64,000 bases of DNA from Steroidobacteraceae bacterium (lineage in GTDB: Bacteria; Pseudomonadota; Gammaproteobacteria; Steroidobacterales; Steroidobacteraceae), in NCBI GenBank assembly GCA_017853555.1, contig JAFMJH010000001.1:62001-126000 (forward strand). The letters run 5' to 3'. This document shows, one piece after another, positions 1-64,000 of this stretch; position 1 is the stretch's first letter; each line of letters starts with the position of its first letter. Both the position numbers and the translations under genes were made by a program. The notes below the pieces were generated by a model. It had not been told where the DNA came from. It did no database searches and saw nothing but the letters and a program-made list of their open reading frames with translations.

Positions 1-1
1 A

Positions 2-1090
2 GGCGCGACGATTCCGGCTGCGCCGCAGGGCAAACCGCCCGGCGAAGTTTTCTCGTTCACGTTGCGCGAACCGATCGGCGTGGTCGGTGCGATCACGCCG
101 TGGAATTCACCCTTGCCGATGGTGATGCTGAAGATCGCGCCCGCCCTCGCCACCGGTTGCACCCTGGTATTGAAGCCCGCCGAACTCACGCCGCTCACGG
201 CGATGCGCCTCGCCGAACTTTGCCAGGACGCGGGCGTGCCCGACGGCGTGATCAACATCGTCAACGGTTACGGCGCGGATGCCGGCGCTGCGCTCGCGGC
301 GCATCCGGGTGTCGACAAGATCGCCTTCACGGGCTCGACCGAAGTCGGCAAAGCGATCGTGAAAGCTTCGGTTGGCAACTTGAAGAAAGTCACGCTGGAA
401 CTCGGTGGCAAATCACCCGTGGTCGTTTTCCCGGATGCCGATCTCGAGCAGGTGATTCCGGGGGCTGCACGTGCCTGCTTTTTCCTGCAGGGGCAAAACT
501 GCATGGCCGGCACGCGTTTGTTCGTGCACGAAAAAATCCACGACCAGGTGGTCGAGGGGATTGCACAAATCGCCCAGGCGATGAAGATCGGCCCCGGCCT
601 CGATCCGACGTCCGAATTCGGACCGCTCATTTCCGCCAAGCAACGCGATCGCGTCACGAGCTTCGTCGAAGCCGGGCAGCGCGAAGGCGGCGAGCTCGTC
701 TGCGGCGGACGCGCCCCGACGCGCCCCGGCTACTTCTTCGAGCCCACGATTTTGACGCGCATGACAAGCGACATGACGCCGGTGAAGAACGAAATCTTTG
801 GCCCGGTGTTGTGCGTACAGACCTTCGGTGACGGCGATCTCGATGTGGTCGCACGCGAAGCGAACTCGACCATCTACGGTTTGTCGGGCAGCGTCTGGAC
901 CCGCGATCTCGGCACGGCGATGCAGATGGTGCGCAAGATCGATTCGGGTCAAGTCAGCGTCAACATGCATGCCGCGATCGATCCCGCGATGCCCTTCGGG
1001 GGCAACAAGCAGTCCGGTTGGGGTCGCGAATTCGGCAAGGACGGGCTCGAGCCCTATCTCAAAACAAAAGGGATCTCGATGACGTGGTGA
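2..1090 (+). CDS. NAD(P)-dependent aldehyde dehydrogenase, 5' truncated by window edge
   Basis: The frame is open from base 2, so the N-terminus lies outside the window and 362 residues remain. ALDH-superfamily enzymes oxidise aldehydes to acids with NAD(P)+. Visible family landmarks are the ITPWN motif near the visible start, the FTGSTEVG nucleotide loop, the general-base Glu in LELGGK, the catalytic Cys in GQNCMAGTR and EIFGPVL near the C-terminus. The substrate cannot be read from the sequence; the fold class resembles phenylacetaldehyde or betaine-aldehyde type enzymes. The stop codon overlaps the GTG start of the downstream hydrolase, so the two genes are probably co-transcribed. Confidence 0.93.
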   Translation, partial: GATIPAAPQGKPPGEVFSFTLREPIGVVGAITPWNSPLPMVMLKIAPALATGCTLVLKPAELTPLTAMRLAELCQDAGVPDGVINIVNGYGADAGAALAAHPGVDKIAFTGSTEVGKAIVKASVGNLKKVTLELGGKSPVVVFPDADLEQVIPGAARACFFLQGQNCMAGTRLFVHEKIHDQVVEGIAQIAQAMKIGPGLDPTSEFGPLISAKQRDRVTSFVEAGQREGGELVCGGRAPTRPGYFFEPTILTRMTSDMTPVKNEIFGPVLCVQTFGDGDLDVVAREANSTIYGLSGSVWTRDLGTAMQMVRKIDSGQVSVNMHAAIDPAMPFGGNKQSGWGREFGKDGLEPYLKTKGISMTW

Positions 1091-1941
1091 GCCTCGAACA
1101 CATCCGCTGCGGCTACGTCGACGGCGCACACGGCCAGGTCCATTATCGCGAGCTCGGCACCGGTACGCCGCTCGTGCTGTTGCACTGGGCACCTTCGAAC
1201 GGCCGGCAGTACGAACATTTGATGCCGCTCTTCGCCGCACGCGGATTTCGCGTGCTGGCGGTGGACATTCCGGGTTACGGCAATTCGCACAAACACACCG
1301 CTGGCTGGAGCTGCGCGGAAATGGGCGCTGAGCTCGCGATCGCTTTGCACAGGCTCGGCGGCGTATCGCGCGGATTTCTTTGTGGCGGACATCTGTCGGC
1401 GGCGGTCGTGGCCGAAATGGCGATCGCGGAGCCTGCGCGCTGGCCGCGCATCGTGCTCGACGGTTCGCCCACGCTGACGCGCGCGCAGTTCGCGACCCTG
1501 ATGGCGAGCTTTGCGGATCTATCGCCCAAATGGTCCGAAGATGGCGCGCACGAGCGTTTCGCTTGGCGCATGACCGAACGCTTTCTGCACGAATGGAATC
1601 CGGACTACCGCGCCACGCCGGAGAACTTCGCCGTGCAATACGCCTACATGGCGGACTATCTGCAAATGGGCTTTGCGCCGATTCGTGCGTTCATCGAACC
1701 GGGCTCGGGCAAACCGGGCGGGCTCGCCACCTATGACGCGCTCGGACGTTGGCCGCTGATCGCATCGAAGGTGCTGGCGCTGACTGCCGAGAGAGAAGCG
1801 TTGCGAGTCGGACACGAAGCGGCGCTCGCGCGACTGCAGCATCACGTCGCGCACGAATTCAAAGGCGCGCATCCGCTGTTGATCCCGGAGCGCGCGACGG
1901 AATACGTCGCGACGATCGCCGACTTTTTGTCAGCCCCCTGA
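1087..1941 (+). CDS. alpha/beta-hydrolase fold protein with altered nucleophile elbow
   Basis: A 284-residue alpha/beta-hydrolase fold protein. The start is taken as GTG at 1087 (GTG at 1084 is equally in frame); it overlaps the aldehyde dehydrogenase stop, which indicates translational coupling. The fold is supported by the oxyanion-side LLHWAPSNG segment, VDIPGYGNS, and a C-terminal GAHPLL that fits the catalytic His. At the strand-5 elbow, where G-x-S-x-G is normal, the protein reads CGGHLSAA, so a His sits where the nucleophilic Ser belongs. It may be a non-hydrolytic relative or use different chemistry. Its 3' end overlaps the convergent cytochrome c gene by 12 bp. Confidence 0.82.
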   Translation: MSLEHIRCGYVDGAHGQVHYRELGTGTPLVLLHWAPSNGRQYEHLMPLFAARGFRVLAVDIPGYGNSHKHTAGWSCAEMGAELAIALHRLGGVSRGFLCGGHLSAAVVAEMAIAEPARWPRIVLDGSPTLTRAQFATLMASFADLSPKWSEDGAHERFAWRMTERFLHEWNPDYRATPENFAVQYAYMADYLQMGFAPIRAFIEPGSGKPGGLATYDALGRWPLIASKVLALTAEREALRVGHEAALARLQHHVAHEFKGAHPLLIPERATEYVATIADFLSAP

Positions 1942-2592
1942 GGTTGCGCGCGACAAAAAATCCGCGATGCCGTCGATCTCCGGCTGAGCCAGTCCGCGCA
2001 TCACGCGGGCATGCGACTCGCTGAGCCCGGGTCGACGCTGCTCGAGCACGTCCAGAAACTGCCGTTGCAGGTAGGCGTGATGTTGACCCGCGAGACGCGG
2101 TACGTCACCGATCGAACGGCCTTCGCCCCGCGCACCATGACAGGCGGCGCAGCGCTGCGCGTACACGCGCGCACCGAGATCGAGATGCTCGCCGGTACCG
2201 CGTTGATTGCCCTGCGTCACGGGCAACCGCGCCACATACGCCGCAACGTCCGCGATCGCCTGCGCGTCACCCATCTGACGAATCTGGCTGGCGTGTTCCA
2301 TGCGCACGTCCCAACGGACGCCGCCGCGAAATGCGACGAATTGCCGGGTCAACACGCCGACGTGCTGACCGGCGATGGCCGGAATCTCCCCGGCGGCGCG
2401 GCCCGCACCATCGACGCCATGACACGCCGCGCAAACGGCATACAGCCGCTCGCCGCGCATGACGTCGGGACTGCGCGCACGCACGTCGGCGACCGTTGGC
2501 TCCTGGGCCCGACCGAGCGCCGTGGCCACGGCCGCGAGCACGATCACGACGATCGATAGCCACACCAGATGTCGACGCATGTGAGTTGCCAT
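1930..2592 (-). CDS. dihaem c4-type cytochrome c
   Basis: A 220-residue exported cytochrome. The N-terminus has basic residues then a hydrophobic segment (about residues 9-26) that fits a signal peptide or anchor. Two CAACH haem-binding motifs lie at about 54-58 and 148-152, with Met residues after each that can serve as distal ligands. Two fused class I domains are typical of cytochrome c4, a periplasmic electron carrier to terminal oxidases. The ATG at 2592 is the longest start; a second in-frame ATG lies four codons inside. No oxidase genes are adjacent, so the partner is unknown. Confidence 0.9.
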   Translation of the reverse strand: MATHMRRHLVWLSIVVIVLAAVATALGRAQEPTVADVRARSPDVMRGERLYAVCAACHGVDGAGRAAGEIPAIAGQHVGVLTRQFVAFRGGVRWDVRMEHASQIRQMGDAQAIADVAAYVARLPVTQGNQRGTGEHLDLGARVYAQRCAACHGARGEGRSIGDVPRLAGQHHAYLQRQFLDVLEQRRPGLSESHARVMRGLAQPEIDGIADFLSRATSGG

Positions 2593-2644
2593 GGGCTCAC
2601 TCTAACGGCGACGAGTGCGCGCCCTCATGCGCATTAACCGAAGT

Positions 2645-3064
2645 TCACCAGCTGCCGGTGTTCGGCATGGAGGCCCAGGGTTCCGCCGGCGGCAAAGCCG
2701 CGCCCTCCTGCAAAAGCTCGATCGAAATGCCGTCTGGCGAGCGTACGAAGGCCATACGCCCATCGCGCGGGGGACGCAGGATCGTCACGCCGTGATCGGC
2801 CAGGCGGCGACAGGCCGCATAAACATCCGGTACGGCATAGGCGACATGACCGAAGTTGCGCCCACCGTGATACGTCTCGGGATCCCAGTTGTGGGTGAGC
2901 TCGATCTGCGCCGACGCATCTCCGGGCGCGGCCAGAAAAATCAGCGTGAACCGACCCTGCGGTACGTCGCGGCGCGAGAGCACCTCGAGACCGAGCGCGT
3001 CGCGATAGAACCGCAGCGAAGCCTCGACGTCCGTCACTCGGACCATGGTATGGAGGTATTTCAT
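2645..3064 (-). CDS. gloA: lactoylglutathione lyase (glyoxalase I)
   Basis: A 139-residue VOC-fold enzyme converting the methylglyoxal-glutathione hemithioacetal to S-lactoylglutathione in the cytoplasm. All four expected metal ligands are in register with E. coli GlxI: His5 (YLHTM), Glu55 (IELTHNW), His73 (FGHVAY) and Glu116 (ISIEL). ATG at 3064 is chosen because it gives the canonical MKYLHT start; the longer frame upstream runs into modB and has no family similarity. A TATACT hexamer ends 7 nt before the ATG and there is no Shine-Dalgarno, so the mRNA is probably leaderless. Confidence 0.95.
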   Translation of the reverse strand: MKYLHTMVRVTDVEASLRFYRDALGLEVLSRRDVPQGRFTLIFLAAPGDASAQIELTHNWDPETYHGGRNFGHVAYAVPDVYAACRRLADHGVTILRPPRDGRMAFVRSPDGISIELLQEGAALPPAEPWASMPNTGSW

Positions 3065-3071
3065 GGCCGAA

Positions 3072-3079
3072 AGTATAGG
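3072..3079. promoter_or_regulatory. overlapping divergent -10 elements of gloA and modB
   Basis: The 8-bp core reads TATAGG on the plus strand (3074-3079) and TATACT on the minus strand (3077-3072). The first lies 9 nt before the modB ATG at 3089 and the second 7 nt before the gloA ATG at 3064. Only 24 bp separate these start codons. Recognisable -35 boxes are weak on both sides, so the hexamers are the main evidence. Confidence 0.5.
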
Positions 3080-3088
3080 ATGCGCGCC

Positions 3089-3775
3089 ATGTCTGCGTCC
3101 CCCGAGTGGCAAGCGATCCTGACGAGCCTGGCCGTGGCCGCGCGCGCCGTGGCGTTCGCGCTGCCGCTCGCCATCGCGCTCGCCTTGCTGCTGATGCGCA
3201 AATTTCCGGGACGCATGCTGCTCGACGCCATCGTCCATGCCCCGCTCGTGTTGCCGCCGGTGGTCGTGGGCTACGTGCTGTTGCTGCTGTTCGGCATCCA
3301 GGGTCCGCTCGGGTATTGGCTCGATCGCTGGCTCGGCGTGCGTCTCGTGTTCACCACCAACGGCGCAGCGCTCGCCGCCGGCCTCGTCGCGCTGCCGGTG
3401 ATGGTGCGCAGCGTACGTCTGGCCTTCGAGTCCATCGACCCGCGTCTCGATCTGGCCGCACGCTCACTCGGTGCGGGCCGCTGGGATCGTTTCGTCTCGC
3501 TCCATCTGCCGCTCGCGCTGCCCGGAATTTTGTCCGCCGCCGTGCTCGGCTTCGCGATGTGTCTCGGAGAATTCGGCGCCGTGATCACCTTCGCCGCGAA
3601 CGTGCCCGGTGAAACGCAAACCCTCGCGCTCGCCATCTACGGCGCACTGCAGACGCCCGGCGGAGAACCCCTCGCCTTGCGGCTTGCGACGATTTCTTTG
3701 ACGATCGCCATTCTCGCGCTGGTGATCTCCGAATGGCTCGCGCGGCGCATCGGACGCCGAGGGCCACGCGCATGA
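3089..3775 (+). CDS. modB: molybdate ABC transporter permease ModB
   Basis: A 228-residue inner-membrane permease with about five hydrophobic segments. It carries the EAA-type cytoplasmic loop (AARSLGAGRWDRF, then LPLALPGI) that contacts the ATPase, and the ModB-typical C-terminal GEFGAVITFAANVPGETQT. ATG at 3089 is preferred over the ATG at 3080 because a TATAGG hexamer ends at 3079, so 3080 would lie upstream of any transcript start. The stop overlaps the modC start (ATGA). No periplasmic molybdate-binding protein gene, modA, is adjacent. Confidence 0.92.
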   Translation: MSASPEWQAILTSLAVAARAVAFALPLAIALALLLMRKFPGRMLLDAIVHAPLVLPPVVVGYVLLLLFGIQGPLGYWLDRWLGVRLVFTTNGAALAAGLVALPVMVRSVRLAFESIDPRLDLAARSLGAGRWDRFVSLHLPLALPGILSAAVLGFAMCLGEFGAVITFAANVPGETQTLALAIYGALQTPGGEPLALRLATISLTIAILALVISEWLARRIGRRGPRA

Positions 3776-4878
3776 TCGACGTCGACGTCCGTTTCGAGCG
3801 TGACGAGTTTTCGCTGCAGGTCGCCTTCACCGCACCGCCGGGCAGCGTGACCGCTTTGTTCGGCGCGTCCGGTGCCGGCAAATCCACCTTGCTGGACATC
3901 GTCGGCGGCGCGCTGCGTCCTGCGAGCGGCCACGTGCGCTACGCCGGCGCAACCCTCACCGACACCGCGCGTGACTTTCACGTCCCCGTCGAAGAACGCG
4001 GCATCGGTTGGGTGTTCCAGGAAGGTTTGCTCTTCCCGCATCTGGATGTGCACGACAACCTGAATTTCGCCGCGCGACGCGCCAAAGCGGGTCTGCAGAT
4101 TCCGCGCGCGCGCATCCTCGAAGTGCTCGGACTCGGCGCACTGCTGCGCCGTCGCCCGCATGAACTCTCCGGTGGCGAACGACAGCGCGTCGCCATCGCG
4201 CGCGCCTTGTTGTCACGACCGCGTCTGATGCTGCTCGACGAACCGCTCGCCTCGCTCGATGCACCGCGCAAACTCGAAATTCTCGCGCTGCTCGAAACCC
4301 TGCGTCGCGAGTTCGCCGTGCCGATGCTCTATGTCACGCATTCGCTCGGCGAAGTGCTGCGGCTCGCCGACCACATGGTCGTGCTCGAACGCGGACGAGC
4401 GGTTGCGAGCGGCGCGATCGGCGACTTGTTCGGACGTACCGACACGCCCTTGCTCTCGGAACGCGCCGATGCCGGCGCGTTGCTCGACTTGCAAGTGATC
4501 GCCAACGATCGCGCCGGCAGCGTCACTGCGCGCATCGGGGCGCAAACGATGGTGGTCGCGGCGGATGTACGCGTAGGCACGAACCTGCGCGCTTACGTGC
4601 TCGCGAACGAGGTCATCCTTGCCAGTGCAAGACCGACCGGCATCTCGGTGCGCAACGTCTTGCAGTCGGTCGTGACCCGCCTCGCGCATCGCAACGACGG
4701 TTCGGTGATGGTGGAACTTGCGCTCGGCGAGACAGACTCGCCGCATCGCCTGCTCGCCAACGTCACGCTGGCCGCCGCACGAGAACTCGGCCTTGCGCCG
4801 GGTCAGGCGGTGCATGCGCTGATCAAGACGGTCTCGGTGGATGCCCCGGCAGGCGCCCGCGCCATCGGCACGGGCTGA
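3772..4878 (+). CDS. modC: molybdate ABC transporter ATP-binding protein ModC
   Basis: A 368-residue ATPase that powers molybdate import with ModB. Walker A is GASGAGKST (about residue 30), the signature LSGGERQRVAIARAL, and Walker B LMLLDEPLASLD. The C-terminal third (about 230-368) is a TOBE-like oxyanion-binding region with NRLL/VMVEL-type beta strands typical of ModC. The start overlaps the modB stop as ATGA. The gene ends 4 bp before the convergent acetolactate synthase gene. Confidence 0.94.
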   Translation: MIDVDVRFERDEFSLQVAFTAPPGSVTALFGASGAGKSTLLDIVGGALRPASGHVRYAGATLTDTARDFHVPVEERGIGWVFQEGLLFPHLDVHDNLNFAARRAKAGLQIPRARILEVLGLGALLRRRPHELSGGERQRVAIARALLSRPRLMLLDEPLASLDAPRKLEILALLETLRREFAVPMLYVTHSLGEVLRLADHMVVLERGRAVASGAIGDLFGRTDTPLLSERADAGALLDLQVIANDRAGSVTARIGAQTMVVAADVRVGTNLRAYVLANEVILASARPTGISVRNVLQSVVTRLAHRNDGSVMVELALGETDSPHRLLANVTLAAARELGLAPGQAVHALIKTVSVDAPAGARAIGTG

Positions 4879-4882
4879 GCGA

Positions 4883-6733
4883 TCAGAACATCTGCGAGGG
4901 ACCCGGAGCGTCCGTATTTTTGGGCGGATGACGCGCGGCGATGTAGTCACCCGTGATCATCGCGTCATACGACTGGCCGGGGCCGACCATCGGGTACACG
5001 CCCGCATCGGGGTCGATGATGACCTCGAGGAATGCGGCGCCCGGATGACGGATGAATTCTTCGATGACGCGCGGTACGTCCGATTTTCGATCGAGACGCA
5101 CGGCGTATTCGAATCCGTCCGCCTGTGCGGCCTTGATGAAGTCTTTTTTGTGCAGCGACTTGTCGCTCGCCGACATGCGTCCTTTGAAGAACAGCTTCTG
5201 CCACTGCTTGACCATGCCGTCGCCGAAATTGTTGAGAACGACGACCTTGACCGGCAAATCGTAGGTGGTGACGGTTTCGAGTTCGCCGATGTTCATGCGG
5301 ATCGACGCATCGCCGTCGATGTCGATCACCAGCGCGTCGGGATTGGCGAATTGCGCGCCGATCGCCGCCGGCAACCCGAAGCCCATCGTCCCCATGGACC
5401 CCGACGTCAACCACAAACGCGGCCGCCGGAAGTCGAAATACTGGGCCGCCCACATCTGATGCTGACCGACGCCGGTCGCGATGATCGCCTCGCCTTTGGT
5501 GAGGCGATTGATTTCTTCGATGACGTAATAGGGCTGGATCAGCTCGCTGTCGCGATCGTAGTTCATGGCATGCGTGCGCCGCAGATCATCGAGATGCGCA
5601 TGCCACGCCGCCAGATCGGGGGCGAAACCGACGCGTTGCCCGTAGGCGAGCAAGGACTTCAACGCGGCGGGCAGTTCGCCGACGTGCGCCCAGTTGACGC
5701 GCTTGACCTTGTTTATTTCCGCGCGGTCGATGTCGATGTGCGCGATGTGTTTTGCGTTCGGCGCGAAGCGCCCGGGAACTCCGGCGACCCGATCGTCGAA
5801 GCGCGCGCCGACGGCGATCAGAAAATCGCAATCGTCGACGGCGTAATTCGCGAACGCGGCGCCGTGCATGCCGAGCATGCGCATCGCAAGCGGATCGGTG
5901 GTGTCGTACGCACCGATGCCCATGAGTGTCGTCACCACCGGGATGCCGAAGGCCCGCGCAAAAGCGGACAGTTCGTTGGAGGCTTCGCCGTTGACGACGC
6001 CGCCACCGGCGTAAATCAGAGGTCGCTTCGCGGTGCGCAGCATCGCGAAAAACGCCGCGGCTTCATCGTCTTCGATCGCGGCGTTCGAGGTGGCGAACAA
6101 GCGCTTGCGATAGCCGGGGATCGGCAACAAGCCTTCACCGCGGAACGTGCCGCTCCAGTTCTGCACGTCTTTGGGCACGTCGATCACCACCGGGCCCGGA
6201 CGTCCCGTGCGTGCGATCTCGAACGCCGTACGCACCGTCGCTTCGAGTTTTTCGGGTTCGGTGACGAGGAAAATATGTTTGGCGACCGAACCCATCAATG
6301 CGGGGACCGGAGCTTCCTGGAAGGCGTCGGTACCGATCGCGGCGGTCGGCACCTGGCCGCAGATGACGATCATCGGCACGGAATCCGCCATCGAATCGCG
6401 CACCGGCGTGACGGTATTCGTCGCGCCCGGTCCGGAGGTGACCATGCACACGCCGACTTTGCCGCTGGCGCGTGCGTAGCCCGCGGCCATGAACCCGGCA
6501 CCTTGTTCGTTCGCCGGAACGATCAACGGCATTTGCGGCTCGCCGCGTTCCGTCCGCTCCTGGTTGTAGAGAAACACGGCATCGTACGTGGGCAGGATCG
6601 CACCACCCGAGTAACCGAAGATCGCGGTCGTCCCCTCGTCGGCCAGGACGCGCACGATCATCTCGGCACCGGTCATGGTGGTACCGGCTAGCGGATGCAC
6701 GGCTGTGGAACGCGAAGTCGAGGGCTCGGACAT
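4883..6733 (-). CDS. ilvB: acetolactate synthase large (catalytic) subunit
   Basis: A 616-residue thiamine-diphosphate enzyme catalysing the first common step of branched-chain amino-acid synthesis (two pyruvates to acetolactate, or pyruvate plus 2-oxobutyrate to acetohydroxybutyrate). Domain order is N-terminal TPP-binding (catalytic Glu in NEQGAGFMAAGYARA), central FAD/NAD-like domain, and C-terminal TPP/Mg domain with DGDASIRMN followed by NN. The usual FGYPGGA is FGYSGGA here, and the His before the catalytic Glu is Asn. The small subunit is not downstream but divergent, 103 bp away. ilvI is an equally valid name. Confidence 0.93.
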   Translation of the reverse strand: MSEPSTSRSTAVHPLAGTTMTGAEMIVRVLADEGTTAIFGYSGGAILPTYDAVFLYNQERTERGEPQMPLIVPANEQGAGFMAAGYARASGKVGVCMVTSGPGATNTVTPVRDSMADSVPMIVICGQVPTAAIGTDAFQEAPVPALMGSVAKHIFLVTEPEKLEATVRTAFEIARTGRPGPVVIDVPKDVQNWSGTFRGEGLLPIPGYRKRLFATSNAAIEDDEAAAFFAMLRTAKRPLIYAGGGVVNGEASNELSAFARAFGIPVVTTLMGIGAYDTTDPLAMRMLGMHGAAFANYAVDDCDFLIAVGARFDDRVAGVPGRFAPNAKHIAHIDIDRAEINKVKRVNWAHVGELPAALKSLLAYGQRVGFAPDLAAWHAHLDDLRRTHAMNYDRDSELIQPYYVIEEINRLTKGEAIIATGVGQHQMWAAQYFDFRRPRLWLTSGSMGTMGFGLPAAIGAQFANPDALVIDIDGDASIRMNIGELETVTTYDLPVKVVVLNNFGDGMVKQWQKLFFKGRMSASDKSLHKKDFIKAAQADGFEYAVRLDRKSDVPRVIEEFIRHPGAAFLEVIIDPDAGVYPMVGPGQSYDAMITGDYIAARHPPKNTDAPGPSQMF

Positions 6734-6836
6734 GGCTGATGCAACAATGCAACGACGGAAACGGGGAGCGTCGAGACTATCAGTTTGAGCGCCCGGTGCA
6801 ATATGCTATGCGAGGAATCCACGGTTTTTCCGCAAT
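6734..6836. promoter_or_regulatory. ilvB/ilvH divergent intergenic region
   Basis: These 103 bp must hold promoters for both acetolactate synthase subunits. On the plus strand a TATGCT hexamer at 6802-6807 is a possible -10 for the small-subunit gene, but no convincing -35 is seen. I find no leader peptide rich in Ile, Val or Leu codons and no terminator-like hairpin, so classical attenuation is not evident. Confidence 0.35.
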
Positions 6837-7340
6837 ATGCGCCACATCATCGCCATACGACTGCAGAACGAAGCCGGCGCGCTGACGCGCGTCGCAGGGC
6901 TGTTCTCGACGCGCGGATACAACATCGAGTCGCTGTCCGTCGCCGCCACCGACGATCCGACCGTCTCGCGCATCACGTTGGTGACGCGCGGTTCGGATTC
7001 GGTCATGCAACAAATCATCAGCCAACTCAACAAGCTGATCGATGTCGTAGCGGTCGACGACATGACGCAAGGTCGGCATTTCGAGCGCGAACTCGCGTTG
7101 CTCAAACTCCGTGTGCGGCACGAACAAGCCGATGCGGTACGCGGTTACGTGATTCGTGCGGGCGGACGCGTGATCGATCCGGCGAGCGAAGCATTCATCG
7201 TGGAGTTCACGGCGAGCGAAGCCGAAATCGACAAGTTCATCGTCGATTTGTCCAAAGGCGCAGAACTGCTCGAAGTGGTGCGCAGCGGTGCCGTCGGCAT
7301 CGGCCGTCTCGAGACGACGACACGCGCGCGCAGCGCCTGA
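6837..7340 (+). CDS. ilvH: acetolactate synthase small (regulatory) subunit
   Basis: A 167-residue regulatory subunit that activates the large subunit and confers valine feedback inhibition. The N-terminal ACT domain (about 1-75) begins RHIIAIRLQNEAGALTRVAG and continues with GYNIESLSV; the C-terminal half carries the usual ALLKLRV and GRVIDP segments. No Shine-Dalgarno is visible before the ATG. Its divergent placement from the large subunit is unusual, since the two are normally in one operon. ilvN would be an alternative symbol. Confidence 0.94.
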   Translation: MRHIIAIRLQNEAGALTRVAGLFSTRGYNIESLSVAATDDPTVSRITLVTRGSDSVMQQIISQLNKLIDVVAVDDMTQGRHFERELALLKLRVRHEQADAVRGYVIRAGGRVIDPASEAFIVEFTASEAEIDKFIVDLSKGAELLEVVRSGAVGIGRLETTTRARSA

Positions 7341-7346
7341 TCGGTT

Positions 7347-7790
7347 TCAGCGAAACTCGCGCAACAACGGCGTGACGGCGTCGCGGATCACCTGCGGCAC
7401 GGCCGTGCTGCGGCGCGTCGCCGCATCGACATAAACGTGCACGAAACGACCGAGGGCGGCGGCGGACTCCTCGCCCGCGGTGAACACGCCGAGTCGATAG
7501 ACGATGCTGCTGCGACCGAGCTTCTCGACGGCGATGCCGATGTCGAGCAGGTCGGGAAACGAGACCGAACGCAGATATCGGCAGCCGGTTTCGGCAACCA
7601 CGCCGAGCGCGGGCAAACGGCGAATGTCGGTGCCCGTCGTCTCCAGCAAATAACCGTTCACCGCCGTGTCGAACCAGGAGTAATACACGACGTTGTTCAC
7701 GTGCCCGTAGACGTCGTTGTCCATCCAGCGCGTCGGCATGGTACGAAACACGACGAAGTCCGCCCGGGATGTCGGTGACGAATCGTTCAT
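7347..7790 (-). CDS. hotdog-fold acyl-CoA thioesterase (4HBT family)
   Basis: A 147-residue protein of the YbgC/FadM group that hydrolyses acyl-CoA thioesters. The diagnostic active-site segment is RWMDNDVYGHVNN followed by YYSWFDT, with the catalytic Asp and the GHVNN helix start. It converges on ilvH with a 6-bp gap. GACAAT lies 6 nt before the ATG and no Shine-Dalgarno is present, consistent with a leaderless message. Substrate chain length is not predictable from the sequence. Confidence 0.88.
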   Translation of the reverse strand: MNDSSPTSRADFVVFRTMPTRWMDNDVYGHVNNVVYYSWFDTAVNGYLLETTGTDIRRLPALGVVAETGCRYLRSVSFPDLLDIGIAVEKLGRSSIVYRLGVFTAGEESAAALGRFVHVYVDAATRRSTAVPQVIRDAVTPLLREFR

Positions 7791-7831
7791 GGGCCGATTG
7801 TCCTAGGTACGGCCTGCGTTGTCAGCCCGCG

Positions 7832-7861
7832 TTGCAGTCGCCCGCCCGCGAGGAGTAGCGT
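7832..7861 (+). promoter_or_regulatory. sigma70-type promoter of the alcohol dehydrogenase gene
   Basis: TTGCAG at 7832-7837 is followed after 18 nt by TAGCGT at 7856-7861. The ATG at 7869 is 7 nt further on, so the transcript would have almost no leader. A GAGGAG at 7850-7855 sits too far upstream (13 nt) to be an ordinary ribosome-binding site. Confidence 0.4.
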
Positions 7862-7868
7862 CGCCGAC

Positions 7869-8993
7869 ATGAAAACCCGCGCAGCCATCCTCACCAAAGT
7901 CGGCGCTCCGGCGCCTTATGCAACTTCGCGCCCGCTGGAGATCGCCGACATCGAACTCGCGCCCCCCGGACCCGGCGAAGTATTGCTGCGGATGAAAGCG
8001 GCCGGGCTCTGCCACTCCGATCTGTCGGTCATCGACGGCAATCGGCCGCGTCCCGTGCCCATGGCGCTCGGCCACGAAGGCGCAGGCATCGTCGAAGAAA
8101 TCGGCAGCGGCGTGACGGATCTCGCCATCGGCGATCACGTCGTCACCGCCTTCGTGCCGAGTTGCGGCCACTGCGCGCCCTGCGAAACCGGACGGCCCGC
8201 GCTGTGCGAGCCCGGGATGGCGGCCAATACGGCCGGCACTTTGTTGAGCGGCGCGCGACGCATCTCGCGCAACGGTGTGGCCATCAATCACCATCTGGGT
8301 GTGTCGGCCTTTGCCGAATACGCCACCGTCGCGCGCAACTCGGTGGTGAAGATCGATCGCTCGCTGGGTTTTGCGGAAGCCGCGGTGTTCGGCTGCGCCG
8401 TCATCACCGGCACCGGTGCGGTGATCAACACGGCTGATCTGCCGAACGAGCGCAGCGTCGCGGTGGTGGGCTTGGGCGGCGTCGGGCTCGCCGCACTGCT
8501 CGGCGCGCGCGTGCGCAAGGCGCACACCATCGTCGCGATCGATCTCTCGAACAGAAAACTCGAACTGGCGAAATCTTTGGGTGCGACGCACGCCTTCAAT
8601 GCCGAAGGCCCGGACGTCGTCGAAGCGATTCGCGCCGCGACGCGCGGCGGCGTCGAATTCGCCTTCGAAATGGCGGGCTCGGTGAAGGCCATGGAGCTCG
8701 CCTACAAAATCACCCGACGCGGCGGCACCACCGTGACGGCAGGGCTGTCACATCCGCAGTCGATGTTCTCGATCCCGCACGTCGGCATCGTGGCCGAGGA
8801 GCGCACCATCAAAGGCAGCTATCTCGGCAGTTGCGTGCCGTCGCGCGACATCCCGCGATATGTCGAGTGGTACCAGCAGGGTTTGTTGCCGGTCGACAAA
8901 TTGCTCTCCGAAACCATCGCGCTCGACGACATCAATGCGGGCTTCGATCGACTCGCGAGCGGCGAGACGCTGCGGCAGACGATCGCGCTCTGA
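7869..8993 (+). CDS. zinc-dependent alcohol dehydrogenase (MDR superfamily)
   Basis: A 374-residue medium-chain dehydrogenase interconverting alcohols and aldehydes with NAD(H). Catalytic-zinc residues are in LCHSDLSV and ALGHEGAGIVEEIG, with a third ligand in FGCAV; structural zinc is bound by the four Cys of CGHCAPCETGRPALC. The Rossmann motif is VGLGGVGLAALLGA, followed by an acidic IVAIDLS that favours NAD. The protein is close in layout to class III and aryl-alcohol dehydrogenases. Neighbouring genes do not indicate the substrate. Confidence 0.92.
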   Translation: MKTRAAILTKVGAPAPYATSRPLEIADIELAPPGPGEVLLRMKAAGLCHSDLSVIDGNRPRPVPMALGHEGAGIVEEIGSGVTDLAIGDHVVTAFVPSCGHCAPCETGRPALCEPGMAANTAGTLLSGARRISRNGVAINHHLGVSAFAEYATVARNSVVKIDRSLGFAEAAVFGCAVITGTGAVINTADLPNERSVAVVGLGGVGLAALLGARVRKAHTIVAIDLSNRKLELAKSLGATHAFNAEGPDVVEAIRAATRGGVEFAFEMAGSVKAMELAYKITRRGGTTVTAGLSHPQSMFSIPHVGIVAEERTIKGSYLGSCVPSRDIPRYVEWYQQGLLPVDKLLSETIALDDINAGFDRLASGETLRQTIAL

Positions 8994-9008
8994 AGCGGCG
9001 ACGCGCGC

Positions 9009-10178
9009 TCAGATCGGCACGTTGCCGGCGTCGTAGTCGTACAGCGTGCGTACTTCGGTCATGCCGTCGGCCAAGGCTCGCACTTGTTGCTGCGGGTCTT
9101 CGGCAAAATACAATTTTGCGCGTGCGCGCGACATGGCCAGCGCAGCCGTGACGCGCGCATGTCGCGCACGCTCGTAGCGCTGCAAAGCCTCGTCCGGGTC
9201 ACTCGCGGCCGCCGCAGCACGCCCCAACACGGCCGCATCTTCGAGCGCCATGACGGCACCTTGACCGGTGAACGGCGGCATCGCGTGCGCCGAATCGCCG
9301 AGCAAGATCGCGCGACCTCGCGTCCACGTCGGCAAGGGATCGCGATCGAACAACCCCCAGCGAAACAAGCGATCGGCGGGCGTCAGCGCCAGCAGTCGCG
9401 TCGCATCGGAATGAAAATCGGCGAACTCCTGCTCGAGTTCGGACACCGGCGCGGCGACTGACCACCCTTCTTCGGTCCACGCTTCGCGTCTGGCGACGGC
9501 GACGATGTTGATGAGCGCACCGCGTCGCAGCGGATAACGCATCAAGAGTCGTCGCGGACCGACGTACATGCACAGCGGCGGTTCGACCAAATCTTTGGGC
9601 ACGGAGTCGCCCGGCACCAGGCCACGCCAGGCGACATAGCCGGTGAAGTTCGGACGATCGATGCCGAACAACTCCGCTCGCATCACCGAGTGGATGCCAT
9701 CGGCGCCCACCGCCCAATCGGCCGTTGCGCATTCGCCGCCGCGAAACCGCAGCGTCACGCCGTCGGCACGGGCCTCGACGCCTTCGAGCGCACGTCCCGT
9801 ATGTATGCACTGCGGATCGAGCGCGACGATCGCGCGCTGCAAAGCCGCATGCAAATCGGCGCGATGCACGTGATACAGCGCAATGCCGTAGCGCTCGGCG
9901 CTGCGATCCTGAGGCAAGCTGACCAGAGTGTCACCGCTCGCATAATGACGAATGGCTCCCGAGGTCGGCGTACTGCCCATGCGCAGCAGGTCGTCGCCGA
10001 GACCCAAGGCCAAAATCGCCTTGCCCGCATTCGGCGTAATGCTGAGCCCCGCGCCGACTTCTCCGAGCGTCGCCACTTGTTCGAACACGCGCACGCGCTG
10101 ACCGGAGCGCAGCAATGCGAGCGCCGCTGCAAGACCGCCGATGCCGCCACCGACGATCGCGACCGAGGTGTTTTTCAT
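9009..10178 (-). CDS. FAD-dependent aromatic monooxygenase-like protein
   Basis: A 389-residue flavoprotein of the salicylate/p-hydroxybenzoate hydroxylase family. The N-terminal dinucleotide motif is [14 protein letters not shown], followed by the mid-protein [11 protein letters not shown] and the FAD-ribityl motif [16 protein letters not shown]. Such enzymes insert one oxygen atom into aromatic or related rings using NAD(P)H. ATG at 10178 is chosen because it overlaps the upstream stop as ATGA; an ATG 11 codons earlier would intrude into that gene. It is translationally coupled to the CpcT/cyclophilin fusion. Confidence 0.88.
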
Positions 10179-11674
10179 CGTGCGACTCGAATCGGCAACG
10201 GCACGTTGCACAAGTCGATGCGCCCCGCCGGTCGTTGGTAGAAATCGTCGCGTCGATTGCGCCGGGCTTCGGTGACGGCCGCAAAACTTGGCGTATCGGT
10301 ACGCAGCGCTTCGAGCGGAGTGCGCTCCTCTTCGGGAACTTCGCTGGCATAACGCACGCTGCGGATCGGCAATCGCTCCGCCGCCGTTTCATAGAAACCG
10401 AGTGCCTTGGTGCCGCGCGGCAGCGCAGCCAGCAACTCCATGCCCTGCACCACCCGACCGATCACCGTGAGATTGCGATCGAGATGACGTGGTGCGTGGC
10501 CGATCACGGCATACAACTCCGCCGCGTTGCCGGAATCTTCTGCCGCATCACGACCGACGCCGATCACGCCATAGCAGTGCGCGAGCCAGATGCGCCCTTG
10601 CTTGCGGTCGCCGGCTGCAGCGAAGCCGTCGACGAAGCCGACTTGCGGCGCATAGACGTCGCCATCGCGCAGCGCATCGAACGGCACGTCTTTGGTCCAA
10701 GCTCGTTCGAATTCCGGCGCGAGCTTGCGCTCGGCGTACGGCATCGGCTTCCGTTCGCTCGCATCGCCCCACTGCGTGACGAAACCGTCTTGCACGCGGT
10801 TGATCGACAAGCCATCGAACCAGCGATTGGCTACCAAGGCCTGCAGATTGGCGAAGTGCGCCTTTGCAAAGCGCGGCGCAAGTTCGATGATCACGCGGCC
10901 GGCGTCGAGTTCCATGTAGAGCGTGCGCGCCGGATCGAGCGCACGCCATTCGTCGGCTTTCGAAGCGGCGAGCACGGCGGCCATGCTGCCGGCCGGGGCG
11001 GCAGGCGACGCAGGGAGCGGCACGCGCGCCACGGTCAACACGCCGGCGGACGGAAACAGGGGCGCGCCGGATTCGCCGTACAGAATGTCTTCGATGCCGA
11101 ACGTCGTGCGCGTCAATTCATAGGTCATTTCAGGTCGAATGTTCTGGCGGAATGCGGCGCTGCGATAACTGCATTCTTCGCGCTTCACTTTCGCGACGAA
11201 ACTCAGGGGCCGTGCCCCGCGCCGCCATTTGATCGCGCACTCGAGCGGAAAATTCATCAAGGCGGCAGCTTGCAACGCGGCGATGGCCGCCGGATCTTTT
11301 TCGAGATTCGCGCCGCCTTGGTTCGGATAGAACACCCACGAGCGCATGCGGTTTTCCGTGCGCTCCGGATTGCGATCGAAGGCGTAAATTTTTTGTTGGG
11401 CGGGACGATCGGCATCGAAGCCGTCGCGTGATATCTGGTGATAGAACACCGTCTCGCCGAACTGGGGCGCTTCGATGCGGACGATCTTGTGGTACAGCGT
11501 AATGCGCTTGCCGCTCGCCGCATTGGCCGGATCGGGGACCTCGCCGGCGTAGCGCCCGGGCAGCCACTCGAGCAGTTCGCGCAACTCGCGCTCGAGTCGC
11601 GGGTCGGCCGCAATGGCCCCGTTCGGCAGGCAAAGAATCAGCAGACAGAGCAGGCGGGCGATGGTTCGGTGCAT
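10175..11674 (-). CDS. exported CpcT/CpeT-like domain fused to cyclophilin-type peptidyl-prolyl isomerase
   Basis: A 499-residue protein with a signal peptide (hydrophobic to about residue 22, AIA-A cleavage). Residues about 25-210 resemble the CpcT/CpeT beta-barrel ([18 protein letters not shown], a late FGIEDILYG). Residues about 240-480 resemble a cyclophilin PPIase: [37 protein letters not shown], then [12 protein letters not shown]. The usual FVGQGGD is changed to FVTQWGD, so isomerase activity is uncertain. The start at ATG 11674 follows a TAGAAT hexamer by 5 nt. It probably acts in the periplasm; the fusion partner's role is unknown. Confidence 0.72.
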
Positions 11675-11716
11675 GACCCATTCTAGCCGCGGAACACTTG
11701 CCCTAAACTTCGCGGC
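11675..11716. promoter_or_regulatory. divergent promoter region, CpcT/cyclophilin gene and SUI1 gene
   Basis: In 42 bp there is TAGAAT on the minus strand (11685-11680), 5 nt before the ATG at 11674, and TAAACT on the plus strand (11704-11709), 7 nt before the ATG at 11717. Neither gene has a Shine-Dalgarno sequence, so both are likely leaderless. Confidence 0.42.
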
Positions 11717-12022
11717 ATGAACATCGATGCAAAACGCCGCGCGATGGCCGGCGCGGTCGTCGCCCCTCAGGCCGGCGGCGCCAAGACCATGGTGCGCGTC
11801 GGCCGTGAAACCGCGGGTCGAGCCGGCAAGGGAGTCTCGGTGATCACCGGCCTGCCCCTCACCCAGACCGCGCTGGAAGAGTTGGCCAAGCAGCTCAAAA
11901 AGCGCTGCGGTTGCGGCGGGACGGTCCGGAACGGCGTGATCGAGATCCAGGGTGACCACCGCGACCTGCTGGTCGCGGAGTTGGTGCGCCTCGGTTATCC
12001 GGCGAAACGTTCGGGCGGGTGA
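11717..12022 (+). CDS. yciH: SUI1/eIF1-family translation factor (YciH-like)
   Basis: A 101-residue protein. Its C-terminal 70 residues form a SUI1 domain: [19 protein letters not shown], then [10 protein letters not shown] and the closing [18 protein letters not shown]. Bacterial members resemble eIF1 and influence start-codon fidelity in vitro, but their cellular role is poorly defined. The last 128 nt overlap, on the opposite strand, the 3' end of the RhlE helicase gene. The conserved core of this gene lies in that overlap, so this frame is certainly real. Confidence 0.93.
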
Positions 12023-13181
12023 CGGGCGGCGCGGGTTTCGGCGCCACCACCTCGAACTTCGGCGTCGGCAGGAACGGCACGCTTTGGCGCATCGTGCGCT
12101 CGATGTCGCGCAGCAAGCCCGCCTCGTCCGGCGACACCAGCGACACCGCACGACCGGTCGATCCGGCCCGCGCCGTGCGACCGATGCGGTGCACGTAATC
12201 TTCCGGGACGTTCGGCAACTCGTAATTCACGACTTGCGGTAATTCTTTGATATCCAGACCGCGCGAGGCCACTTCGGTCGCGACCAAGGCCGTGATGTCG
12301 CCACTCTTGAAATCGGCCAGCGCTCGAACGCGCGCACCCTGACTCTTGTTGCCGTGGATCGCGGCAGAGCGAATCCCCGCACCCTCGAGTTGCTGCACCA
12401 GACGATTCGCGCCGTGCTTGGTGCGCGTGAATACCAACACCTGATGCCATGCGCCTTCACCCGATGCGCCGTGATCGAACAAATGCACGAGCAAATGGCG
12501 CTTCATCTCTTTCGGCACGCGAAATGCGACTTGCTCGACACGCTCCGCCGTCGTGTTGCGCGCGGCCACTTCGATCGCCACCGGGTCGCGCAGAAAGCGC
12601 GCGGCCAGATCGCGAATGTCGTCCGAATAGGTCGCCGAGAACATCAAATTTTGACGTGCCGCGGGCAACATGCGCATCACGCGCTTCAAGTCGTGGATGA
12701 AGCCCATGTCGAGCATGCGGTCGGCTTCATCGAGAACGAAGTGCTGCACGCGCGACAAATCGAGCTCGCCCTGGTCGGCCAAATCCAGCAAGCGTCCGGG
12801 CGTCGCGATCAACAGATCGCAACCGCCGCGCAAACCGGTGATTTGCGGCTTCTCGCTCACGCCGCCGAAAATCACCTGGGTACGGATGCGTTTGTATCGG
12901 CCGTAAACGCGCGCGTTTTCGGCAATCTGCGCGGCAAGCTCGCGGGTCGGCGTGAGCACGAGCGCACGCGGCGTACGGCCGTCGGCCGCGACCAGACGCT
13001 GCAACAAGGGCAGCACGAAGCCGGCGGTCTTGCCGGTACCCGTCTGCGCGCCGGCGAGCACGTCTCGACCGGCCAGGACTGCGGGGATGGCTTGCTGCTG
13101 AATCGGGGTCGGCACGTCGTAGCCTTTTTCGGCGACGGCACGCAACAACTCGGGCTCGAGCCCGAGATCGGAAAACTTCAT
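11895..13181 (-). CDS. rhlE: DEAD-box ATP-dependent RNA helicase, RhlE type
   Basis: A 428-residue RNA helicase. The family Q motif (TPIQQQAIP), motif I AQTGTGKT, the DEAD box [13 protein letters not shown], motif III SAT and motif [12 protein letters not shown] are all present in order. After about residue 375 the sequence becomes a Pro/Arg/Gly-rich tail typical of RhlE and likely to bind RNA. About 42 residues of that tail are encoded antisense to the SUI1 gene. RhlE-type helicases assist ribosome assembly and mRNA turnover, often at low temperature. Confidence 0.95.
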
Positions 13182-13258
13182 CTAAAAATTACCTGATGGT
13201 TATGAAATCACGCGCCCAGGACGGGCGTCTAGTTGTGATTGCGCAGTATACACGAAGC
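13182..13258 (-). promoter_or_regulatory. rhlE 5' leader with possible promoter and hairpin
   Basis: Between uup and rhlE, TATACT occurs on the minus strand at 13250-13245, about 64 nt before the rhlE ATG. The intervening leader holds a short hairpin (stem CGCCC/GGGCG at 13213-13217 and 13223-13227). A long leader is in keeping with RhlE genes being cold-regulated in other bacteria, but no -35 is convincing here. Confidence 0.3.
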
Positions 13259-15049
13259 TCAGCCGCGCCGGGCTTCCAACGTGGCCCAGCGCGCGTAAGC
13301 GGCTTCGATTTCTTCGCCCAGCGTCTGCAATCGCGACAGCGCGGCCGTCACCTCGTCTTTGGGACGCTGATAGAACGCGGGTTCGGCAATGGCGCTTTCG
13401 AGTGCCGCCTTCTCGTTCTCCCAAGCTTCGATCGTCGCCGGCAATGCGTCGAATTCGCGTTGATCCTTGTACGACAATCGACGCGCTCGCGCAGGCGGCA
13501 TCTCGACCGCTTTGCCGACCGGACGCGTCGATTCGGCGCGGCGCTGCAGTGGTGCACGAGCATCGCGCCATTGCGCATAGTCGCTCCAGCCGCCGACGAA
13601 TTCCTGCACCTGCCCGTCGCCCTCGAGCACCAAAAGACTCGTGACCACGTGGTCGAGAAAAGCGCGATCGTGACTCACCAGCAGCAAGGTACCGTCGAAG
13701 TTCGCGACCAATTCCTCGAGCAGTTCCAGCGTGTCGATGTCCAGATCGTTGGTGGGCTCATCGAGCACCAGCAAATTCGCCGGTCGCGCAAACAACCGTG
13801 CGAGCAACAGGCGATTGCGTTCGCCACCCGACAACGCACCCGCCGGCGTGCGCAGTTGATCGGGCCGGAACAGGAAGTCGCGCAGATAACTGGAGACGTG
13901 CCGGTTCTCGCCGCCGATCGGCACGAAGTTGTTGCCATCGTTCACGTTGTCCTGAACGGAGGCTGCGAGATTCAGCTGTTCGCGCTGCTGATCGTAATAG
14001 GCTATTTCGAGCCGGGTTCCGCGCAGAACCTTGCCCGCGACCGGCTCGAGCTCGCCGAGCAGCAACTTCAGCAGCGTGCTTTTGCCGGCACCATTGGGGC
14101 CCACGATACCGACGCGATCACCACGCTGAATTTTGACGTTCAGCTCGCGAATGATCACGTGATCTTCATAGGCGACACGCGCGTGTTCGGCTTCGAATAC
14201 GCGCTTGCCCGATTCGTTCGCTTCCGTGACCGCAAACTCGGCGCGGCCGATACGCTCGCGACGGTCGCGTCGTTCCGAGCGCATCTCTTTGAGCGCCCGC
14301 ACCCGCCCCTCGTTGCGCGTCCGACGGGCTTCGACGCCTTTGCGGATCCAGACTTCTTCTTGCGCGAGCTTGCGATCGAATTCCGCGTTCGCCTTCGCCT
14401 CGATATCGAGCTGCAAGGACTTTTTGACGACGAAATCGTCGTAGTTTCCGGGCCATGAACTCAACCGGCCGCGATCGAGTTCGACGACGCGGGTCGCCAG
14501 ACGATTGACGAAGGCGCGATCGTGACTGACGAACAGCAAGGCGCCGCGGAACCCGATCATGGTCGACTCCAACCATTCGATCGCTTCGATATCGAGATGG
14601 TTGGTAGGTTCGTCGAGCAACAATATGTCCGGCTCGCTCACCAGCGCACGTCCGAGCAAAGCCCGTCGACGCCAGCCGCCGGACAGATCCGCATAACGCG
14701 CCTCACCGTCGAGGCCGAGGCGCGACATGACATTGTCGATGCGCGGCGCGATCTCCCAACTCTCGCCGGCCGTCGCGGGCAAACCCCCGGCGACGACATC
14801 GCGCACGCTGGCATCGGCGACGGCATCGAGATCTTGCGCGAGCAAGGCCACATGCGCCGACGGCTTGATCCACACTGTGCCGTCGTCGGGTGTGGCCAAC
14901 CCCGCCACCAATCGCAGCAAGGACGACTTGCCCTCGCCGTTGCGCCCGACCAGACAGACGCGCTCGCCTTGATCGACGAGCAGCGAAACCCGATCGAGCA
15001 GCGGACGAGAACCGAACGCCAGCGAGACGTCGTCGAAACGCAGCAACAC
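13259..15049 (-). CDS. uup: ABC-F ATPase Uup
   Basis: A 596-residue cytosolic protein with two ABC domains and no membrane segment. Walker A motifs are GRNGEGKSS (about residue 36) and GPNGAGKST (about 315). Signatures DLSGGWRRR and ALSGGERNR and Walker B LLLDEPTNHLD and LVLDEPTNDLD are visible. After about residue 510 comes RLSYKDQREFDALPA and a charged coiled coil that marks the Uup branch, which acts on ribosomes and branched DNA intermediates. The start is GTG, 11 nt after the stop of the dienelactone hydrolase gene. Confidence 0.94.
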   Translation of the reverse strand: MLLRFDDVSLAFGSRPLLDRVSLLVDQGERVCLVGRNGEGKSSLLRLVAGLATPDDGTVWIKPSAHVALLAQDLDAVADASVRDVVAGGLPATAGESWEIAPRIDNVMSRLGLDGEARYADLSGGWRRRALLGRALVSEPDILLLDEPTNHLDIEAIEWLESTMIGFRGALLFVSHDRAFVNRLATRVVELDRGRLSSWPGNYDDFVVKKSLQLDIEAKANAEFDRKLAQEEVWIRKGVEARRTRNEGRVRALKEMRSERRDRRERIGRAEFAVTEANESGKRVFEAEHARVAYEDHVIIRELNVKIQRGDRVGIVGPNGAGKSTLLKLLLGELEPVAGKVLRGTRLEIAYYDQQREQLNLAASVQDNVNDGNNFVPIGGENRHVSSYLRDFLFRPDQLRTPAGALSGGERNRLLLARLFARPANLLVLDEPTNDLDIDTLELLEELVANFDGTLLLVSHDRAFLDHVVTSLLVLEGDGQVQEFVGGWSDYAQWRDARAPLQRRAESTRPVGKAVEMPPARARRLSYKDQREFDALPATIEAWENEKAALESAIAEPAFYQRPKDEVTAALSRLQTLGEEIEAAYARWATLEARRG

Positions 15050-15060
15050 CCGCGTTTACT

Positions 15061-15957
15061 TCAAGGTTTCTGCAGCGCGACGCCGTTGCTGCGCATCCAA
15101 TCGCAGGCGCGAGCGAAGGCCGGGATCGCATCCTCGGCGCGATAGCTCGGTCGATAATCCGCGAAAAATCCGTGCTGCGCTTCGGGGTACACGATGAGCT
15201 CGGATTTTTTGGCCGCAGCCGAACCCTCTTTGGCGATGGCGGCACGCAGCGTCTCGACCGATTCGACCGGAATGCCGCCGTCACGACCACCGTATTGGCC
15301 GAGCACGGGTGCCTGCAAGCCACCGACGAGATCGATCGGATTTTTCGGCTGCAAATCGTTGCCTTGACCGACGAGCCGGCCGTACCAGGCGACGCCTGCC
15401 GCCACTTCGCTCGAGTGCGCCGCATACAACCAGGTGATGCGCCCGCCCCAACAAAATCCCGTGATGCCGACTTTGCCGCGTCCGCCGTTGCGACGCGCGA
15501 ACTGCACCGTCTCGTCGAGATCGGCCATCACCTGCGCGTCGGGAACTTTGGCGACGATGTCACGCATCAAGCCGGGCATGTCGGCCACGGTCGCCGGATT
15601 GCCCTGGCGCGCGAACAATTCCGGCGCGATCGCGTAGGCACCCAATTTCGCGAATCGACGACAGACATCGCGAATGTGTTCATGCACGCCGAAAATTTCC
15701 TGGATCACGATCACGATGGGCAGGTTCTTGCCGCCTGCAGGCTTGGCCGCATAGGCCGGCAAACTGCCATCGCGCACCGGGATCTTGATTTCACCGGCGT
15801 CGAGTCCGGCCGCGTCGGTGGTGATGACCGCCGCGTGCACCGGCAGCGTGGCTGCGGCGAACCCGGCCACCAACGCGGTGGTCACGAATCCGCGACGGTC
15901 GAGTTGGGCGAGCGGATGCAAGCTCGCGTGCTGCGATTCGAAATCTTTGTTGCGCAT
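15061..15957 (-). CDS. Tat-exported dienelactone hydrolase-family protein
   Basis: A 298-residue alpha/beta hydrolase. The N-terminus has a twin-arginine motif (DRRGFVTTAL) and a hydrophobic segment ending LPVHA, so it is probably exported folded. The triad is visible: Cys in GFCWGG, Asp in GGRDGG and His in AQHGFF. Family members open lactones in aromatic catabolism or hydrolyse other esters. GGAG lies 8 nt before the ATG. It sits in a minus-strand string after the amidohydrolase gene (24-bp gap) and before uup (11-bp gap). Confidence 0.9.
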   Translation of the reverse strand: MRNKDFESQHASLHPLAQLDRRGFVTTALVAGFAAATLPVHAAVITTDAAGLDAGEIKIPVRDGSLPAYAAKPAGGKNLPIVIVIQEIFGVHEHIRDVCRRFAKLGAYAIAPELFARQGNPATVADMPGLMRDIVAKVPDAQVMADLDETVQFARRNGGRGKVGITGFCWGGRITWLYAAHSSEVAAGVAWYGRLVGQGNDLQPKNPIDLVGGLQAPVLGQYGGRDGGIPVESVETLRAAIAKEGSAAAKKSELIVYPEAQHGFFADYRPSYRAEDAIPAFARACDWMRSNGVALQKP

Positions 15958-15981
15958 GTGTTCGGCTCCGAAGGTGACGAA

Positions 15982-17334
15982 TCAGAGAGTACGTTTGACG
16001 ATGCGACCGTTCTTGACGATCAGACGCAGGTTTTGTTCCGGGTTTTCGAGCACGCGCACGTCCGTGAGCGGATTGCCCTCGACGAGCAGGAAGTCGGCCC
16101 ACGCGCCCGGCTCCACGACGCCGAGTTTGCCCTCCGCGTACGGGTTGCGCGTGGCACTCAACGCGAGCAACTCGCCGTTGGTCGAAGTCGCTTGTTTGAG
16201 GATTTCGAAGGACGAGAACCAACGCAGACGCGCACCGAACTCGCGCGACTCCCAGGGGAATACTTTTGGGGAGCCGAACACGTCGGTGCCGAAGGCAACT
16301 TTCACGCCATATCGCTTCGCCAATTGCATCATGCGGTCGAGGCCGACGGACACTTGCGCGCTCTTCGCGCTCTGCGCCGACGGCTGTGCGGGCGCCGCCG
16401 CACCCCCTGCCGCGAACACGCCCGAGAACACGTACGCCTGAGGCGAGAGATATACGCCGCGCTCGGCGATGAGCTTCATGGTCGCTTCGTCGATCAGGTG
16501 CGCGTGTTCGATGCTGCGGACGCCCGCTTCAACCGAACGGCGAATCGCTGCAGGCGTGTAGGCATGCACGGCGACGTAGGTGCCGAAATCGGCCGCTGCA
16601 CGCACCGCGGCACGCAACTCTTCTTCGACGTATTGCACGCTGTCGATGGGGTCGTACATCGACGATATGCCGCCACCGGCGGCCAGCTTGATTTGCGTGG
16701 CGCCTTGACGCAGTTGCTCGCGCACGGCCGTGAGCACTTCGTCCGGACCGTCGGCGATCCGCCCGTAGCCCATGCGCTCCAAGGCATCCGTCGGGCCGCC
16801 GAAACGACGCGACTCCGCCGTTCGATTGCGAAAATCGCCATGGCCGCTCGTCTGACTGATGATGGCGCCCGAGGGAAAAATGCGTGGCCCTTCCACCAAG
16901 CCTTCGTCGATCGCCTGCTTGAGACCGAAACTCGGTCCGCCCATGTCGCGTATCGTGGTGAAGCCGCGCAGCAAAATGTTGCGGCCCTCGGTCGCGCCAC
17001 GCGCGGCGAGATAATTGGGATCGGCGTCGCGCAGCTGCGAGATGGCGATCGAAATCGTCGGGTGCACATGCGCGTCGATGAGCCCGGGCACCAACACCCG
17101 ACCACCCGCGTCGATGCGTTCGCGTGCCGCAGGCGCCGCATTCGAATCGACCACCGCGACGATCTTCTGCTGCACGACGACGACGGCGGCGTCCTCGCGC
17201 AACTTCTCGTGCACACCATCGAAGATTCTGGCGTTCACGATGACGAGATCGGCGTCGGCTGCATGGCCCTGCGCGATGCCGAGCATCGTCAACAGAATCG
17301 ACGCTCCAAGGACGCGCAGTAATCGTTCAAGCAT
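15982..17334 (-). CDS. exported metal-dependent amidohydrolase (imidazolonepropionase-like)
   Basis: A 450-residue enzyme with a signal peptide (about 25 residues, ending GIAQGHA-A). Metal-site motifs of the amidohydrolase superfamily appear in order: PGLIDAHVH (about 77-85), IKLAAGG with the conserved Lys, VAVHAYT, SIEHAHLID and FGTDVF. The group includes prolidase-like dipeptidases and lactonases acting in the periplasm; the substrate cannot be assigned. ATG lies 2 nt after the SOUL protein stop, so it belongs to the same transcript. Confidence 0.9.
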   Translation of the reverse strand: MLERLLRVLGASILLTMLGIAQGHAADADLVIVNARIFDGVHEKLREDAAVVVVQQKIVAVVDSNAAPAARERIDAGGRVLVPGLIDAHVHPTISIAISQLRDADPNYLAARGATEGRNILLRGFTTIRDMGGPSFGLKQAIDEGLVEGPRIFPSGAIISQTSGHGDFRNRTAESRRFGGPTDALERMGYGRIADGPDEVLTAVREQLRQGATQIKLAAGGGISSMYDPIDSVQYVEEELRAAVRAAADFGTYVAVHAYTPAAIRRSVEAGVRSIEHAHLIDEATMKLIAERGVYLSPQAYVFSGVFAAGGAAAPAQPSAQSAKSAQVSVGLDRMMQLAKRYGVKVAFGTDVFGSPKVFPWESREFGARLRWFSSFEILKQATSTNGELLALSATRNPYAEGKLGVVEPGAWADFLLVEGNPLTDVRVLENPEQNLRLIVKNGRIVKRTL

Positions 17335-17336
17335 CG

Positions 17337-17918
17337 TCAGTGACCTGCGGCGGAACTGCGCAAGGGCAGCAATACTTCGTTACGCCGCATGAACCATGGA
17401 ATGAAAGGCGCGTCGTAGCGCGCGATGATCGCGGCATCACCCGGCAAAGGATCGAGATGGCGGCGAGCGAGTTGTTCGCGCAGGCTGCGCTCGGCAGCGC
17501 GAAAGTTCTCTTCCGTCCAGCGTCCGGAATACCGCCAGGCGCCGACGACCCGCGAGGGTACTTCGCGTATGGTCACGCGCGGATCGCTCGGCACCGGCAC
17601 GCTGCGTCGATCGAACTGGCGCGGCACCACGAAGGCGACGCGATAGGTGCCGCCGCTCGAGGCTTGCTCGACGGGCGCCGTCATCGCGATCTTCTTTTCG
17701 CTGATGTAACGGAACAATCGACCGAAGGCGATGTTGCCGGCGGTGAGAAAGCTCGCATCGACCGCGGTCTCGGCGAGCATGTACGGTTGATACTCGCGCA
17801 GCTCGAACGCGCCGTCACTTTCGAGTACGCGATATTCCGGTTGTTCGATCGCCATCGCGACGCCTCCGAAAAAACTCAGCGTGATGCCGATGATCGCGGA
17901 TGCGAGCGCGCGCGTCAT
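17337..17918 (-). CDS. SOUL-family haem-binding protein, exported
   Basis: A 193-residue protein. A signal peptide spans about residues 1-23 (hydrophobic, ending GVAMA). The mature part has the SOUL/HBP pattern [20 protein letters not shown], then [18 protein letters not shown] and a late [14 protein letters not shown] domains bind tetrapyrroles or hydrophobic ligands. ATG 17918 overlaps the thiolase stop (ATGA); the longer frame lacks a signal peptide at its start. Its place at the end of a beta-oxidation pair has no obvious explanation. Confidence 0.9.
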
Positions 17919-19096
17919 GCGACCTCGAACAATCCGGCCGCTCCCATGCCGCCACCGATGCACATCGTCGTGACGACGTAGCGCGCACCGCGCCGCTTGC
18001 CCGCAAGCAGCGCATGTCCGACCAGCCGCTGGCCGCTCATGCCATACGGGTGTCCGAGCGCGATCGCGCCGCCGTCGACGTTCAGTCGATCATCCGGTAT
18101 GCCGAGCTTGTCGCGGCAGTACAGCACCTGTACGGCGAACGCTTCATTGAGCTCCCAAAGATCGATGTCGGCGACCGTCAACCCGGCACGTTGCAAAAGT
18201 TTCGGTATGGCGAACACCGGGCCGATGCCCATTTCGTCCGGTTCGCACCCGGCAATCGCAAAGCCGCGGAACATGCCGAGAGGTTGCAGGTTTTTTCGCG
18301 CAGCCTCGTCCGCACTCATGAGCACGCACGCACCGGCGCCGTCGGAGAATTGACTGGCGTTGCCGGCGGCGACGCTGCCGCCCTGCATCGCGGGGCGAAT
18401 CCGGGCGATCGACTCGAGCGTCGTATCGGCGCGCAAGCCTTCGTCCACCGCCACCGTGACTTCTCGCTTCGACAACGCACTCGTCGCCTTGTCGATCACG
18501 GCGGTTTTGACCGTGATCGGCGCGATCTCGGCGTCGAAGAAGCCTGCGGCCTGCGCGGCGCAGGCACGTTGCTGACTGCGTGCGCCGTATTCGTCTTGAC
18601 GATCGCGACCGATGCCATAGCGCTTGGCGACGTTTTCGGCGGTCTGCAACATCGAATCGAAGATCGCCGGCTTGTTCGCGAGCAACCAGGGATCCTGGAA
18701 CATGTGCTGGTTCACTTCGAGTTGCACGCAGGAAATCGATTCGACACCGCCGGCCACGTAGACGTCGCCCTCGCCGGCGATGATGCGTTGCGCGGCGAGC
18801 GCGATGCTCTGCAAGCCCGAAGAACAAAAGCGATTGACCGTCACGCCGGCGACGCTCACCGGCAGCCCCGCGCGAATCGCCGCCTGGCGCCCGATGTTGT
18901 TGCCGGTCGTGCCTTCGGGCAAACCGCAACCCATGATCACGTCTTCGATCGACGCCGGGTCGATACCGGCGCGTTCGATCGCGGCCTTCACCGCATGCCC
19001 GGCCAAGGTGGAGCCATGCGTGAGGTTGAATGCACCACGCCAGCTTTTCGCGAGCGGTGTACGCGCCGTCGATACGATGACTGCCTCGCGACTCAT
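17915..19096 (-). CDS. acetyl-CoA acyltransferase (thiolase)
   Basis: A 393-residue thiolase carrying out the last step of fatty-acid beta-oxidation, or its reverse. The nucleophilic Cys is in [11 protein letters not shown] (about residue 90), the conserved ELNEAFAVQ and [14 protein letters not shown] supply the active-site His, and the C-terminal [11 protein letters not shown] supplies the second Cys. ATG 19096 overlaps the FadB-like stop as ATGA, so the two make a coupled fadBA-like pair. Length and spacing of motifs are normal. fadA is the likely symbol, but phbA-type biosynthetic thiolases cannot be excluded. Confidence 0.94.
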
Positions 19097-21210
19097 GCTG
19101 CACCTCCCGTGATCGAGCCACCTTCGGCGGCGAGCCGCTGCAACAACGGTGCCGGCGTCCAGAACGCGGTGTCGGCGTCGGGCAGCGCGGCGAGCTTGTG
19201 CATGCGACGCACCACTTCGTAGAGGCCGACCGTATCGGCATAACGCATCGGTCCCCCGCGCCAAATCGGAAAGCCGTAGCCGGTCAGATACACCATGTCG
19301 ATGTCCGATGCGCGTTGCGCGATCTTCTCTTCCAGAATTCGCGCGCCCTCGTTCACGAGCGCATACACCAGACGCTCGACGATTTCCGCCGCATCGATCT
19401 TGCGGGTCGTTCGCCCCGCTGCGGCACGCTCCGCGTCGATGATCTTTGCAACAACCGGCGAGGGATAGGCCGCGCGATCACCCGGCTTGTAGTCGTACCA
19501 ACCGCTGCCGGTTTTTTGCCCGAAACGGCCGAGCTCGCAAATCGCATCGGCGATCTTGGCGGGCCGTGACAATTTTCCTTCGGCTTGCTGGCGCTTGCGG
19601 ATATGCCAACCGATGTCGTTGCCGGCCATGTCGCTCATGCGAAACGGGCCCATCGCGAAACCGAAGCGCTCGATGGCCTGATCGATCTGCTCGGGGCTCG
19701 CGCCTTCGTCCACCATCGCGAGTGCCTGCGCCGAATACTGGTTGATCATGCGGTTGCCGATGAAGCCATCGCACACGCCCGACACGACCGCGGTCTTCTT
19801 GATTTTTTTGGCCAAGGCCATCGCCGTCGCGAGCACATCCGGCGACGTCGCCGCACCGCGCACCACCTCGAGCAGGCGCATGACGTTCGCCGGGCTGAAG
19901 AAATGCAAGCCGATCACGTCACCCGGGCGCTGCGTCGTCGCCGCGATATGGTCGACGTCCAGCGTCGACGTATTGGTCGCGAGGATCGCCCCGGGCTTGA
20001 GGGTGGCGTCCAGAGTCTTGAAGACTTTCTCCTTGACCGCCATGTCTTCGAACACCGCCTCGATCGCAAGATCGGACGTCGCGATGCCGGAATAGTCGAG
20101 CACGGGTTCGAGCAGCGCCATTCGGGCCGCGAGTTTCGATTCGTCGAGCTTGCCTTTTTTGACTTGCCCTTCGTACGTCGCGCGAATCCGGGCGACACCC
20201 CGATCGAGTGCCTCCTGACCGAGTTCGAGCAGGCGGGTCCGAATTCCCGCGTTCAAAAAATTGATCGCGATCCCCGTGCCCATGGTGCCGGCCCCGATGA
20301 TCGCGACGCTCTCGATCGGCCTCGGCTTGACGTCTTTCGGCAGACCGTCGACGCGCGAGGTGGCGCGCTCGGCGAAGAACACATGCCGCAGTGCCGCCGA
20401 CACGTCGCTGATGTAGAGGCCCTTGAAGAGTCGCTGCTCTTCGGCCAGACCGTCATCGAAGCGCTTGGTTGCGGCAGCCTGTACGCAATCGATGATCGCG
20501 AGCGGCGCAGGGTAATCTTTGAAGGCGGTTTTCGCGGTGTTGCGCGCGTACTGCAACACACCCTCCAGATCCGGCTCGCGGACGCGAATGTCGCGTATCC
20601 GCGGCAGAACTTTGCCCGCGGCACGCGCGGCAGCGGATTTTTCGGCTACCGCGACCGCGGCGGCGATCACGTCCTGATCGACGATGGCGTCGAACAGCGG
20701 TGCTTTCGCGAACATCTTCACCGGCACGGGCTCGCCGCCCAGCATGACATTCAAGGCGTTTTCGACGCCGATGATGCGCGGCAAGCGCTGCGTGCCGCCC
20801 GCGCCCGGCAGCAGGCCGAGCTTCACTTCGGGCAGACCGACTTTGGCATCCGCGTGCGCCACCCGATGATGGCAAGACAGCGCGAGTTCGAACCCGCCGC
20901 CGAGCGCAATGCCCTCGATCGCGGCCACCACGGGCTTGGTGGAGTCGTCGAGCGTCGCGTTCAAGGACCACAACGTCGGTCCGCGGAACGCCTCGGGCGT
21001 GCCGAATTCTTTGATGTCCGCGCCGCCGCTGAAAGTGCCGTTCGCGCCGACGAGCACCGCGGCGTCCACGGCGGCGTCGGCCTGCATGCGCTCGATCGCG
21101 GCGGCGAGTGCGCGTCGCAATTCGAAGCCCAGACTGTTGACGGGGGGATTCGCGAAGGAGATCACCGCGACCCGACCGCTTGTGGAGTAACGGACCAATT
21201 CGGTCGACAT
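19093..21210 (-). CDS. bifunctional enoyl-CoA hydratase / 3-hydroxyacyl-CoA dehydrogenase
   Basis: A 705-residue multifunctional beta-oxidation enzyme. Residues about 1-190 form a crotonase domain with the oxyanion-hole segments SGGADIKEF and [11 protein letters not shown] and the catalytic Glu in [20 protein letters not shown]. Residues about 300-480 form the NAD-binding dehydrogenase domain ([11 protein letters not shown], later FFSPANVM with the catalytic His before it). The C-terminus repeats the dimerisation domain ([24 protein letters not shown]). A GAGGTT lies just upstream of ATG 21210. It is FadB/FadJ-like. Confidence 0.94.
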
Positions 21211-21220
21211 GCGAACCTCG

Positions 21221-21796
21221 TTATTTGTTTTGCAAACCGCCGGTGAGCACGATGCGCATCGCCGCTTCGACGCTGAGGTCGATGGGCTCGATCTGATCGC
21301 GCGAGACGTATACCGTGTAGCCGCCGATCTGGTAGCTCATCGGCATGTAGACCGCGACCAGATCGCCCGTGTTCGATTGCCCGGGCAGTGCCGCGCTTTC
21401 CTGCGTTACGAAGCCGATCGACTTGCCGGCACCGAACGGGACGAGCACCACACGCTGCAGTTCGCTCTCTTCGCCTTTGTTCATCAGGCTCGTGAGGTCG
21501 CGAATCGCCGCATACACGGTCTTCACCACGGGGATGCGCAAGATCAAAGATTCTCCGAATTGCAGGACGCGGCGCACGACATACGCGTTCACCAGCAAGC
21601 CGACGACGAACATCAGCAAAAAGCCGGCGAGCAGGCCGAGACCCGGTCGGTACAACTCCGCGGGCAACAAAAGTTTCAACGGGCCCGACAGCAGCGACTC
21701 GGTCGTCACGCCGAGCCAATAGACCAGATAGGTCGTCAAACCGACCGGCAAAATGGTCAGCAGACCTTTCAGGAGAATGCGTCCGAGGGTTTTCAT
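21221..21796 (-). CDS. DUF502 family inner-membrane protein
   Basis: A 191-residue protein with two hydrophobic segments (about residues 5-30 and 50-75) followed by a soluble C-terminal domain. Conserved DUF502 features visible are ILPVGLTTY, RIPVVKTVYAAIRDL and VYMPMSYQIGGYTVYV. No biochemical function is established for the family. ATG 21796 is chosen since the frame upstream is not conserved in character. It is the first gene of the minus-strand beta-oxidation string, with a 10-nt gap to the next gene. Confidence 0.88.
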   Translation of the reverse strand: MKTLGRILLKGLLTILPVGLTTYLVYWLGVTTESLLSGPLKLLLPAELYRPGLGLLAGFLLMFVVGLLVNAYVVRRVLQFGESLILRIPVVKTVYAAIRDLTSLMNKGEESELQRVVLVPFGAGKSIGFVTQESAALPGQSNTGDLVAVYMPMSYQIGGYTVYVSRDQIEPIDLSVEAAMRIVLTGGLQNK

Positions 21797-21827
21797 CGCG
21801 GGGAATCGCTGCGACTCTGGGGCAAGG

Positions 21828-21856
21828 ATTGTAGGTTTTGTGCCGCGCGGTGTCTT
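21828..21856 (-). promoter_or_regulatory. putative promoter of the DUF502-fadB-thiolase string
   Basis: On the minus strand AAGACA (21856-21851) is followed after 17 nt by TACAAT (21833-21828), which predicts a start near 21821 and a leader of about 25 nt. The -35 matches consensus at four of six positions. It would drive the whole DUF502-to-uup gene string. Confidence 0.38.
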
Positions 21857-21916
21857 GGCCTGCAGCGTGCGGTCGCACACTCGCCCGCTTCGCCATCCGC
21901 AAGGACGATCGGCGGC

Positions 21917-21960
21917 TTGACTTCCTTTTCGAGAGCATGTACCTTTCCGAGACAAGGTAC
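21917..21960 (+). promoter_or_regulatory. padR promoter with overlapping palindromic operator
   Basis: TTGACT (21917-21922), a 17-nt spacer and TACCTT (21940-21945) make a good sigma70 promoter. A perfect inverted repeat, GTACCTT (21939-21945) and AAGGTAC (21954-21960) with an 8-nt spacer, covers the -10 and start site and ends 6 bp before the regulator ATG. This is the expected layout for a PadR repressor controlling its own operon. Confidence 0.72.
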
Positions 21961-21966
21961 CAACCA

Positions 21967-22290
21967 ATGCCCGACGACACCGGTTTCAACGCGATCCGCA
22001 AAGGCCTGCTCGAGTTCGTGGTGCTGAAGATCATCGGCAGCCACAGCGTGTACGTGCCCGATATTCTGCGGCGCCTCGCCGAAACCGAGTTCGCGACCCA
22101 AGAAGGCACGCTCTACCCGCTGCTCAGCCGGCTGCGGAGGGAGGCCTTGGTCGATTACGAGTGGCGCGAGTCGGACGTGGGCCCGCCTCGCAAGTATTAC
22201 CGCCTCACGCAGGCCGGCGAGTCACGCCTCTCGTCGTTCGACGGCTACTGGCAACACATCGATCAAACCATCGCCAAATTGGGACGCTGA
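21967..22290 (+). CDS. PadR-family transcriptional repressor
   Basis: A 107-residue winged-helix regulator. Typical family text is IRKGLLEFVVLKII, then DILRRLAE, GTLYPLLSRLRREALVDYEWRES and GPPRKYYRLT; the short C-terminal helix is for dimerisation. ATG 21967 gives the standard PadR start; upstream in-frame ATGs (for example 21937) lie inside the promoter. The downstream PspC-domain gene begins 2 nt after the stop. PadR/PspC-type pairs of this kind usually respond to envelope stress, which is an inference here. Confidence 0.92.
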   Translation: MPDDTGFNAIRKGLLEFVVLKIIGSHSVYVPDILRRLAETEFATQEGTLYPLLSRLRREALVDYEWRESDVGPPRKYYRLTQAGESRLSSFDGYWQHIDQTIAKLGR

Positions 22291-22292
22291 CC

Positions 22293-22871
22293 ATGCAACG
22301 CGTACTGACCGTGAGCCTCAACCTCAACGCCTACCAAATCGAAGCGGACGCGTACGCGCAGCTCGAGGCGTATCTCGCTGCCGCAACGCGCAAGCTCGAT
22401 GACAATCCCGACCGTGCGGAAATCCTGCGCGATCTCGAACAAGCGATTGCCGATCGATGCAAGCAAGGCATGCGCAAAGATCAATCCGTCATCTCGCTCG
22501 CCGAACTCGAACCGGCGCTCGCCGCGATCGGCGAAGTCGACGGCGCGACGCAGGGCGCATCGAGCATCCAAGCGCAAGGCAGCAAGTCCGACCATGACGC
22601 GTTGCAACAAGTCAGTGAGAACGCCTACATCAGTGGCGTCTGCGCCGGGCTCGCACGCAGCGCCAAAATCGACGTCACGCTCGTGCGCGTGATCGCGGTC
22701 GTGCTGCTGTTCATCAGCAACGGGGCGATGATCGCGCTTTACCTGGCGCTTATGCTGCTGATTCCGTATGCGCCGTTGAACCCGGACGCTGCCCCGTTGC
22801 GTACTCTGCCGCGACGCTGCCGCGAGCTCGTCACGGCCTTGCGCGCCAAACTCAAAGCCATCACCGGCTGA
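22293..22871 (+). CDS. PspC-domain membrane protein with N-terminal HAAS-like region
   Basis: A 192-residue protein. Residues about 15-90 form a helical, charged region like the HAAS/DUF1700 domains found with PadR regulators (LAELEPALAAIGEVDG). Residues about 110-165 match PspC: ISGVCAGLARSAKIDVTLVRV followed by two hydrophobic stretches. A basic C-terminal tail follows. It is probably an inner-membrane target or partner of the PadR repressor. ATG lies 2 nt after the padR stop, so both come from one transcript. Confidence 0.87.
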   Translation: MQRVLTVSLNLNAYQIEADAYAQLEAYLAAATRKLDDNPDRAEILRDLEQAIADRCKQGMRKDQSVISLAELEPALAAIGEVDGATQGASSIQAQGSKSDHDALQQVSENAYISGVCAGLARSAKIDVTLVRVIAVVLLFISNGAMIALYLALMLLIPYAPLNPDAAPLRTLPRRCRELVTALRAKLKAITG

Positions 22872-22880
22872 GGCAAGCTC

Positions 22881-24752
22881 TCAAAGTTCGACTTGCGCGC
22901 CGGACTCGACCACTCGACTCGCTTCGAGTCCGAAGTGCGTTCCTGCGAAAGCGGAGTTGCGCGACATGAAGGCGAACAATCTCTTGCGCCACATCGGCAG
23001 ATTGCCCTGATGGGTCAGCACGATGTCGTCGCGACCCAGGAAATACGTGACTTCGTGCAGCTCGAGATCCCGCCAGGTGCGCTGCGCGTCGCGCAGCAAT
23101 TTGGGTACGTCGGGTGTTTCCATGAACCCGACCTGCGCCCAGATGCGATACAGGCCGGGCATCACGAGTTCCGTGCGCGTAGTCGAGCCTTGCAGCACGC
23201 GCGGCACGGACACGGTTTGCAGATTGAGCACCACCGTCTGGGCGTGCAGCACGCCGTTGTACTTCACGTTGCGCACGAGCGTGCGCGGCAGCAGCGTTCG
23301 ATCGCTGGACAGAAACACTGCCGTGCGTGGCACGACCACGGGTTGCGCTGATTCGAGAAGCTCGCGAAACTTCTGCGGCGTGTAGTCTTCGCGCGAAGTG
23401 CGTTTGGCGAGTTCGCTGCGACCGTGCTGCCATGTACGCATCACCGTCAGCAGCAATACGCCGAACGCCAGCGGAAACCAGCCGCCGGAGGTGATCTTCG
23501 CGCTGTTCCCCAACACGAACAGCAACTCGACGGCAAGTACGACACCGAGCACAGCCATCTGCAAAATATTGCCGCGAGATCGCAGCATCGAAAGCAAGGT
23601 GAGCATCAGCACCGTGTCGATCACCATCGTGATCGACACGCCGATGCCGTAAGCCCCGGCCAAGGCGTCGGACGAACGGAAGCCCGCCACCAGAATCAGC
23701 GTGCAGATGCACAGCATCCAGTTGACCGACGGCAGATACACCTGCCCGATCGACGCCTCGGACGAATGCACGATCCGCATGCGCGGCAGAAATCCGAGCA
23801 GCTGGCATTGCCGGCAAATCGAAAACACGCCGGAGATCACCGCTTGCGAAGCGATCACCGTCGCGGCGGTCGCGAGCAGCACGAGCGGCAACAACAGGTT
23901 TGACGGGGCAAGCAGATAAAACGGGTTCTTGAGGGCTGCGGCGTCGCGCAGCAACAACGCGCCCTGACCGAAATAATTGAGGAGCAGCGCCGGCAAAACC
24001 CCCATGAACCAGGCACAGGAAATCGCCGGTCGCCCGAAATGCCCGAGGTCGGCATAGAGCGCTTCGCCACCCGTCACGCAAAGAAATACGGCGCCGAAGA
24101 TGGTCAAGCTCAAACCGAGATGCGCACGCACCAGATCGATCGCGTAGATCGGGTTCACGGCCACCAGCACTTCCGGGTTCTGAGCGATCGACAGCACGCC
24201 GAGCACGGCCAAGGTGCCGAACCACAAAATCATGATGGGACCGAACGCTTTGCCGATCTTGTCGGTACCGCTCTTCTGCAGGCTGAACAAGGTCAACAGC
24301 ACGACGGCGGCGATCGGAATCACGGCATGCTCGAGATCGGGCTCCACGATCTCGAGACCTTCGACGGCAGACAGCACGGAGATCGCCGGCGTGATGATGC
24401 CGTCGCCGAAGAACAGTGCGCAGCCGGCGAGTCCGATCAGCGACAGCACGGCGACGAGACGCGGGTCGGCCGAATGGATGGTCAGTTGCGTCAGGGCCAG
24501 CACGCCACCCTCGCCGTCGTTGTCGGCTTTGAGGACGATCAGCACGTACTTGATCGCGACGATCAGCAGAATCGACCAGAAGATCAGCGACAACACGCCG
24601 AGGATGTTGCCGAGATTCGCGGGGTCGAGTTGCGAGTCGGCGAACACCGTACGCAAGGCGTACAACGGACTCGTGCCGACATCACCGAACACCACGCCCA
24701 ATGCACCGACGACCAGACCGGCGCTCAGCGAGGCGCTTTTGCCGTGACTCAT
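22881..24752 (-). CDS. kup: low-affinity potassium transport system protein Kup
   Basis: A 623-residue inner-membrane potassium:proton symporter. About twelve hydrophobic segments occupy the first 430 residues. The family signature GVVFGDVGTSPLYAL is at about 18-32, with FGDGIITPAISVLSA and GGEALYADLGHFG further on. The C-terminal 190 residues are cytosolic and end in the expected FLGRDDIV, then RNSAFAGTHFGL. AAGG lies 5 nt before the ATG. Length is normal for the family. Confidence 0.96.
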   Translation of the reverse strand: MSHGKSASLSAGLVVGALGVVFGDVGTSPLYALRTVFADSQLDPANLGNILGVLSLIFWSILLIVAIKYVLIVLKADNDGEGGVLALTQLTIHSADPRLVAVLSLIGLAGCALFFGDGIITPAISVLSAVEGLEIVEPDLEHAVIPIAAVVLLTLFSLQKSGTDKIGKAFGPIMILWFGTLAVLGVLSIAQNPEVLVAVNPIYAIDLVRAHLGLSLTIFGAVFLCVTGGEALYADLGHFGRPAISCAWFMGVLPALLLNYFGQGALLLRDAAALKNPFYLLAPSNLLLPLVLLATAATVIASQAVISGVFSICRQCQLLGFLPRMRIVHSSEASIGQVYLPSVNWMLCICTLILVAGFRSSDALAGAYGIGVSITMVIDTVLMLTLLSMLRSRGNILQMAVLGVVLAVELLFVLGNSAKITSGGWFPLAFGVLLLTVMRTWQHGRSELAKRTSREDYTPQKFRELLESAQPVVVPRTAVFLSSDRTLLPRTLVRNVKYNGVLHAQTVVLNLQTVSVPRVLQGSTTRTELVMPGLYRIWAQVGFMETPDVPKLLRDAQRTWRDLELHEVTYFLGRDDIVLTHQGNLPMWRKRLFAFMSRNSAFAGTHFGLEASRVVESGAQVEL

Positions 24753-24798
24753 GGCAACCTTATCCTAATGCAGCGGAGGCAGCTGCGAAGGGCGGCGA

Positions 24799-25326
24799 TT
24801 ATAGACGCGGTTGCCGGGTGATCGAGTAGTAGGCCATCGACAGGCCGCCGCGCGCGGGATCGTTTTCGACTTCATGACTCAGTTGAGCCCCGATGGCGGC
24901 GATGGCGCGGCGGGATCGGATGTTGGCGATCCCGATGTGAAACCACACCGTATCGACGAAACCGAAAGCGTGCTCGAGCATGAGCCGCTTCATCTCGTGA
25001 TTGTAGGTTCCACCCCAGCAGCGCCGCGCAAGAAAAGTGTAGCCGATCGAAACGTGCCGCTCGGCGGGCTGCCAGGCGTAGTAGCGTGAAGAGCCGATGA
25101 CTTCTTTGGTCGCGACATCGCGCACGAGCAAGGCGCCGCTGGATTCGAGACCCGAATCGAAGAGCTTGCGGAACACTTCGGGTCGCCAACGATCATGGGC
25201 CGGATGCTGCTCCCAAATGAGCGGATCACTCGCCACCGCGAACAACGCGTCGTAGTGCTCGGCACTCAGCGGCTCGATGTGCACCATCTGCCCGGTGAGG
25301 GTCGGTTGCAATAACTGATCGGTCAC
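24799..25326 (-). CDS. GNAT-family N-acetyltransferase
   Basis: A 175-residue acetyltransferase of the RimJ/RimL type. The N-terminus LQPTLTGQMVHIEPLSAEHYDAL and the later SIGYTFLARRCWGG and NIRSRRAIAAIGAQ (acetyl-CoA pocket) are typical. GTG 25326 is chosen because it keeps the conserved N-terminus; an ATG at 25287 would remove it. TAGAAT ends 7 nt before the GTG. The acceptor substrate is unknown. Confidence 0.85.
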   Translation of the reverse strand: MTDQLLQPTLTGQMVHIEPLSAEHYDALFAVASDPLIWEQHPAHDRWRPEVFRKLFDSGLESSGALLVRDVATKEVIGSSRYYAWQPAERHVSIGYTFLARRCWGGTYNHEMKRLMLEHAFGFVDTVWFHIGIANIRSRRAIAAIGAQLSHEVENDPARGGLSMAYYSITRQPRL

Positions 25327-25396
25327 GGGCGGTATTCTAGCGCGGCGCTGCGGTGTTACAACGCACGGACCTGCCGTCACCTGCTATCGTGCGGCG
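25327..25396. promoter_or_regulatory. divergent promoter region, GNAT gene and EamA gene
   Basis: The minus-strand TAGAAT (25339-25334) lies 7 nt before the GNAT start, and the plus-strand TATCGT (25385-25390) lies 6 nt before the EamA ATG. Neither gene has a Shine-Dalgarno, so both fit the leaderless pattern seen across this window. -35 boxes are not clear. Confidence 0.38.
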
Positions 25397-26344
25397 ATGC
25401 CCATGACCTCGACCTATCTGCGCTTGATCGGCGTGGCAGCCCTGTGGGGCGGCACGTTCATCGCCGGGCGCATCGCAGCACCGCAAGTGCCCCACTTCAC
25501 CTTGGCCGCGCTGCGTTTTTGGTCGGCGGCACTCGTGCTGTTGCCGGTGGCCTATCTCGTCGATGGGCGACTGCCGCGCCTCGGTCGTCGTGACGTGCTC
25601 TACGCCGCGCTGCTGGCCGTGTTCGGTCTCGTGATCTACAACCTGTTTTTCCTTGGTGCGCTCGAACTCATTCCCGCGAGCCGCACCGCATTGGTCGTGG
25701 CGCTCAACCCCATCCTCACCGCCATCGCGATGGCAGTCGTGTTTCGCGAACGCCTCGCGCCGCATCGCTGGATGGGGATTTTTCTGGCCTTGCTCGGCGT
25801 ATGCACGGTGCTGGCCAAAGGGGACGTCACGCTCTTGCTGCAACGCGTCGGCGCCGGCGAGTTGCTGATGTTGGGTGGAGCCGCGTGCTGGGCGGTGTAC
25901 ACCATCGTGAGTCGGCTCGCTCTGCAAAGTGCGACGCCGCCCTCGCCACTTGCGCTGACGACGGTGACGACCTTGTGGGGCGCGGTGATGCTGTCGATCG
26001 GCATTCCATCCGAATGGTCGGCGTGGCACGTCACCGACGTGACGGCATCCGCCTGGTCATCGATCGTCTATCTCGGCGTCGGCGGTACCGCGCTCGGATT
26101 TTTTTGGTATGCACAAGCGCTCACACGCTTGCCGGCAGCGCGTGCCGCCGTATTCAACAACCTCGTACCGGTATTCGGCGTGTTGTTCGGCACGTTGTTG
26201 CTGGACGAGCCGCTGTCGGCGTCGATGGTGGTCGGCGGCCTCATCGCGCTCGCGGGCGTGAGCCTCACGAATTGGACACCTTCCGCCGCGCGCGTCGAGG
26301 CTTCAACCGAACAACGCGCGCTCGATCAACGCGACGCCCAATAG
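25397..26344 (+). CDS. EamA/DMT-family transporter
   Basis: A 315-residue inner-membrane protein with ten hydrophobic segments arranged as two EamA repeats. The first repeat opens ALWGGTFIAGRIAA and ends with the NPILTAI segment after RTALVVAL; the second contains GGTALGFFWYAQAL and FNNLVPVFGVLFG. Family members export amino acids or other metabolites. The 3' end overlaps the convergent MAPEG gene by 42 bp. Confidence 0.92.
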   Translation: MPMTSTYLRLIGVAALWGGTFIAGRIAAPQVPHFTLAALRFWSAALVLLPVAYLVDGRLPRLGRRDVLYAALLAVFGLVIYNLFFLGALELIPASRTALVVALNPILTAIAMAVVFRERLAPHRWMGIFLALLGVCTVLAKGDVTLLLQRVGAGELLMLGGAACWAVYTIVSRLALQSATPPSPLALTTVTTLWGAVMLSIGIPSEWSAWHVTDVTASAWSSIVYLGVGGTALGFFWYAQALTRLPAARAAVFNNLVPVFGVLFGTLLLDEPLSASMVVGGLIALAGVSLTNWTPSAARVEASTEQRALDQRDAQ

Positions 26345-26686
26345 CGCGAGCACGATCCAGGTGCCGAGCGTGCCGAAAAAACGGCCGCGCGAGTAACCGG
26401 CCGACCTGCCGAAACCCCGCGCATGAAGAATGCGCGACAGCAGCAGTGCCGCACCGAAGGCATGCACCAGCAGCGGGTTCGCACCCGAAATTTCGTACGC
26501 CAGCAGCATGACGAGCGCGAGCGGCGTGTACTCCACGAAGTTGGCGTGCACGCGCATCGCACGTTGCAAATCCGGATCCCCGCCATCGCCCAGACCGACT
26601 TGGCAGCGTTGCCGTTCCCTGACGATGCGCCAGGACAAATACAGCATGAGCAAGGCCGAAAAGCCCGCGTACATTCCCGTCACCAT
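26303..26686 (-). CDS. MAPEG-family membrane protein
   Basis: A 127-residue protein with four hydrophobic segments. The MAPEG hallmark RAMRVHANFVEYTPLALVML (about residues 43-62) includes the glutathione-binding Arg, Asn and Glu residues of this family, followed by HAFGAALLLSRILHARG. Eukaryotic relatives are microsomal glutathione transferases; bacterial roles are undefined. It converges on and overlaps the EamA gene by 42 bp. Confidence 0.9.
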   Translation of the reverse strand: MVTGMYAGFSALLMLYLSWRIVRERQRCQVGLGDGGDPDLQRAMRVHANFVEYTPLALVMLLAYEISGANPLLVHAFGAALLLSRILHARGFGRSAGYSRGRFFGTLGTWIVLALLGVALIERALFG

Positions 26687-26736
26687 ACGTCCTCCGATTC
26701 ATTGGCCGTGCATCGCGACATGATAATCTGGTCGTC

Positions 26737-27381
26737 ATGTACCTGCCTGCGGCATTCAAAGAACAGGACGCGGAGTTCATCGCGGCGTTCGTCGATCGAC
26801 ATCCATTGGCAACGGTGGTGGTCAACAGTCACGACGGCTTCATCGTGGATCACATCCCGTTCATGCGCGAGGGCGAGTTCGCGATCGGCCAAAAGCTCAT
26901 CGCGCACGCCGCCAAAGCCAATCCGCTCTGGAAGGCGCTCGGCACCGGCGCGCCCGCGGTGCTGGTGTTCTCGGGTGCGGGCGCGTACGTCTCGCCGTCA
27001 CTTTATCCTTCGAAGGCCAAAACCCATGAGGTCGTGCCGACCTGGAACTACGTCGCCATCCACGTGCACGGGCAACTGCGGTACACCGAAGATGACGCCG
27101 AGAAGCGCGCGATCGTCGACCAGCTCACCAACAAAATGGAAGCGACGCGTACCGAGCCTTGGAAAACGACCGATGCGCCCAAGCCGTACATCGAGCAGAT
27201 GCTGCGCGGCATCGTCGGCCTGGTGTTCGAGACGCACTCGATCGTCGCGAAAACCAAAGCGAGTCAAAACCGACTGCCCGAAGATCGCGCCGGAGTCGCA
27301 GCCGGCCTCGGCAAAGACAGCGAAGCGGCCCGTGTCGTCGAACGAAATGTCATCGGACGCAGGCTCGAATCTCCAACCTGA
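26737..27381 (+). CDS. PaiB-type FMN-binding regulator
   Basis: A 214-residue protein of the PaiB/FMN-binding split-barrel family. It begins MYLPAAFKE and contains the family segments HPLATVVV, VDHIPF, LVFSGAGAYVSPSLYP and VPTWNYVAIHVHG. In Bacillus PaiB was linked to repression of sporulation and protease genes; a DNA-binding role here is not shown. GATAAT lies 9 nt before the ATG and there is no Shine-Dalgarno. The 3' end overlaps the convergent acetyltransferase gene by 32 bp. Confidence 0.9.
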   Translation: MYLPAAFKEQDAEFIAAFVDRHPLATVVVNSHDGFIVDHIPFMREGEFAIGQKLIAHAAKANPLWKALGTGAPAVLVFSGAGAYVSPSLYPSKAKTHEVVPTWNYVAIHVHGQLRYTEDDAEKRAIVDQLTNKMEATRTEPWKTTDAPKPYIEQMLRGIVGLVFETHSIVAKTKASQNRLPEDRAGVAAGLGKDSEAARVVERNVIGRRLESPT

Positions 27382-27859
27382 AAAACAGGGTATCTCGTTC
27401 CGGGAAGTCATACATCACGGGCAACTCAGCCCGTTCGATCTGGACGAATCCGACCGAGCGATAAAACCCGTGAGATCGGGTCGCGGCGGACGGGGTGTCC
27501 AACACGACTTGGCGGATTCCTGCAGATCGGGCGAAGTCCAAAAATGCGTCGTAGAGCGCGCCGGCAACGCCGTGGGCTTTGCCCCGAGAGGCCGCCGCCA
27601 CGAAGAACTTCTTCATGACGCCAAGATCGGGACGCAGACGCAACAACCCGATCGTACCGATGATTTCCGATGACTCGTTCTCGGCAACGAGAAAGGTGCC
27701 GTGCCCCCGGAGGTAATAGCCATCGATATCGGCGAGGTCCTTCTGGTCGCAAATCGACAGTCCCAAGTCGAACTCGTCGTTCTGGATGCCGAGGACGAGT
27801 GCGCTGACGGCATCGGCGTCGGTGCGATTGAAAAGCCGAATCTTGAAACGTGAAACCAC
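27350..27859 (-). CDS. GNAT-family N-acetyltransferase
   Basis: A 169-residue acetyltransferase. A GNAT core is visible: IRLFNRTDADAVSALV at the start, MKKFFVAAASRGKAHGVAGALYDAF for acetyl-CoA binding, and ATRSHGFYRSVGFV near the end. The start is assigned to GTG 27859, because the longer frame's apparent N-terminus (from 27910) is translated tRNA-Gly sequence. No Shine-Dalgarno precedes it; it lies 23 nt after the tRNA 3' end and may be expressed from the tRNA promoter. Confidence 0.82.
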   Translation of the reverse strand: MVSRFKIRLFNRTDADAVSALVLGIQNDEFDLGLSICDQKDLADIDGYYLRGHGTFLVAENESSEIIGTIGLLRLRPDLGVMKKFFVAAASRGKAHGVAGALYDAFLDFARSAGIRQVVLDTPSAATRSHGFYRSVGFVQIERAELPVMYDFPERDTLFFRLEIRACVR

Positions 27860-27882
27860 GGTGGCGGGTCGACCGGAAGAAG

Positions 27883-27956
27883 TGGAGCGGGCGATGGGAA
27901 TCGAACCCACGTTAGTAGCTTGGGAAGCTACAGTTCTACCATTGAACTACGCCCGC
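27883..27956 (-). tRNA. glyU: tRNA-Gly (anticodon CCC)
   Basis: A 74-nt tRNA with CCA encoded. The acceptor stem is GCGGGCG paired to CGCCCGC, the D arm GTTC-AATGGTA-GAAC, the anticodon arm GTAGC-TTCCCAA-GCTAC with anticodon CCC, and the T arm TGGGT-TCGATTC-CCATC with the invariant TTCGA element. It is very close to E. coli glyU. The anticodon reads GGG glycine codons. Confidence 0.97.
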
Positions 27957-27967
27957 AGAGCGCTTGC

Positions 27968-27997
27968 ATTCTAGGAGCGGCGACGCGCCGGCGGCAA
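27968..27997 (-). promoter_or_regulatory. tRNA-Gly promoter
   Basis: On the minus strand TTGCCG (27997-27992), an 18-nt spacer and TAGAAT (27973-27968) are followed by a GC-rich discriminator-like stretch. The predicted start lies about 4-6 nt before the mature tRNA 5' end. A GC-rich discriminator is common in stringently controlled stable-RNA promoters. Confidence 0.5.
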
Positions 27998-28015
27998 GCC
28001 GCGACGCGGCGCTCG

Positions 28016-28252
28016 TCAGTCTTTGAAAAACGGCTCGACGACCCCCTGGCGCTTGATGGTGAGCGGCTTGCCGCGCCGATCCAGCGTCTTGCCGAGCGTG
28101 GTACGGATCCAGCCTTCGGAGACGCAGTATTCCTCGACGTTCGTGAACTCGACACCGTTCAGTCGTATGCCGACGTGGCGGGAAAGTATGGCTTCGTCGT
28201 AAAAACGACTGCTCGGGTCGACACTCAGCCGATCGGGAAAAACGTCGCTCAC
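28016..28252 (-). CDS. DUF3297 family protein
   Basis: A 78-residue protein matching the DUF3297 pattern: FPDRLSVDPSSRFYDEA near the start, GIRLNGVEFTNVEEYCVSEGW in the middle (shared across the family) and LTIKRQGVVEPFF at the end. Its function is unknown. The start is GTG 28252, where the conserved N-terminus begins; the frame continues upstream into phzF without similarity. It lies 23 bp after phzF and just before the tRNA promoter. Confidence 0.85.
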   Translation of the reverse strand: MSDVFPDRLSVDPSSRFYDEAILSRHVGIRLNGVEFTNVEEYCVSEGWIRTTLGKTLDRRGKPLTIKRQGVVEPFFKD

Positions 28253-28275
28253 GGTACGCAGGCTCCTTGCGATTT

Positions 28276-29130
28276 TCAGGCGTCGATTATACCCGTCACG
28301 GTACTCACGCAACGTCCGCCGATCCACACCTCGCCGGCCTCGATCTGCACTTCGATGCGACCGCGACGACCGACGCAACAACCCTGCGCAGCAACGTACC
28401 GCGTGTCATCGTGCACGAGACCGTGCGCGAGGCGATATACGGCAACAGCCCCGTTGCCGCTGCCGCACACGGGATCTTCGTCAACCCCCTGCGACGGTGC
28501 GAACGAGCGCACTTCGATCTCTTCGGCGACGTCGTCCGCGCCGTCGGCAAACAAGGTCAAGCCGGTCGCGCCCATCGAACGCTCGAACGCGGCGAGCGCC
28601 GAGAATTCCGGCTGCAAATCGAGCAAGGCCTCGCGACTACGCACGCGCGCGACGATCCACTTGGGACCCACGTCGATCAGTTGCGGGGCCAGTTGCGGAT
28701 CGAGCGCCGGCCCCACGAGATCACGCAGCGCAGTTCGGTCCGACGCCTCGAGTTCACGGGTCGCGGCGCGCGGCAAGCGCAGGCGATACACCCCCTGCGT
28801 CACTTCGACGGGCACGAGACCGGCACCGCATTGTTGAACGAGCTGCAACGCACCGCTCACCAGACCATGCGCGAGCGCCGCATGCGCCGAACCAAGCGTC
28901 GGATGACCGGCGAACGGCAACTCGGAACGCGGCGTGAAGATGCGCACCCGATGGGTTGCACCAGGCGCGGTGGGCGGCAACAAAAATGTTGTTTCCGAAA
29001 GATTAGTCCAGCGGGCGATGTGCTGCATGGCTGCATCGTCGAGCTCGGCTGCGTCGATCACGACGGCAACGGGATTGCCGCGCAGGCTGGTATCCGAAAA
29101 TACGTCGACGACGGTATAGCGGCGTTTCAT
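28276..29130 (-). CDS. PhzF-family isomerase
   Basis: A 284-residue protein of the PhzF/diaminopimelate-epimerase fold. Typical signatures are VVDVFSDTSLRGNPVAVV at the start, the catalytic Glu in NLSETTF (about residue 46), RIFTPRSELPFAGHPTLGSAH and DPVCGSGNGA near the C-terminus. PhzF isomerises a phenazine precursor, but most homologues stand alone as here and their substrates are unknown. No other phenazine genes are present, so no pathway is implied. Confidence 0.92.
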   Translation of the reverse strand: MKRRYTVVDVFSDTSLRGNPVAVVIDAAELDDAAMQHIARWTNLSETTFLLPPTAPGATHRVRIFTPRSELPFAGHPTLGSAHAALAHGLVSGALQLVQQCGAGLVPVEVTQGVYRLRLPRAATRELEASDRTALRDLVGPALDPQLAPQLIDVGPKWIVARVRSREALLDLQPEFSALAAFERSMGATGLTLFADGADDVAEEIEVRSFAPSQGVDEDPVCGSGNGAVAVYRLAHGLVHDDTRYVAAQGCCVGRRGRIEVQIEAGEVWIGGRCVSTVTGIIDA

Positions 29131-29172
29131 GGTGGGCCCGTAAAATGTGCGCTTTCCAATTGGAGTTACCGC

Positions 29173-29562
29173 ATGCTCGCACAGAACGTTTTCCGAAGCA
29201 CGATCGCAACACTGCTGGTCTCGAGCCTCGCCGGTTGCGTCATCGCCGTCGATCGTTCGCCCGATTCGACCAAAGAAAAAGCGCCCTCACCGCCCGCCGC
29301 CATGATGATCGGCTGCCCCGAAGGCACGCAGACGGTCACCAAAGACGAAAGCCAGACCGACGGCAAGCACATCAGGATGATCGTATGCACGAAGCGGGTG
29401 GGCGAAGGTCCGAAAGTCGAGGCGACGATGCTGCTGCCCAAACTCGCGGAGTTGCGCGTGTTGCTGGCCAACGATGCGGATCTGCAGGGCGAATCACGCA
29501 CCCGGGTGCTGGGCGCGATCGACGAACAGATTGCGCGCCTTGCAGCCAAGCGCGCCCCTTGA
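29173..29562 (+). CDS. small lipoprotein, function unknown
   Basis: A 129-residue predicted lipoprotein. The lipobox SLAGC places the lipidated Cys at residue 22 after a hydrophobic signal peptide. The mature protein has a Pro-rich linker, two further Cys (GCPEG, IVCTKR) and a helical, charged C-terminus. I recognise no family. GGAG at 29162-29165 is a clear ribosome-binding site, and TAAAAT at 29141-29146 is a possible -10. It lies divergent to phzF and 45 bp before AMP nucleosidase. Confidence 0.8.
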   Translation: MLAQNVFRSTIATLLVSSLAGCVIAVDRSPDSTKEKAPSPPAAMMIGCPEGTQTVTKDESQTDGKHIRMIVCTKRVGEGPKVEATMLLPKLAELRVLLANDADLQGESRTRVLGAIDEQIARLAAKRAP

Positions 29563-29607
29563 TGTTCGACAAGAGGCGTCGCGTTCGCTCGTGCTACATT
29601 GCGCCCC

Positions 29608-30384
29608 ATGAAGACCAAAAAAGAAATCGTCGATAACTGGTTGCCGCGCTATACCGGCACGGCGCTCGAAGACTTCGGCGAGCACGTACTGCTCACCAAC
29701 TTCGGCAACTATCTCGATTTGTTTTCCGCCCAGACGGGAGCGCCGATCGTCGGTCGTGATCGCCCGATGCCGAACGCCACCGCCGACGGCATCACCATGA
29801 TCAACTTCGGCATGGGCAGCGCCAATGCGGCGACGGTGATGGATCTGCTGTCCGCGGTTCAGCCCAAGGCGGTGCTGCTGCTCGGCAAGTGCGGCGGTCT
29901 CAAAAGAAAGAACCAGATCGGCGATCTCGTGCTGCCGATCGCCGCCATCCGTGGCGAAGGCACCTCGAACGACTACCTGCGGCCGGAGGTTCCGGCATTG
30001 CCCGCTTTCAGTCTGCAGCGTGCCGTGTCGACCATGATCCGGGATCTGAACTGCGATTACTGGACCGGCACGGTCTACACGACCAACCGTCGCGTTTGGG
30101 AGCACGACGACGAGTTCAAAGAATATCTGCGCGAGACGCGCAGCATGGCGATCGACATGGAAACCGCAACGATTTTCGCTGCCGGCTTCGCGAACAGCAT
30201 TCCGGCCGGAGCGTTGCTATTGGTGTCCGATCAACCCATGGTGCCCGAGGGAGTCAAAACCGAAGCGTCGGACAAGAAAGTGACGTCGGAATTCGTCGAT
30301 CGTCACATCCGCATCGGCATCGAGGCACTGCGCCTCATTCGTCGTCACGGCAAGAGCGTCAAGCACCTGCGCTTCGACGAATAA
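29608..30384 (+). CDS. amn: AMP nucleosidase
   Basis: A 258-residue enzyme of the nucleoside-phosphorylase fold that splits AMP into adenine and ribose 5-phosphate. Key features are TNFGNYLDLF, the phosphate/ribose loop INFGMGSANAATVMDLL, LLGKCGGL, and AIDMETATIFA with the catalytic ribose-binding Glu. This is the short form, about half the length of E. coli Amn, which has an extra N-terminal regulatory domain. ATG 29608 is chosen over an in-frame TTG. TACATT ends 7 nt before it. Confidence 0.9.
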   Translation: MKTKKEIVDNWLPRYTGTALEDFGEHVLLTNFGNYLDLFSAQTGAPIVGRDRPMPNATADGITMINFGMGSANAATVMDLLSAVQPKAVLLLGKCGGLKRKNQIGDLVLPIAAIRGEGTSNDYLRPEVPALPAFSLQRAVSTMIRDLNCDYWTGTVYTTNRRVWEHDDEFKEYLRETRSMAIDMETATIFAAGFANSIPAGALLLVSDQPMVPEGVKTEASDKKVTSEFVDRHIRIGIEALRLIRRHGKSVKHLRFDE

Positions 30385-30397
30385 GGCGCGATCACCG

Positions 30398-31135
30398 TCA
30401 GCGGAAGACCTTCGCCCAGAAGGTCTTCATGTCTTCCCACGACTCGCGATCGGTGCGCTCGTCGTAAGCGAGCGGCAAACCGTATTTCTTGCCCTTGTCG
30501 GTCGCCTCCGGATTGCTGAAGCCGTGCTTCGCGCCCGGATAGGAAATGAATTTGTAATCGACGTCGAGTTCCTGCATTTCTTTGTGAAACGCAGCCTGAT
30601 CTTCAGCAGGCACCATGCCATCGGCCTCGCCGTGACACACCAGCACGCTGGCTTTGAACTCACCCTTCTTGGCTTGATGCGCGCGCGTCAATGCGCCGTG
30701 GAAACTCGCCACGCCCTTGAGCGGCAGGCCGATTCGCGCGGCATGAAGCGCGAGCGCACCACCGAGGCAATAGCCCATCGCGCCGATGCGATCGGGATCG
30801 ACGAGCGGATGCTGTCGCAGTTGTTCGTAAGCGGCCGTCAATTTCTCGCCAGTCGCGGGCACGTTGGCGAACAGACCACCCATCAATTTTCCGGCTTCCG
30901 CGGGATCCGCCGCCTCGCGACCGTCACCGTACACGTCAGTGGCGATGGCGACGAAGCCGAGCGCGGCAAGTTCACGCGCACGCCGACGCAGGTAGTCGTT
31001 CAAGCCCCACCATTCGGGCAACACGATGATGCCCGGTCGCTTGCCCATGCGCTGCGGATCGTAGGCGAGGTAGCTGGCGAGTTCGGCTCCGCCGGCCTTG
31101 TAGCGTAGGACTTCAGTATGCGCTGCGTCGGGCAT
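30398..31135 (-). CDS. dienelactone hydrolase-family protein, cytosolic
   Basis: A 245-residue alpha/beta hydrolase with the Cys-Asp-His triad of the family: Cys in MGYCLGG (about residue 124), Asp in CHGEADGMVP and His in GAKHGFSN. It lacks a signal peptide, unlike the Tat-exported relative elsewhere in the window. AGGA lies upstream of ATG 31135. It converges on AMP nucleosidase with a 13-bp gap. The natural substrate is unknown. Confidence 0.9.
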   Translation of the reverse strand: MPDAAHTEVLRYKAGGAELASYLAYDPQRMGKRPGIIVLPEWWGLNDYLRRRARELAALGFVAIATDVYGDGREAADPAEAGKLMGGLFANVPATGEKLTAAYEQLRQHPLVDPDRIGAMGYCLGGALALHAARIGLPLKGVASFHGALTRAHQAKKGEFKASVLVCHGEADGMVPAEDQAAFHKEMQELDVDYKFISYPGAKHGFSNPEATDKGKKYGLPLAYDERTDRESWEDMKTFWAKVFR

Positions 31136-31238
31136 GATCGATTCCTGTGGTCGGTTTGGAAATACCGCGCGAGCGCGGGATGCGGACTTTGGCAAGCGGG
31201 ACGCCGGTAACGCAAGTCCCCTCTGCCATAATGAGCGC

Positions 31239-31934
31239 ATGTCGGATGATTCAGCACCCGCTCCGCGACGTCGGATACGCAGTTTCGTCCTGCGCGCAGG
31301 GCGCATCACCCTCGCTCAAGAACGTGCGCTCGAAGTCGAATGGCCGAAATACGGCATCGACTACACGGGTACGCCGATTTCGCTCGGTGCGGCGTTCGGA
31401 CGTGACGCCCCCTGCTCGCTCGAGATCGGTTTCGGCAACGGCGACAACTTGCTGGCGTTGGCCGCTACACATCCGGAACGAAACTACATCGGCGTCGAAG
31501 TGCATCGCGCGGGCGTCGGACATTTGCTGTGGTGCGCCGCGCGCGATGGCCTCACGAATCTGCGCGTCCTGTGCCACGACGCCGTGGAAGTGCTCGAACA
31601 CGCTATTTCACCGGGTGCACTCGACGAAGTGCTGATCCTGTTTCCCGATCCGTGGCACAAGAAGCGGCACCACAAGCGCCGCCTGCTGCAGAGCGAGTTC
31701 GTGAATCTGATCGCCTCGCGTTTGCGCAGCGGCGGCCGGCTGCAATTGGCCACCGATTGGCAGCCTTATGCCGAACAAATGCTCGCGGTGATGAGTGAGA
31801 ACCCGGCATTCGTGAATCTCGCCGGCGAACACGGATATGTGCCGCGCCCGGCGTGGCGTGCACTCACGCGCTTCGAGCGACGCGGCCACCGTCTAGGCCA
31901 CGGAGTGTGGGATTTGTCTTTCGCGCGACGCTGA
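31239..31934 (+). CDS. trmB: tRNA (guanine-N7-)-methyltransferase
   Basis: A 231-residue SAM-dependent enzyme that makes m7G46 in tRNA. The SAM loop is LEIGFGNGDN, the family signature is LFPDPWHKKRHHKRRLLQ, and LQLATDWQPYAEQML follows. The start at ATG 31239 gives a normal-length protein; CATAAT ends 6 nt before it and there is no Shine-Dalgarno. The stop region forms a hairpin shared with the convergent marC gene. Confidence 0.96.
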   Translation: MSDDSAPAPRRRIRSFVLRAGRITLAQERALEVEWPKYGIDYTGTPISLGAAFGRDAPCSLEIGFGNGDNLLALAATHPERNYIGVEVHRAGVGHLLWCAARDGLTNLRVLCHDAVEVLEHAISPGALDEVLILFPDPWHKKRHHKRRLLQSEFVNLIASRLRSGGRLQLATDWQPYAEQMLAVMSENPAFVNLAGEHGYVPRPAWRALTRFERRGHRLGHGVWDLSFARR

Positions 31935-31945
31935 CGCGCCGTCAG
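31930..31945. terminator. weak hairpin between convergent trmB and marC
   Basis: CTGACG (31931-31936) and CGTCAG (31940-31945) can pair across a 3-nt loop, covering the trmB stop codon. There is no T tract on either side, so at most it is an RNA 3'-end stabiliser. Confidence 0.25.
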
Positions 31946-32577
31946 TTCGCGAGGAACGTCGCGCGTATCCCGTCCACCACGAACTGTACGGCCAGCGCGC
32001 CGAGCACGACGCCGAGCAAGCGGTTGGCGACGTTCGAACCGGTGTGGCCGATCAATCGCGTGACGCGCTCGGCACTCAACATCAACACGAAGGCGATGCC
32101 GAGGACAACCCAGGCGGCGAGCAGCAAGACGAAAAACGTCAGCGGGTCGCTCCAGACGGATACCCGTCCGAACGACAGCAGTATCGTGGTGAGCGCACCC
32201 GGCCCGGCAAGCAACGGAAACGCCAGCGGGAACACCGAGATGTCGGCGCGTCGCCGACTCTCGACTTGTTCGTCGGCCGAGGTACGGGTGCCCGACTCGC
32301 GCGCGAAGACCATTTCGAGGGCGACCAGGAAGAGCAACAATCCGCCGAAGATGCGGAACGACTGGATGCTGATCCCCATCGCATCAAGCAGTGCGGTGCC
32401 GGCGACCGCGAACAACACCACGATCAACGCCGAAATCACCGTGGCCTTGATGGCCATGCGCTTTTTGTAGGCCGAGGTCGCCCCTTCGGTGAGGCTCGCG
32501 AATTCGGGGAGGATCGAGATGGGGCTCACCACCACGAAAAACACCACGAAGAATTTTAGAAAAGCCTCGATCATCAT
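31942..32577 (-). CDS. MarC-family integral membrane protein
   Basis: A 211-residue inner-membrane protein with six hydrophobic segments. Typical MarC text includes FFVVVSPISILPEFASLT near the N-terminus and PLLAGPGALTTILL in the middle. The function of the family is not established. ATG overlaps the stop of the Rieske protein gene (ATGA), making it the last gene of the xthA-ampG-Rieske-marC transcript. Confidence 0.9.
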   Translation of the reverse strand: MMIEAFLKFFVVFFVVVSPISILPEFASLTEGATSAYKKRMAIKATVISALIVVLFAVAGTALLDAMGISIQSFRIFGGLLLFLVALEMVFARESGTRTSADEQVESRRRADISVFPLAFPLLAGPGALTTILLSFGRVSVWSDPLTFFVLLLAAWVVLGIAFVLMLSAERVTRLIGHTGSNVANRLLGVVLGALAVQFVVDGIRATFLAN

Positions 32578-32939
32578 TGCTCCGGAGCCGGTGCGGCGAT
32601 TTTAACCTCATCGCCACTGACGCTCACGGCGATCGACCGCAAGCGGCGACCGGCGCAGGGACCTGCAACGCAGATGCCCGTGTCGCGGGCGAATAACGCG
32701 CCGTGCGAAGCGCACTTGATCAAATCGCGATCAGATGTCAAAAAATCGTGCTCTTTCCAGTCGAGCGCATGGCCCGCATGCGGACATCGGTTCACGTAGG
32801 CGCGCAATATTCCCGCGTTGTCGCGCACGACGAAGCCGCGCAAAGGCCATTCGCCTTCTCCGATCGAAAATCCGCGCGCACCGCTCGTCTCGAGATCGGC
32901 AAGCCGGCATACGGTATGCAGCGAAGCGGGCTCGCTCAT
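32574..32939 (-). CDS. Rieske [2Fe-2S] ferredoxin-like protein
   Basis: A 121-residue soluble protein with one Rieske domain. Cluster ligands are in NRCPHAGHALDW (Cys, His) and CASHGALF (Cys, His). It probably passes electrons to an oxygenase or other redox enzyme, but none is adjacent. ATG 32939 overlaps the AmpG-like stop (ATGA) and the 3' end overlaps marC in the same way. Confidence 0.9.
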   Translation of the reverse strand: MSEPASLHTVCRLADLETSGARGFSIGEGEWPLRGFVVRDNAGILRAYVNRCPHAGHALDWKEHDFLTSDRDLIKCASHGALFARDTGICVAGPCAGRRLRSIAVSVSGDEVKIAAPAPEQ

Positions 32940-34162
32940 TGATTTTTGTGTTCGAGTGCGGCGATGCGCTCGCGTTGCCACCACACCATCGCCAAACCCG
33001 GCAGCGCAGTGAAGAACGTGACCACGAAGAACGCGGCCCAACCGATCTCGTCGGACAAAAATCCGGCCGGAGCGCCGAGCACGTTGCGCGGCAGCACTGC
33101 GAGCGCCGACAACAACGCGTACTGGAAGGCGCTGAAGCGCACGTCGCACAAGCCCATGATGAACACGACCAGCGCCGTGTTGCCCATCGCGCCGACGAAG
33201 TTGTCGACGAACACGGCGATCGCCATCACGAATATGTCATGCCCCGTGACCGCGACTGCGGCATAGCCGAGGTTCGCGACCGCCTGCAGCAAACCGAATC
33301 CGAGCAATGCGCGCACGAGACCCAAACGCATCATCAGCAAGCCGCCGACCACTGCGCCCGCGATATTGGCAATCAGCATGACGGTCTTGGTGACGGCGCC
33401 GATTTCGGTTTTGGTGAAGCCGACGTCCATCAAAAACGGCGTGAACAACTTCAACGCGAACGCATCACCGACTTTGTAGAGCACCAGGGCCGCGATCAGC
33501 AGCAGCATGCCGTCGTTGGTCAACAGTTGCGCGAGCGGACCGCGGACCGCTTCCGCAAGCGTACGCGGTGGCGGCACCCGCGACTGCGGTTCGGGCGTGA
33601 ATGCGGTGACGAACATGAAACCCGCCATGCAGCACGCCATCACGAGATAGGTCACGCGCCAACCGGCAAAATCCGCCAGTATCAGTGCGCCCGAAAACGC
33701 GAACCAGGATGCGGCGCGGTAACCGAGATTGGTGGCGGTCGCTGCCGGACCACGCTCGACGCTGGAGACGAGATCGGTTCGCCATGCGTCGATGACGATG
33801 TCTTGCGAGGCCGACAAGACGGCAACCACGAGCGCGACAAGCGCGAGCGATGTCAGGCCTCCTTCGGGTCCGTGATAGGCCATCCACGTCAAAGCAACGG
33901 CGAGCGCACCCTGGAAAATCACGATCCAGCCGCGGCGCCGACCGAGAAAAGGCGGCACGTAGCGATCGAGCAGCGGCGCCCACAAGGGCTTCAAGGTGTA
34001 GGCGAGACCGACGAGCGAGAGCACGCCGATGGTCGTGTTCGAAATGCCGCTGTCTTTGAGCCAGGCCTGCAAAGTGGCGTCGGTGAGGTTGTACGGCAAA
34101 CCTGATGCGAGGCCCAGCACGAGCACGGCAGCCAGCCGCGGATTTCTCAGAACGTCCTTCAT
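32936..34162 (-). CDS. AmpG-like MFS permease
   Basis: A 408-residue inner-membrane protein with twelve hydrophobic segments. The start LVLGLASGLPYNLTDATLQAWL and the loops PLLDRYVPPFLGRRRGW and SASQDIVIDAWRTDLV are characteristic of AmpG, which imports anhydro-muropeptides for cell-wall recycling. No ampD or beta-lactamase gene is close, so AmpG function is inferred from sequence type only. It follows xthA after 10 nt. Confidence 0.87.
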   Translation of the reverse strand: MKDVLRNPRLAAVLVLGLASGLPYNLTDATLQAWLKDSGISNTTIGVLSLVGLAYTLKPLWAPLLDRYVPPFLGRRRGWIVIFQGALAVALTWMAYHGPEGGLTSLALVALVVAVLSASQDIVIDAWRTDLVSSVERGPAATATNLGYRAASWFAFSGALILADFAGWRVTYLVMACCMAGFMFVTAFTPEPQSRVPPPRTLAEAVRGPLAQLLTNDGMLLLIAALVLYKVGDAFALKLFTPFLMDVGFTKTEIGAVTKTVMLIANIAGAVVGGLLMMRLGLVRALLGFGLLQAVANLGYAAVAVTGHDIFVMAIAVFVDNFVGAMGNTALVVFIMGLCDVRFSAFQYALLSALAVLPRNVLGAPAGFLSDEIGWAAFFVVTFFTALPGLAMVWWQRERIAALEHKNQ

Positions 34163-34172
34163 CGCACCGACT

Positions 34173-34946
34173 TCATGACGGCAGATCGTAGTCGATGATC
34201 AGCGGCGCGTGATCGGAAAAGCGACTCGCTTTGTGGATGTGCACGCGACGCGCCGCTCCGGCAAGGTGCTCGCTGACGACTTGATAGTCGATACGCCAGC
34301 CGACGTTTTTGGCCCAGGCCTGGCCACGGTTCGACCACCATGTGTACTGGTCGGGCTCCGCGTTCACTTCGCGGAACGCATCGCGATACCCCGCCGCGCC
34401 GAACAACTGGTCGAGCCAGGCGCGCTCTTCGGGCAGGAATCCGGAGTTTTTCTGATTGCCGCGCCAATTTTTGAGATCGATCGGTTTGTGGGCGATGTTC
34501 CAGTCCCCGCACAAAATGTATGCGCTGCGTCGGCGCCGCAGCTTCGCGAGGTGCGGCGTGAAAGCGTCGAGAAAGCGGAACTTTGAGGCTTGCCGCTCGG
34601 GACTCGATGAACCGGAGGGCAAATACAATGATACGACCGCAAGCTTGCCGAAGCGCGCCTCGATGTATCGACCCTCGCGGTCGAATTCGTCCACGCCGAA
34701 GCCACGGATCACTTCGGTCGGCTTGCGACGGCAATAGAGTGCAACGCCCGAATAACCGGGTCGCTCGGCATCGTGGAAATAGCGGTGATAGCCCGGCAGA
34801 TCGACGTCGTGCCCGGCCAGCTGCGACTCCTGAGCCTTGGTCTCCTGCAAACAGACCACGTCGGCGTCCTGTTCGCGCAGCCAGGCGAATGCGCCCTTGG
34901 CCGCAGCGGAGCGGATGCCATTTGCATTCAGGGTGATGACGCGCAC
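34173..34946 (-). CDS. xthA: exodeoxyribonuclease III
   Basis: A 257-residue AP endonuclease/3'-5' exonuclease for base-excision repair. Active-site residues are in [17 protein letters not shown] (metal-binding Glu), [16 protein letters not shown] (Asp, Asn) and the closing [11 protein letters not shown] (Asp-His). The start is GTG 34946, six nt after a TATCAT hexamer, with no Shine-Dalgarno. It is one of two XthA paralogues in this window and heads a four-gene transcript. Confidence 0.93.
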
Positions 34947-34951
34947 CGCGA

Positions 34952-34958
34952 TATGATA
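34952..34958. promoter_or_regulatory. overlapping divergent -10 elements of xthA and pyrE
   Basis: A 7-bp core reads TATGAT on the plus strand (34952-34957) and TATCAT on the minus strand (34958-34953). Each is 6 nt from a start codon: ATG of pyrE at 34964 and GTG of xthA at 34946. The 17 bp between the genes leave no room for a conventional leader on either side. Confidence 0.5.
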
Positions 34959-34963
34959 GCGGC

Positions 34964-35614
34964 ATGACTCCCCATCAACGCAGTTTCATCGATCTCGCGC
35001 TCTCGCGCTCGGCGCTCCGCTTCGGTCGCTACACCCTGAAGTCCGGTCGCGAGAGTCCCTACTTCTTCAACGCCGGTCTGTTCAACGACGGCGAAGCGCT
35101 GGCCGTGCTAGGGCGTTGTTATGCGGCTGCGCTCGCCGCATCGGGCGTCGACTACGACATGCTGTTCGGCCCGGCTTACAAAGGAATTCCGTTGGTTGCG
35201 ACCACGGCGGTCGCCCTGTCGGAGCACCACGGCCGCAGCGTCCCCTGGGCCTTCAACCGCAAAGAAGCGAAAGACCATGGCGAGGGCGGCACGGTGGTCG
35301 GCAGCGTGCTGACGGGACGCGTGGTGATCGTCGACGACGTGATCACCGCCGGAACGGCGATTCGCGAATCGGTCGAGCTGATTCGTCGTGCCGGCGCCGA
35401 GCCGATTGCCGTGCTGCTCGCCCTCGACCGCCAGGAGCGCGGCCAAGGTGCGCGCTCGGCCGTGCAGGAAGTCGAGGCGGAGTTCGGCTTGCGGTGCGTG
35501 AGCCTGCTGACGCTCGCCGATCTGATCGAACTGCTCGCCACTCCCGGCCAATCGATGCTGCCTGCGGAGCATCTCGATGCGCTGCAAACCTATCGCAAAC
35601 AATACGGCGTTTGA
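34964..35614 (+). CDS. pyrE: orotate phosphoribosyltransferase
   Basis: A 216-residue enzyme joining orotate to PRPP to give OMP in pyrimidine synthesis. The start region [23 protein letters not shown] binds orotate, [11 protein letters not shown] and [12 protein letters not shown] are conserved loops, and [17 protein letters not shown] is the PRPP motif. A TATGAT ends 6 nt before the ATG. It heads a plus-strand run in which gabD begins 3 nt after its stop. Confidence 0.96.
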
Positions 35615-35617
35615 ACG

Positions 35618-37072
35618 ATGCTCAAAGATTCGAAATTGTTGAGACAAGAAGCCTACGTGAATGGCCAATGGATCACGGCCGACGACGGCAAGACCGTGGC
35701 GATCGCCAACCCCGCCAACGGGCGCATCGTAGGTCACGTGCCGGTGATGGGCGCCGTCGAAACGCGACGCGCGATCGATGCCGCCGCAGCCGCGTTGCCG
35801 GCCTGGGCGCGTCGTACCGCCAAAGAGCGCGCCGTGATTCTCCGCAAGTTCGCGGATTTGATGTCCGCCAACGCCGACGATCTGGCGATCATCATGACCA
35901 GCGAACAAGGCAAGCCGCTGGCCGAAGCGCGCGGCGAAGTGGCCTACGCCGCCTCTTTTCTCGAATGGTTCGCCGAAGAAGGCAAACGCGTCTATGGCGA
36001 CATCGTGCCGACGTTCCGCGGTGATGCGCGCGTGCTGGTGTTGCGCCAACCCGTCGGCGTTGCGGCCGCGATCACGCCGTGGAATTTTCCGGCCGCGATG
36101 ATCACGCGGAAACTCGGCCCGGCGCTCGCTGCAGGTTGCACGTTCGTGAGCAAGCCTGCACCGCAAACGCCGTTTTCCGCGCTCGCGCTCGCCGAGCTCG
36201 GTGAGCGCGCAGGTCTGCCGGCCGGCGTGTTCAACGTCGTCACCGGCGACGCCGAGGCGATCGGTGGCGAACTCACCTCGAGCTCGAAGGTGCGCAAACT
36301 GAGTTTCACGGGTTCGACCGCGGTCGGCAAAAAGCTGATCGCGCAGTGCGCGAGCACCGTCAAAAAAGTGTCGATGGAACTCGGCGGCAACGCGCCGTTC
36401 ATCGTCTTCGACGATGCCGATCTCGATGCGGCCGTGCAAGGCGCGATCGCCAGCAAATATCGCAATACCGGTCAAACCTGCGTGTGCGCGAATCGTCTTT
36501 ACGTGCAAGACGGCGTCTACGAAGAATTCGCCGCGCGGCTCGCGAAAGCCGTGGCTGCACTGCGCGTAGGCGACGGACTCGAAGGGCCGACGGAACAAGG
36601 TCCGCTGATCGATGCCCGCGCGCTCGCCAAGGTCGAAGCGCACATCGCCGATGCCGTGAGTCTCGGTGCACGCGTTGCCCTCGGCGGCAAGCGTCATGCG
36701 CTCGGCGGCAATTTCTTCGAACCGACCATCCTGCTCGACGTGACGGCGTCGATGCGCATCGCGCGCGAAGAGACTTTCGGTCCCGTGGCGCCGCTGTTCC
36801 GCTTCCGCGACGAGGCCGAAGTCATCGAGCGGGCGAACGATACGGAATTCGGTCTCGCCGCGTATTTCTACACGCGCGATCTCGCACGCAGCTGGCGCGT
36901 GCAGGAAGCGCTCGAATACGGCATCGTCGGCGTGAACACGGGTCTGATCTCGACCGAGGTCGCGCCGTTCGGCGGCGTCAAAGAATCCGGGCTCGGCCGC
37001 GAAGGCTCGCGTCACGGCATCGACGACTACACCGAGATGAAATACGTGTGCGTGGGCGGCCTCGCGCCGTGA
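35618..37072 (+). CDS. gabD: NAD(P)-dependent succinate-semialdehyde dehydrogenase
   Basis: A 484-residue aldehyde dehydrogenase of the GabD class that oxidises succinic semialdehyde to succinate. Motifs are AAITPWNFPAAMITRK, the FTGSTAVGK loop, general-base Glu in MELGGNAPF, catalytic Cys in GQTCVCANR and the C-terminal GGVKESGLGREGS. No GABA aminotransferase is adjacent. It starts 3 nt after pyrE and its stop overlaps the next start (GTGA). Confidence 0.93.
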   Translation: MLKDSKLLRQEAYVNGQWITADDGKTVAIANPANGRIVGHVPVMGAVETRRAIDAAAAALPAWARRTAKERAVILRKFADLMSANADDLAIIMTSEQGKPLAEARGEVAYAASFLEWFAEEGKRVYGDIVPTFRGDARVLVLRQPVGVAAAITPWNFPAAMITRKLGPALAAGCTFVSKPAPQTPFSALALAELGERAGLPAGVFNVVTGDAEAIGGELTSSSKVRKLSFTGSTAVGKKLIAQCASTVKKVSMELGGNAPFIVFDDADLDAAVQGAIASKYRNTGQTCVCANRLYVQDGVYEEFAARLAKAVAALRVGDGLEGPTEQGPLIDARALAKVEAHIADAVSLGARVALGGKRHALGGNFFEPTILLDVTASMRIAREETFGPVAPLFRFRDEAEVIERANDTEFGLAAYFYTRDLARSWRVQEALEYGIVGVNTGLISTEVAPFGGVKESGLGREGSRHGIDDYTEMKYVCVGGLAP

Positions 37073-38301
37073 CCGCATCACAAACTGCCGACACGCCGTC
37101 ACCGGTGTCGCCGACGCGCACCCTGATGCTGCTGCTCGCCGGCTGCAGCGTCGTCGGCCCCATTTCGACACTGGTGCTGATGCCGGCGCTGCCGGCGATC
37201 CGCGCGGAGTTCGGCGCCAGCACGGCAGCCACGCAAGCGGTCATCAGCGCATTCCTGTTCGCCTTCGCCGCCGGCATTCCGTTCACGGGACCCTTGTCGG
37301 ACCGGTACGGCCGTCGACCCGTGTTGCTCATCGGGCTCTCGACGTTCTTTGCCGGCTCCTTGCTCGCCGCGTACGCGCCGACGCTCGAAGTCCTCGTCTT
37401 CGCGCGCGCCATCCAGGCACTCGGCTGTTCGGCGAGCGCCACGGTGTCGCGTGCGGTGCTCGGTGACGTGTATCGCGATTGGCGACTCGCCCAAGCGCTC
37501 GCGAACCTCACCTTGTTCATGATGATGGGTACATCCATTTCGCCCTATCTGGGCGGCTGGATGACCGAGCGCTTCGGATGGCACGCGCCGTTTTTGGTGT
37601 TGATGGCCATCTCGTCGATCACGGGAATCGCCTGTTGGCGGTTGTTGCCCGAAACGCGCGTAGTCAAAAGCAACGCGGCCAGTGCACGGCAACTGTTCGA
37701 CACCTCGCTCGCCGTGCTGCGCAAACCGGTGTTCGTCGGCTGCATGATCGACGCCGGAGTGATCTACGCGCTCTATCTCGGGTTCATTTCGGTCGCGCCG
37801 TACATCATGAGCGAGATGCTCGGCAAGCCCGCGACGGAATTCGGCATCTACGTGCTGTTTCTGTCGGTGGGCTATTTCCTCGGCAATTTCGTGGTGTCGC
37901 GCATCCAGGGTCACGCGCAACTCGAACGCGTGGCGCGCTTCGGCACTTATCTGCAAGCGGCCTCGGCGTGCACCGCGGCCGCCTTCGTCTGGTCGGGACA
38001 CACCGACCCGCTGTACTGGTTCGTGCCGATGTTGCCGCTGGCGTTTGCGCAAGGACTCACCTTGCCGCACGTGACGGCGAGCGCGGTGCGTCTGGTACCG
38101 AATTTCGCCGGCGTCGCCTCGAGCCTGATCGGGCTTGCGCAACAAGCGGCCGCAGCGATCGCCGTGCAGGGCATGGGCTTCCTGCCGACCGATTCGCCGA
38201 TTCCGGTGCTCACCGTCTGCGCCATACTCTCGCTGATTTCTTTGTGTGTCATGATCGCCGTCGATCGCGCGTTACACCAACCAGGGATGCCCTCCGCATG
38301 A
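37069..38301 (+). CDS. Bcr/CflA-family MFS drug-resistance transporter
   Basis: A 410-residue inner-membrane transporter with twelve hydrophobic segments. MFS motif A appears as GPLSDRYGRRPVLL and motif C-like features follow. The early LVLMPALPAIRAEFGAS is typical of the Bcr/CflA group, which exports drugs or small metabolites. GTG 37069 is preferred because it overlaps the gabD stop; an in-frame ATG lies 19 codons inside. The 3' end overlaps the LLM gene (ATGA). Confidence 0.9.
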   Translation: MTASQTADTPSPVSPTRTLMLLLAGCSVVGPISTLVLMPALPAIRAEFGASTAATQAVISAFLFAFAAGIPFTGPLSDRYGRRPVLLIGLSTFFAGSLLAAYAPTLEVLVFARAIQALGCSASATVSRAVLGDVYRDWRLAQALANLTLFMMMGTSISPYLGGWMTERFGWHAPFLVLMAISSITGIACWRLLPETRVVKSNAASARQLFDTSLAVLRKPVFVGCMIDAGVIYALYLGFISVAPYIMSEMLGKPATEFGIYVLFLSVGYFLGNFVVSRIQGHAQLERVARFGTYLQAASACTAAAFVWSGHTDPLYWFVPMLPLAFAQGLTLPHVTASAVRLVPNFAGVASSLIGLAQQAAAAIAVQGMGFLPTDSPIPVLTVCAILSLISLCVMIAVDRALHQPGMPSA

Positions 38302-39320
38302 AACTCGGACTGTCGCTCGGTTACTGGGGTTCGAAACCCCTCGATCGATTCATAGAACTTGCGCAGCGTGCCGAAGATCTAGGCTTCGATATCGTCTGCA
38401 CGTCAGAAGCCTACGGTTCGGATGCGTTCACGCCGCTTGCCGCGATCGCCGCACGCACGTCGCGCATCAAACTCGGCACCGCGATCATGCAGATCTCGGC
38501 CCGCACTCCTGCGGCTGCCGCCATGACGGCGATCACGCTCGATCACATTTCGAACGGCCGCCTGTGTCTCGGCATCGGCGTGTCGGGCCCGCAAGTGGTC
38601 GAGGGTTGGTATGGCCAGCCGTTCAAGAAGCCGCTGGAGCGCACGCGGGAGTGGCTGGCGATCTTCCGCAAGATTCTGGCGCGCGAAGAGCCCGTGAGCT
38701 TCGAAGGCGCACAGTATCAGCTGCCGTATCGCGGCGCCGGGTCGACCATGCAAGGCAAATCTTTGATGAGCATCACGCATCCGCTGCGCAAACACCTGCC
38801 GGTCTATCTCGGCGCCGAGGGCCCGAAGAACGTCGAGCTCGCGATGACGCAGTTCGACGGTTGGTTTCCGTTTCTGATGCCTCCCGATCGATTCGACATC
38901 TATGGCGAGGCACTCGCGCAGCGACGCCCCGATTTCGAGGTATTGCAGTCGATCCTGTTCTCGCTCGACACGAATCCGCTCACCGGCTATCTGCCGGTGA
39001 AGAAGATGCTGGCGCTGTACGTCGGCGGCATGGGCTCGAAGGAAGAAAACTTCCACAAGCGCGTGGTCGAGCGTGCCGGCTACGGCGATGCGGCACAAAA
39101 AATCCAGGACCTGTGGCTGGCCGGCCGGCAAAAAGAAGCCGTGATGGCGGTGCCGGACGAACTCGCCGACTCCTTGTCGCTGATCGGTTCGCGCGACAGC
39201 CTGCGTGAAAAACTCGCGCGCTGGACGAAATCGCCCGCGACCACGTTGCTCGTCGGCGTGGCCGATTCCTTTGAAGAGACGGTCAAGAACATGGAAGTAC
39301 TGGCTGCGGAGGCGCTGTGA
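38298..39320 (+). CDS. luciferase-like (LLM-class) flavin-dependent oxidoreductase
   Basis: A 340-residue TIM-barrel oxidoreductase of the bacterial-luciferase superfamily. It begins MKLGLSLGYWG and contains AEDLGFDIVCTSEAYGSDAFT, LGTAIMQISARTPAAAAMTA and LCLGIGVSGPQVVEGWYGQP. These segments resemble members annotated as F420-dependent, but FMN dependence is possible; no F420 biosynthesis gene is in the window. Start ATG overlaps the upstream MFS stop. Confidence 0.88.
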   Translation: MKLGLSLGYWGSKPLDRFIELAQRAEDLGFDIVCTSEAYGSDAFTPLAAIAARTSRIKLGTAIMQISARTPAAAAMTAITLDHISNGRLCLGIGVSGPQVVEGWYGQPFKKPLERTREWLAIFRKILAREEPVSFEGAQYQLPYRGAGSTMQGKSLMSITHPLRKHLPVYLGAEGPKNVELAMTQFDGWFPFLMPPDRFDIYGEALAQRRPDFEVLQSILFSLDTNPLTGYLPVKKMLALYVGGMGSKEENFHKRVVERAGYGDAAQKIQDLWLAGRQKEAVMAVPDELADSLSLIGSRDSLREKLARWTKSPATTLLVGVADSFEETVKNMEVLAAEAL

Positions 39321-39324
39321 TCCA

Positions 39325-41457
39325 ATGCGACGCTACACATACGCGCTACTCGGCGTCATCGGTATTTTGGCGGTGAGCATTTCGGAGGTGGGTGCCAAGG
39401 CGCCGCAACCGCCGCTCGCGCCGCAGAAACCCCATGCGGTTCCGTCACCGTTCGGTTCGCGCGAAGACCCGTGGTACTGGTTGCGTGACGACACGCGCAA
39501 AGATCCGTCCATGCTCGCGTACCTCGAAGCCGAGAACGCCTACACCCGCAAGGTACTCGAACCGCTCGCGCCGCTGCAGAAGAAGCTGTACGAAGAAATC
39601 GTCGGCCGCCTGAAACAGGACGACGCATCCGTGCCGGCGAAGCACCGCGGTTACTGGTACTACACGCGCTTCGAAACCGGCAAACAGTATCCGATCTACG
39701 CGCGTCGCAAAGGCGAACTCGGCGCGACCGAAGAAATCCTGATCGACGGCAACGCGCGCGCCGCCGGCAGGAGCTTTTACCAACTGGCCGCGCTCGAAGT
39801 GAGCGATGACGGCCGATGGCTGGCCTTCGCGGAAGACACCGTGGGGCGCCGTCAGTACACGGTGCACATCAAAGATCTGCAAACCGGCGAAGTGCTGGCG
39901 GACACGCTCCAGAACGTCGAGGCGGCGCTCGCCTGGGCGGCCGACGACGCGACCTTGCTCTACATTCGCAAAGACCCGACCACGCTCTTGGGCAACAAGG
40001 TCTACCGACACCGACGAGGCACCGAGGCCGCGCAAGACCAGCTCGTCTATGCGCAGGACGACGACAGCTTCTATCTGTCGGTATCGCGATCGAAAACCGA
40101 TCGGTTCATCTTCATTTCGGCCGAAAGCACGGTGTCCTCTGAAGTGCGTTACGCCGATGCACAAGACCCGGCGCTGCACTTCCAAGTAGTCTTGCCGCGG
40201 GAGCGCGACCACGAATATCAGGTGCAAGACATCGGCGATCGCTTCGTCGTGCGCACCAACTGGCAAGCGAAGAACTTTCGCATCGTCGAGGTGCCGATCG
40301 GCAAGGAATCCGATCGCAACGCCTGGCGTGACGTCGTCCCGCATCGTGCGGATGCGTTCGTCGGCCACTTCGACGTGTTCGACGATTGGCTGGTGGTCGA
40401 AGAACGTTCGGGCGGCTTGCAAAAGCTCCGTGTCAAAGCGTGGCAGGGACCGCGTGAATTTTTGATGGATGCGGCAGATCCCGCCTACGTCATGGGGATC
40501 GGCAACAATCCGGAGACCGCGGGCGGATCGCTGCGATACACCTACTCGTCACCGACCACGCCGACGACCACCTACGATTACGCGTTCGAAAGCGGAGTGC
40601 GCGAGTTGCGCAAGCGTGATCCGGTGCTGGGCGATTTCGACCCGGCGCATTACGTCGCCGAGTTTCGTTTCGTGACCGCGCGCGACGGAACACGGGTGCC
40701 GGTGTCGCTGCTCTATCGCAAGGGCACCAAACTCGACGGCTCCGCACCGCTTTACCAATACGCATACGGCTCGTACGGCCTGACCTCGGAACCCTCATTC
40801 CGATCGGGCATCCTGTCGTTGGTGGATCGCGGCTTCGTCTATGCCATCGCGCATATCCGTGGCGGCGAAGAAATGGGTCGTGCGTGGTACGAAGACGGCA
40901 AGCTGCAACGCAAGCTGAACACCTTCACGGACTTCATCGACGTCACGCGCGCGTTGGTCGCCGACAAAGTCGCCGATCCGACGCGGGTGTTCGGCATGGG
41001 CGGCAGTGCCGGCGGTTTGCTCATGGGCGCGGTCGCGAACCTCGCGCCACAGGACTATCGCGCACTCGTGGCGCACGTGCCGTTCGTCGACGTGGTCACC
41101 ACCATGCTCGACGAAAGCATTCCGCTCACCACCAACGAATTCGACGAATGGGGCAATCCGGCGGCGGCGCGCGAGACCTATGAATACATGCTCGCGTATT
41201 CGCCCTACGACAACGTGAAGCGGCAACCTTATCCGGCCCTGCTGGTGACGAGCGGTCTGTGGGACAGCCAGGTCCAGTACTGGGAGCCGGCGAAGTGGGT
41301 GGCGAAATTGCGCGTGTCGAAGACCAACGATCGCCCGCTCTTGCTGCGCACCAACATGGAAGCGGGGCATGGCGGCAAGTCGGGACGCTTCGAACGCTAT
41401 CGCGAAGTGGCCGAAGAATACGCGTTCATCCTGTGGCAGGCCGGCATCAGCCGATGA
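39325..41457 (+). CDS. exported oligopeptidase B-like serine peptidase (family S9)
   Basis: A 710-residue prolyl-oligopeptidase-family enzyme. A signal peptide (about residues 1-24, ending EVGA) precedes the beta-propeller, which opens with PSPFGSREDPWYWLRDDTR. The peptidase domain has AHIRGGEEMGRAWYEDGK, the nucleophile in MGGSAGGLLMGA, the PLTTNEFDEWGNP acidic loop and the catalytic His in EAGHGGKSGR. Oligopeptidase B cleaves short peptides after Arg or Lys and is usually cytosolic, so the signal peptide is notable. It begins 4 nt after the LLM gene. Confidence 0.9.
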   Translation: MRRYTYALLGVIGILAVSISEVGAKAPQPPLAPQKPHAVPSPFGSREDPWYWLRDDTRKDPSMLAYLEAENAYTRKVLEPLAPLQKKLYEEIVGRLKQDDASVPAKHRGYWYYTRFETGKQYPIYARRKGELGATEEILIDGNARAAGRSFYQLAALEVSDDGRWLAFAEDTVGRRQYTVHIKDLQTGEVLADTLQNVEAALAWAADDATLLYIRKDPTTLLGNKVYRHRRGTEAAQDQLVYAQDDDSFYLSVSRSKTDRFIFISAESTVSSEVRYADAQDPALHFQVVLPRERDHEYQVQDIGDRFVVRTNWQAKNFRIVEVPIGKESDRNAWRDVVPHRADAFVGHFDVFDDWLVVEERSGGLQKLRVKAWQGPREFLMDAADPAYVMGIGNNPETAGGSLRYTYSSPTTPTTTYDYAFESGVRELRKRDPVLGDFDPAHYVAEFRFVTARDGTRVPVSLLYRKGTKLDGSAPLYQYAYGSYGLTSEPSFRSGILSLVDRGFVYAIAHIRGGEEMGRAWYEDGKLQRKLNTFTDFIDVTRALVADKVADPTRVFGMGGSAGGLLMGAVANLAPQDYRALVAHVPFVDVVTTMLDESIPLTTNEFDEWGNPAAARETYEYMLAYSPYDNVKRQPYPALLVTSGLWDSQVQYWEPAKWVAKLRVSKTNDRPLLLRTNMEAGHGGKSGRFERYREVAEEYAFILWQAGISR

Positions 41458-42065
41458 GCGCGATGCTCGGGCGCTTCCACGAAATCAGCATCAGCACTCC
41501 GAATCTCGCCGCTTCGTTGTCGTTTTACGAGTCGCTCGGTTACGCGCGTCTCGAGACCCTGGCCGTGTGGCCGCATCCGCATGGCGTGGTCAGCGACGGC
41601 GTCGTGACGCTGGGCTTGCACGAGTACCGATTTCCGTCGCCGTCGATCACGTACGTACACGATGACATCGATGCCGCCCGCACGGCGTTTGCGAGTTTGG
41701 GGATCACATTCGCGTTCGACATCAATACCCCGGGCAAATTCAACGAATTCGGATTCCGCGACCCGGGCGGCACGATGGTGACGGTGCTCGAACGCGAGAC
41801 CTTTCATGTCGTGCCTGCGAGCCGCTCGAGCTGCGGCGAATTCCAGGCATTCAGCCTGCCGAGTGCGGATTTGGCACACAGCAGGCTGTTTTGGAGTCGG
41901 CTCGCCGTGACGCCGCCGCGCTTCGATGCCGCAGGCCTTGCGCTCGCCTTTCACGATGCGCGCGCGGATGCCGCGCAAATGCTGTTGTTCCGCAATCCGG
42001 AAGCCGCCCGCACGTTCGTGGCACCCGAAGGTACGCGACTCGTGAGCGGATCTTTGTCGACTTAA
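41454..42065 (+). CDS. VOC-superfamily (glyoxalase/bleomycin-resistance fold) protein
   Basis: A 203-residue protein with two beta-alpha-beta-beta-beta units. The first opens LGRFHEISISTPNLAASLSF and closes with FRDPGGTMVTVLER; the second (about 125-200) is more degenerate. Enzymatic role is unknown. Start ATG overlaps the oligopeptidase stop (ATGA). The stop shares a TTAA with the convergent ATP-grasp gene. It is the last gene of the pyrE-to-VOC run. Confidence 0.85.
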   Translation: MSAMLGRFHEISISTPNLAASLSFYESLGYARLETLAVWPHPHGVVSDGVVTLGLHEYRFPSPSITYVHDDIDAARTAFASLGITFAFDINTPGKFNEFGFRDPGGTMVTVLERETFHVVPASRSSCGEFQAFSLPSADLAHSRLFWSRLAVTPPRFDAAGLALAFHDARADAAQMLLFRNPEAARTFVAPEGTRLVSGSLST

Positions 42066-42928
42066 GTCACGCGCGCGGCGATCGCCGCGACGAAGCGCTG
42101 CAAAGCTTGCGGACTCTGCAACAGGAACAACGAAGGTTCGACGAGTTCGAGCTCCATCAGTACCGGTCGGCCAGTTGCATCCGGTGCAACATCGACGCGT
42201 GCGTAGAGCAAATCTTCGGCGGTGACACCGGCGAGCCGCAATGCGACCTCGAGTGCATGCTCGCCGAGGGCGCGCTCCGCCGCTGCGAGCGGCAAAGCGG
42301 GCGACACCTGTTCGTCGTCCGCCGCGAAGCGAGGCGTCTTGCGCACGGCGTGGGTGAATTCGCCGTCGATCCACACCAACGCACGTTCGCCGTGATCATC
42401 GACGCTGTCGAGATAGGGTTGCACCAAAGACTCCCGTTCGCCGACGAGTCGCGCGAACAGTGCCTGGGCTTCGGGCGTCGCGGCGTCGCGAACGCGATGC
42501 GTGTCGAACGAGCCTGCGCCGACGGCGGGCTTGAGCACGACGTCCCGCCACCCACGGGCCGCGGCGAGCGTACGCAACGAATCGGTCGCACCCCGCGGGA
42601 CCAGGGCGGTCGGCGTCACGGCGACCCCGGCAGCGGCGAGTTCGAGCAGGTAACGCTTGTGGACGTTGCGACGCAGCACGGGCGCGGGATTCCACAAACG
42701 CCCGAGCGCGGCGACGCGATCGATCCATTTCAAAAATTGATCGAGATGGTGTACGTAATCCCAGGTCGAGCGGATCAGGGCGTCGCCGCCCTGCCACGCG
42801 TCCGGATCGTTCCAGGCCACCATGCGCGCCTCGACACCGACGGCTTCGAGCGCCGTGAGCAGCAAGGCTTCGTCTGGGTCGGGTTCAGGCAGCGGGCGGC
42901 AGGTCGCGATGTGCAGCACGGCAGTCAC
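42062..42928 (-). CDS. ATP-grasp domain protein, RimK/glutathione-synthetase-like
   Basis: A 288-residue protein. ATP-grasp features seen are a central VVLKPAVGAGSFDTHRV (nucleotide-binding Lys loop), SLVQPYLDSVDDHGERALVWIDGEF and the metal-binding end LYARVDVAPD then LMELELVEPSLFL. Such enzymes ligate a carboxylate to an amine or thiol using ATP. The partner substrates are unknown and no peptide or precursor gene is adjacent. Confidence 0.82.
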   Translation of the reverse strand: MTAVLHIATCRPLPEPDPDEALLLTALEAVGVEARMVAWNDPDAWQGGDALIRSTWDYVHHLDQFLKWIDRVAALGRLWNPAPVLRRNVHKRYLLELAAAGVAVTPTALVPRGATDSLRTLAAARGWRDVVLKPAVGAGSFDTHRVRDAATPEAQALFARLVGERESLVQPYLDSVDDHGERALVWIDGEFTHAVRKTPRFAADDEQVSPALPLAAAERALGEHALEVALRLAGVTAEDLLYARVDVAPDATGRPVLMELELVEPSLFLLQSPQALQRFVAAIAARVT

Positions 42929-42935
42929 CTATCGC

Positions 42936-44231
42936 TCACATCGAAGGTCGCGTCCGCATCAGATAGACGCCGAAAGCCATCACCAGCATGTTGACCGCGC
43001 CGATCAAAAAGAACGGCGCGCCGCGATCGACGACGTCATAGAGCCAACCGCCGATCGACGAGGTGAACAAAATGCCGAGCGATGCGGAGATGCCCGCAAG
43101 CCCGAACACGGCGCCGCGCACGTCGGCGGGTGCTTCCTGACCGAGCACCGTTTGACTGGCGAGGATGGCGCAGATTTGCCCCATGCCGAGCAGGATGGCG
43201 ACCAGCGTGATCCATTCGCTCGTCGGGTCACCCACGAAACCGCCGGCGATGTAACCGACACCCGCGACGAACATCGCAACGGCGCCTGCGGTGACGCGAT
43301 TCATGCGATCGAGGGCGACGCCGAAGAAGATGGCGAACAGCAGCCCCGCCGAATTGGCGACTACGTACGGTTTGGTCGCCGCGGCGGTCGCTTGGGCGAT
43401 GGTTTCACCGTTGGCGATCGCGGTTTGCTGCAAGCGTGCGCTGAAGAACGTACCGATGACGATGCGATCGGCGAACGAAACGAACTGCAACATGTAGGCG
43501 AACCAGATACGCGGATTCGTACGCGCTGCCGCGAGACCGATGGCGAGCACACGACGCAGCGGCAGTCGCTCGGCGGTTTCGCTCGGCGTTCCCCGTCGCA
43601 GACCCAACCAGCACACCAACGCAGTCAGCAGACACAGGGCCGCGGCCACGCCGAGCGTGAGGCGGCCGGCCGTCATCGGATCGAGGCCGCCGGCGGCAAG
43701 CTTTTGCGGCACGCGCCCGAGCACGAGCACGGCCAGCGTTGCGCCCAGACCCTGACAGAAGCCCGTGATCCCGACGAACAGGCCGCGCGATTTTTCGGCG
43801 GGGATGTCGGCGAGCACGGTGGCCAGCATGCAACCGACCGCGGCGACGCCGACCGAAAAGAACAGCGCGCAACCGAGCAATTGCGGAATGGTGGTGGCGA
43901 GCGGATACAAAAAGAATCCGGCGGCGAGCCAGACGAAGCCGAGCGCGTAGACGGGTCGCCGCCCGATCTTGTCGGACAACGCACCGAACGGCGCAACCAG
44001 CATCAAAGAAATGATCTCGTTCGATACGCCGAGCAAGCCGAGCACGCGACCTTGCTGCTCGGGCGGTACCTTCAAATTGGCGTTCAGGAGGTAAGGCTGG
44101 ATGAAGGCGATGAACGCCAACATGCCGATGGTGATGAACGCGGAGAACAGGTAGGTACGCGCATTCCAGCGCGTGTAGCCGGGTGCGAGTTGCACCGGCC
44201 CCAGTTTTTGCATCACGGCCATGTCGGTCAT
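42936..44231 (-). CDS. major facilitator superfamily transporter
   Basis: About 431 residues with twelve hydrophobic segments. MFS motif A is APFGALSDKIGRRPVYAL. Helices 2-6 include EIISLMLVAPFG and GCMLATVLADIPAEKSRG. The substrate is unknown. ATG 44231 is chosen for the GGGGA 6 nt upstream; in-frame ATGs at 44273 and 44315 would add 14 or 28 residues of hydrophilic, poorly conserved sequence. Confidence 0.87.
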   Translation of the reverse strand: MTDMAVMQKLGPVQLAPGYTRWNARTYLFSAFITIGMLAFIAFIQPYLLNANLKVPPEQQGRVLGLLGVSNEIISLMLVAPFGALSDKIGRRPVYALGFVWLAAGFFLYPLATTIPQLLGCALFFSVGVAAVGCMLATVLADIPAEKSRGLFVGITGFCQGLGATLAVLVLGRVPQKLAAGGLDPMTAGRLTLGVAAALCLLTALVCWLGLRRGTPSETAERLPLRRVLAIGLAAARTNPRIWFAYMLQFVSFADRIVIGTFFSARLQQTAIANGETIAQATAAATKPYVVANSAGLLFAIFFGVALDRMNRVTAGAVAMFVAGVGYIAGGFVGDPTSEWITLVAILLGMGQICAILASQTVLGQEAPADVRGAVFGLAGISASLGILFTSSIGGWLYDVVDRGAPFFLIGAVNMLVMAFGVYLMRTRPSM

Positions 44232-44335
44232 GCGCTGTCCCCACCCTGCGATGTTTGTCTTGTGGTCGACCATCCTAAGGGTCAGGCGCCACGGCCGCCA
44301 GCGGAACCGGCCCACCTTTGCGCTATGCTCGACTC

Positions 44336-45220
44336 ATGCGACCACTTTCACTCGGCGAAGCGCGTATCGATACCGTCCTCGAACTCGAGGCCGTGCCCAT
44401 GCCGTTCGCACAATTCCTTCCGGCCTCCTCACCCGAGGCCATCGCCGCCGAACGTTCATGGCTCCTGCCGCAGCACGCGGATGCGACGCTCGCGTGCGGG
44501 CTGCTCAGCTTCCACACCTACGTGATCCGACATCGCGGCCGAACCATCCTGGTCGACACCTGCATGGGCAACGACAAAGATCGCGGCGGTCACCCGCTGT
44601 TTCACGGTTTGCGCACCCACTGGCTCGACGAACTCGCGGCGCTCGGCGTGCGCCCGGAGTCGGTCGATTACGTCATGTGCACGCATATGCATGGCGATCA
44701 CGTCGGCTGGAATACGCGGCTCGAGAACGGTCGCTGGGTGCCCACGTTCCCGAATGCGCGTTACGTGTTCGCCGAGCGCGAATACGCGTTGCGCGAAGCG
44801 GCCTATCGCGCCGACGGTCGCGCCGGTTACGGCTCGTTCGGCGACAGCGTGCTGCCGGTCGTCGAGCGCGGCCAGGCCGAACTCGTCGCCTCGGATCACG
44901 AAATCGAAGGCTTGCTGCAACTCGAAGGGGCGCCGGGGCACACGCCGGGCAACGTCGTGATCCATCTGCGATCCGGAACCGGGCACGGCATCTTCAGCGG
45001 CGACACCATCCACCATCCGCTGCAAATCAAATATCCGGAATGGTCGTCGGCCTTCTGCGAAGACCCTGCGCAATCGGCGATCTGCCGCAGACGATTCGTC
45101 GAGCGCCACTGCGACACCGACACGCTGATCCTGCCGGCGCATTTTCCGGCGCCGACCGCCGGACATATCCGCAGCGACGGCGATCGATGGCGCTTCGCAT
45201 TCCTGGAACACTTCGGATAA
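44336..45220 (+). CDS. MBL-fold metallo-hydrolase
   Basis: A 294-residue metallo-beta-lactamase-fold enzyme. The binuclear metal motif is CTHMHGDHVGW; further ligands are in GAPGHTPGN (His) and FSGDTIHHP (Asp), with LPAHFPAPT near the C-terminus. It resembles the quorum-lactonase/alkyl-sulfatase side of the family, but the substrate is unassigned. ATG 44336 lies 6 nt after a TATGCT hexamer with no Shine-Dalgarno; the TTG six codons earlier is less likely. Confidence 0.9.
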   Translation: MRPLSLGEARIDTVLELEAVPMPFAQFLPASSPEAIAAERSWLLPQHADATLACGLLSFHTYVIRHRGRTILVDTCMGNDKDRGGHPLFHGLRTHWLDELAALGVRPESVDYVMCTHMHGDHVGWNTRLENGRWVPTFPNARYVFAEREYALREAAYRADGRAGYGSFGDSVLPVVERGQAELVASDHEIEGLLQLEGAPGHTPGNVVIHLRSGTGHGIFSGDTIHHPLQIKYPEWSSAFCEDPAQSAICRRRFVERHCDTDTLILPAHFPAPTAGHIRSDGDRWRFAFLEHFG

Positions 45221-45310
45221 GCCGAACCTTTTAAAAGAATAATTCTGCTTTTTCTTACTTCCGTTGGGCGACACAATGCGCGCCCGGAAAATGGCAGTCG
45301 GACGATAGTC
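45221..45310 (+). promoter_or_regulatory. AT-rich leader and possible promoter of the TerC gene
   Basis: This 90-bp gap starts with an unusually AT-rich block (45228-45260) holding the palindromes CTTTTAAAAG (45228-45237) and AGAATAATTCT (45236-45246). Downstream, TTGGGC (45264-45269), a 17-nt spacer and GAAAAT (45287-45292) could be a promoter. I looked for the yybP-ykoY manganese riboswitch that often precedes alx/terC genes and did not find its conserved core. Confidence 0.35.
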
Positions 45311-46315
45311 ATGCAAGACGTGTTGCTGATCCCCTTCGCGGATTACTGGTGGGCCTACGGCATATTCGTCGCGGCGGTGCTCGGCATCATCGCCTTCGAC
45401 CTCGGCGCGTTCGGCAAAGCCGGCGCCACGGTCACCTTGCGCCAGGCTGCCATACGCAGCGTGGTATTCGTGTTGCTCGCCCTCGCCTTCGCGCTGGGCC
45501 TCTACCAGTTCTTGCTGCATGAACTACCGCATCGTCCGGAGCTTGTCGGCCTCGCCCACCAGACGCTGGCGCGCGACGCCACGCTCGAGTTTCTGGCCGG
45601 CTACGTCGTCGAATATGCGCTGGCCATCGACAACGTGTTCGTGTTCGTCGCGGTGTTCTCGTATTTCGCCGTGCCGCCGCAATACCAGCAAAAAGTATTG
45701 TTCTACGGGATTCTCGGCGCGCTCTTGTTTCGAGCGCTGTTCATCGCCATCGGTTCGGTGCTGATGCAGTACCACTTCGTGGTGGTGATCTTCGGCGTAT
45801 TCCTGATCGCCACCGGACTCAAGATTCTGTTCCTGCCCGAAAAGCCGATGGATCCGGCCAACAATCCGGTCATCAAACTCGTCCGCCGCATGGTGCCGGT
45901 GACCGCGGACTTTCGCGGCGATGCCTTGTGGACGCGGATCGACGGTCGCCTCTGGGTGACGCCGCTGTTCGTCGCCCTGGTGTTCATCGAGTTCAGCGAC
46001 GTCATTTTCGCGGTGGACTCGGTGCCGGCGATCTTCGCGCTCACCAACGAACCGTTCATCGTATTCACGTCGAACGTGTTCGCGATACTCGGACTGCGAT
46101 CGCTGTTCTTCGTGCTGCAGAGCATGGTGCAGGCGTTCCGCTTCCTGAAGTACGGTCTCGGCGTGATCCTGTTGTTCGTCGGCGCGAAGATGGTGTGGCT
46201 GAACGAAGCTTTCGACGGCAAGTTCCCGATCGCCTGGTCGCTCGCGATCATCGGCGCGATCATCGCGGTGTCGATACTCGCCTCGATCGTGGCGAATCGA
46301 TTCAAGACAGCGTAG
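45311..46315 (+). CDS. TerC/Alx-family membrane protein
   Basis: A 334-residue inner-membrane protein with about nine hydrophobic segments. The family core is LEFLAGYVVEYALAIDNVFVF and later VFIEFSDVIFAVDSVPAIFAL, both with conserved acidic residues within the membrane. TerC/Alx proteins are implicated in metal-ion (notably manganese) handling and tellurite tolerance. The 3' end overlaps the convergent hydrolase gene by 14 bp. Confidence 0.94.
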   Translation: MQDVLLIPFADYWWAYGIFVAAVLGIIAFDLGAFGKAGATVTLRQAAIRSVVFVLLALAFALGLYQFLLHELPHRPELVGLAHQTLARDATLEFLAGYVVEYALAIDNVFVFVAVFSYFAVPPQYQQKVLFYGILGALLFRALFIAIGSVLMQYHFVVVIFGVFLIATGLKILFLPEKPMDPANNPVIKLVRRMVPVTADFRGDALWTRIDGRLWVTPLFVALVFIEFSDVIFAVDSVPAIFALTNEPFIVFTSNVFAILGLRSLFFVLQSMVQAFRFLKYGLGVILLFVGAKMVWLNEAFDGKFPIAWSLAIIGAIIAVSILASIVANRFKTA

Positions 46316-47174
46316 CGAGAAACTCCGCGATCGCGCGTCGCGCTTCCGGTTCATCGAGGGTCGGCGCGTGGCCCCGCGCGGGGACCACGGTGCTGCAGAG
46401 ACCGGGGTGTTGCGCGTGCATGCGCGACAACGTCGCAGCGGCGAGCAGATCGGAAAGCGCGCCGCGCAGACAGAGCATCGGCAGATCGCCGAGCGCGCGG
46501 AACTCGCGCCAGAAATCTTGCGGCCCGCTTGGCGTCTCGACGAGCGCGCGGGCGATGCCGGAATCCATGTCGCGCTCGATGCAGCCCGGCCGGGACTCGC
46601 GATAAATGCGGCGCGCAAAGCGCAGCCAATCGGCGGGCGTGTAATCCGGCATGACCGACTCGTGACCGAGGCGTGCACGTTCGGCCGCCTGCTCCCAGGA
46701 CGACACCTGCACCGGCACGCCGACCGAGGCGCCGATGCGCTGCAAGCCGACCGGATCGAGCTCAGGGCCGATGTCGTTCAAGACCAGTGCCGCAAGCCGT
46801 GCGCGATGTGCCGCACCGAGACACAAGCCGATCAAGCCGCCGAGCGAAGTACCGACGATGATCACTCGGGCAAGCGCGAAGTGATCGAGCAAGGCGATCA
46901 CATCGGCGACGTAACTGTCCATGCGATAGCGACGCCAGTCGGCGTCGCGATCCGAACGACCGCGGCCGCGCAGATCGGGCGTGAAGACGCGCCGCGTTTC
47001 CGCCAGTTGCGGCGCGAGATCTTCGAAGTCGCGGCAATTGCGCGTGAGTCCGGGCAGACACACGACGGGCGCGAGATCGGCGGCCCCGCTCGACGCCGGG
47101 TACTCGCGACAATAGGTGCGCAAACCGTCGCGCAGCACGAGGCCGTGCTCGACGAAGGCGTCAACCGTGCTCAC
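46302..47174 (-). CDS. alpha/beta-hydrolase
   Basis: A 290-residue hydrolase. The order is oxyanion-hole [28 protein letters not shown], the nucleophile elbow [10 protein letters not shown] (about residue 110), and C-terminal [11 protein letters not shown] with the catalytic His. An Asp in LRGALSDLL fits the triad acid. The start is GTG 47174, overlapping the stop of the VOC gene. Substrate unknown. Confidence 0.9.
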
Positions 47175-47596
47175 TTTGCGAACAAGCGCGAAGGATCACG
47201 GAACGCTTTGAATTCGAGTGCGTTGCCGGAAGGGTCGTAGAGAAAGAACGTCGCCTGTTCGCCGACCTGGCCGGCGAAGCGCACGTAGGGTTCGATGACG
47301 AAATGCACGCCGCCCGCCCGCAAGCGATCGACGAGCGCGTGCCAGGTCTGCCATTCGAGCACGACGCCGAAATGCGGCACCGGAACGTCGTGTCCGTCGA
47401 CCGCGTTCGTATGTGCAGGCGGCGCGAAAGCCGTCCGAGTCGGATCGACATGGGCGACGAGTTGATGGCCAAAGAAATCGAAGTCGACCCAATCATGGGC
47501 ACTGCGGCCTTCGGCGCAACCGAACAACGTGCCGTAGAAGCGTCGCGCGGCGGCGAGTTCGTGCACGGGAATCGCAAGGTGGAACGGTGCGAGCAT
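47171..47596 (-). CDS. VOC-superfamily protein (glyoxalase-like)
   Basis: A 141-residue protein with one VOC module pair: [23 protein letters not shown] at the start, [11 protein letters not shown] in the middle and [16 protein letters not shown] at the end; the positions of His and Glu fit metal ligands. ATG 47596 is preferred to a TTG four codons earlier. GAGA lies upstream. It begins just downstream of the SDR gene and overlaps the hydrolase start, so these three minus-strand genes are likely co-transcribed. Confidence 0.87.
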
Positions 47597-47604
47597 GCGT
47601 GATC

Positions 47605-48432
47605 TCAAGTCGAACGTTGCAGGATTTTCGGCAACAGCTTCTGGAATTGCTGCGGCATGGCGCGCTTAAGCCACCAAAGTACGGCGTACTTCGAGGGGTA
47701 CGTGAAATGCGTACGACCGCGCGCAGCGGCCGACAACATCGCTTCGGCCACTTCGTGCGCTTCGATACCCGAATTCTCGACGAGTTTGCGGGCCGACGAG
47801 ATCGTACGCTCCGAACCGCGAGCCGTTTCGATCAAGCGCGTGCGGAAGAAGCCCGGCATCGCGGCGACGACTTGCACGTCGTGCGACGCATACTCCTGCA
47901 TCAGGGTTTCGCTCAAGGCGACCACGGCGGCTTTCGCGGCGTTGTAGATGGACATCTGCGGACCCGTGCAAAAACTCGCTGCGCTCGCGATGTTGATGAT
48001 GAGGCCCCCGCGTCCATTGGCCATGTGGGGGATGACGGCGCGGCAGGCGTTGGCCACGCCATGCACGTTGATGTCGAACACCCACTGCCAATCTTCGGTC
48101 GTGGTGTGGTGAAAAGCCCCGGCCGCGGCGACGCCGGCGCAATGCACCGCGATGTCGATGCCGCCCGCCGTCGCGGCGGCGGCATCGACGATGGCGCGCA
48201 AGGCCGACGCATCGCGCACGTCGCAAGGTGCGGCACCGACTTCGACACCGTCACGCGCCAAACTTTGGGCGACGAGATCCAGGCGCACGGCATCGACGTC
48301 GGTCAAAAACAGACGCCAGCCTTCGCGAGCCAGGATTTCCGCGCAGGCGAGGCCGAGACCACTCGCGGCGCCGGTGATGAACGCACGGCGTCCGGGAAAG
48401 CGCTGCGACAAGTTGAAAGCGGATCGGGTCAT
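47605..48432 (-). CDS. short-chain dehydrogenase/reductase
   Basis: A 275-residue SDR with cofactor loop [11 protein letters not shown], acidic LTDVDA after strand 2 (NAD preference), HCAGVA, and active-site Ser plus YNAAK (Tyr and Lys). After about residue 190 the sequence has the [14 protein letters not shown] and [13 protein letters not shown] features of the group of SDRs acting on acyl or steroid-like alcohols. Substrate unknown. Confidence 0.91.
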
Positions 48433-48446
48433 GCGTGAATGCTAAC

Positions 48447-48599
48447 CTACATCGAGCGGGGACGTTTCGCGCGTCGGCAGGCGTCGCTGCAATATTTCAC
48501 GGTGTCCCAGTTTTTGGCCCATTTTTTGCGCCACGTGAACGGCCGGCCGCAATGCGCGCAAGGACGACTCGGCAGATCGGATTTGGCCACGCCGCGCAC
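48447..48599 (-). CDS. DUF2256 small zinc-finger-like protein
   Basis: A 50-residue protein, too short for ordinary ORF cut-offs. It carries the DUF2256 pattern: PCAHCGRPFTWRKKWAKNW followed by VKYCSDACRRAKR, so two C-x2/3-C pairs that probably bind zinc. GTG 48599 is chosen because GGAGG lies 8 nt upstream, within the end of the photolyase gene. In other bacteria this family commonly travels with Fe-S photolyase or cryptochrome genes. Function unknown. Confidence 0.88.
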   Translation of the reverse strand: MRGVAKSDLPSRPCAHCGRPFTWRKKWAKNWDTVKYCSDACRRAKRPRSM

Positions 48600-48602
48600 G
48601 GC

Positions 48603-50168
48603 TCAAACCTCCGAATTCGCCAGCTTCGCGCGCAGCTCGGCGGCGGCACCTACGATCGCTGCGCGTGCCTCCGGGGCGTAGCGCGCGGCGTTGCGCAGCT
48701 GCAGACTCATGCGCGGGTTGCCCGCCAGCGCACGCTCGTGTCGGAACAGATAATCCCAATACAAGGTGGTGTACGGGCAGGCGCGCGGGCCAGTGGCAGT
48801 CCCCGGATCGAAGCGACACCGTGAACAATGATCGCTCATGCGATTGATGTAGCGACCGGTGGCCACGTACGGCTTCGAGGCCATGACGCCGCCGTCGGCG
48901 TACTGCGACATACCGAGCGTATTGGGCAACTCGACCCATTCGACGGCGTCCACGTAGACCGCGAGATACCACTCGTGCACGCGCTTCGGCTCGACGCCGA
49001 GCAGCAACGTGAAGAGCCCCGTCACCATCAGACGCTGGATGTGGTGCGCATAGCCGTAGCGCAAGGTTTGCGCGATGACCTCGCGCAAACAGGCATATTC
49101 GGTCTCGCCCGTCCAGAAAAAATCGGGCAATGACGCGTGCGCGTGCATCGCATTGCGCTCGAGATACTCGGGCATGCAGCGCCAATAAATGCCGCGCACA
49201 TATTCACGCCAACCGAGAATCTGGCGTATGAAACCTTCGACCGCAGCAAGCGGCGCGCGACCGGCGCGATATGCCGCTTCGGCGGCGGCAATCACCTCGC
49301 GCGGATCGAGCAGTTTCAGATTTAAGGCAGCGGAGAGTCGCGAATGGAACAACCAGGTTTCCCCGCCCCACATCGCATCCTGATGATCGCCGAACGACGA
49401 CAAACGATGGCCGATGAAATCGTCGAGTGCCGCGAGTGCCGCGGCTCGCGAGACCGGCCAGTCGAAGTCCTCGAGTCGGCCGACGTGGGTTGCGCCGTGG
49501 CGCTGCTGCACGTCGTCCAAGGTTTCGCGCGTGATCGCGTCGGGCGCAAACGCGAGCGGCGGCGGGATCGAACCCGGCGCGGGCCCGGTGCGACCAAAAC
49601 TTTTGCGATTTTCGGCGTCGAAGTTCCATTGTCCGCCCTCGGGCTCGCCGTTACCGTCGAGCAAGATCCGATGTCGCTGACGCAATTCGCGATAGAAAAA
49701 CTCGAGACGCAATTGCTTGCGGCCACGGGCATGACGCTCGAATTCTTCGTGCGTGCAGAGAAAGTGCCGATCGGGCAGCTCCGTGAATTCGACCTGCGCG
49801 GCACGCAGCGTCGCACGCAGTTGTTCGCGGACGCCCCACTCACCCGGCTCGACGTAGCACACGCGGCGCGGCTCGAGCCTTTTCAAATCACCGGCCAGAG
49901 ACTCGCTCACGGACGCGCCCGAGGTGTATTCGACGCGCAGGCCTTCGGCCAGGAGTTGGTCGCGAAAGTGCCGCATCGCGGCGAGAAACATCGCGATCCG
50001 CGGCAATGACGAGGGCACGCGCGTCGCTTCCTGCTGCGCTTCGATCATCCACACCACGTCGCGCGCCGGATCGAGGTCGTCGAACAGCGCGGAGTCCCGG
50101 TTCAGCTGATCACCGAGCACGATCAACAGTCGTGCGACTTCGCGAATCGGCTTTTTGGTGGTCGCCAT
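48603..50168 (-). CDS. Fe-S bacterial cryptochrome/photolyase (PhrB-like, possible (6-4) photolyase)
   Basis: A 521-residue flavoprotein of the FeS-BCP class. The N-terminal alpha/beta domain begins LLIVLGDQLNRDSALFDDL. FAD-domain segments include ILGWREYVRGIYWRCMPEYL and WYLAVYVDAVEWVELPNTLGMSQYADGG. Four Cys fit the [4Fe-4S] site: one in WRCMPE and three in HCSRCRFDPGTATGPRAC. Agrobacterium PhrB of this class repairs (6-4) photoproducts. ATG 50168 is chosen; the longer frame is not conserved in character. Confidence 0.92.
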   Translation of the reverse strand: MATTKKPIREVARLLIVLGDQLNRDSALFDDLDPARDVVWMIEAQQEATRVPSSLPRIAMFLAAMRHFRDQLLAEGLRVEYTSGASVSESLAGDLKRLEPRRVCYVEPGEWGVREQLRATLRAAQVEFTELPDRHFLCTHEEFERHARGRKQLRLEFFYRELRQRHRILLDGNGEPEGGQWNFDAENRKSFGRTGPAPGSIPPPLAFAPDAITRETLDDVQQRHGATHVGRLEDFDWPVSRAAALAALDDFIGHRLSSFGDHQDAMWGGETWLFHSRLSAALNLKLLDPREVIAAAEAAYRAGRAPLAAVEGFIRQILGWREYVRGIYWRCMPEYLERNAMHAHASLPDFFWTGETEYACLREVIAQTLRYGYAHHIQRLMVTGLFTLLLGVEPKRVHEWYLAVYVDAVEWVELPNTLGMSQYADGGVMASKPYVATGRYINRMSDHCSRCRFDPGTATGPRACPYTTLYWDYLFRHERALAGNPRMSLQLRNAARYAPEARAAIVGAAAELRAKLANSEV

Positions 50169-50248
50169 CCGCACATCATAGAGTCCGACCCCGGGAACGT
50201 CGCCTCTCTGGCATAAATACACCCCGATGACCGATAATCGACACGAAC

Positions 50249-50255
50249 AAGGAGG
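50249..50255 (+). promoter_or_regulatory. strong Shine-Dalgarno of cytochrome b561 gene
   Basis: AAGGAGG lies 4 nt before ATG 50260 and rules out the in-frame ATG at 50227. It is the best ribosome-binding site in the window, in contrast to the many starts without one. Confidence 0.75.
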
Positions 50256-50259
50256 TTGC

Positions 50260-50811
50260 ATGTCAGGCCAAGCGCGTTATTCCAATCTTTCCATCACCTT
50301 GCACTGGCTGATGCTCGTGCTGCTCGTGGCTGTCTACTGCCTGATGGAATTTCGCGGCTATTTTCCGCGCGGCAGCGAAGAACGGGACGCGATGAAACAT
50401 TGGCATTACATGCTGGGGCTGTCGGTATTCGTCCTCGTCTGGATCCGCATCGCCGCACGCGCCATCGGTGGCGTGCCGCCGATCACGCCGTCGCCGTCAC
50501 GTCGGCAGCAACTCGCCGCCAAAGCGGTCCATGTCGGCATGTACGCACTGATGATCGGCATGCCGATCGGCGGCTGGATCATCCTGAGTGCGGAGAGCAA
50601 GCCGGTGCCGTTTTTCGGTCTGACGTTGCCGCCGTTGGTCGGGCCGAACGAAGAGCTCGCTCACCTCGTCGAAGAAATCCACGAGGCGGCGAGCAAAGTC
50701 GGCTACGTGCTGCTCGCGGTACACGCCGCCGCCGCGCTCTATCACCACCACTTCATGCGTGACGACACGGTGCGGCGCATGATGCCGGGTGGTCGCGAGA
50801 ACAATTCGTGA
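50260..50811 (+). CDS. cytochrome b561
   Basis: A 183-residue di-haem b inner-membrane protein with four hydrophobic helices. Haem-ligand His residues are in [18 protein letters not shown] and later [16 protein letters not shown]. Family members move electrons from quinol or ascorbate-like donors, or oxidise superoxide. It is one nucleotide from the YqhA-type gene, so the two form a transcript. Confidence 0.93.
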
Positions 50812-50813
50812 TG

Positions 50814-51323
50814 ATGGAGCGCATCGTCGAAAAGCTGTTGTACTCCAGCCGCTGGTTGCTGGCGCCACTCTATCTCGGCCTGTCTTTGGCACTGATCGCG
50901 CTCGGCATCAAGTTCTTCCAGGAGGCGTTTCACGTCTTCCAGGTACTGCTTGAGCTGCCCGAAGACAAGCTCGTGCTCGTCGTGCTGTCACTGATCGACA
51001 TCGCGCTGGTGAGCAGCCTGATCGTGATGGTGATGTTGTCGGGCTACGAGAACTTCGTCTCGCGCCTCGACATCGCAGCCGAAGAAGCCGACAAACTCGG
51101 CTGGTTGGGCAAACTCGACGCCGGCACCCTGAAGTTGAAGGTGGCGGCTTCCATCGTCGCGATCTCGTCCATCCACCTGCTCAAGGTGTTCATGGATGCC
51201 GACACCGTGCCGAACGACAAAATCCTTTGGTACGTCGTGTTGCACCTGACGTTCGTGATTTCAGCAGTGCTGATGGCGGTGCTGGACCGCATCGCCTTCT
51301 CGGGCCATCGCGGCGGACATTGA
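50814..51323 (+). CDS. yqhA: YqhA/UPF0114-family inner-membrane protein
   Basis: A 169-residue protein that aligns from its first residue with E. coli Yqh[21 protein letters not shown], then [24 protein letters not shown] and a C-terminal hydrophobic pair. It has about four membrane segments. The function is not established. ATG 50814 is preferred over 50811 and GTG 50808 on the family start. It is adjacent to cytochrome b561, an arrangement seen in other bacteria as far as I recall. Confidence 0.9.
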
Positions 51324-51340
51324 ATGCCGCGCGTGCGCGC

Positions 51341-52102
51341 TCAGCGCGCTGCGTATTCGACCAGCACGTAACGCAATTTGCGGGCGGGTATTTCGGATTT
51401 GACGACCACCCGGTCAGGCCCCGTGACCCAAATGTCGTTCATGCCCGCCAGACGATAACGCGTCGTGCTGAAGCGCCCGGCGGGCACTTCGACGGTTTCT
51501 TCGCCGAGTCGCTCGATCGACAAGGGGACGATGCTGCCCTGCACCGACTTCGTGACGTCGGGGCCCGCTTCGAGGCTGAAGAGCGACAGCTGCTGCACGC
51601 CGCCCTGCTCCGCCAAATAATTGGCCGTGTGCCAACCGTCGCCCGCCACGGGATGTGCGCCAAAAGAAAACCGCGCCGGCAGCGTCACCGCTTGCGAACG
51701 TCGTCCGGCGGGACCCTCCGCCTCGCCGCGCATCACGGCGCCGTCGCGCCGGAAGAATGCCGAACCTTTGTAGCGCCCTTCGTTCCAGTAGCTGACGTAC
51801 GCCTCGATCGGCTGGAACTGCGGATCGACTTGCTGCACGACGGTGAACTGCGCATTTTTGGCAGCCAGATCGTGCCAGACGATCAGCGTGCGCGACTCGT
51901 CGGGGCGGACCAGGATTTGAAACTGCTCGCTGCCCCGAACTTCGCGACCGTCCAACGACTCGTATCGATATTGACCCGACGCGCGACGCGCGATCGAGGC
52001 ATTTGCGAGTACCGGTGACGCGAGCTCGGCCGCCTGCGCCGCATGCGGCAAAAGACCCCAGCTCGACATCGACACGATGAGGATGGCGAATAACAGTGTC
52101 AT
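51341..52102 (-). CDS. DUF3108-like exported protein
   Basis: A 253-residue exported protein with a signal peptide ending LLPHAAQA (about residue 25). The rest is predicted beta-rich (QYRYESLDGREVRGSEQF, FSFGAHPVAGDGW, IWVTGPDRVVVKSE), resembling the DUF3108 family, whose function is unknown. ATG overlaps the DoxX stop, making it the last gene of the gor-lipoprotein-doxX transcript. Confidence 0.72.
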   Translation of the reverse strand: MTLLFAILIVSMSSWGLLPHAAQAAELASPVLANASIARRASGQYRYESLDGREVRGSEQFQILVRPDESRTLIVWHDLAAKNAQFTVVQQVDPQFQPIEAYVSYWNEGRYKGSAFFRRDGAVMRGEAEGPAGRRSQAVTLPARFSFGAHPVAGDGWHTANYLAEQGGVQQLSLFSLEAGPDVTKSVQGSIVPLSIERLGEETVEVPAGRFSTTRYRLAGMNDIWVTGPDRVVVKSEIPARKLRYVLVEYAAR

Positions 52103-52569
52103 GCGAACCACCAGGAATGTGGCCAACGGGCGTGCAATCGTCGATCCAGTCCGAACCAATGCCCCGTCGGCCAGAGGACCAGCGGCAGGAACATCAAGCC
52201 CAACACGATCAACGAGGCATCGTAGTACCCGCCGATCGCGAACGCGAACATCATCGCCATCGCGCCGAGTGCCGCGCCCCGGGTGACGCAACCGAAGAGC
52301 AATCCCAAAGCGATGGCCGTTTCGCCGAGGCATACCATTGCAGCCAACACCTCGTAGTGCGGCAGCCCGATGCGTTCGATGAACCAGGCGCCGAAGGATT
52401 CCGGGTCGATCTCGGCAAGACGCTCGGTGAAAATATGCCGCAACCGGTCGCTGAACAAATATTGTTGCACCCACTTGTTCGCGGCGGCACCGGCGAAAAA
52501 CAGCGCCATCAAATAGCGCAAGCCCAGCAGCGCGATGCGCCCGGCGCGTCCCGTGCGAGCGCCGATCAT
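52099..52569 (-). CDS. DoxX-family membrane protein
   Basis: A 156-residue protein with four hydrophobic segments: LGLRYLMALFFAGAAANKW at the start, then CLGETAIALGLLFG and further helices. DoxX-type proteins are linked to thiol redox or quinone metabolism. ATG 52569 overlaps the lipoprotein stop (ATGA) and its own stop overlaps the DUF3108 gene start. Confidence 0.82.
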   Translation of the reverse strand: MIGARTGRAGRIALLGLRYLMALFFAGAAANKWVQQYLFSDRLRHIFTERLAEIDPESFGAWFIERIGLPHYEVLAAMVCLGETAIALGLLFGCVTRGAALGAMAMMFAFAIGGYYDASLIVLGLMFLPLVLWPTGHWFGLDRRLHARWPHSWWFA

Positions 52570-53084
52570 GGTGCCCCCGTCGGCAATGGACGACCGAGCC
52601 AGCGACGCACCAAGGCATAGCCCTCGCGACGCGGCATTTGCACGCAGGTTCCGCGCGGCTCGCCATTCGTCGCGCGCCACGTACCGTCGCGCAGATCGAT
52701 CGTGGTGTCGTCGACGCTCAAGCGACCGGCGACCAGATCGAGTTGCGCCGCACGCTCGAGATCGATGCGAGTGCGTACGTCACCGCGCTCCAGATAGAGC
52801 GTGACCGGACGCGCGTCGGTGGTCTTGCGACGGATCCATTGCACGAGATAGTCCCAGATAGTCGCCACCTGCGCCCAAAAACTCTTCTCGCGCAAACGAT
52901 AGACCCGCGACTCGGCAGGCTTGCCCGGGTCTTCGCAACGCAGGAATTCGTCGCAGGTGGTACACAAAATATTGATGCGAATGACCAGCGACTCCGGCGG
53001 CACAGGCTGCGGTGCGCGCCCGCAGGCCGACAGGGCGAGCAGCACGAGAACGGTGAAACTGCGACGCAAAGACAGGCGCAACAT
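52566..53084 (-). CDS. cysteine-bearing lipoprotein in glutathione reductase operon
   Basis: A 172-residue predicted lipoprotein; the lipobox LLALSAC lipidates Cys21. The mature part starts with a Cys cluster, ILCTTCDEFLRCED (Cys41, Cys44, Cys50), then an amphipathic segment and a beta-rich C-terminus ending near CVQMPRREGY. I recognise no named family. It begins 3 nt after gor and overlaps doxX, so a thiol or redox role is plausible but inferred from context. Confidence 0.78.
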   Translation of the reverse strand: MLRLSLRRSFTVLVLLALSACGRAPQPVPPESLVIRINILCTTCDEFLRCEDPGKPAESRVYRLREKSFWAQVATIWDYLVQWIRRKTTDARPVTLYLERGDVRTRIDLERAAQLDLVAGRLSVDDTTIDLRDGTWRATNGEPRGTCVQMPRREGYALVRRWLGRPLPTGAP

Positions 53085-53087
53085 CGG

Positions 53088-54443
53088 CTAACGCATCGTC
53101 ACGAATTCTTCGGCACTGGTCGGATGGATCGCGACGGTGTCGTCGAAGTCGCGCTTGGTCGCGCCCATCTTCACGGCGACCGCGAAGCCCTGCAGCATTT
53201 CATCGGCGCCTGCGCCGATGACGTGACAGCCGACCACCCGCTGCTCGGGGTCGACGGTCACCAGTTTCATTTCGGCGCGGGGTTTGCGCGGGGTCATGGC
53301 GTGATACATCGGCACGAATCCAGAGGTGAATACTTTGACGCGTTCGGCGCCGTAACGCTCGACGGCCTCGGCTTCGCTCAGACCCACGGTACCGATCGGC
53401 GGGTGCGAGAACACCACGGTCGGAATGTTCGAATAGTCGAGATGACGGTCGGCCATGCCGCCCCAGATACGATCGGCAAGGCGTCGTCCGGCCGCAATGG
53501 CCACCGGTGTCAGTTGCGCCTGCCCGGTCACGTCGCCGATGGCGTACACGCCCGGCACGCTGGTTTGTTGGTATCGGTCGACGGCGATGCAGCCGCGATC
53601 ATCGAGACGCACGCCGGCGCGTGCAAGCCCGAGATCGTCCACCAAAGGTTCGCGCCCGATCGCCCAGATCAGCGCGTCGAACGGTCCGAGCACGCGACCA
53701 TCGTCGCTCGACAGCCGCAAGCTGCCGTCGGCGTCGCGATGCAGTGCGCGCGGCACGGCGTGCAGCGCGAATTCGACGCCGTCGTCGCGCATGATTTTCG
53801 AGAGCGTCTCGCCCAACATCGCTTCGAAATGACGCAATACGCGGTCGTGCCGCAGTACGACCGTGGTCGCACTGCCGAGTGCGGCAAATATGCCGGCGAT
53901 CTCGACCGCGATGTAGCCGCTGCCGACGATCGCCACGCGTTCGGGTCGGTGATCGAGTTCAAAGAAACCGTCGGAAGTGAGCCCGAGTTCGGCGCCGGGG
54001 ATCGGCGGCAGCAACGGCCGTCCGCCGGTGGCGATCACGACGTGCTCGGCCTCCAGCGTTTCACCGTTGACGCGCACCGTGTGCGCACCCGCGAACTCGG
54101 CATGGCCGCGCACGAGGGTGATTTTTTTGTTGGCGAGATTGCGCTCGTAGATGCCGTTCAAACGCGTGACGTAGGCATCGCGTCGTTCGCGCAACATCGC
54201 CCAGTCGTGCCCGCGCAACGCGACGTCGAAACCGTAATGCTCTGCATCGTGGGCCGCGTGCGCGATCTGCGCCGCGTTCCACATCACCTTTTTCGGTACG
54301 CAGCCGACGTTGACGCAGGTGCCGCCGAGGCGCGCCGATTCGATCAGAGCGACCCGTGCGCCGTACTCGGCGGCGCGCTGCGCGCAGGCGAGCCCGCCAC
54401 TGCCGCCACCGATCACGAGCAAATCGAAATCACCGCCTGCCAT
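53088..54443 (-). CDS. gor: glutathione-disulfide reductase
   Basis: A 451-residue FAD flavoprotein reducing glutathione disulfide with NADPH. FAD motif [15 protein letters not shown], redox-active disulfide [13 protein letters not shown] (about residue 42), NADPH motif [13 protein letters not shown] followed by [11 protein letters not shown] (basic residues for NADPH), and C-terminal HPTSAEE with the active-site His are all present. ATG 54443 is chosen because GAGG sits 6 nt upstream. Confidence 0.95.
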
Positions 54444-54526
54444 AGCCACCTCGGAGCACCGAATACCCGCGAATTGTTGCACGATGTGCGGCGTCACGGC
54501 GCATCTTGCAGTACCCTTGCTGCGCC

Positions 54527-55303
54527 ATGAGTACCCTGAAAATCGCGACCTGGAACGTCAATTCCCTGCGGGTTCGCTTGCCGCAACTCGTCGAGTGGGT
54601 CGCCGCCGCATCCCCCGACATCATCGCGCTGCAGGAAACCAAAACCGTCGATGCGGATTTTCCGGTGGCCGACATCGAAGCGCTCGGCTATCACGTCGCC
54701 TACGCCGGTCAGCGCACCTACAACGGCGTGGCCATTCTGTCGCGTGCGGCGATCACTCCGGTCGCCACCGACATCCCGTCGTTCACCGACGAGCAACGAC
54801 GCGTGCTGGCCGTCGACACGGCAGGGTTGCGCATCATCGATCTCTACGTCCCGAACGGCCAGGAGCCGGGCTCGGAAAAGTTCGCCTACAAAATGCGTTG
54901 GCTCGAGGCGCTGCACGGGTGGCTCGCCGCCGAACGCGCCGGCGATCGCAAACTCGTCGTGCTCGGCGACTTCAACATCGCACCCGAAGATCGCGACGTG
55001 CACGATCCGGCGGCCTGGGCGGGCGGCGTGCACGTGAGCCCCGAAGAACGCGAGGCACTCGCGACCTTGCTGAAAATCGGCTTCGTCGACGTGTTCAGAG
55101 CGTTCGAGCAACCCGAAAAATCATACAGCTGGTGGGATTACCGCATGGGTGCGTTCCGTCGCAATCACGGACTGCGCATCGATTTGATTCTGGCGGATAT
55201 CGAGCTCGCCAAACACTGCACAGGCTGCCATATCGATCGCGAACCGCGGCGCGCCGAGCGCCCCTCGGATCACACGCCGGTGATCGCCGAATTCACGCTG
55301 TGA
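54527..55303 (+). CDS. xthA: exodeoxyribonuclease III (second copy)
   Basis: A 258-residue enzyme of the same fold as the other XthA but clearly distinct. Landmarks are [20 protein letters not shown] with the metal-binding Glu, [25 protein letters not shown] and [10 protein letters not shown]. This form is typical of the E. coli/ExoA-like branch. ATG 54527 is preferred to TTG 54506. A TACCCT ends 9 nt before it. The 3' end overlaps the VanY gene by 11 bp. Confidence 0.93.
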
Positions 55304-56000
55304 AATTCTTGGGCGGGCGGTCGTAGCCCGTCACGTAGCGCCGATGCAATGCACTGAGCTGCGGCAATATGTGTTCGGCTCCGGCGACCTCGCCGCGCGC
55401 GATCGCGGCCTGCATAATTTCGACCGACAAGGCGTCTGCACACGGCTCGGCGATCGGGGCGTAACTCAAGTGCCAAGGCTCCGGACTGACGCCCTCGCCG
55501 CGCGTCGTATACGGCCTAAAAAATCCGTAGTCGCCGGCGTATTGCATAAGCCACGCCTGCAGTGCCGCGAACGGTCCATCCGGCGCGTATTCGTCGGGGT
55601 CGAGGCGCAACGCCACGCCAGACGGCAGCGCGGCGCGATCGTAGACGTCGCAATCTGTGCCCCAATGATGCCGACTGGCGCCGGGCAAAGCCGACCACCA
55701 CAAAATCGCCTCGATACGCGTCGCGGGCGTCAGTTGCGAGGCATCGAGTACTTCGCCATCGCGATCCTGCATCGGTCGCAGCCCGTTGAACTTCGCATTC
55801 CAGATATCGCGCTGGCGTGCAAAATCGCGGAAGCCGGACGCCGGCACGAGATCGATCCCGGCGCGTGCGGCGGCGGCACGCAAGCGCATGAAGGGCGCAA
55901 CGACGTCGACGTGCAGCGCACAACCGAACTCGGGTACGTCGATGACGTGATCGCGGCTGCGACCCGTGAGTTGCAAAGCGTCGAGCGACGGTCCGCTCAA
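55293..56000 (-). CDS. D-alanyl-D-alanine carboxypeptidase, VanY family
   Basis: A 235-residue M15-type zinc carboxypeptidase. Zinc residues are in SRHHWGTDCDVYD (the SxHxxGxxxD pattern) and EPWHLSY. It trims the D-Ala from peptidoglycan stems. No signal peptide is obvious at the assigned start, TTG 56000, which overlaps the DsbA-like stop (TTGA); no better start is seen. Convergent to the second xthA. Confidence 0.85.
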   Translation of the reverse strand: MSGPSLDALQLTGRSRDHVIDVPEFGCALHVDVVAPFMRLRAAAARAGIDLVPASGFRDFARQRDIWNAKFNGLRPMQDRDGEVLDASQLTPATRIEAILWWSALPGASRHHWGTDCDVYDRAALPSGVALRLDPDEYAPDGPFAALQAWLMQYAGDYGFFRPYTTRGEGVSPEPWHLSYAPIAEPCADALSVEIMQAAIARGEVAGAEHILPQLSALHRRYVTGYDRPPKNFTA

Positions 56001-56635
56001 GCAACACCATCTCGCGGAGCGTCCAACACTTGCAGGAATACCTCAAGCGGCTGCGCGCCCGAGAAACCCGTACGTCGATCGAAGACGAATGTCGGGACGC
56101 CCGAGACGTTCCAGCTCCGCGCGAGATTCTCCAACTCGACCACCTCGCCATGCAGGCCCGGCTCGTCGAGTGCGCGCCCGGCTTCGTCGGCGTCGAGGCC
56201 GCACTCCGCCGCGATCGCACGCAGCACGGCCGGATCACCGACATCGCGCCCATGGGTGAAATAGGCGGCGAACAGCGCGGCGATGACGGCATGCTGGCTG
56301 GCGGCCGAATGACGTCGCGCGTAGGCCGCGAGCACATGGGCACGTCGCGTGTTCGGTGACCGTTTCACCGCGTCGAATCGAAACTCGATGCCGAGCGTCG
56401 CGCCGAGCGTCACGAGTTGTCGCTGCGCATCGGCAAAGCGATTCACGTCGCCGAACCGTTCACGCATGTATTCGGCGCGATCGCGACCCTCCACCGGCAG
56501 GTCGGGGTTGAGTTCGAAGGGCAACCAGGTCACCGACTCGACGGCCGCGGGGCGCGCGGCGATGGCCTGCTGCAAGCGCGCGTGCCCCACGTAACACCAT
56601 GGGCACACGACGTCCGAAAACACTTCGATTTGCAT
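55997..56635 (-). CDS. DsbA/FrnE-like oxidoreductase
   Basis: A 212-residue thioredoxin-fold protein of the FrnE type. It starts with IEVFSDVVCPWCYVGHARLQ, holding the CPWC active-site motif near residue 12, and has the inserted helical domain and the cis-Pro segment NVSGVPTFVFD. FrnE-type proteins are cytosolic thiol-disulfide isomerases. ATG 56635 lies 6 nt after a TATGCT hexamer (56647-56642), without a Shine-Dalgarno. Confidence 0.9.
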   Translation of the reverse strand: MQIEVFSDVVCPWCYVGHARLQQAIAARPAAVESVTWLPFELNPDLPVEGRDRAEYMRERFGDVNRFADAQRQLVTLGATLGIEFRFDAVKRSPNTRRAHVLAAYARRHSAASQHAVIAALFAAYFTHGRDVGDPAVLRAIAAECGLDADEAGRALDEPGLHGEVVELENLARSWNVSGVPTFVFDRRTGFSGAQPLEVFLQVLDAPRDGVA

Positions 56636-56641
56636 GCGCAA

Positions 56642-56670
56642 AGCATAGCATCGGCTTGCCTGCGTAAAAT
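56642..56670. promoter_or_regulatory. divergent -10 elements of dsbA-like and yheS genes
   Basis: The minus-strand TATGCT (56647-56642) lies 6 nt from the DsbA-like ATG and the plus-strand TAAAAT (56665-56670) lies 6 nt from the yheS GTG. Both genes therefore fit the short-leader pattern. No -35 is convincing on either strand. Confidence 0.4.
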
Positions 56671-56676
56671 GCACGG

Positions 56677-58575
<1,899 letters not shown>

Positions 58576-58581
<6 letters not shown>

Positions 58582-58606
58582 AAAGGGCGGATCTTTCGAT
58601 CCGCCC
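58576..58606 (-). terminator. rho-independent terminator
   Basis: A 9-bp perfect stem, GGGCGGATC and GATCCGCCC (58606-58598 and 58593-58585), with loop GAAA is followed on the minus strand by TTTTTATTTT. On the plus strand no T tract follows, so it acts in the minus direction and covers the last codons of yheS. It may also stop read-through from the Mla-like operon. Confidence 0.85.
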
Positions 58607-58640
58607 AAACGGGGGTCACTCGTCAGAAGGGACGGTTGAC
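58576..58640 (-). ncRNA. predicted small RNA, about 65 nt, with own promoter and intrinsic terminator
   Basis: Transcription is predicted to start near 58640, eight nt after the -10. The 5' half can fold as GTCA-AC-CGTC, loop CCTTCT, GACG-AG-TGAC, followed by a single-stranded CCCCCG stretch. It ends in the terminator hairpin at 58606-58585 and its T tract. The C-rich loop could pair with Shine-Dalgarno-like purine runs, as in some trans-acting small RNAs. No coding potential is seen. The RNA family is not recognised. Confidence 0.62.
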
Positions 58641-58647
58641 GGGAGAA

Positions 58648-58676
58648 AGTATAAAAATGCGACCCCGCCGCGTCAA
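58648..58676 (-). promoter_or_regulatory. strong sigma70 promoter of the small RNA
   Basis: On the minus strand TTGACG (58676-58671), a spacer of exactly 17 nt (58670-58654) and TATACT (58653-58648) match consensus at ten of twelve positions. It is the strongest promoter-like sequence found in the window and lies between two convergent genes, where no protein gene needs it. Confidence 0.7.
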
Positions 58677-58730
58677 GCATTTGTACGAGAGAACGCTGTA
58701 TTTAAGTTGTACAGCCTGTCCTCGCGGGGT
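58662..58730. repeat. nested inverted repeats upstream of the small-RNA promoter
   Basis: An outer pair ACCCCGC (58662-58668) and GCGGGGT (58724-58730) flanks an inner pair GCTGTA (58695-58700) and TACAGC (58710-58715). TTGTAC also recurs at 58681 and 58707. The inner palindrome is centred near -65 of the predicted RNA start, where an activator could bind. The outer repeats overlap the promoter spacer. Confidence 0.45.
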
Positions 58731-58777
58731 GCGTAGCAGCCACTTGCCAGAGGCTTTATTCTTTTTAAATCAATAAG

Positions 58778-59404
58778 TTAGGGGGTTTTCGCCGCTGCTT
58801 GATCGCGCAACTCGGCGAGCGCACGGTTCGCCGCCTCCTCGAATGCGGCGACGATCACGGTCATCCGATCGGCCGTCACCGGTGCCAGTGCCTCGGCTTC
58901 GAACTCGCCGACCAATGCCCGATCGCTGGCGCGCAGGACCGTGGCCCGCAGCCTCACCCGCGCCGCGCGCGTGCCCGCCCCGATCTCGCCCTCGATCTCG
59001 AAACGCTGCACGCCGAGGCGCAGCGTGTACTGCACCGGCGCCGACGCGGCGGCATCGAAGGTGCGGAACGTGCCGCGCTCGCGCCACACTTCCAGCGCGA
59101 GCGCGTCGACGACGCGCGGAATGGAGGCTGCCCAGCGACTGGCGGCAAAGAAATCGAGGCTGCGATCGGCGCGCGACAACAACACGCGATCGGTGTCGTA
59201 TCCCGGCGCCGCAACACCGGTGATCACTTTCAACGCGGACGCCTTGCCGACTTCGGCGACTGGTCTTTCTTTGCCCGGCGATGTCGCACGCAAGACGTAC
59301 GTCACGGCAGAGACATCGGACTGGCCAAGCAGGCTGCAGCCGCTCATCAGCGACACGATACCGATCAGCAGCACGCTCCACGGCAGGCGTTGCAATCGAC
59401 TCAT
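58778..59404 (-). CDS. ABC-type transport auxiliary lipoprotein (PqiC-like)
   Basis: A 208-residue lipoprotein; the lipobox SLMSGC lipidates Cys23. The remainder (YVLRA, VDRSLDFFAASRWAA-like segment, GEFEAEAL) matches the PqiC/YmbA-like auxiliary lipoproteins that accompany MCE transporters and sit in the outer membrane. ATG overlaps the MCE gene stop (ATGA). It ends the Mla-like operon, about 100 nt upstream of the small-RNA promoter. Confidence 0.85.
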   Translation of the reverse strand: MSRLQRLPWSVLLIGIVSLMSGCSLLGQSDVSAVTYVLRATSPGKERPVAEVGKASALKVITGVAAPGYDTDRVLLSRADRSLDFFAASRWAASIPRVVDALALEVWRERGTFRTFDAAASAPVQYTLRLGVQRFEIEGEIGAGTRAARVRLRATVLRASDRALVGEFEAEALAPVTADRMTVIVAAFEEAANRALAELRDQAAAKTP

Positions 59405-60336
59405 CGCGGAACCTCCACGCCCGCCTTGCCGGCCGGACGCACGATGCGAGAGGGGTCTTCACGTAAAGTTTTGGCGAGCTCGCGCACCTCGGCCGCCGCT
59501 TCGCGACTCTCGCGCAACAATCGCGTCGCCTCCGGCAAACCCTCGCGCGTGAATGCATTGAGGTCGCCCTCGTTGCCCGCGACGAACGCATCGAGCCGCG
59601 CACTCGTCGCGGCAAGATTTTCCGCTACGGTTTCGACCCGTTGCATGGTATTGCGGACCCGCGGCGTCGCATCGTCGCTGAGATCCCGCAACGATGCGGC
59701 GACTGCGCCGAGATCACGCGCCATGCGCCGCAGATCCGCGGCCAGAACGTCGACTTCACGCATGGTCGCAGGCAAACCGCGACTCGCACGCTCGAGATTC
59801 GAAATCGTGCCGGACAAAGCCTTGATGTTTTCGTCCGACAACAGACGGCTGGCGCGTTGTGCGACATCGGAGGCGCGCGCCATCACCTCGGGCAGGCCGC
59901 TCAAAAACACGTCGAAGCTCGAACGCACCGAACGAATGACCGGATAGCGTTCGCTCGGCACCGTGTCGGCCAGCGGTTTGTTGCCCGCATCGCCCAGCAA
60001 ATCGATGTACAACAAACCCGTGACGCCGAGAAAGGACAGCTCGGCGACGGTGCGTGGCGAGATCGGCGCCGACGAGTCAAGATCGACGATCACCTGCACG
60101 CGTGCCGCCGAGCGACGATCGATGCGCAGCGCAACCACGCGGCCGATATCGACGCCGAGATAGCGCACGGTGCTGCCGACGTTTAGGCCGCTGACCGAAC
60201 CTTCGAAATAGATTTCGTGTCGCTCCCAGGAGCGCGCTTCGGAGGCGTCGGAGTACCAATAAACGAAGGCGACCGCCAAAGCGGCAACCAGCAGCACGAA
60301 GGCGCCCACCGCGGTGTAATTGGCCTCACGTTCCAT
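59401..60336 (-). CDS. MCE/MlaD-family lipid-transport protein
   Basis: A 311-residue protein with one N-terminal membrane segment (about residues 8-28) and an MCE domain (about 40-120: GLNVGSTVRYLGVDIGRVV, ISPRTVAELSFLGVTGLLYIDLL). After about 140 it becomes long and helical, typical of MCE proteins that form periplasmic rings or tubes for phospholipids. ATG 60336 gives an 11-nt overlap with the ATPase gene; a GTG at 60360 would extend it by eight residues. Confidence 0.92.
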   Translation of the reverse strand: MEREANYTAVGAFVLLVAALAVAFVYWYSDASEARSWERHEIYFEGSVSGLNVGSTVRYLGVDIGRVVALRIDRRSAARVQVIVDLDSSAPISPRTVAELSFLGVTGLLYIDLLGDAGNKPLADTVPSERYPVIRSVRSSFDVFLSGLPEVMARASDVAQRASRLLSDENIKALSGTISNLERASRGLPATMREVDVLAADLRRMARDLGAVAASLRDLSDDATPRVRNTMQRVETVAENLAATSARLDAFVAGNEGDLNAFTREGLPEATRLLRESREAAAEVRELAKTLREDPSRIVRPAGKAGVEVPR

Positions 60337-61087
60337 GAGCGACTCCGAAGCGGCGCGCACGTTCGCCGTGGAAATAGGATTGTATCCACGGATGCGGATG
60401 ATCGACGATCCCGGCCAGGCTGTCGGTGACCAGTTTGCGATCGACGATCACCCCGACGCGGTCGCAATTGCGGAATATGGTATCGAGGTCGTGGGTGATC
60501 ATCACGATGGTCAAAGACAACTCCTGACGCAGCCGGATCAGCAGATCGTCGATGGCCGCGGCGCTGATCGGATCGAGCCCGGCCGTCGGCTCGTCCAGGA
60601 AGAGCAGCTTCGGATCGAGGGCGAGTGCGCGCGCGAGTGCGGCGCGCTTGATCATGCCGCCCGACAATTGTGCAGGATATTTGGCCCCTGCATCGGCGGG
60701 CAAGCCCACCAACTGCAATTTCAGCAGCGCGAGTTCATCGAGCGCCCGGGCCGACAAATCGAGGTGCTCGAGCATCGGCAGTTGCACGTTCTGCAGCACC
60801 GTGAGCGAACTGAACAGAGCCCCGGCTTGAAACGTGACGCCGTAATCGGCCTTCAAGGCGCGCAAGGCGCGATCGCCGAGATGGGTGATCTCGGTCCCGA
60901 ACATCCGCACCTCGCCTTCGTTCGGACGATGCAGTCCGAGCACGGTACGCAACAACACCGACTTTCCCGAACCCGACCCGCCGACGATGCCGAACGCCTC
61001 GCCGCTGCGCACTTCGAGATCGAGATGATCGTGCACCACCTGGGCGCCGAAGCGATTGACGATGCCGCGTGCTTCGACGGCGAGCAT
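60326..61087 (-). CDS. ABC transporter ATP-binding protein, MlaF-like
   Basis: A 253-residue ATPase. Walker A is GGSGSGKSV, the Q-loop segment is [16 protein letters not shown] (a MlaF hallmark), signature [16 protein letters not shown] and Walker [14 protein letters not shown]. It energises lipid transport with the adjacent permease and MCE protein. Its start shares a single base with the permease stop (TGATG). Confidence 0.93.
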
Positions 61088-62223
61088 CAGATGTCGATCT
61101 CCATGAACAACACGGCGAACAAGGCGTCGGCGAGGATCACCAAAAATATCGACTGCACGACCGCAACGGTGGTCAGACGGCCGAGCTCGCGCGAGGAACC
61201 GCGAACCTGCATGCCGCGAAACGTACCGACGATGGCGATCAATATCGCGAACACCGGCGCCTTGATGATGCCGACCCAGAACGTGTAGTCGCCGATCGAT
61301 TCGTCGACGCGTTGCACGTATTGCACCAATGGCATGTCGAGCAACACATTGCAGAGCAAGCCGCCGCCCAGAATTCCGACCGCGTCGGCGATCACCGTGA
61401 GCAAGGGCAGCGCGATCACGAGTCCGAGCGCGCGTGGCAACACCAGAACTTCGATCGGTTGCACGCCGGTCGCACGCAGGGCATCGACTTCTTCGTTGAG
61501 ATTCATGGCGCCGATTTCGGCGGCAAATGCGCTGCCCGATCGACCCGCGACGATGATGGCGGTGAGCAGCACGCCCATTTCGCGCAGCACGCCCACGGTG
61601 ACGAGATCCACGACAAAGATATCCGCGCCGAATTTGCGCAGTTGCTGCGCGCCCATGTACGCGATGATGACGCTGATCAGAAACGCGATCAGAGCGACGA
61701 TGGGAATGGCGGTGATGCCGGTGTCGTAGACGTGGCGCGCCACCGAGATCGGATGCCAGGCGCGGCGATCAAAGACGCCACGCAGAAACCGGACCGTGGC
61801 TTCGCCGAGAAACGCGAGCCCGTCCCGCCAATCGCGCGCGGTGTCGAAAGCGCGATGACCGAGAGCGGACAAGACGGAGCCGCGCGACGCTGCAGGCGGC
61901 GCAGAGACTGCGGCGGCGTCACCCAAAGCAGCGTCGACGAGCGCGACGGTCACCGGCCGCTCGCCCTCGTAGTCGACCGACAAACCCCGCTCGGCGGCGC
62001 GCTGCTCGAGTCGACGCACCGCCCAAGCGCCGGCCAGATCGGGCACGACGGCACCGACGATGATCCGCAAACGACGATGGGAAGAAAAATCGAGCGCGTC
62101 GATCTCGCGCTCGATGTCACCGACTTCGCGCGAGCGCCAATGACCGCCCAAGGTGACGCACAACGTCTCGCCGTCACCGACGATCGTCAGGTGGATCGAT
62201 GCCTTGTCCGGATTCGGGTGCAC
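61087..62223 (-). CDS. MlaE-family permease with N-terminal STAS-like domain
   Basis: A 378-residue permease. Residues about 1-100 form a soluble alpha/beta STAS-like region; a linker leads to the MlaE domain (about 120-378) with hydrophobic segments and signatures [36 protein letters not shown] and [15 protein letters not shown]. The STAS part probably replaces the separate MlaB subunit. The start is GTG 62223. No MlaC gene is adjacent. Confidence 0.9.
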
Positions 62224-62250
62224 GACCTGGGCCGTAACGGCCGCGGTTCG

Positions 62251-62493
62251 TCAGGGCAACGTCTTGTGGGCACCGTCGCACAGCGGTGCGTTCGCGGTGT
62301 GCTTGCAACCGCAAAACCAGACTTTGCCGGTGGTGGTCGCATCATATTTGAGCGGCGTGAAGTCGCTGCCTTTATGCGAGCCGTCACAGAACGGTTGCTT
62401 GGCGGACTTGCCGCACGTGCACCACCAATAGCTCTTGCCGGCTTCGACGTCGACGGGGATCGGGGTGCGGCTGGCGATGACGGGATCGGACAT
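62251..62493 (-). CDS. CDGSH iron-sulfur domain protein
   Basis: An 80-residue protein with two CDGSH motifs: [17 protein letters not shown] and [16 protein letters not shown]. Each C-x-C-x-many-C-x3-H set binds a [2Fe-2S] cluster with three Cys and one His. Family members act in redox and Fe-S transfer. It is upstream of the permease gene on the same strand and divergent to purT. Confidence 0.94.
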
Positions 62494-62518
62494 GGGTATG
62501 GACCTGTATGGTTAAATC

Positions 62519-62539
62519 GCCTCGAGTGTAACGCGAGGC
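62519..62539 (+). promoter_or_regulatory. hairpin enclosing the purT Shine-Dalgarno
   Basis: GCCTCG (62519-62524) and CGAGGC (62534-62539) can pair across a 9-nt loop. The GAGG ribosome-binding site (62535-62538) lies inside the 3' arm, 6 nt before ATG 62545. Pairing would hide the site, so translation could be structure-dependent. Confidence 0.4.
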
Positions 62540-62544
62540 GGATG

Positions 62545-63732
62545 ATGACGACCATCGGTACTCCCCTAAGTTCGGGTGCAACGCGATTGATGCTGCTCGG
62601 CGCGGGCGAACTCGGCAAAGAAGTCGTCATCGAAGCGCAGCGCTTCGGCGTCGAGGTGATCGCCGTGGATCGCTATGCCAACGCGCCGGCCATGCAGGTT
62701 GCGCATCGCTGTCACGTGATTGACATGCTCGATCCGCGCGCGCTCCGGGAACTTGTCCTGCGCGAACGCCCGCATTTCATCGTGCCGGAAATCGAAGCCA
62801 TCGCCACCACCGAATTGCTCGCGCTCGAGCAGGAGGGGTACACGGTGATTCCGACCGCACGCGCGGCCCGCTTGACCATGGATCGCGAAGGCATCCGGCG
62901 GCTTGCCGCCGAACAACTCGGGCTAGCGACTTCGCCGTACCGGTTCGCCGACACGCGCGAGGACTATCTGCGTGCCATCGCCGACATCGGCTTGCCTTGC
63001 GTGGTCAAGCCCGTCATGTCGAGTTCGGGCAAAGGCCAGAGCACGGTGCGTGAGACGACGCAGATCGAAGCCGCCTGGGACTATGCGCAAGCCGGCGGAC
63101 GCGCGGGTGCAGGCCGCGTGATCGTCGAGGGTTTCGTCGACTTCGATTACGAAATCACCTTGCTCACGATGCGTCATGCGGGGGGCACGGACTTTTGCGC
63201 GCCGATCGGTCACTTGCAAATCGCCGGTGACTATCGCGAGTCGTGGCAGCCGCACCCCATGAGCACGATCGCGCTCGAGGAAAGTCGCCGCATCGCCACC
63301 CGCATCACCGAAGCACTCGGCGGCCGCGGCGTCTTCGGTGTCGAACTGTTCGTCAAAGACGATCGCGTATGGTTCAGCGAAGTATCACCGCGACCGCACG
63401 ACACCGGCATGGTGACGTTGATCTCCCAGGATTTGTCGGAGTTCGCCTTGCACGTGCGCGCGATACTCGGCTTGCCCATACCGTCGATTCGTCTGCATGG
63501 CGCCTCGGCGTCGTGCGCAGTGCTGATCGACGCCGATACGGCGAATCTCAGTTTCACTCAAGTCGAAAGTGCACTGCAGGAACCGGATACGGCACTGCGT
63601 CTGTTCGGCAAACCCGAGGTACGCGGTCACCGCCGCATGGGCGTGACGCTCGCCCGGGCGGACTCCGTCGAGCGCGCCCGCGACGTCGCACGCGACATGG
63701 CCGAGCGCCTCGTGTCCGGCGCGCGCCCCTAG
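62545..63732 (+). CDS. purT: formate-dependent phosphoribosylglycinamide formyltransferase
   Basis: A 395-residue ATP-grasp enzyme that formylates GAR with formate and ATP, the second formyltransferase route in purine synthesis. Near-identity to E. coli PurT is visible in [57 protein letters not shown] and [22 protein letters not shown] 62545 is preferred to 62542 because it matches the E. coli start and leaves 6 nt to the GAGG. Confidence 0.97.
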
Positions 63733-63763
63733 TTCGTCGCGTGGTTCATCGCGACGCCGGCCA

Positions 63764-64000
63764 TCACGCCTCGCCGCGCAGACGACGCAATCGCATCACG
63801 ACGACGAGCGACGCCGCGCAAAGCGCAACTCCCAGCCAAAGATTGACGTCTCCGAGCAACGCGAGCGCGCTGAGTCGCTCATGGGCCGTATCGACGCTGC
63901 GCGCGATGCCGTCGGCACTGCTGCCGTGTTCGGGTCGGTTCACGGTCACGTTCACCGCTTCGAAATAACCGCTCAATCGATGCGCGAGGAACTGCGCGAC
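63764..64000 (-). CDS. membrane protein, truncated by window edge
   Basis: An open frame runs from the right edge to a stop at 63764, giving the last 78 residues. It has one hydrophobic segment close to the C-terminus (WLGVALCAASLVVVM) and a basic end. No family is recognised from this fragment and the N-terminus is outside the window. An apparent TTG start at 63976 is internal to the frame. It converges on purT with a 31-bp gap. Confidence 0.5.
   Translation of the reverse strand, partial: VAQFLAHRLSGYFEAVNVTVNRPEHGSSADGIARSVDTAHERLSALALLGDVNLWLGVALCAASLVVVMRLRRLRGEA

Follow-up and report, generated by a model that had tools for sequence, protein, structure and literature searches.

CarH and LitR proteins are described from Thermus, Bacillus, Myxococcales and Pseudomonas, and in the available portions of these reports their regulons are marked by a MerR-type B12-binding repressor, TnnACA boxes, an 11-bp spacing and a -35 element within a box (PMC8156234, PMC9304148, PMC9758184). 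CarH operators are there given as 11-bp repeats of the form nnnnTnnACAn with the -35 inside one of them (PMC9304148, PMC8156234), and Pseudomonas LitR proteins as binding TGTACA-N12-TGTACA, with one site over the -35; one of these proteins, PmlR2, acts as a repressor (PMC9758184). The targets named in these portions are protein genes, whereas at the locus described here one regulated unit would be the gene of a small RNA (sRNA). A light-linked cyanobacterial RNA is likewise a bacterial sRNA of light acclimation; it is 3'-end-derived and serves photoprotection, and the accessible part of its description draws no link to a B12 photoreceptor (PMC8136909). No report of an sRNA under CarH or LitR came up in searches of the open-access literature, outside which most subscription papers lie.

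The locus lies in a 64,000-nucleotide stretch of a Steroidobacteraceae genome (hereafter the window). We consider it probable that a ~60-nt sRNA is encoded there by an independent gene, that this RNA acts in trans, and that a MerR photoreceptor of the CarH/LitR type represses its promoter. We propose that the sRNA is a new family of a known kind of RNA and that the wiring from CarH to an sRNA is what is new. If CarH/LitR does drive the sRNA, light and B12 status would act post-transcriptionally, on many genes at once, in lake bacteria.

A Predicted sRNA Gene between yheS and an Mla-Like Operon

The end of yheS (58581) and that of an Mla-like operon on the minus strand (near 58778; auxiliary lipoprotein, MlaD, ATPase and MlaE genes) leave a gap of 196 bp, the size given by a first-pass annotation made from the letters alone. 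A small CDGSH iron-binding protein gene is also found near the operon (62254-62493). The features of the gap are as follows.

58578..58640, minus strand: predicted sRNA of ~60 nt (start placed by inference 7 nt after the -10; fold and conservation)
58615..58640, minus strand: 5' hairpin of the sRNA, CCUUCU loop at 58625-58630 (fold prediction)
58607..58616, minus strand: ACCCCCGUUU segment, a mostly single-stranded linker and proposed target-pairing region (kept in G196 and genus copies)
58585..58606, minus strand: terminator hairpin of the sRNA (terminator scan and alignment)
58575..58584, minus strand: U-tract of the sRNA, overlapping the yheS stop codon (sequence)
58648..58653, minus strand: -10 hexamer TATACT (promoter scan; aligned in relatives)
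58671..58676, minus strand: -35 hexamer TTGACG, at the same time the last operator-like box (15 of 17 copies have TTGACA)
58682..58687, minus strand: operator-like box 3, CGTACA (11 bp before the -35 box)
58697..58702, minus strand: operator-like box 2, AATACA (15 bp before box 3)
58708..58713, minus strand: operator-like box 1, TGTACA (11 bp before box 2)

The minus-strand promoter that the first-pass annotation had pointed out is present (TTGACG at 58676-58671, a 17-nt spacer and TATACT at 58653-58648), as is its 9-bp hairpin (GGGCGGATC-GAAA-GATCCGCCC at 58606-58585, followed by TTTTTATTTT). One promoter-like site in 58000-59200 is unusual against a shuffle mean of 0.1, while the count of terminator-like sites there (two, shuffle mean 1.5) is by itself not unusual. 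The predicted 63-nt RNA has a folding energy of -28.1 kcal/mol, against -13.1 on average for shuffles (z = -5.45, 0 of 200 as low), much as had been claimed: a 5' hairpin with a CCUUCU loop is followed by a C-rich single strand, CCCCGUUU. The prediction of a short RNA stands, with its size corrected from about 65 nt to 58-63 nt. Because of the operator-like boxes, the functional feature extends upstream to about 58713.

Conservation and Distribution

When the 114-bp region was compared with 60 genomes, its own included, 17 matched: its own, 15 of the 23 same-genus relatives, and G053, whose match was rejected as a copy since it covers the terminator hairpin only. A covariance model built from 15 rows, the G006 copy not being among them, finds full-length copies in 16 of the 24 genus genomes, at 90.9-99.6 bits, and nothing above 25.2 bits in the other eight, five of which are at least 96% complete (G003, G004, G014, G017 and G020). 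Two of the sRNA-less members, G020 (L035) and G004 (L036), have in common a C-rich stretch and terminator 3' of a coding sequence, scoring 25.2 and 18.6 bits. The conservation in close relatives that the first-pass annotation had suggested looking for is thus found in these 16 genomes, which carry a near-identical body, -35, -10 and terminator. Identity across the copies begins at the predicted start and ends in the U-tract, the flanks diverge, and mean column identity is 97% over 65 columns. Judged by this conservation, the predicted sRNA is a gene.

One further convincing copy, at 38.2 bits, occurs among 296 genomes drawn from the order, in a member of another genus of the same family (G196). 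It keeps the promoter elements and GACGAGTGACCCCCGTTT; its hairpin sequences differ, and it still folds as 5' hairpin, linker and terminator (z = -4.38). Across the genus copies and G196 the ACCCCCGUUU segment varies by one C-to-T change and one final T/C. Seventeen stretches of GTDB contigs carry the exact core, and all match the genus or G196 except L102 and L113, which on reading look unrelated. Likewise, 14 loci with weak covariance-model matches were read, and all but L049 (G196) look unrelated, being mostly terminators. Allowing up to two mismatches in an 18-nt core, nine family genomes outside the genus match, G196 exactly and eight with one or two mismatches; these eight are at chance level, given 21 matches of the reversed control in 217 genomes. 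The exact core has no match in viral contigs, and no sRNA match was seen among the plasmids or phages searched, so that none of these searches points to a mobile origin. The sRNA-bearing genomes are mostly metagenome-assembled genomes (MAGs) labelled Gammaproteobacteria/Steroidobacteraceae, and isolate names such as Erken suggest a freshwater genus. One MAG titled Klebsiella pneumoniae (L114, CAMCBU010000003.1) carries the core as well; its contig equals G006:C3 of this genus in length, and it is probably mislabelled.

These patterns bear on two readings in which there would be no sRNA gene. The hairpin could be the terminator of the Mla-like operon, joined to a chance promoter: it does follow the operon on the operon's own strand, and the number of terminator-like sites is by itself close to chance. 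We regard this as very improbable, as the whole body is conserved between diverged flanks, the neighbor on the operon side is not Mla in G013 and G018, and the G196 copy sits between carH and a short-chain dehydrogenase gene. The second reading, a short coding RNA, draws on an open reading frame that crosses the region from an ATG at 58680 (58150-58680, 176 aa) and is open in the window. It is closed by a stop within 35 codons in all of the other aligned copies (16 of 17), some aligned copies lack the ATG, that ATG is upstream of the predicted start site, and the sRNA itself has no start codon with an in-frame stop after it; a coding role is accordingly an extremely remote prospect.

Returning to an sRNA gene, only a tRNA in the window reaches its Rfam gathering score, and the best of 12 weak matches in the sRNA region is below half of its own. 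The MmgR/suhB family (RF00519) has in common, in alignment, the CUUCU loop, the C-rich single strand and the GC-rich terminator; as the family of this sRNA it was rejected (17.7 bits against a gathering score of 41), and there is no evidence of common descent. SorY (RF02651), tied to singlet oxygen resistance in its Rfam description, and NmsRb (RF02877) are likewise short, with C-rich or anti-Shine-Dalgarno-like stretches, and were set aside because the matches score 17.8 and 20.8 bits, a long way short of the gathering scores of 111 and 52.

Operator-Like Boxes and the Search That Led to carH

The promoters of the sRNA copies carry TGTACA-like boxes spaced 10/11-15/16-11, the last box being the -35 hexamer. 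We aligned 17 promoters (16 of the genus and G196), with a consensus derived from the relatives, by fixing box 3 at 11 bp before the -35 and taking the best of 14-17 bp for box 2 and of 10-12 bp for box 1; in all 17 the best gap is 15 or 16 bp for box 2 and 10 or 11 bp for box 1. Boxes 2 and 3 agree with TGTACA at 4-6 of its 6 positions and box 1 at 1-6, with 5 or 6 in 11 promoters and 1-4 in the other six, so that several relatives have a weak box 1. In the window itself the operator is degenerate (AATACA in box 2, CGTACA in box 3, TTGACG at the -35); its three-box score of 15/18 is the highest of 127,860 positions scored likewise on both strands. The TnnACA boxes and the 11-bp spacing over the -35 are present in relatives and degenerate in the window, and are combined with a central gap of 15/16 bp that differs both from the strict tandem of 11 bp for CarH and from the N12 arrangement for LitR in Pseudomonas, as these are given in the portions of the literature at hand.

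The pattern TGTACA-N5-TGTACA with one mismatch was designed from the sRNA promoters alone, before there was any candidate regulator. It occurs at 22 places in the 24 genus genomes, compared with 13 for a reversed control: nine at the start of carH (in nine genomes), four at the sRNA and nine elsewhere, the last group being no larger than the control predicts. It was through these matches that a gene for a B12 photoreceptor repressor of the CarH/LitR type, matched at its start, came into view, a probable regulator that is absent from the first-pass annotation. Before that, the boxes had been taken for an OmpR/PhoB-type site, a guess given up at this point. A refined pattern, TGTNCA-N9/10-NGNACA-N5-TNNACA, gives 40 matches in 17 of the 24 genomes (both strands of one place can count) and none in the control; 15 genomes account for 28 in the carH intergenic region, eight account for 11 at the promoter of the sRNA, and one match is elsewhere (G017:C49). 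Having been designed from these promoters, this pattern speaks to the exclusivity of the layout rather than to an independent discovery. It misses the sRNA promoter of the window, where the boxes are too degenerate.

The Candidate Regulator and Its Linkage to the sRNA

In the window's own genome, carH (L123:1508-2446) encodes MerR_1, B12-binding_2 and B12-binding domains, and the best PDB match of its product is CarH 5c8d (2.6e-30), with WHRGEVSIAQEH and GERHELG aligned. It scores 136.8 bits with the NCBIfam CarH equivalog NF052513, under the 400-bit cut-off, which makes it a homologue and not that equivalog. Upstream of carH, TGTACA -15- TGTACA -11- TGNACA stands close to the start codon in the loci read (17 of 20), and the divergent neighbor is a fasciclin-domain gene (domain checked in G013). 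Of the 24 genus genomes, 20 yielded the gene, among them 14 of the 16 that carry the sRNA; the two sRNA-bearing exceptions, G012 and G023, are incomplete or contaminated MAGs. In a carH tree of 18 rows, which excludes G010 and the genus proteins of G004, G007 and G020, sRNA absence is scattered, so that loss of the sRNA and assembly gaps are not separable. A second, distant match to the CarH query, at 34% identity, occurs in a genus member that lacks the sRNA (L151, G017:C272).

The motif Wx9EH is found in all 16 genus CarH proteins read, that of the window's genome included. In the CarH homologues of G196 and G060 (L288 and L289) Wx9ER takes its place, and the cobalt-ligand histidine motif is kept.

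In G196, carH (C29:282167-283081, minus strand) and the sRNA (from ~283171, plus strand) are divergent and ~0.1 kb apart. In G060, yheS and the Mla-like operon flank a carH homologue, with TGTATA -15- TGGACA -11- CGGACA between yheS and carH; the covariance-model search of the order genomes lists no sRNA match for this genome. The yheS-Mla junction is thus the place of the sRNA in the window versus that of carH in G060, and from two genomes we infer that sRNA and carH may once have been neighbors at this junction.

Could a real conserved sRNA be under some other regulator, or could the CarH homologue sense B12 or redox state rather than light? The 15/16-bp box spacing matches no published CarH spacing, and the degenerate boxes of the window, the Wx9ER of the G196 protein and the two sRNA-bearing MAGs without a carH match would all fit. 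Against this, an unbiased motif search put nine of the 18 places away from the sRNA at carH, the two genes are linked in G196, and the genus proteins have Wx9EH and GERHELG, W131, E141, H142 and H177 being named as key residues for adenosylcobalamin binding in the available part of PMC11796333. We therefore judge such a reading unlikely. The fullest form of the proposal, set out below, is made slightly less probable by the failure of the window's own promoter to match the refined pattern and by the Wx9ER of the G196 CarH.

Under photoreceptor control, CarH loaded with adenosylcobalamin would in the dark occupy the boxes, including the -35 hexamer, and block RNA polymerase; in light the cofactor bond would break, CarH would depart and the sRNA would be made. 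The sRNA, probably with Hfq, would then use its conserved ACCCCCGUU to pair with Shine-Dalgarno sequences rich in G, lowering the translation of its targets. An Hfq gene is present in the genome (106.1 bits, cut-off 27), and the predicted sRNA has a U-rich tail. In its fullest form, the proposal is that a B12-dependent photoreceptor directly controls a conserved anti-Shine-Dalgarno sRNA, so that in freshwater bacteria light resets how membrane and uptake genes are translated, and that sRNA and photoreceptor began as a divergent pair from which the photoreceptor gene moved away in this genus while the RNA kept the operator. We hold this whole scenario tentatively, as slightly more apt to fail in some part than to hold.

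Pairing and Candidate Targets

The first-pass annotation had both the loop and the C-rich strand able to pair with ribosome-binding sites. Such pairing is plausible, although it is GACGAGUGACCCCCGUUU and not the CCUUCU loop that the distant G196 copy keeps, and the occurrence at ribosome-binding sites shows no clear specificity. For AACGGGGGT, the linker's complement, there are 76 sites in nine genomes, compared with 52 for the reversed sequence. Among 65 different non-self contexts read, 20 have an ATG or GTG 12-18 nt further on that opens a frame of at least 120 aa. The related form GGGGGT-N4-ATG is common in the genus, in sRNA-less genomes too (281 matches, reversed control 67). It is preceded by AAC in six of the 150 matches listed, with 4.4 expected, and none of these six is among the 33 listed from sRNA-less genomes, numbers too few to tell.

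It may be, then, that AACGGGGGT at ribosome-binding sites only mirrors this common Shine-Dalgarno form, and that the sRNA binds a protein or one fixed RNA partner; the conservation of nearly all its positions, paired or unpaired, would agree. We think this rather doubtful, as the C-rich segment is kept in the distant copy, beside a terminator with a U-tract. Such an arrangement is seen in many Hfq-dependent sRNAs. Shine-Dalgarno pairing remains a reasonable mechanism for the predicted sRNA.

Among the 20 candidate sites, four precede genes of a single membrane-protein-like family that Pfam does not name (L213 in the window's own genome, L256, L189 and L226; identity is 41% for L213-L256 and 33% for L213-L189). 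Neither Pfam nor NCBIfam gives a name for L213, L189, L256, L203 or L222. An IclR-type regulator has a site in three genomes (L191, L194 and L216, the context of L216 being that of L191), and further sites precede a TonB-dependent receptor (L239, with L199) and a sodium/glutamate symporter (L221). The own-genome site, L213, is computed to pair with sRNA nt 21-36 at -21.6 kcal/mol; among 745 candidate starts in the window, the strongest pairing is -20.0 kcal/mol, with nt 21-34, so that energy alone does not single out L213. The carH leader pairs poorly with the sRNA (-2.4). The frames at L213:119-994, L256:32-994 and L189:1516-2397 encode proteins of ~290-320 aa, each with AACGGGGGT as its Shine-Dalgarno region.
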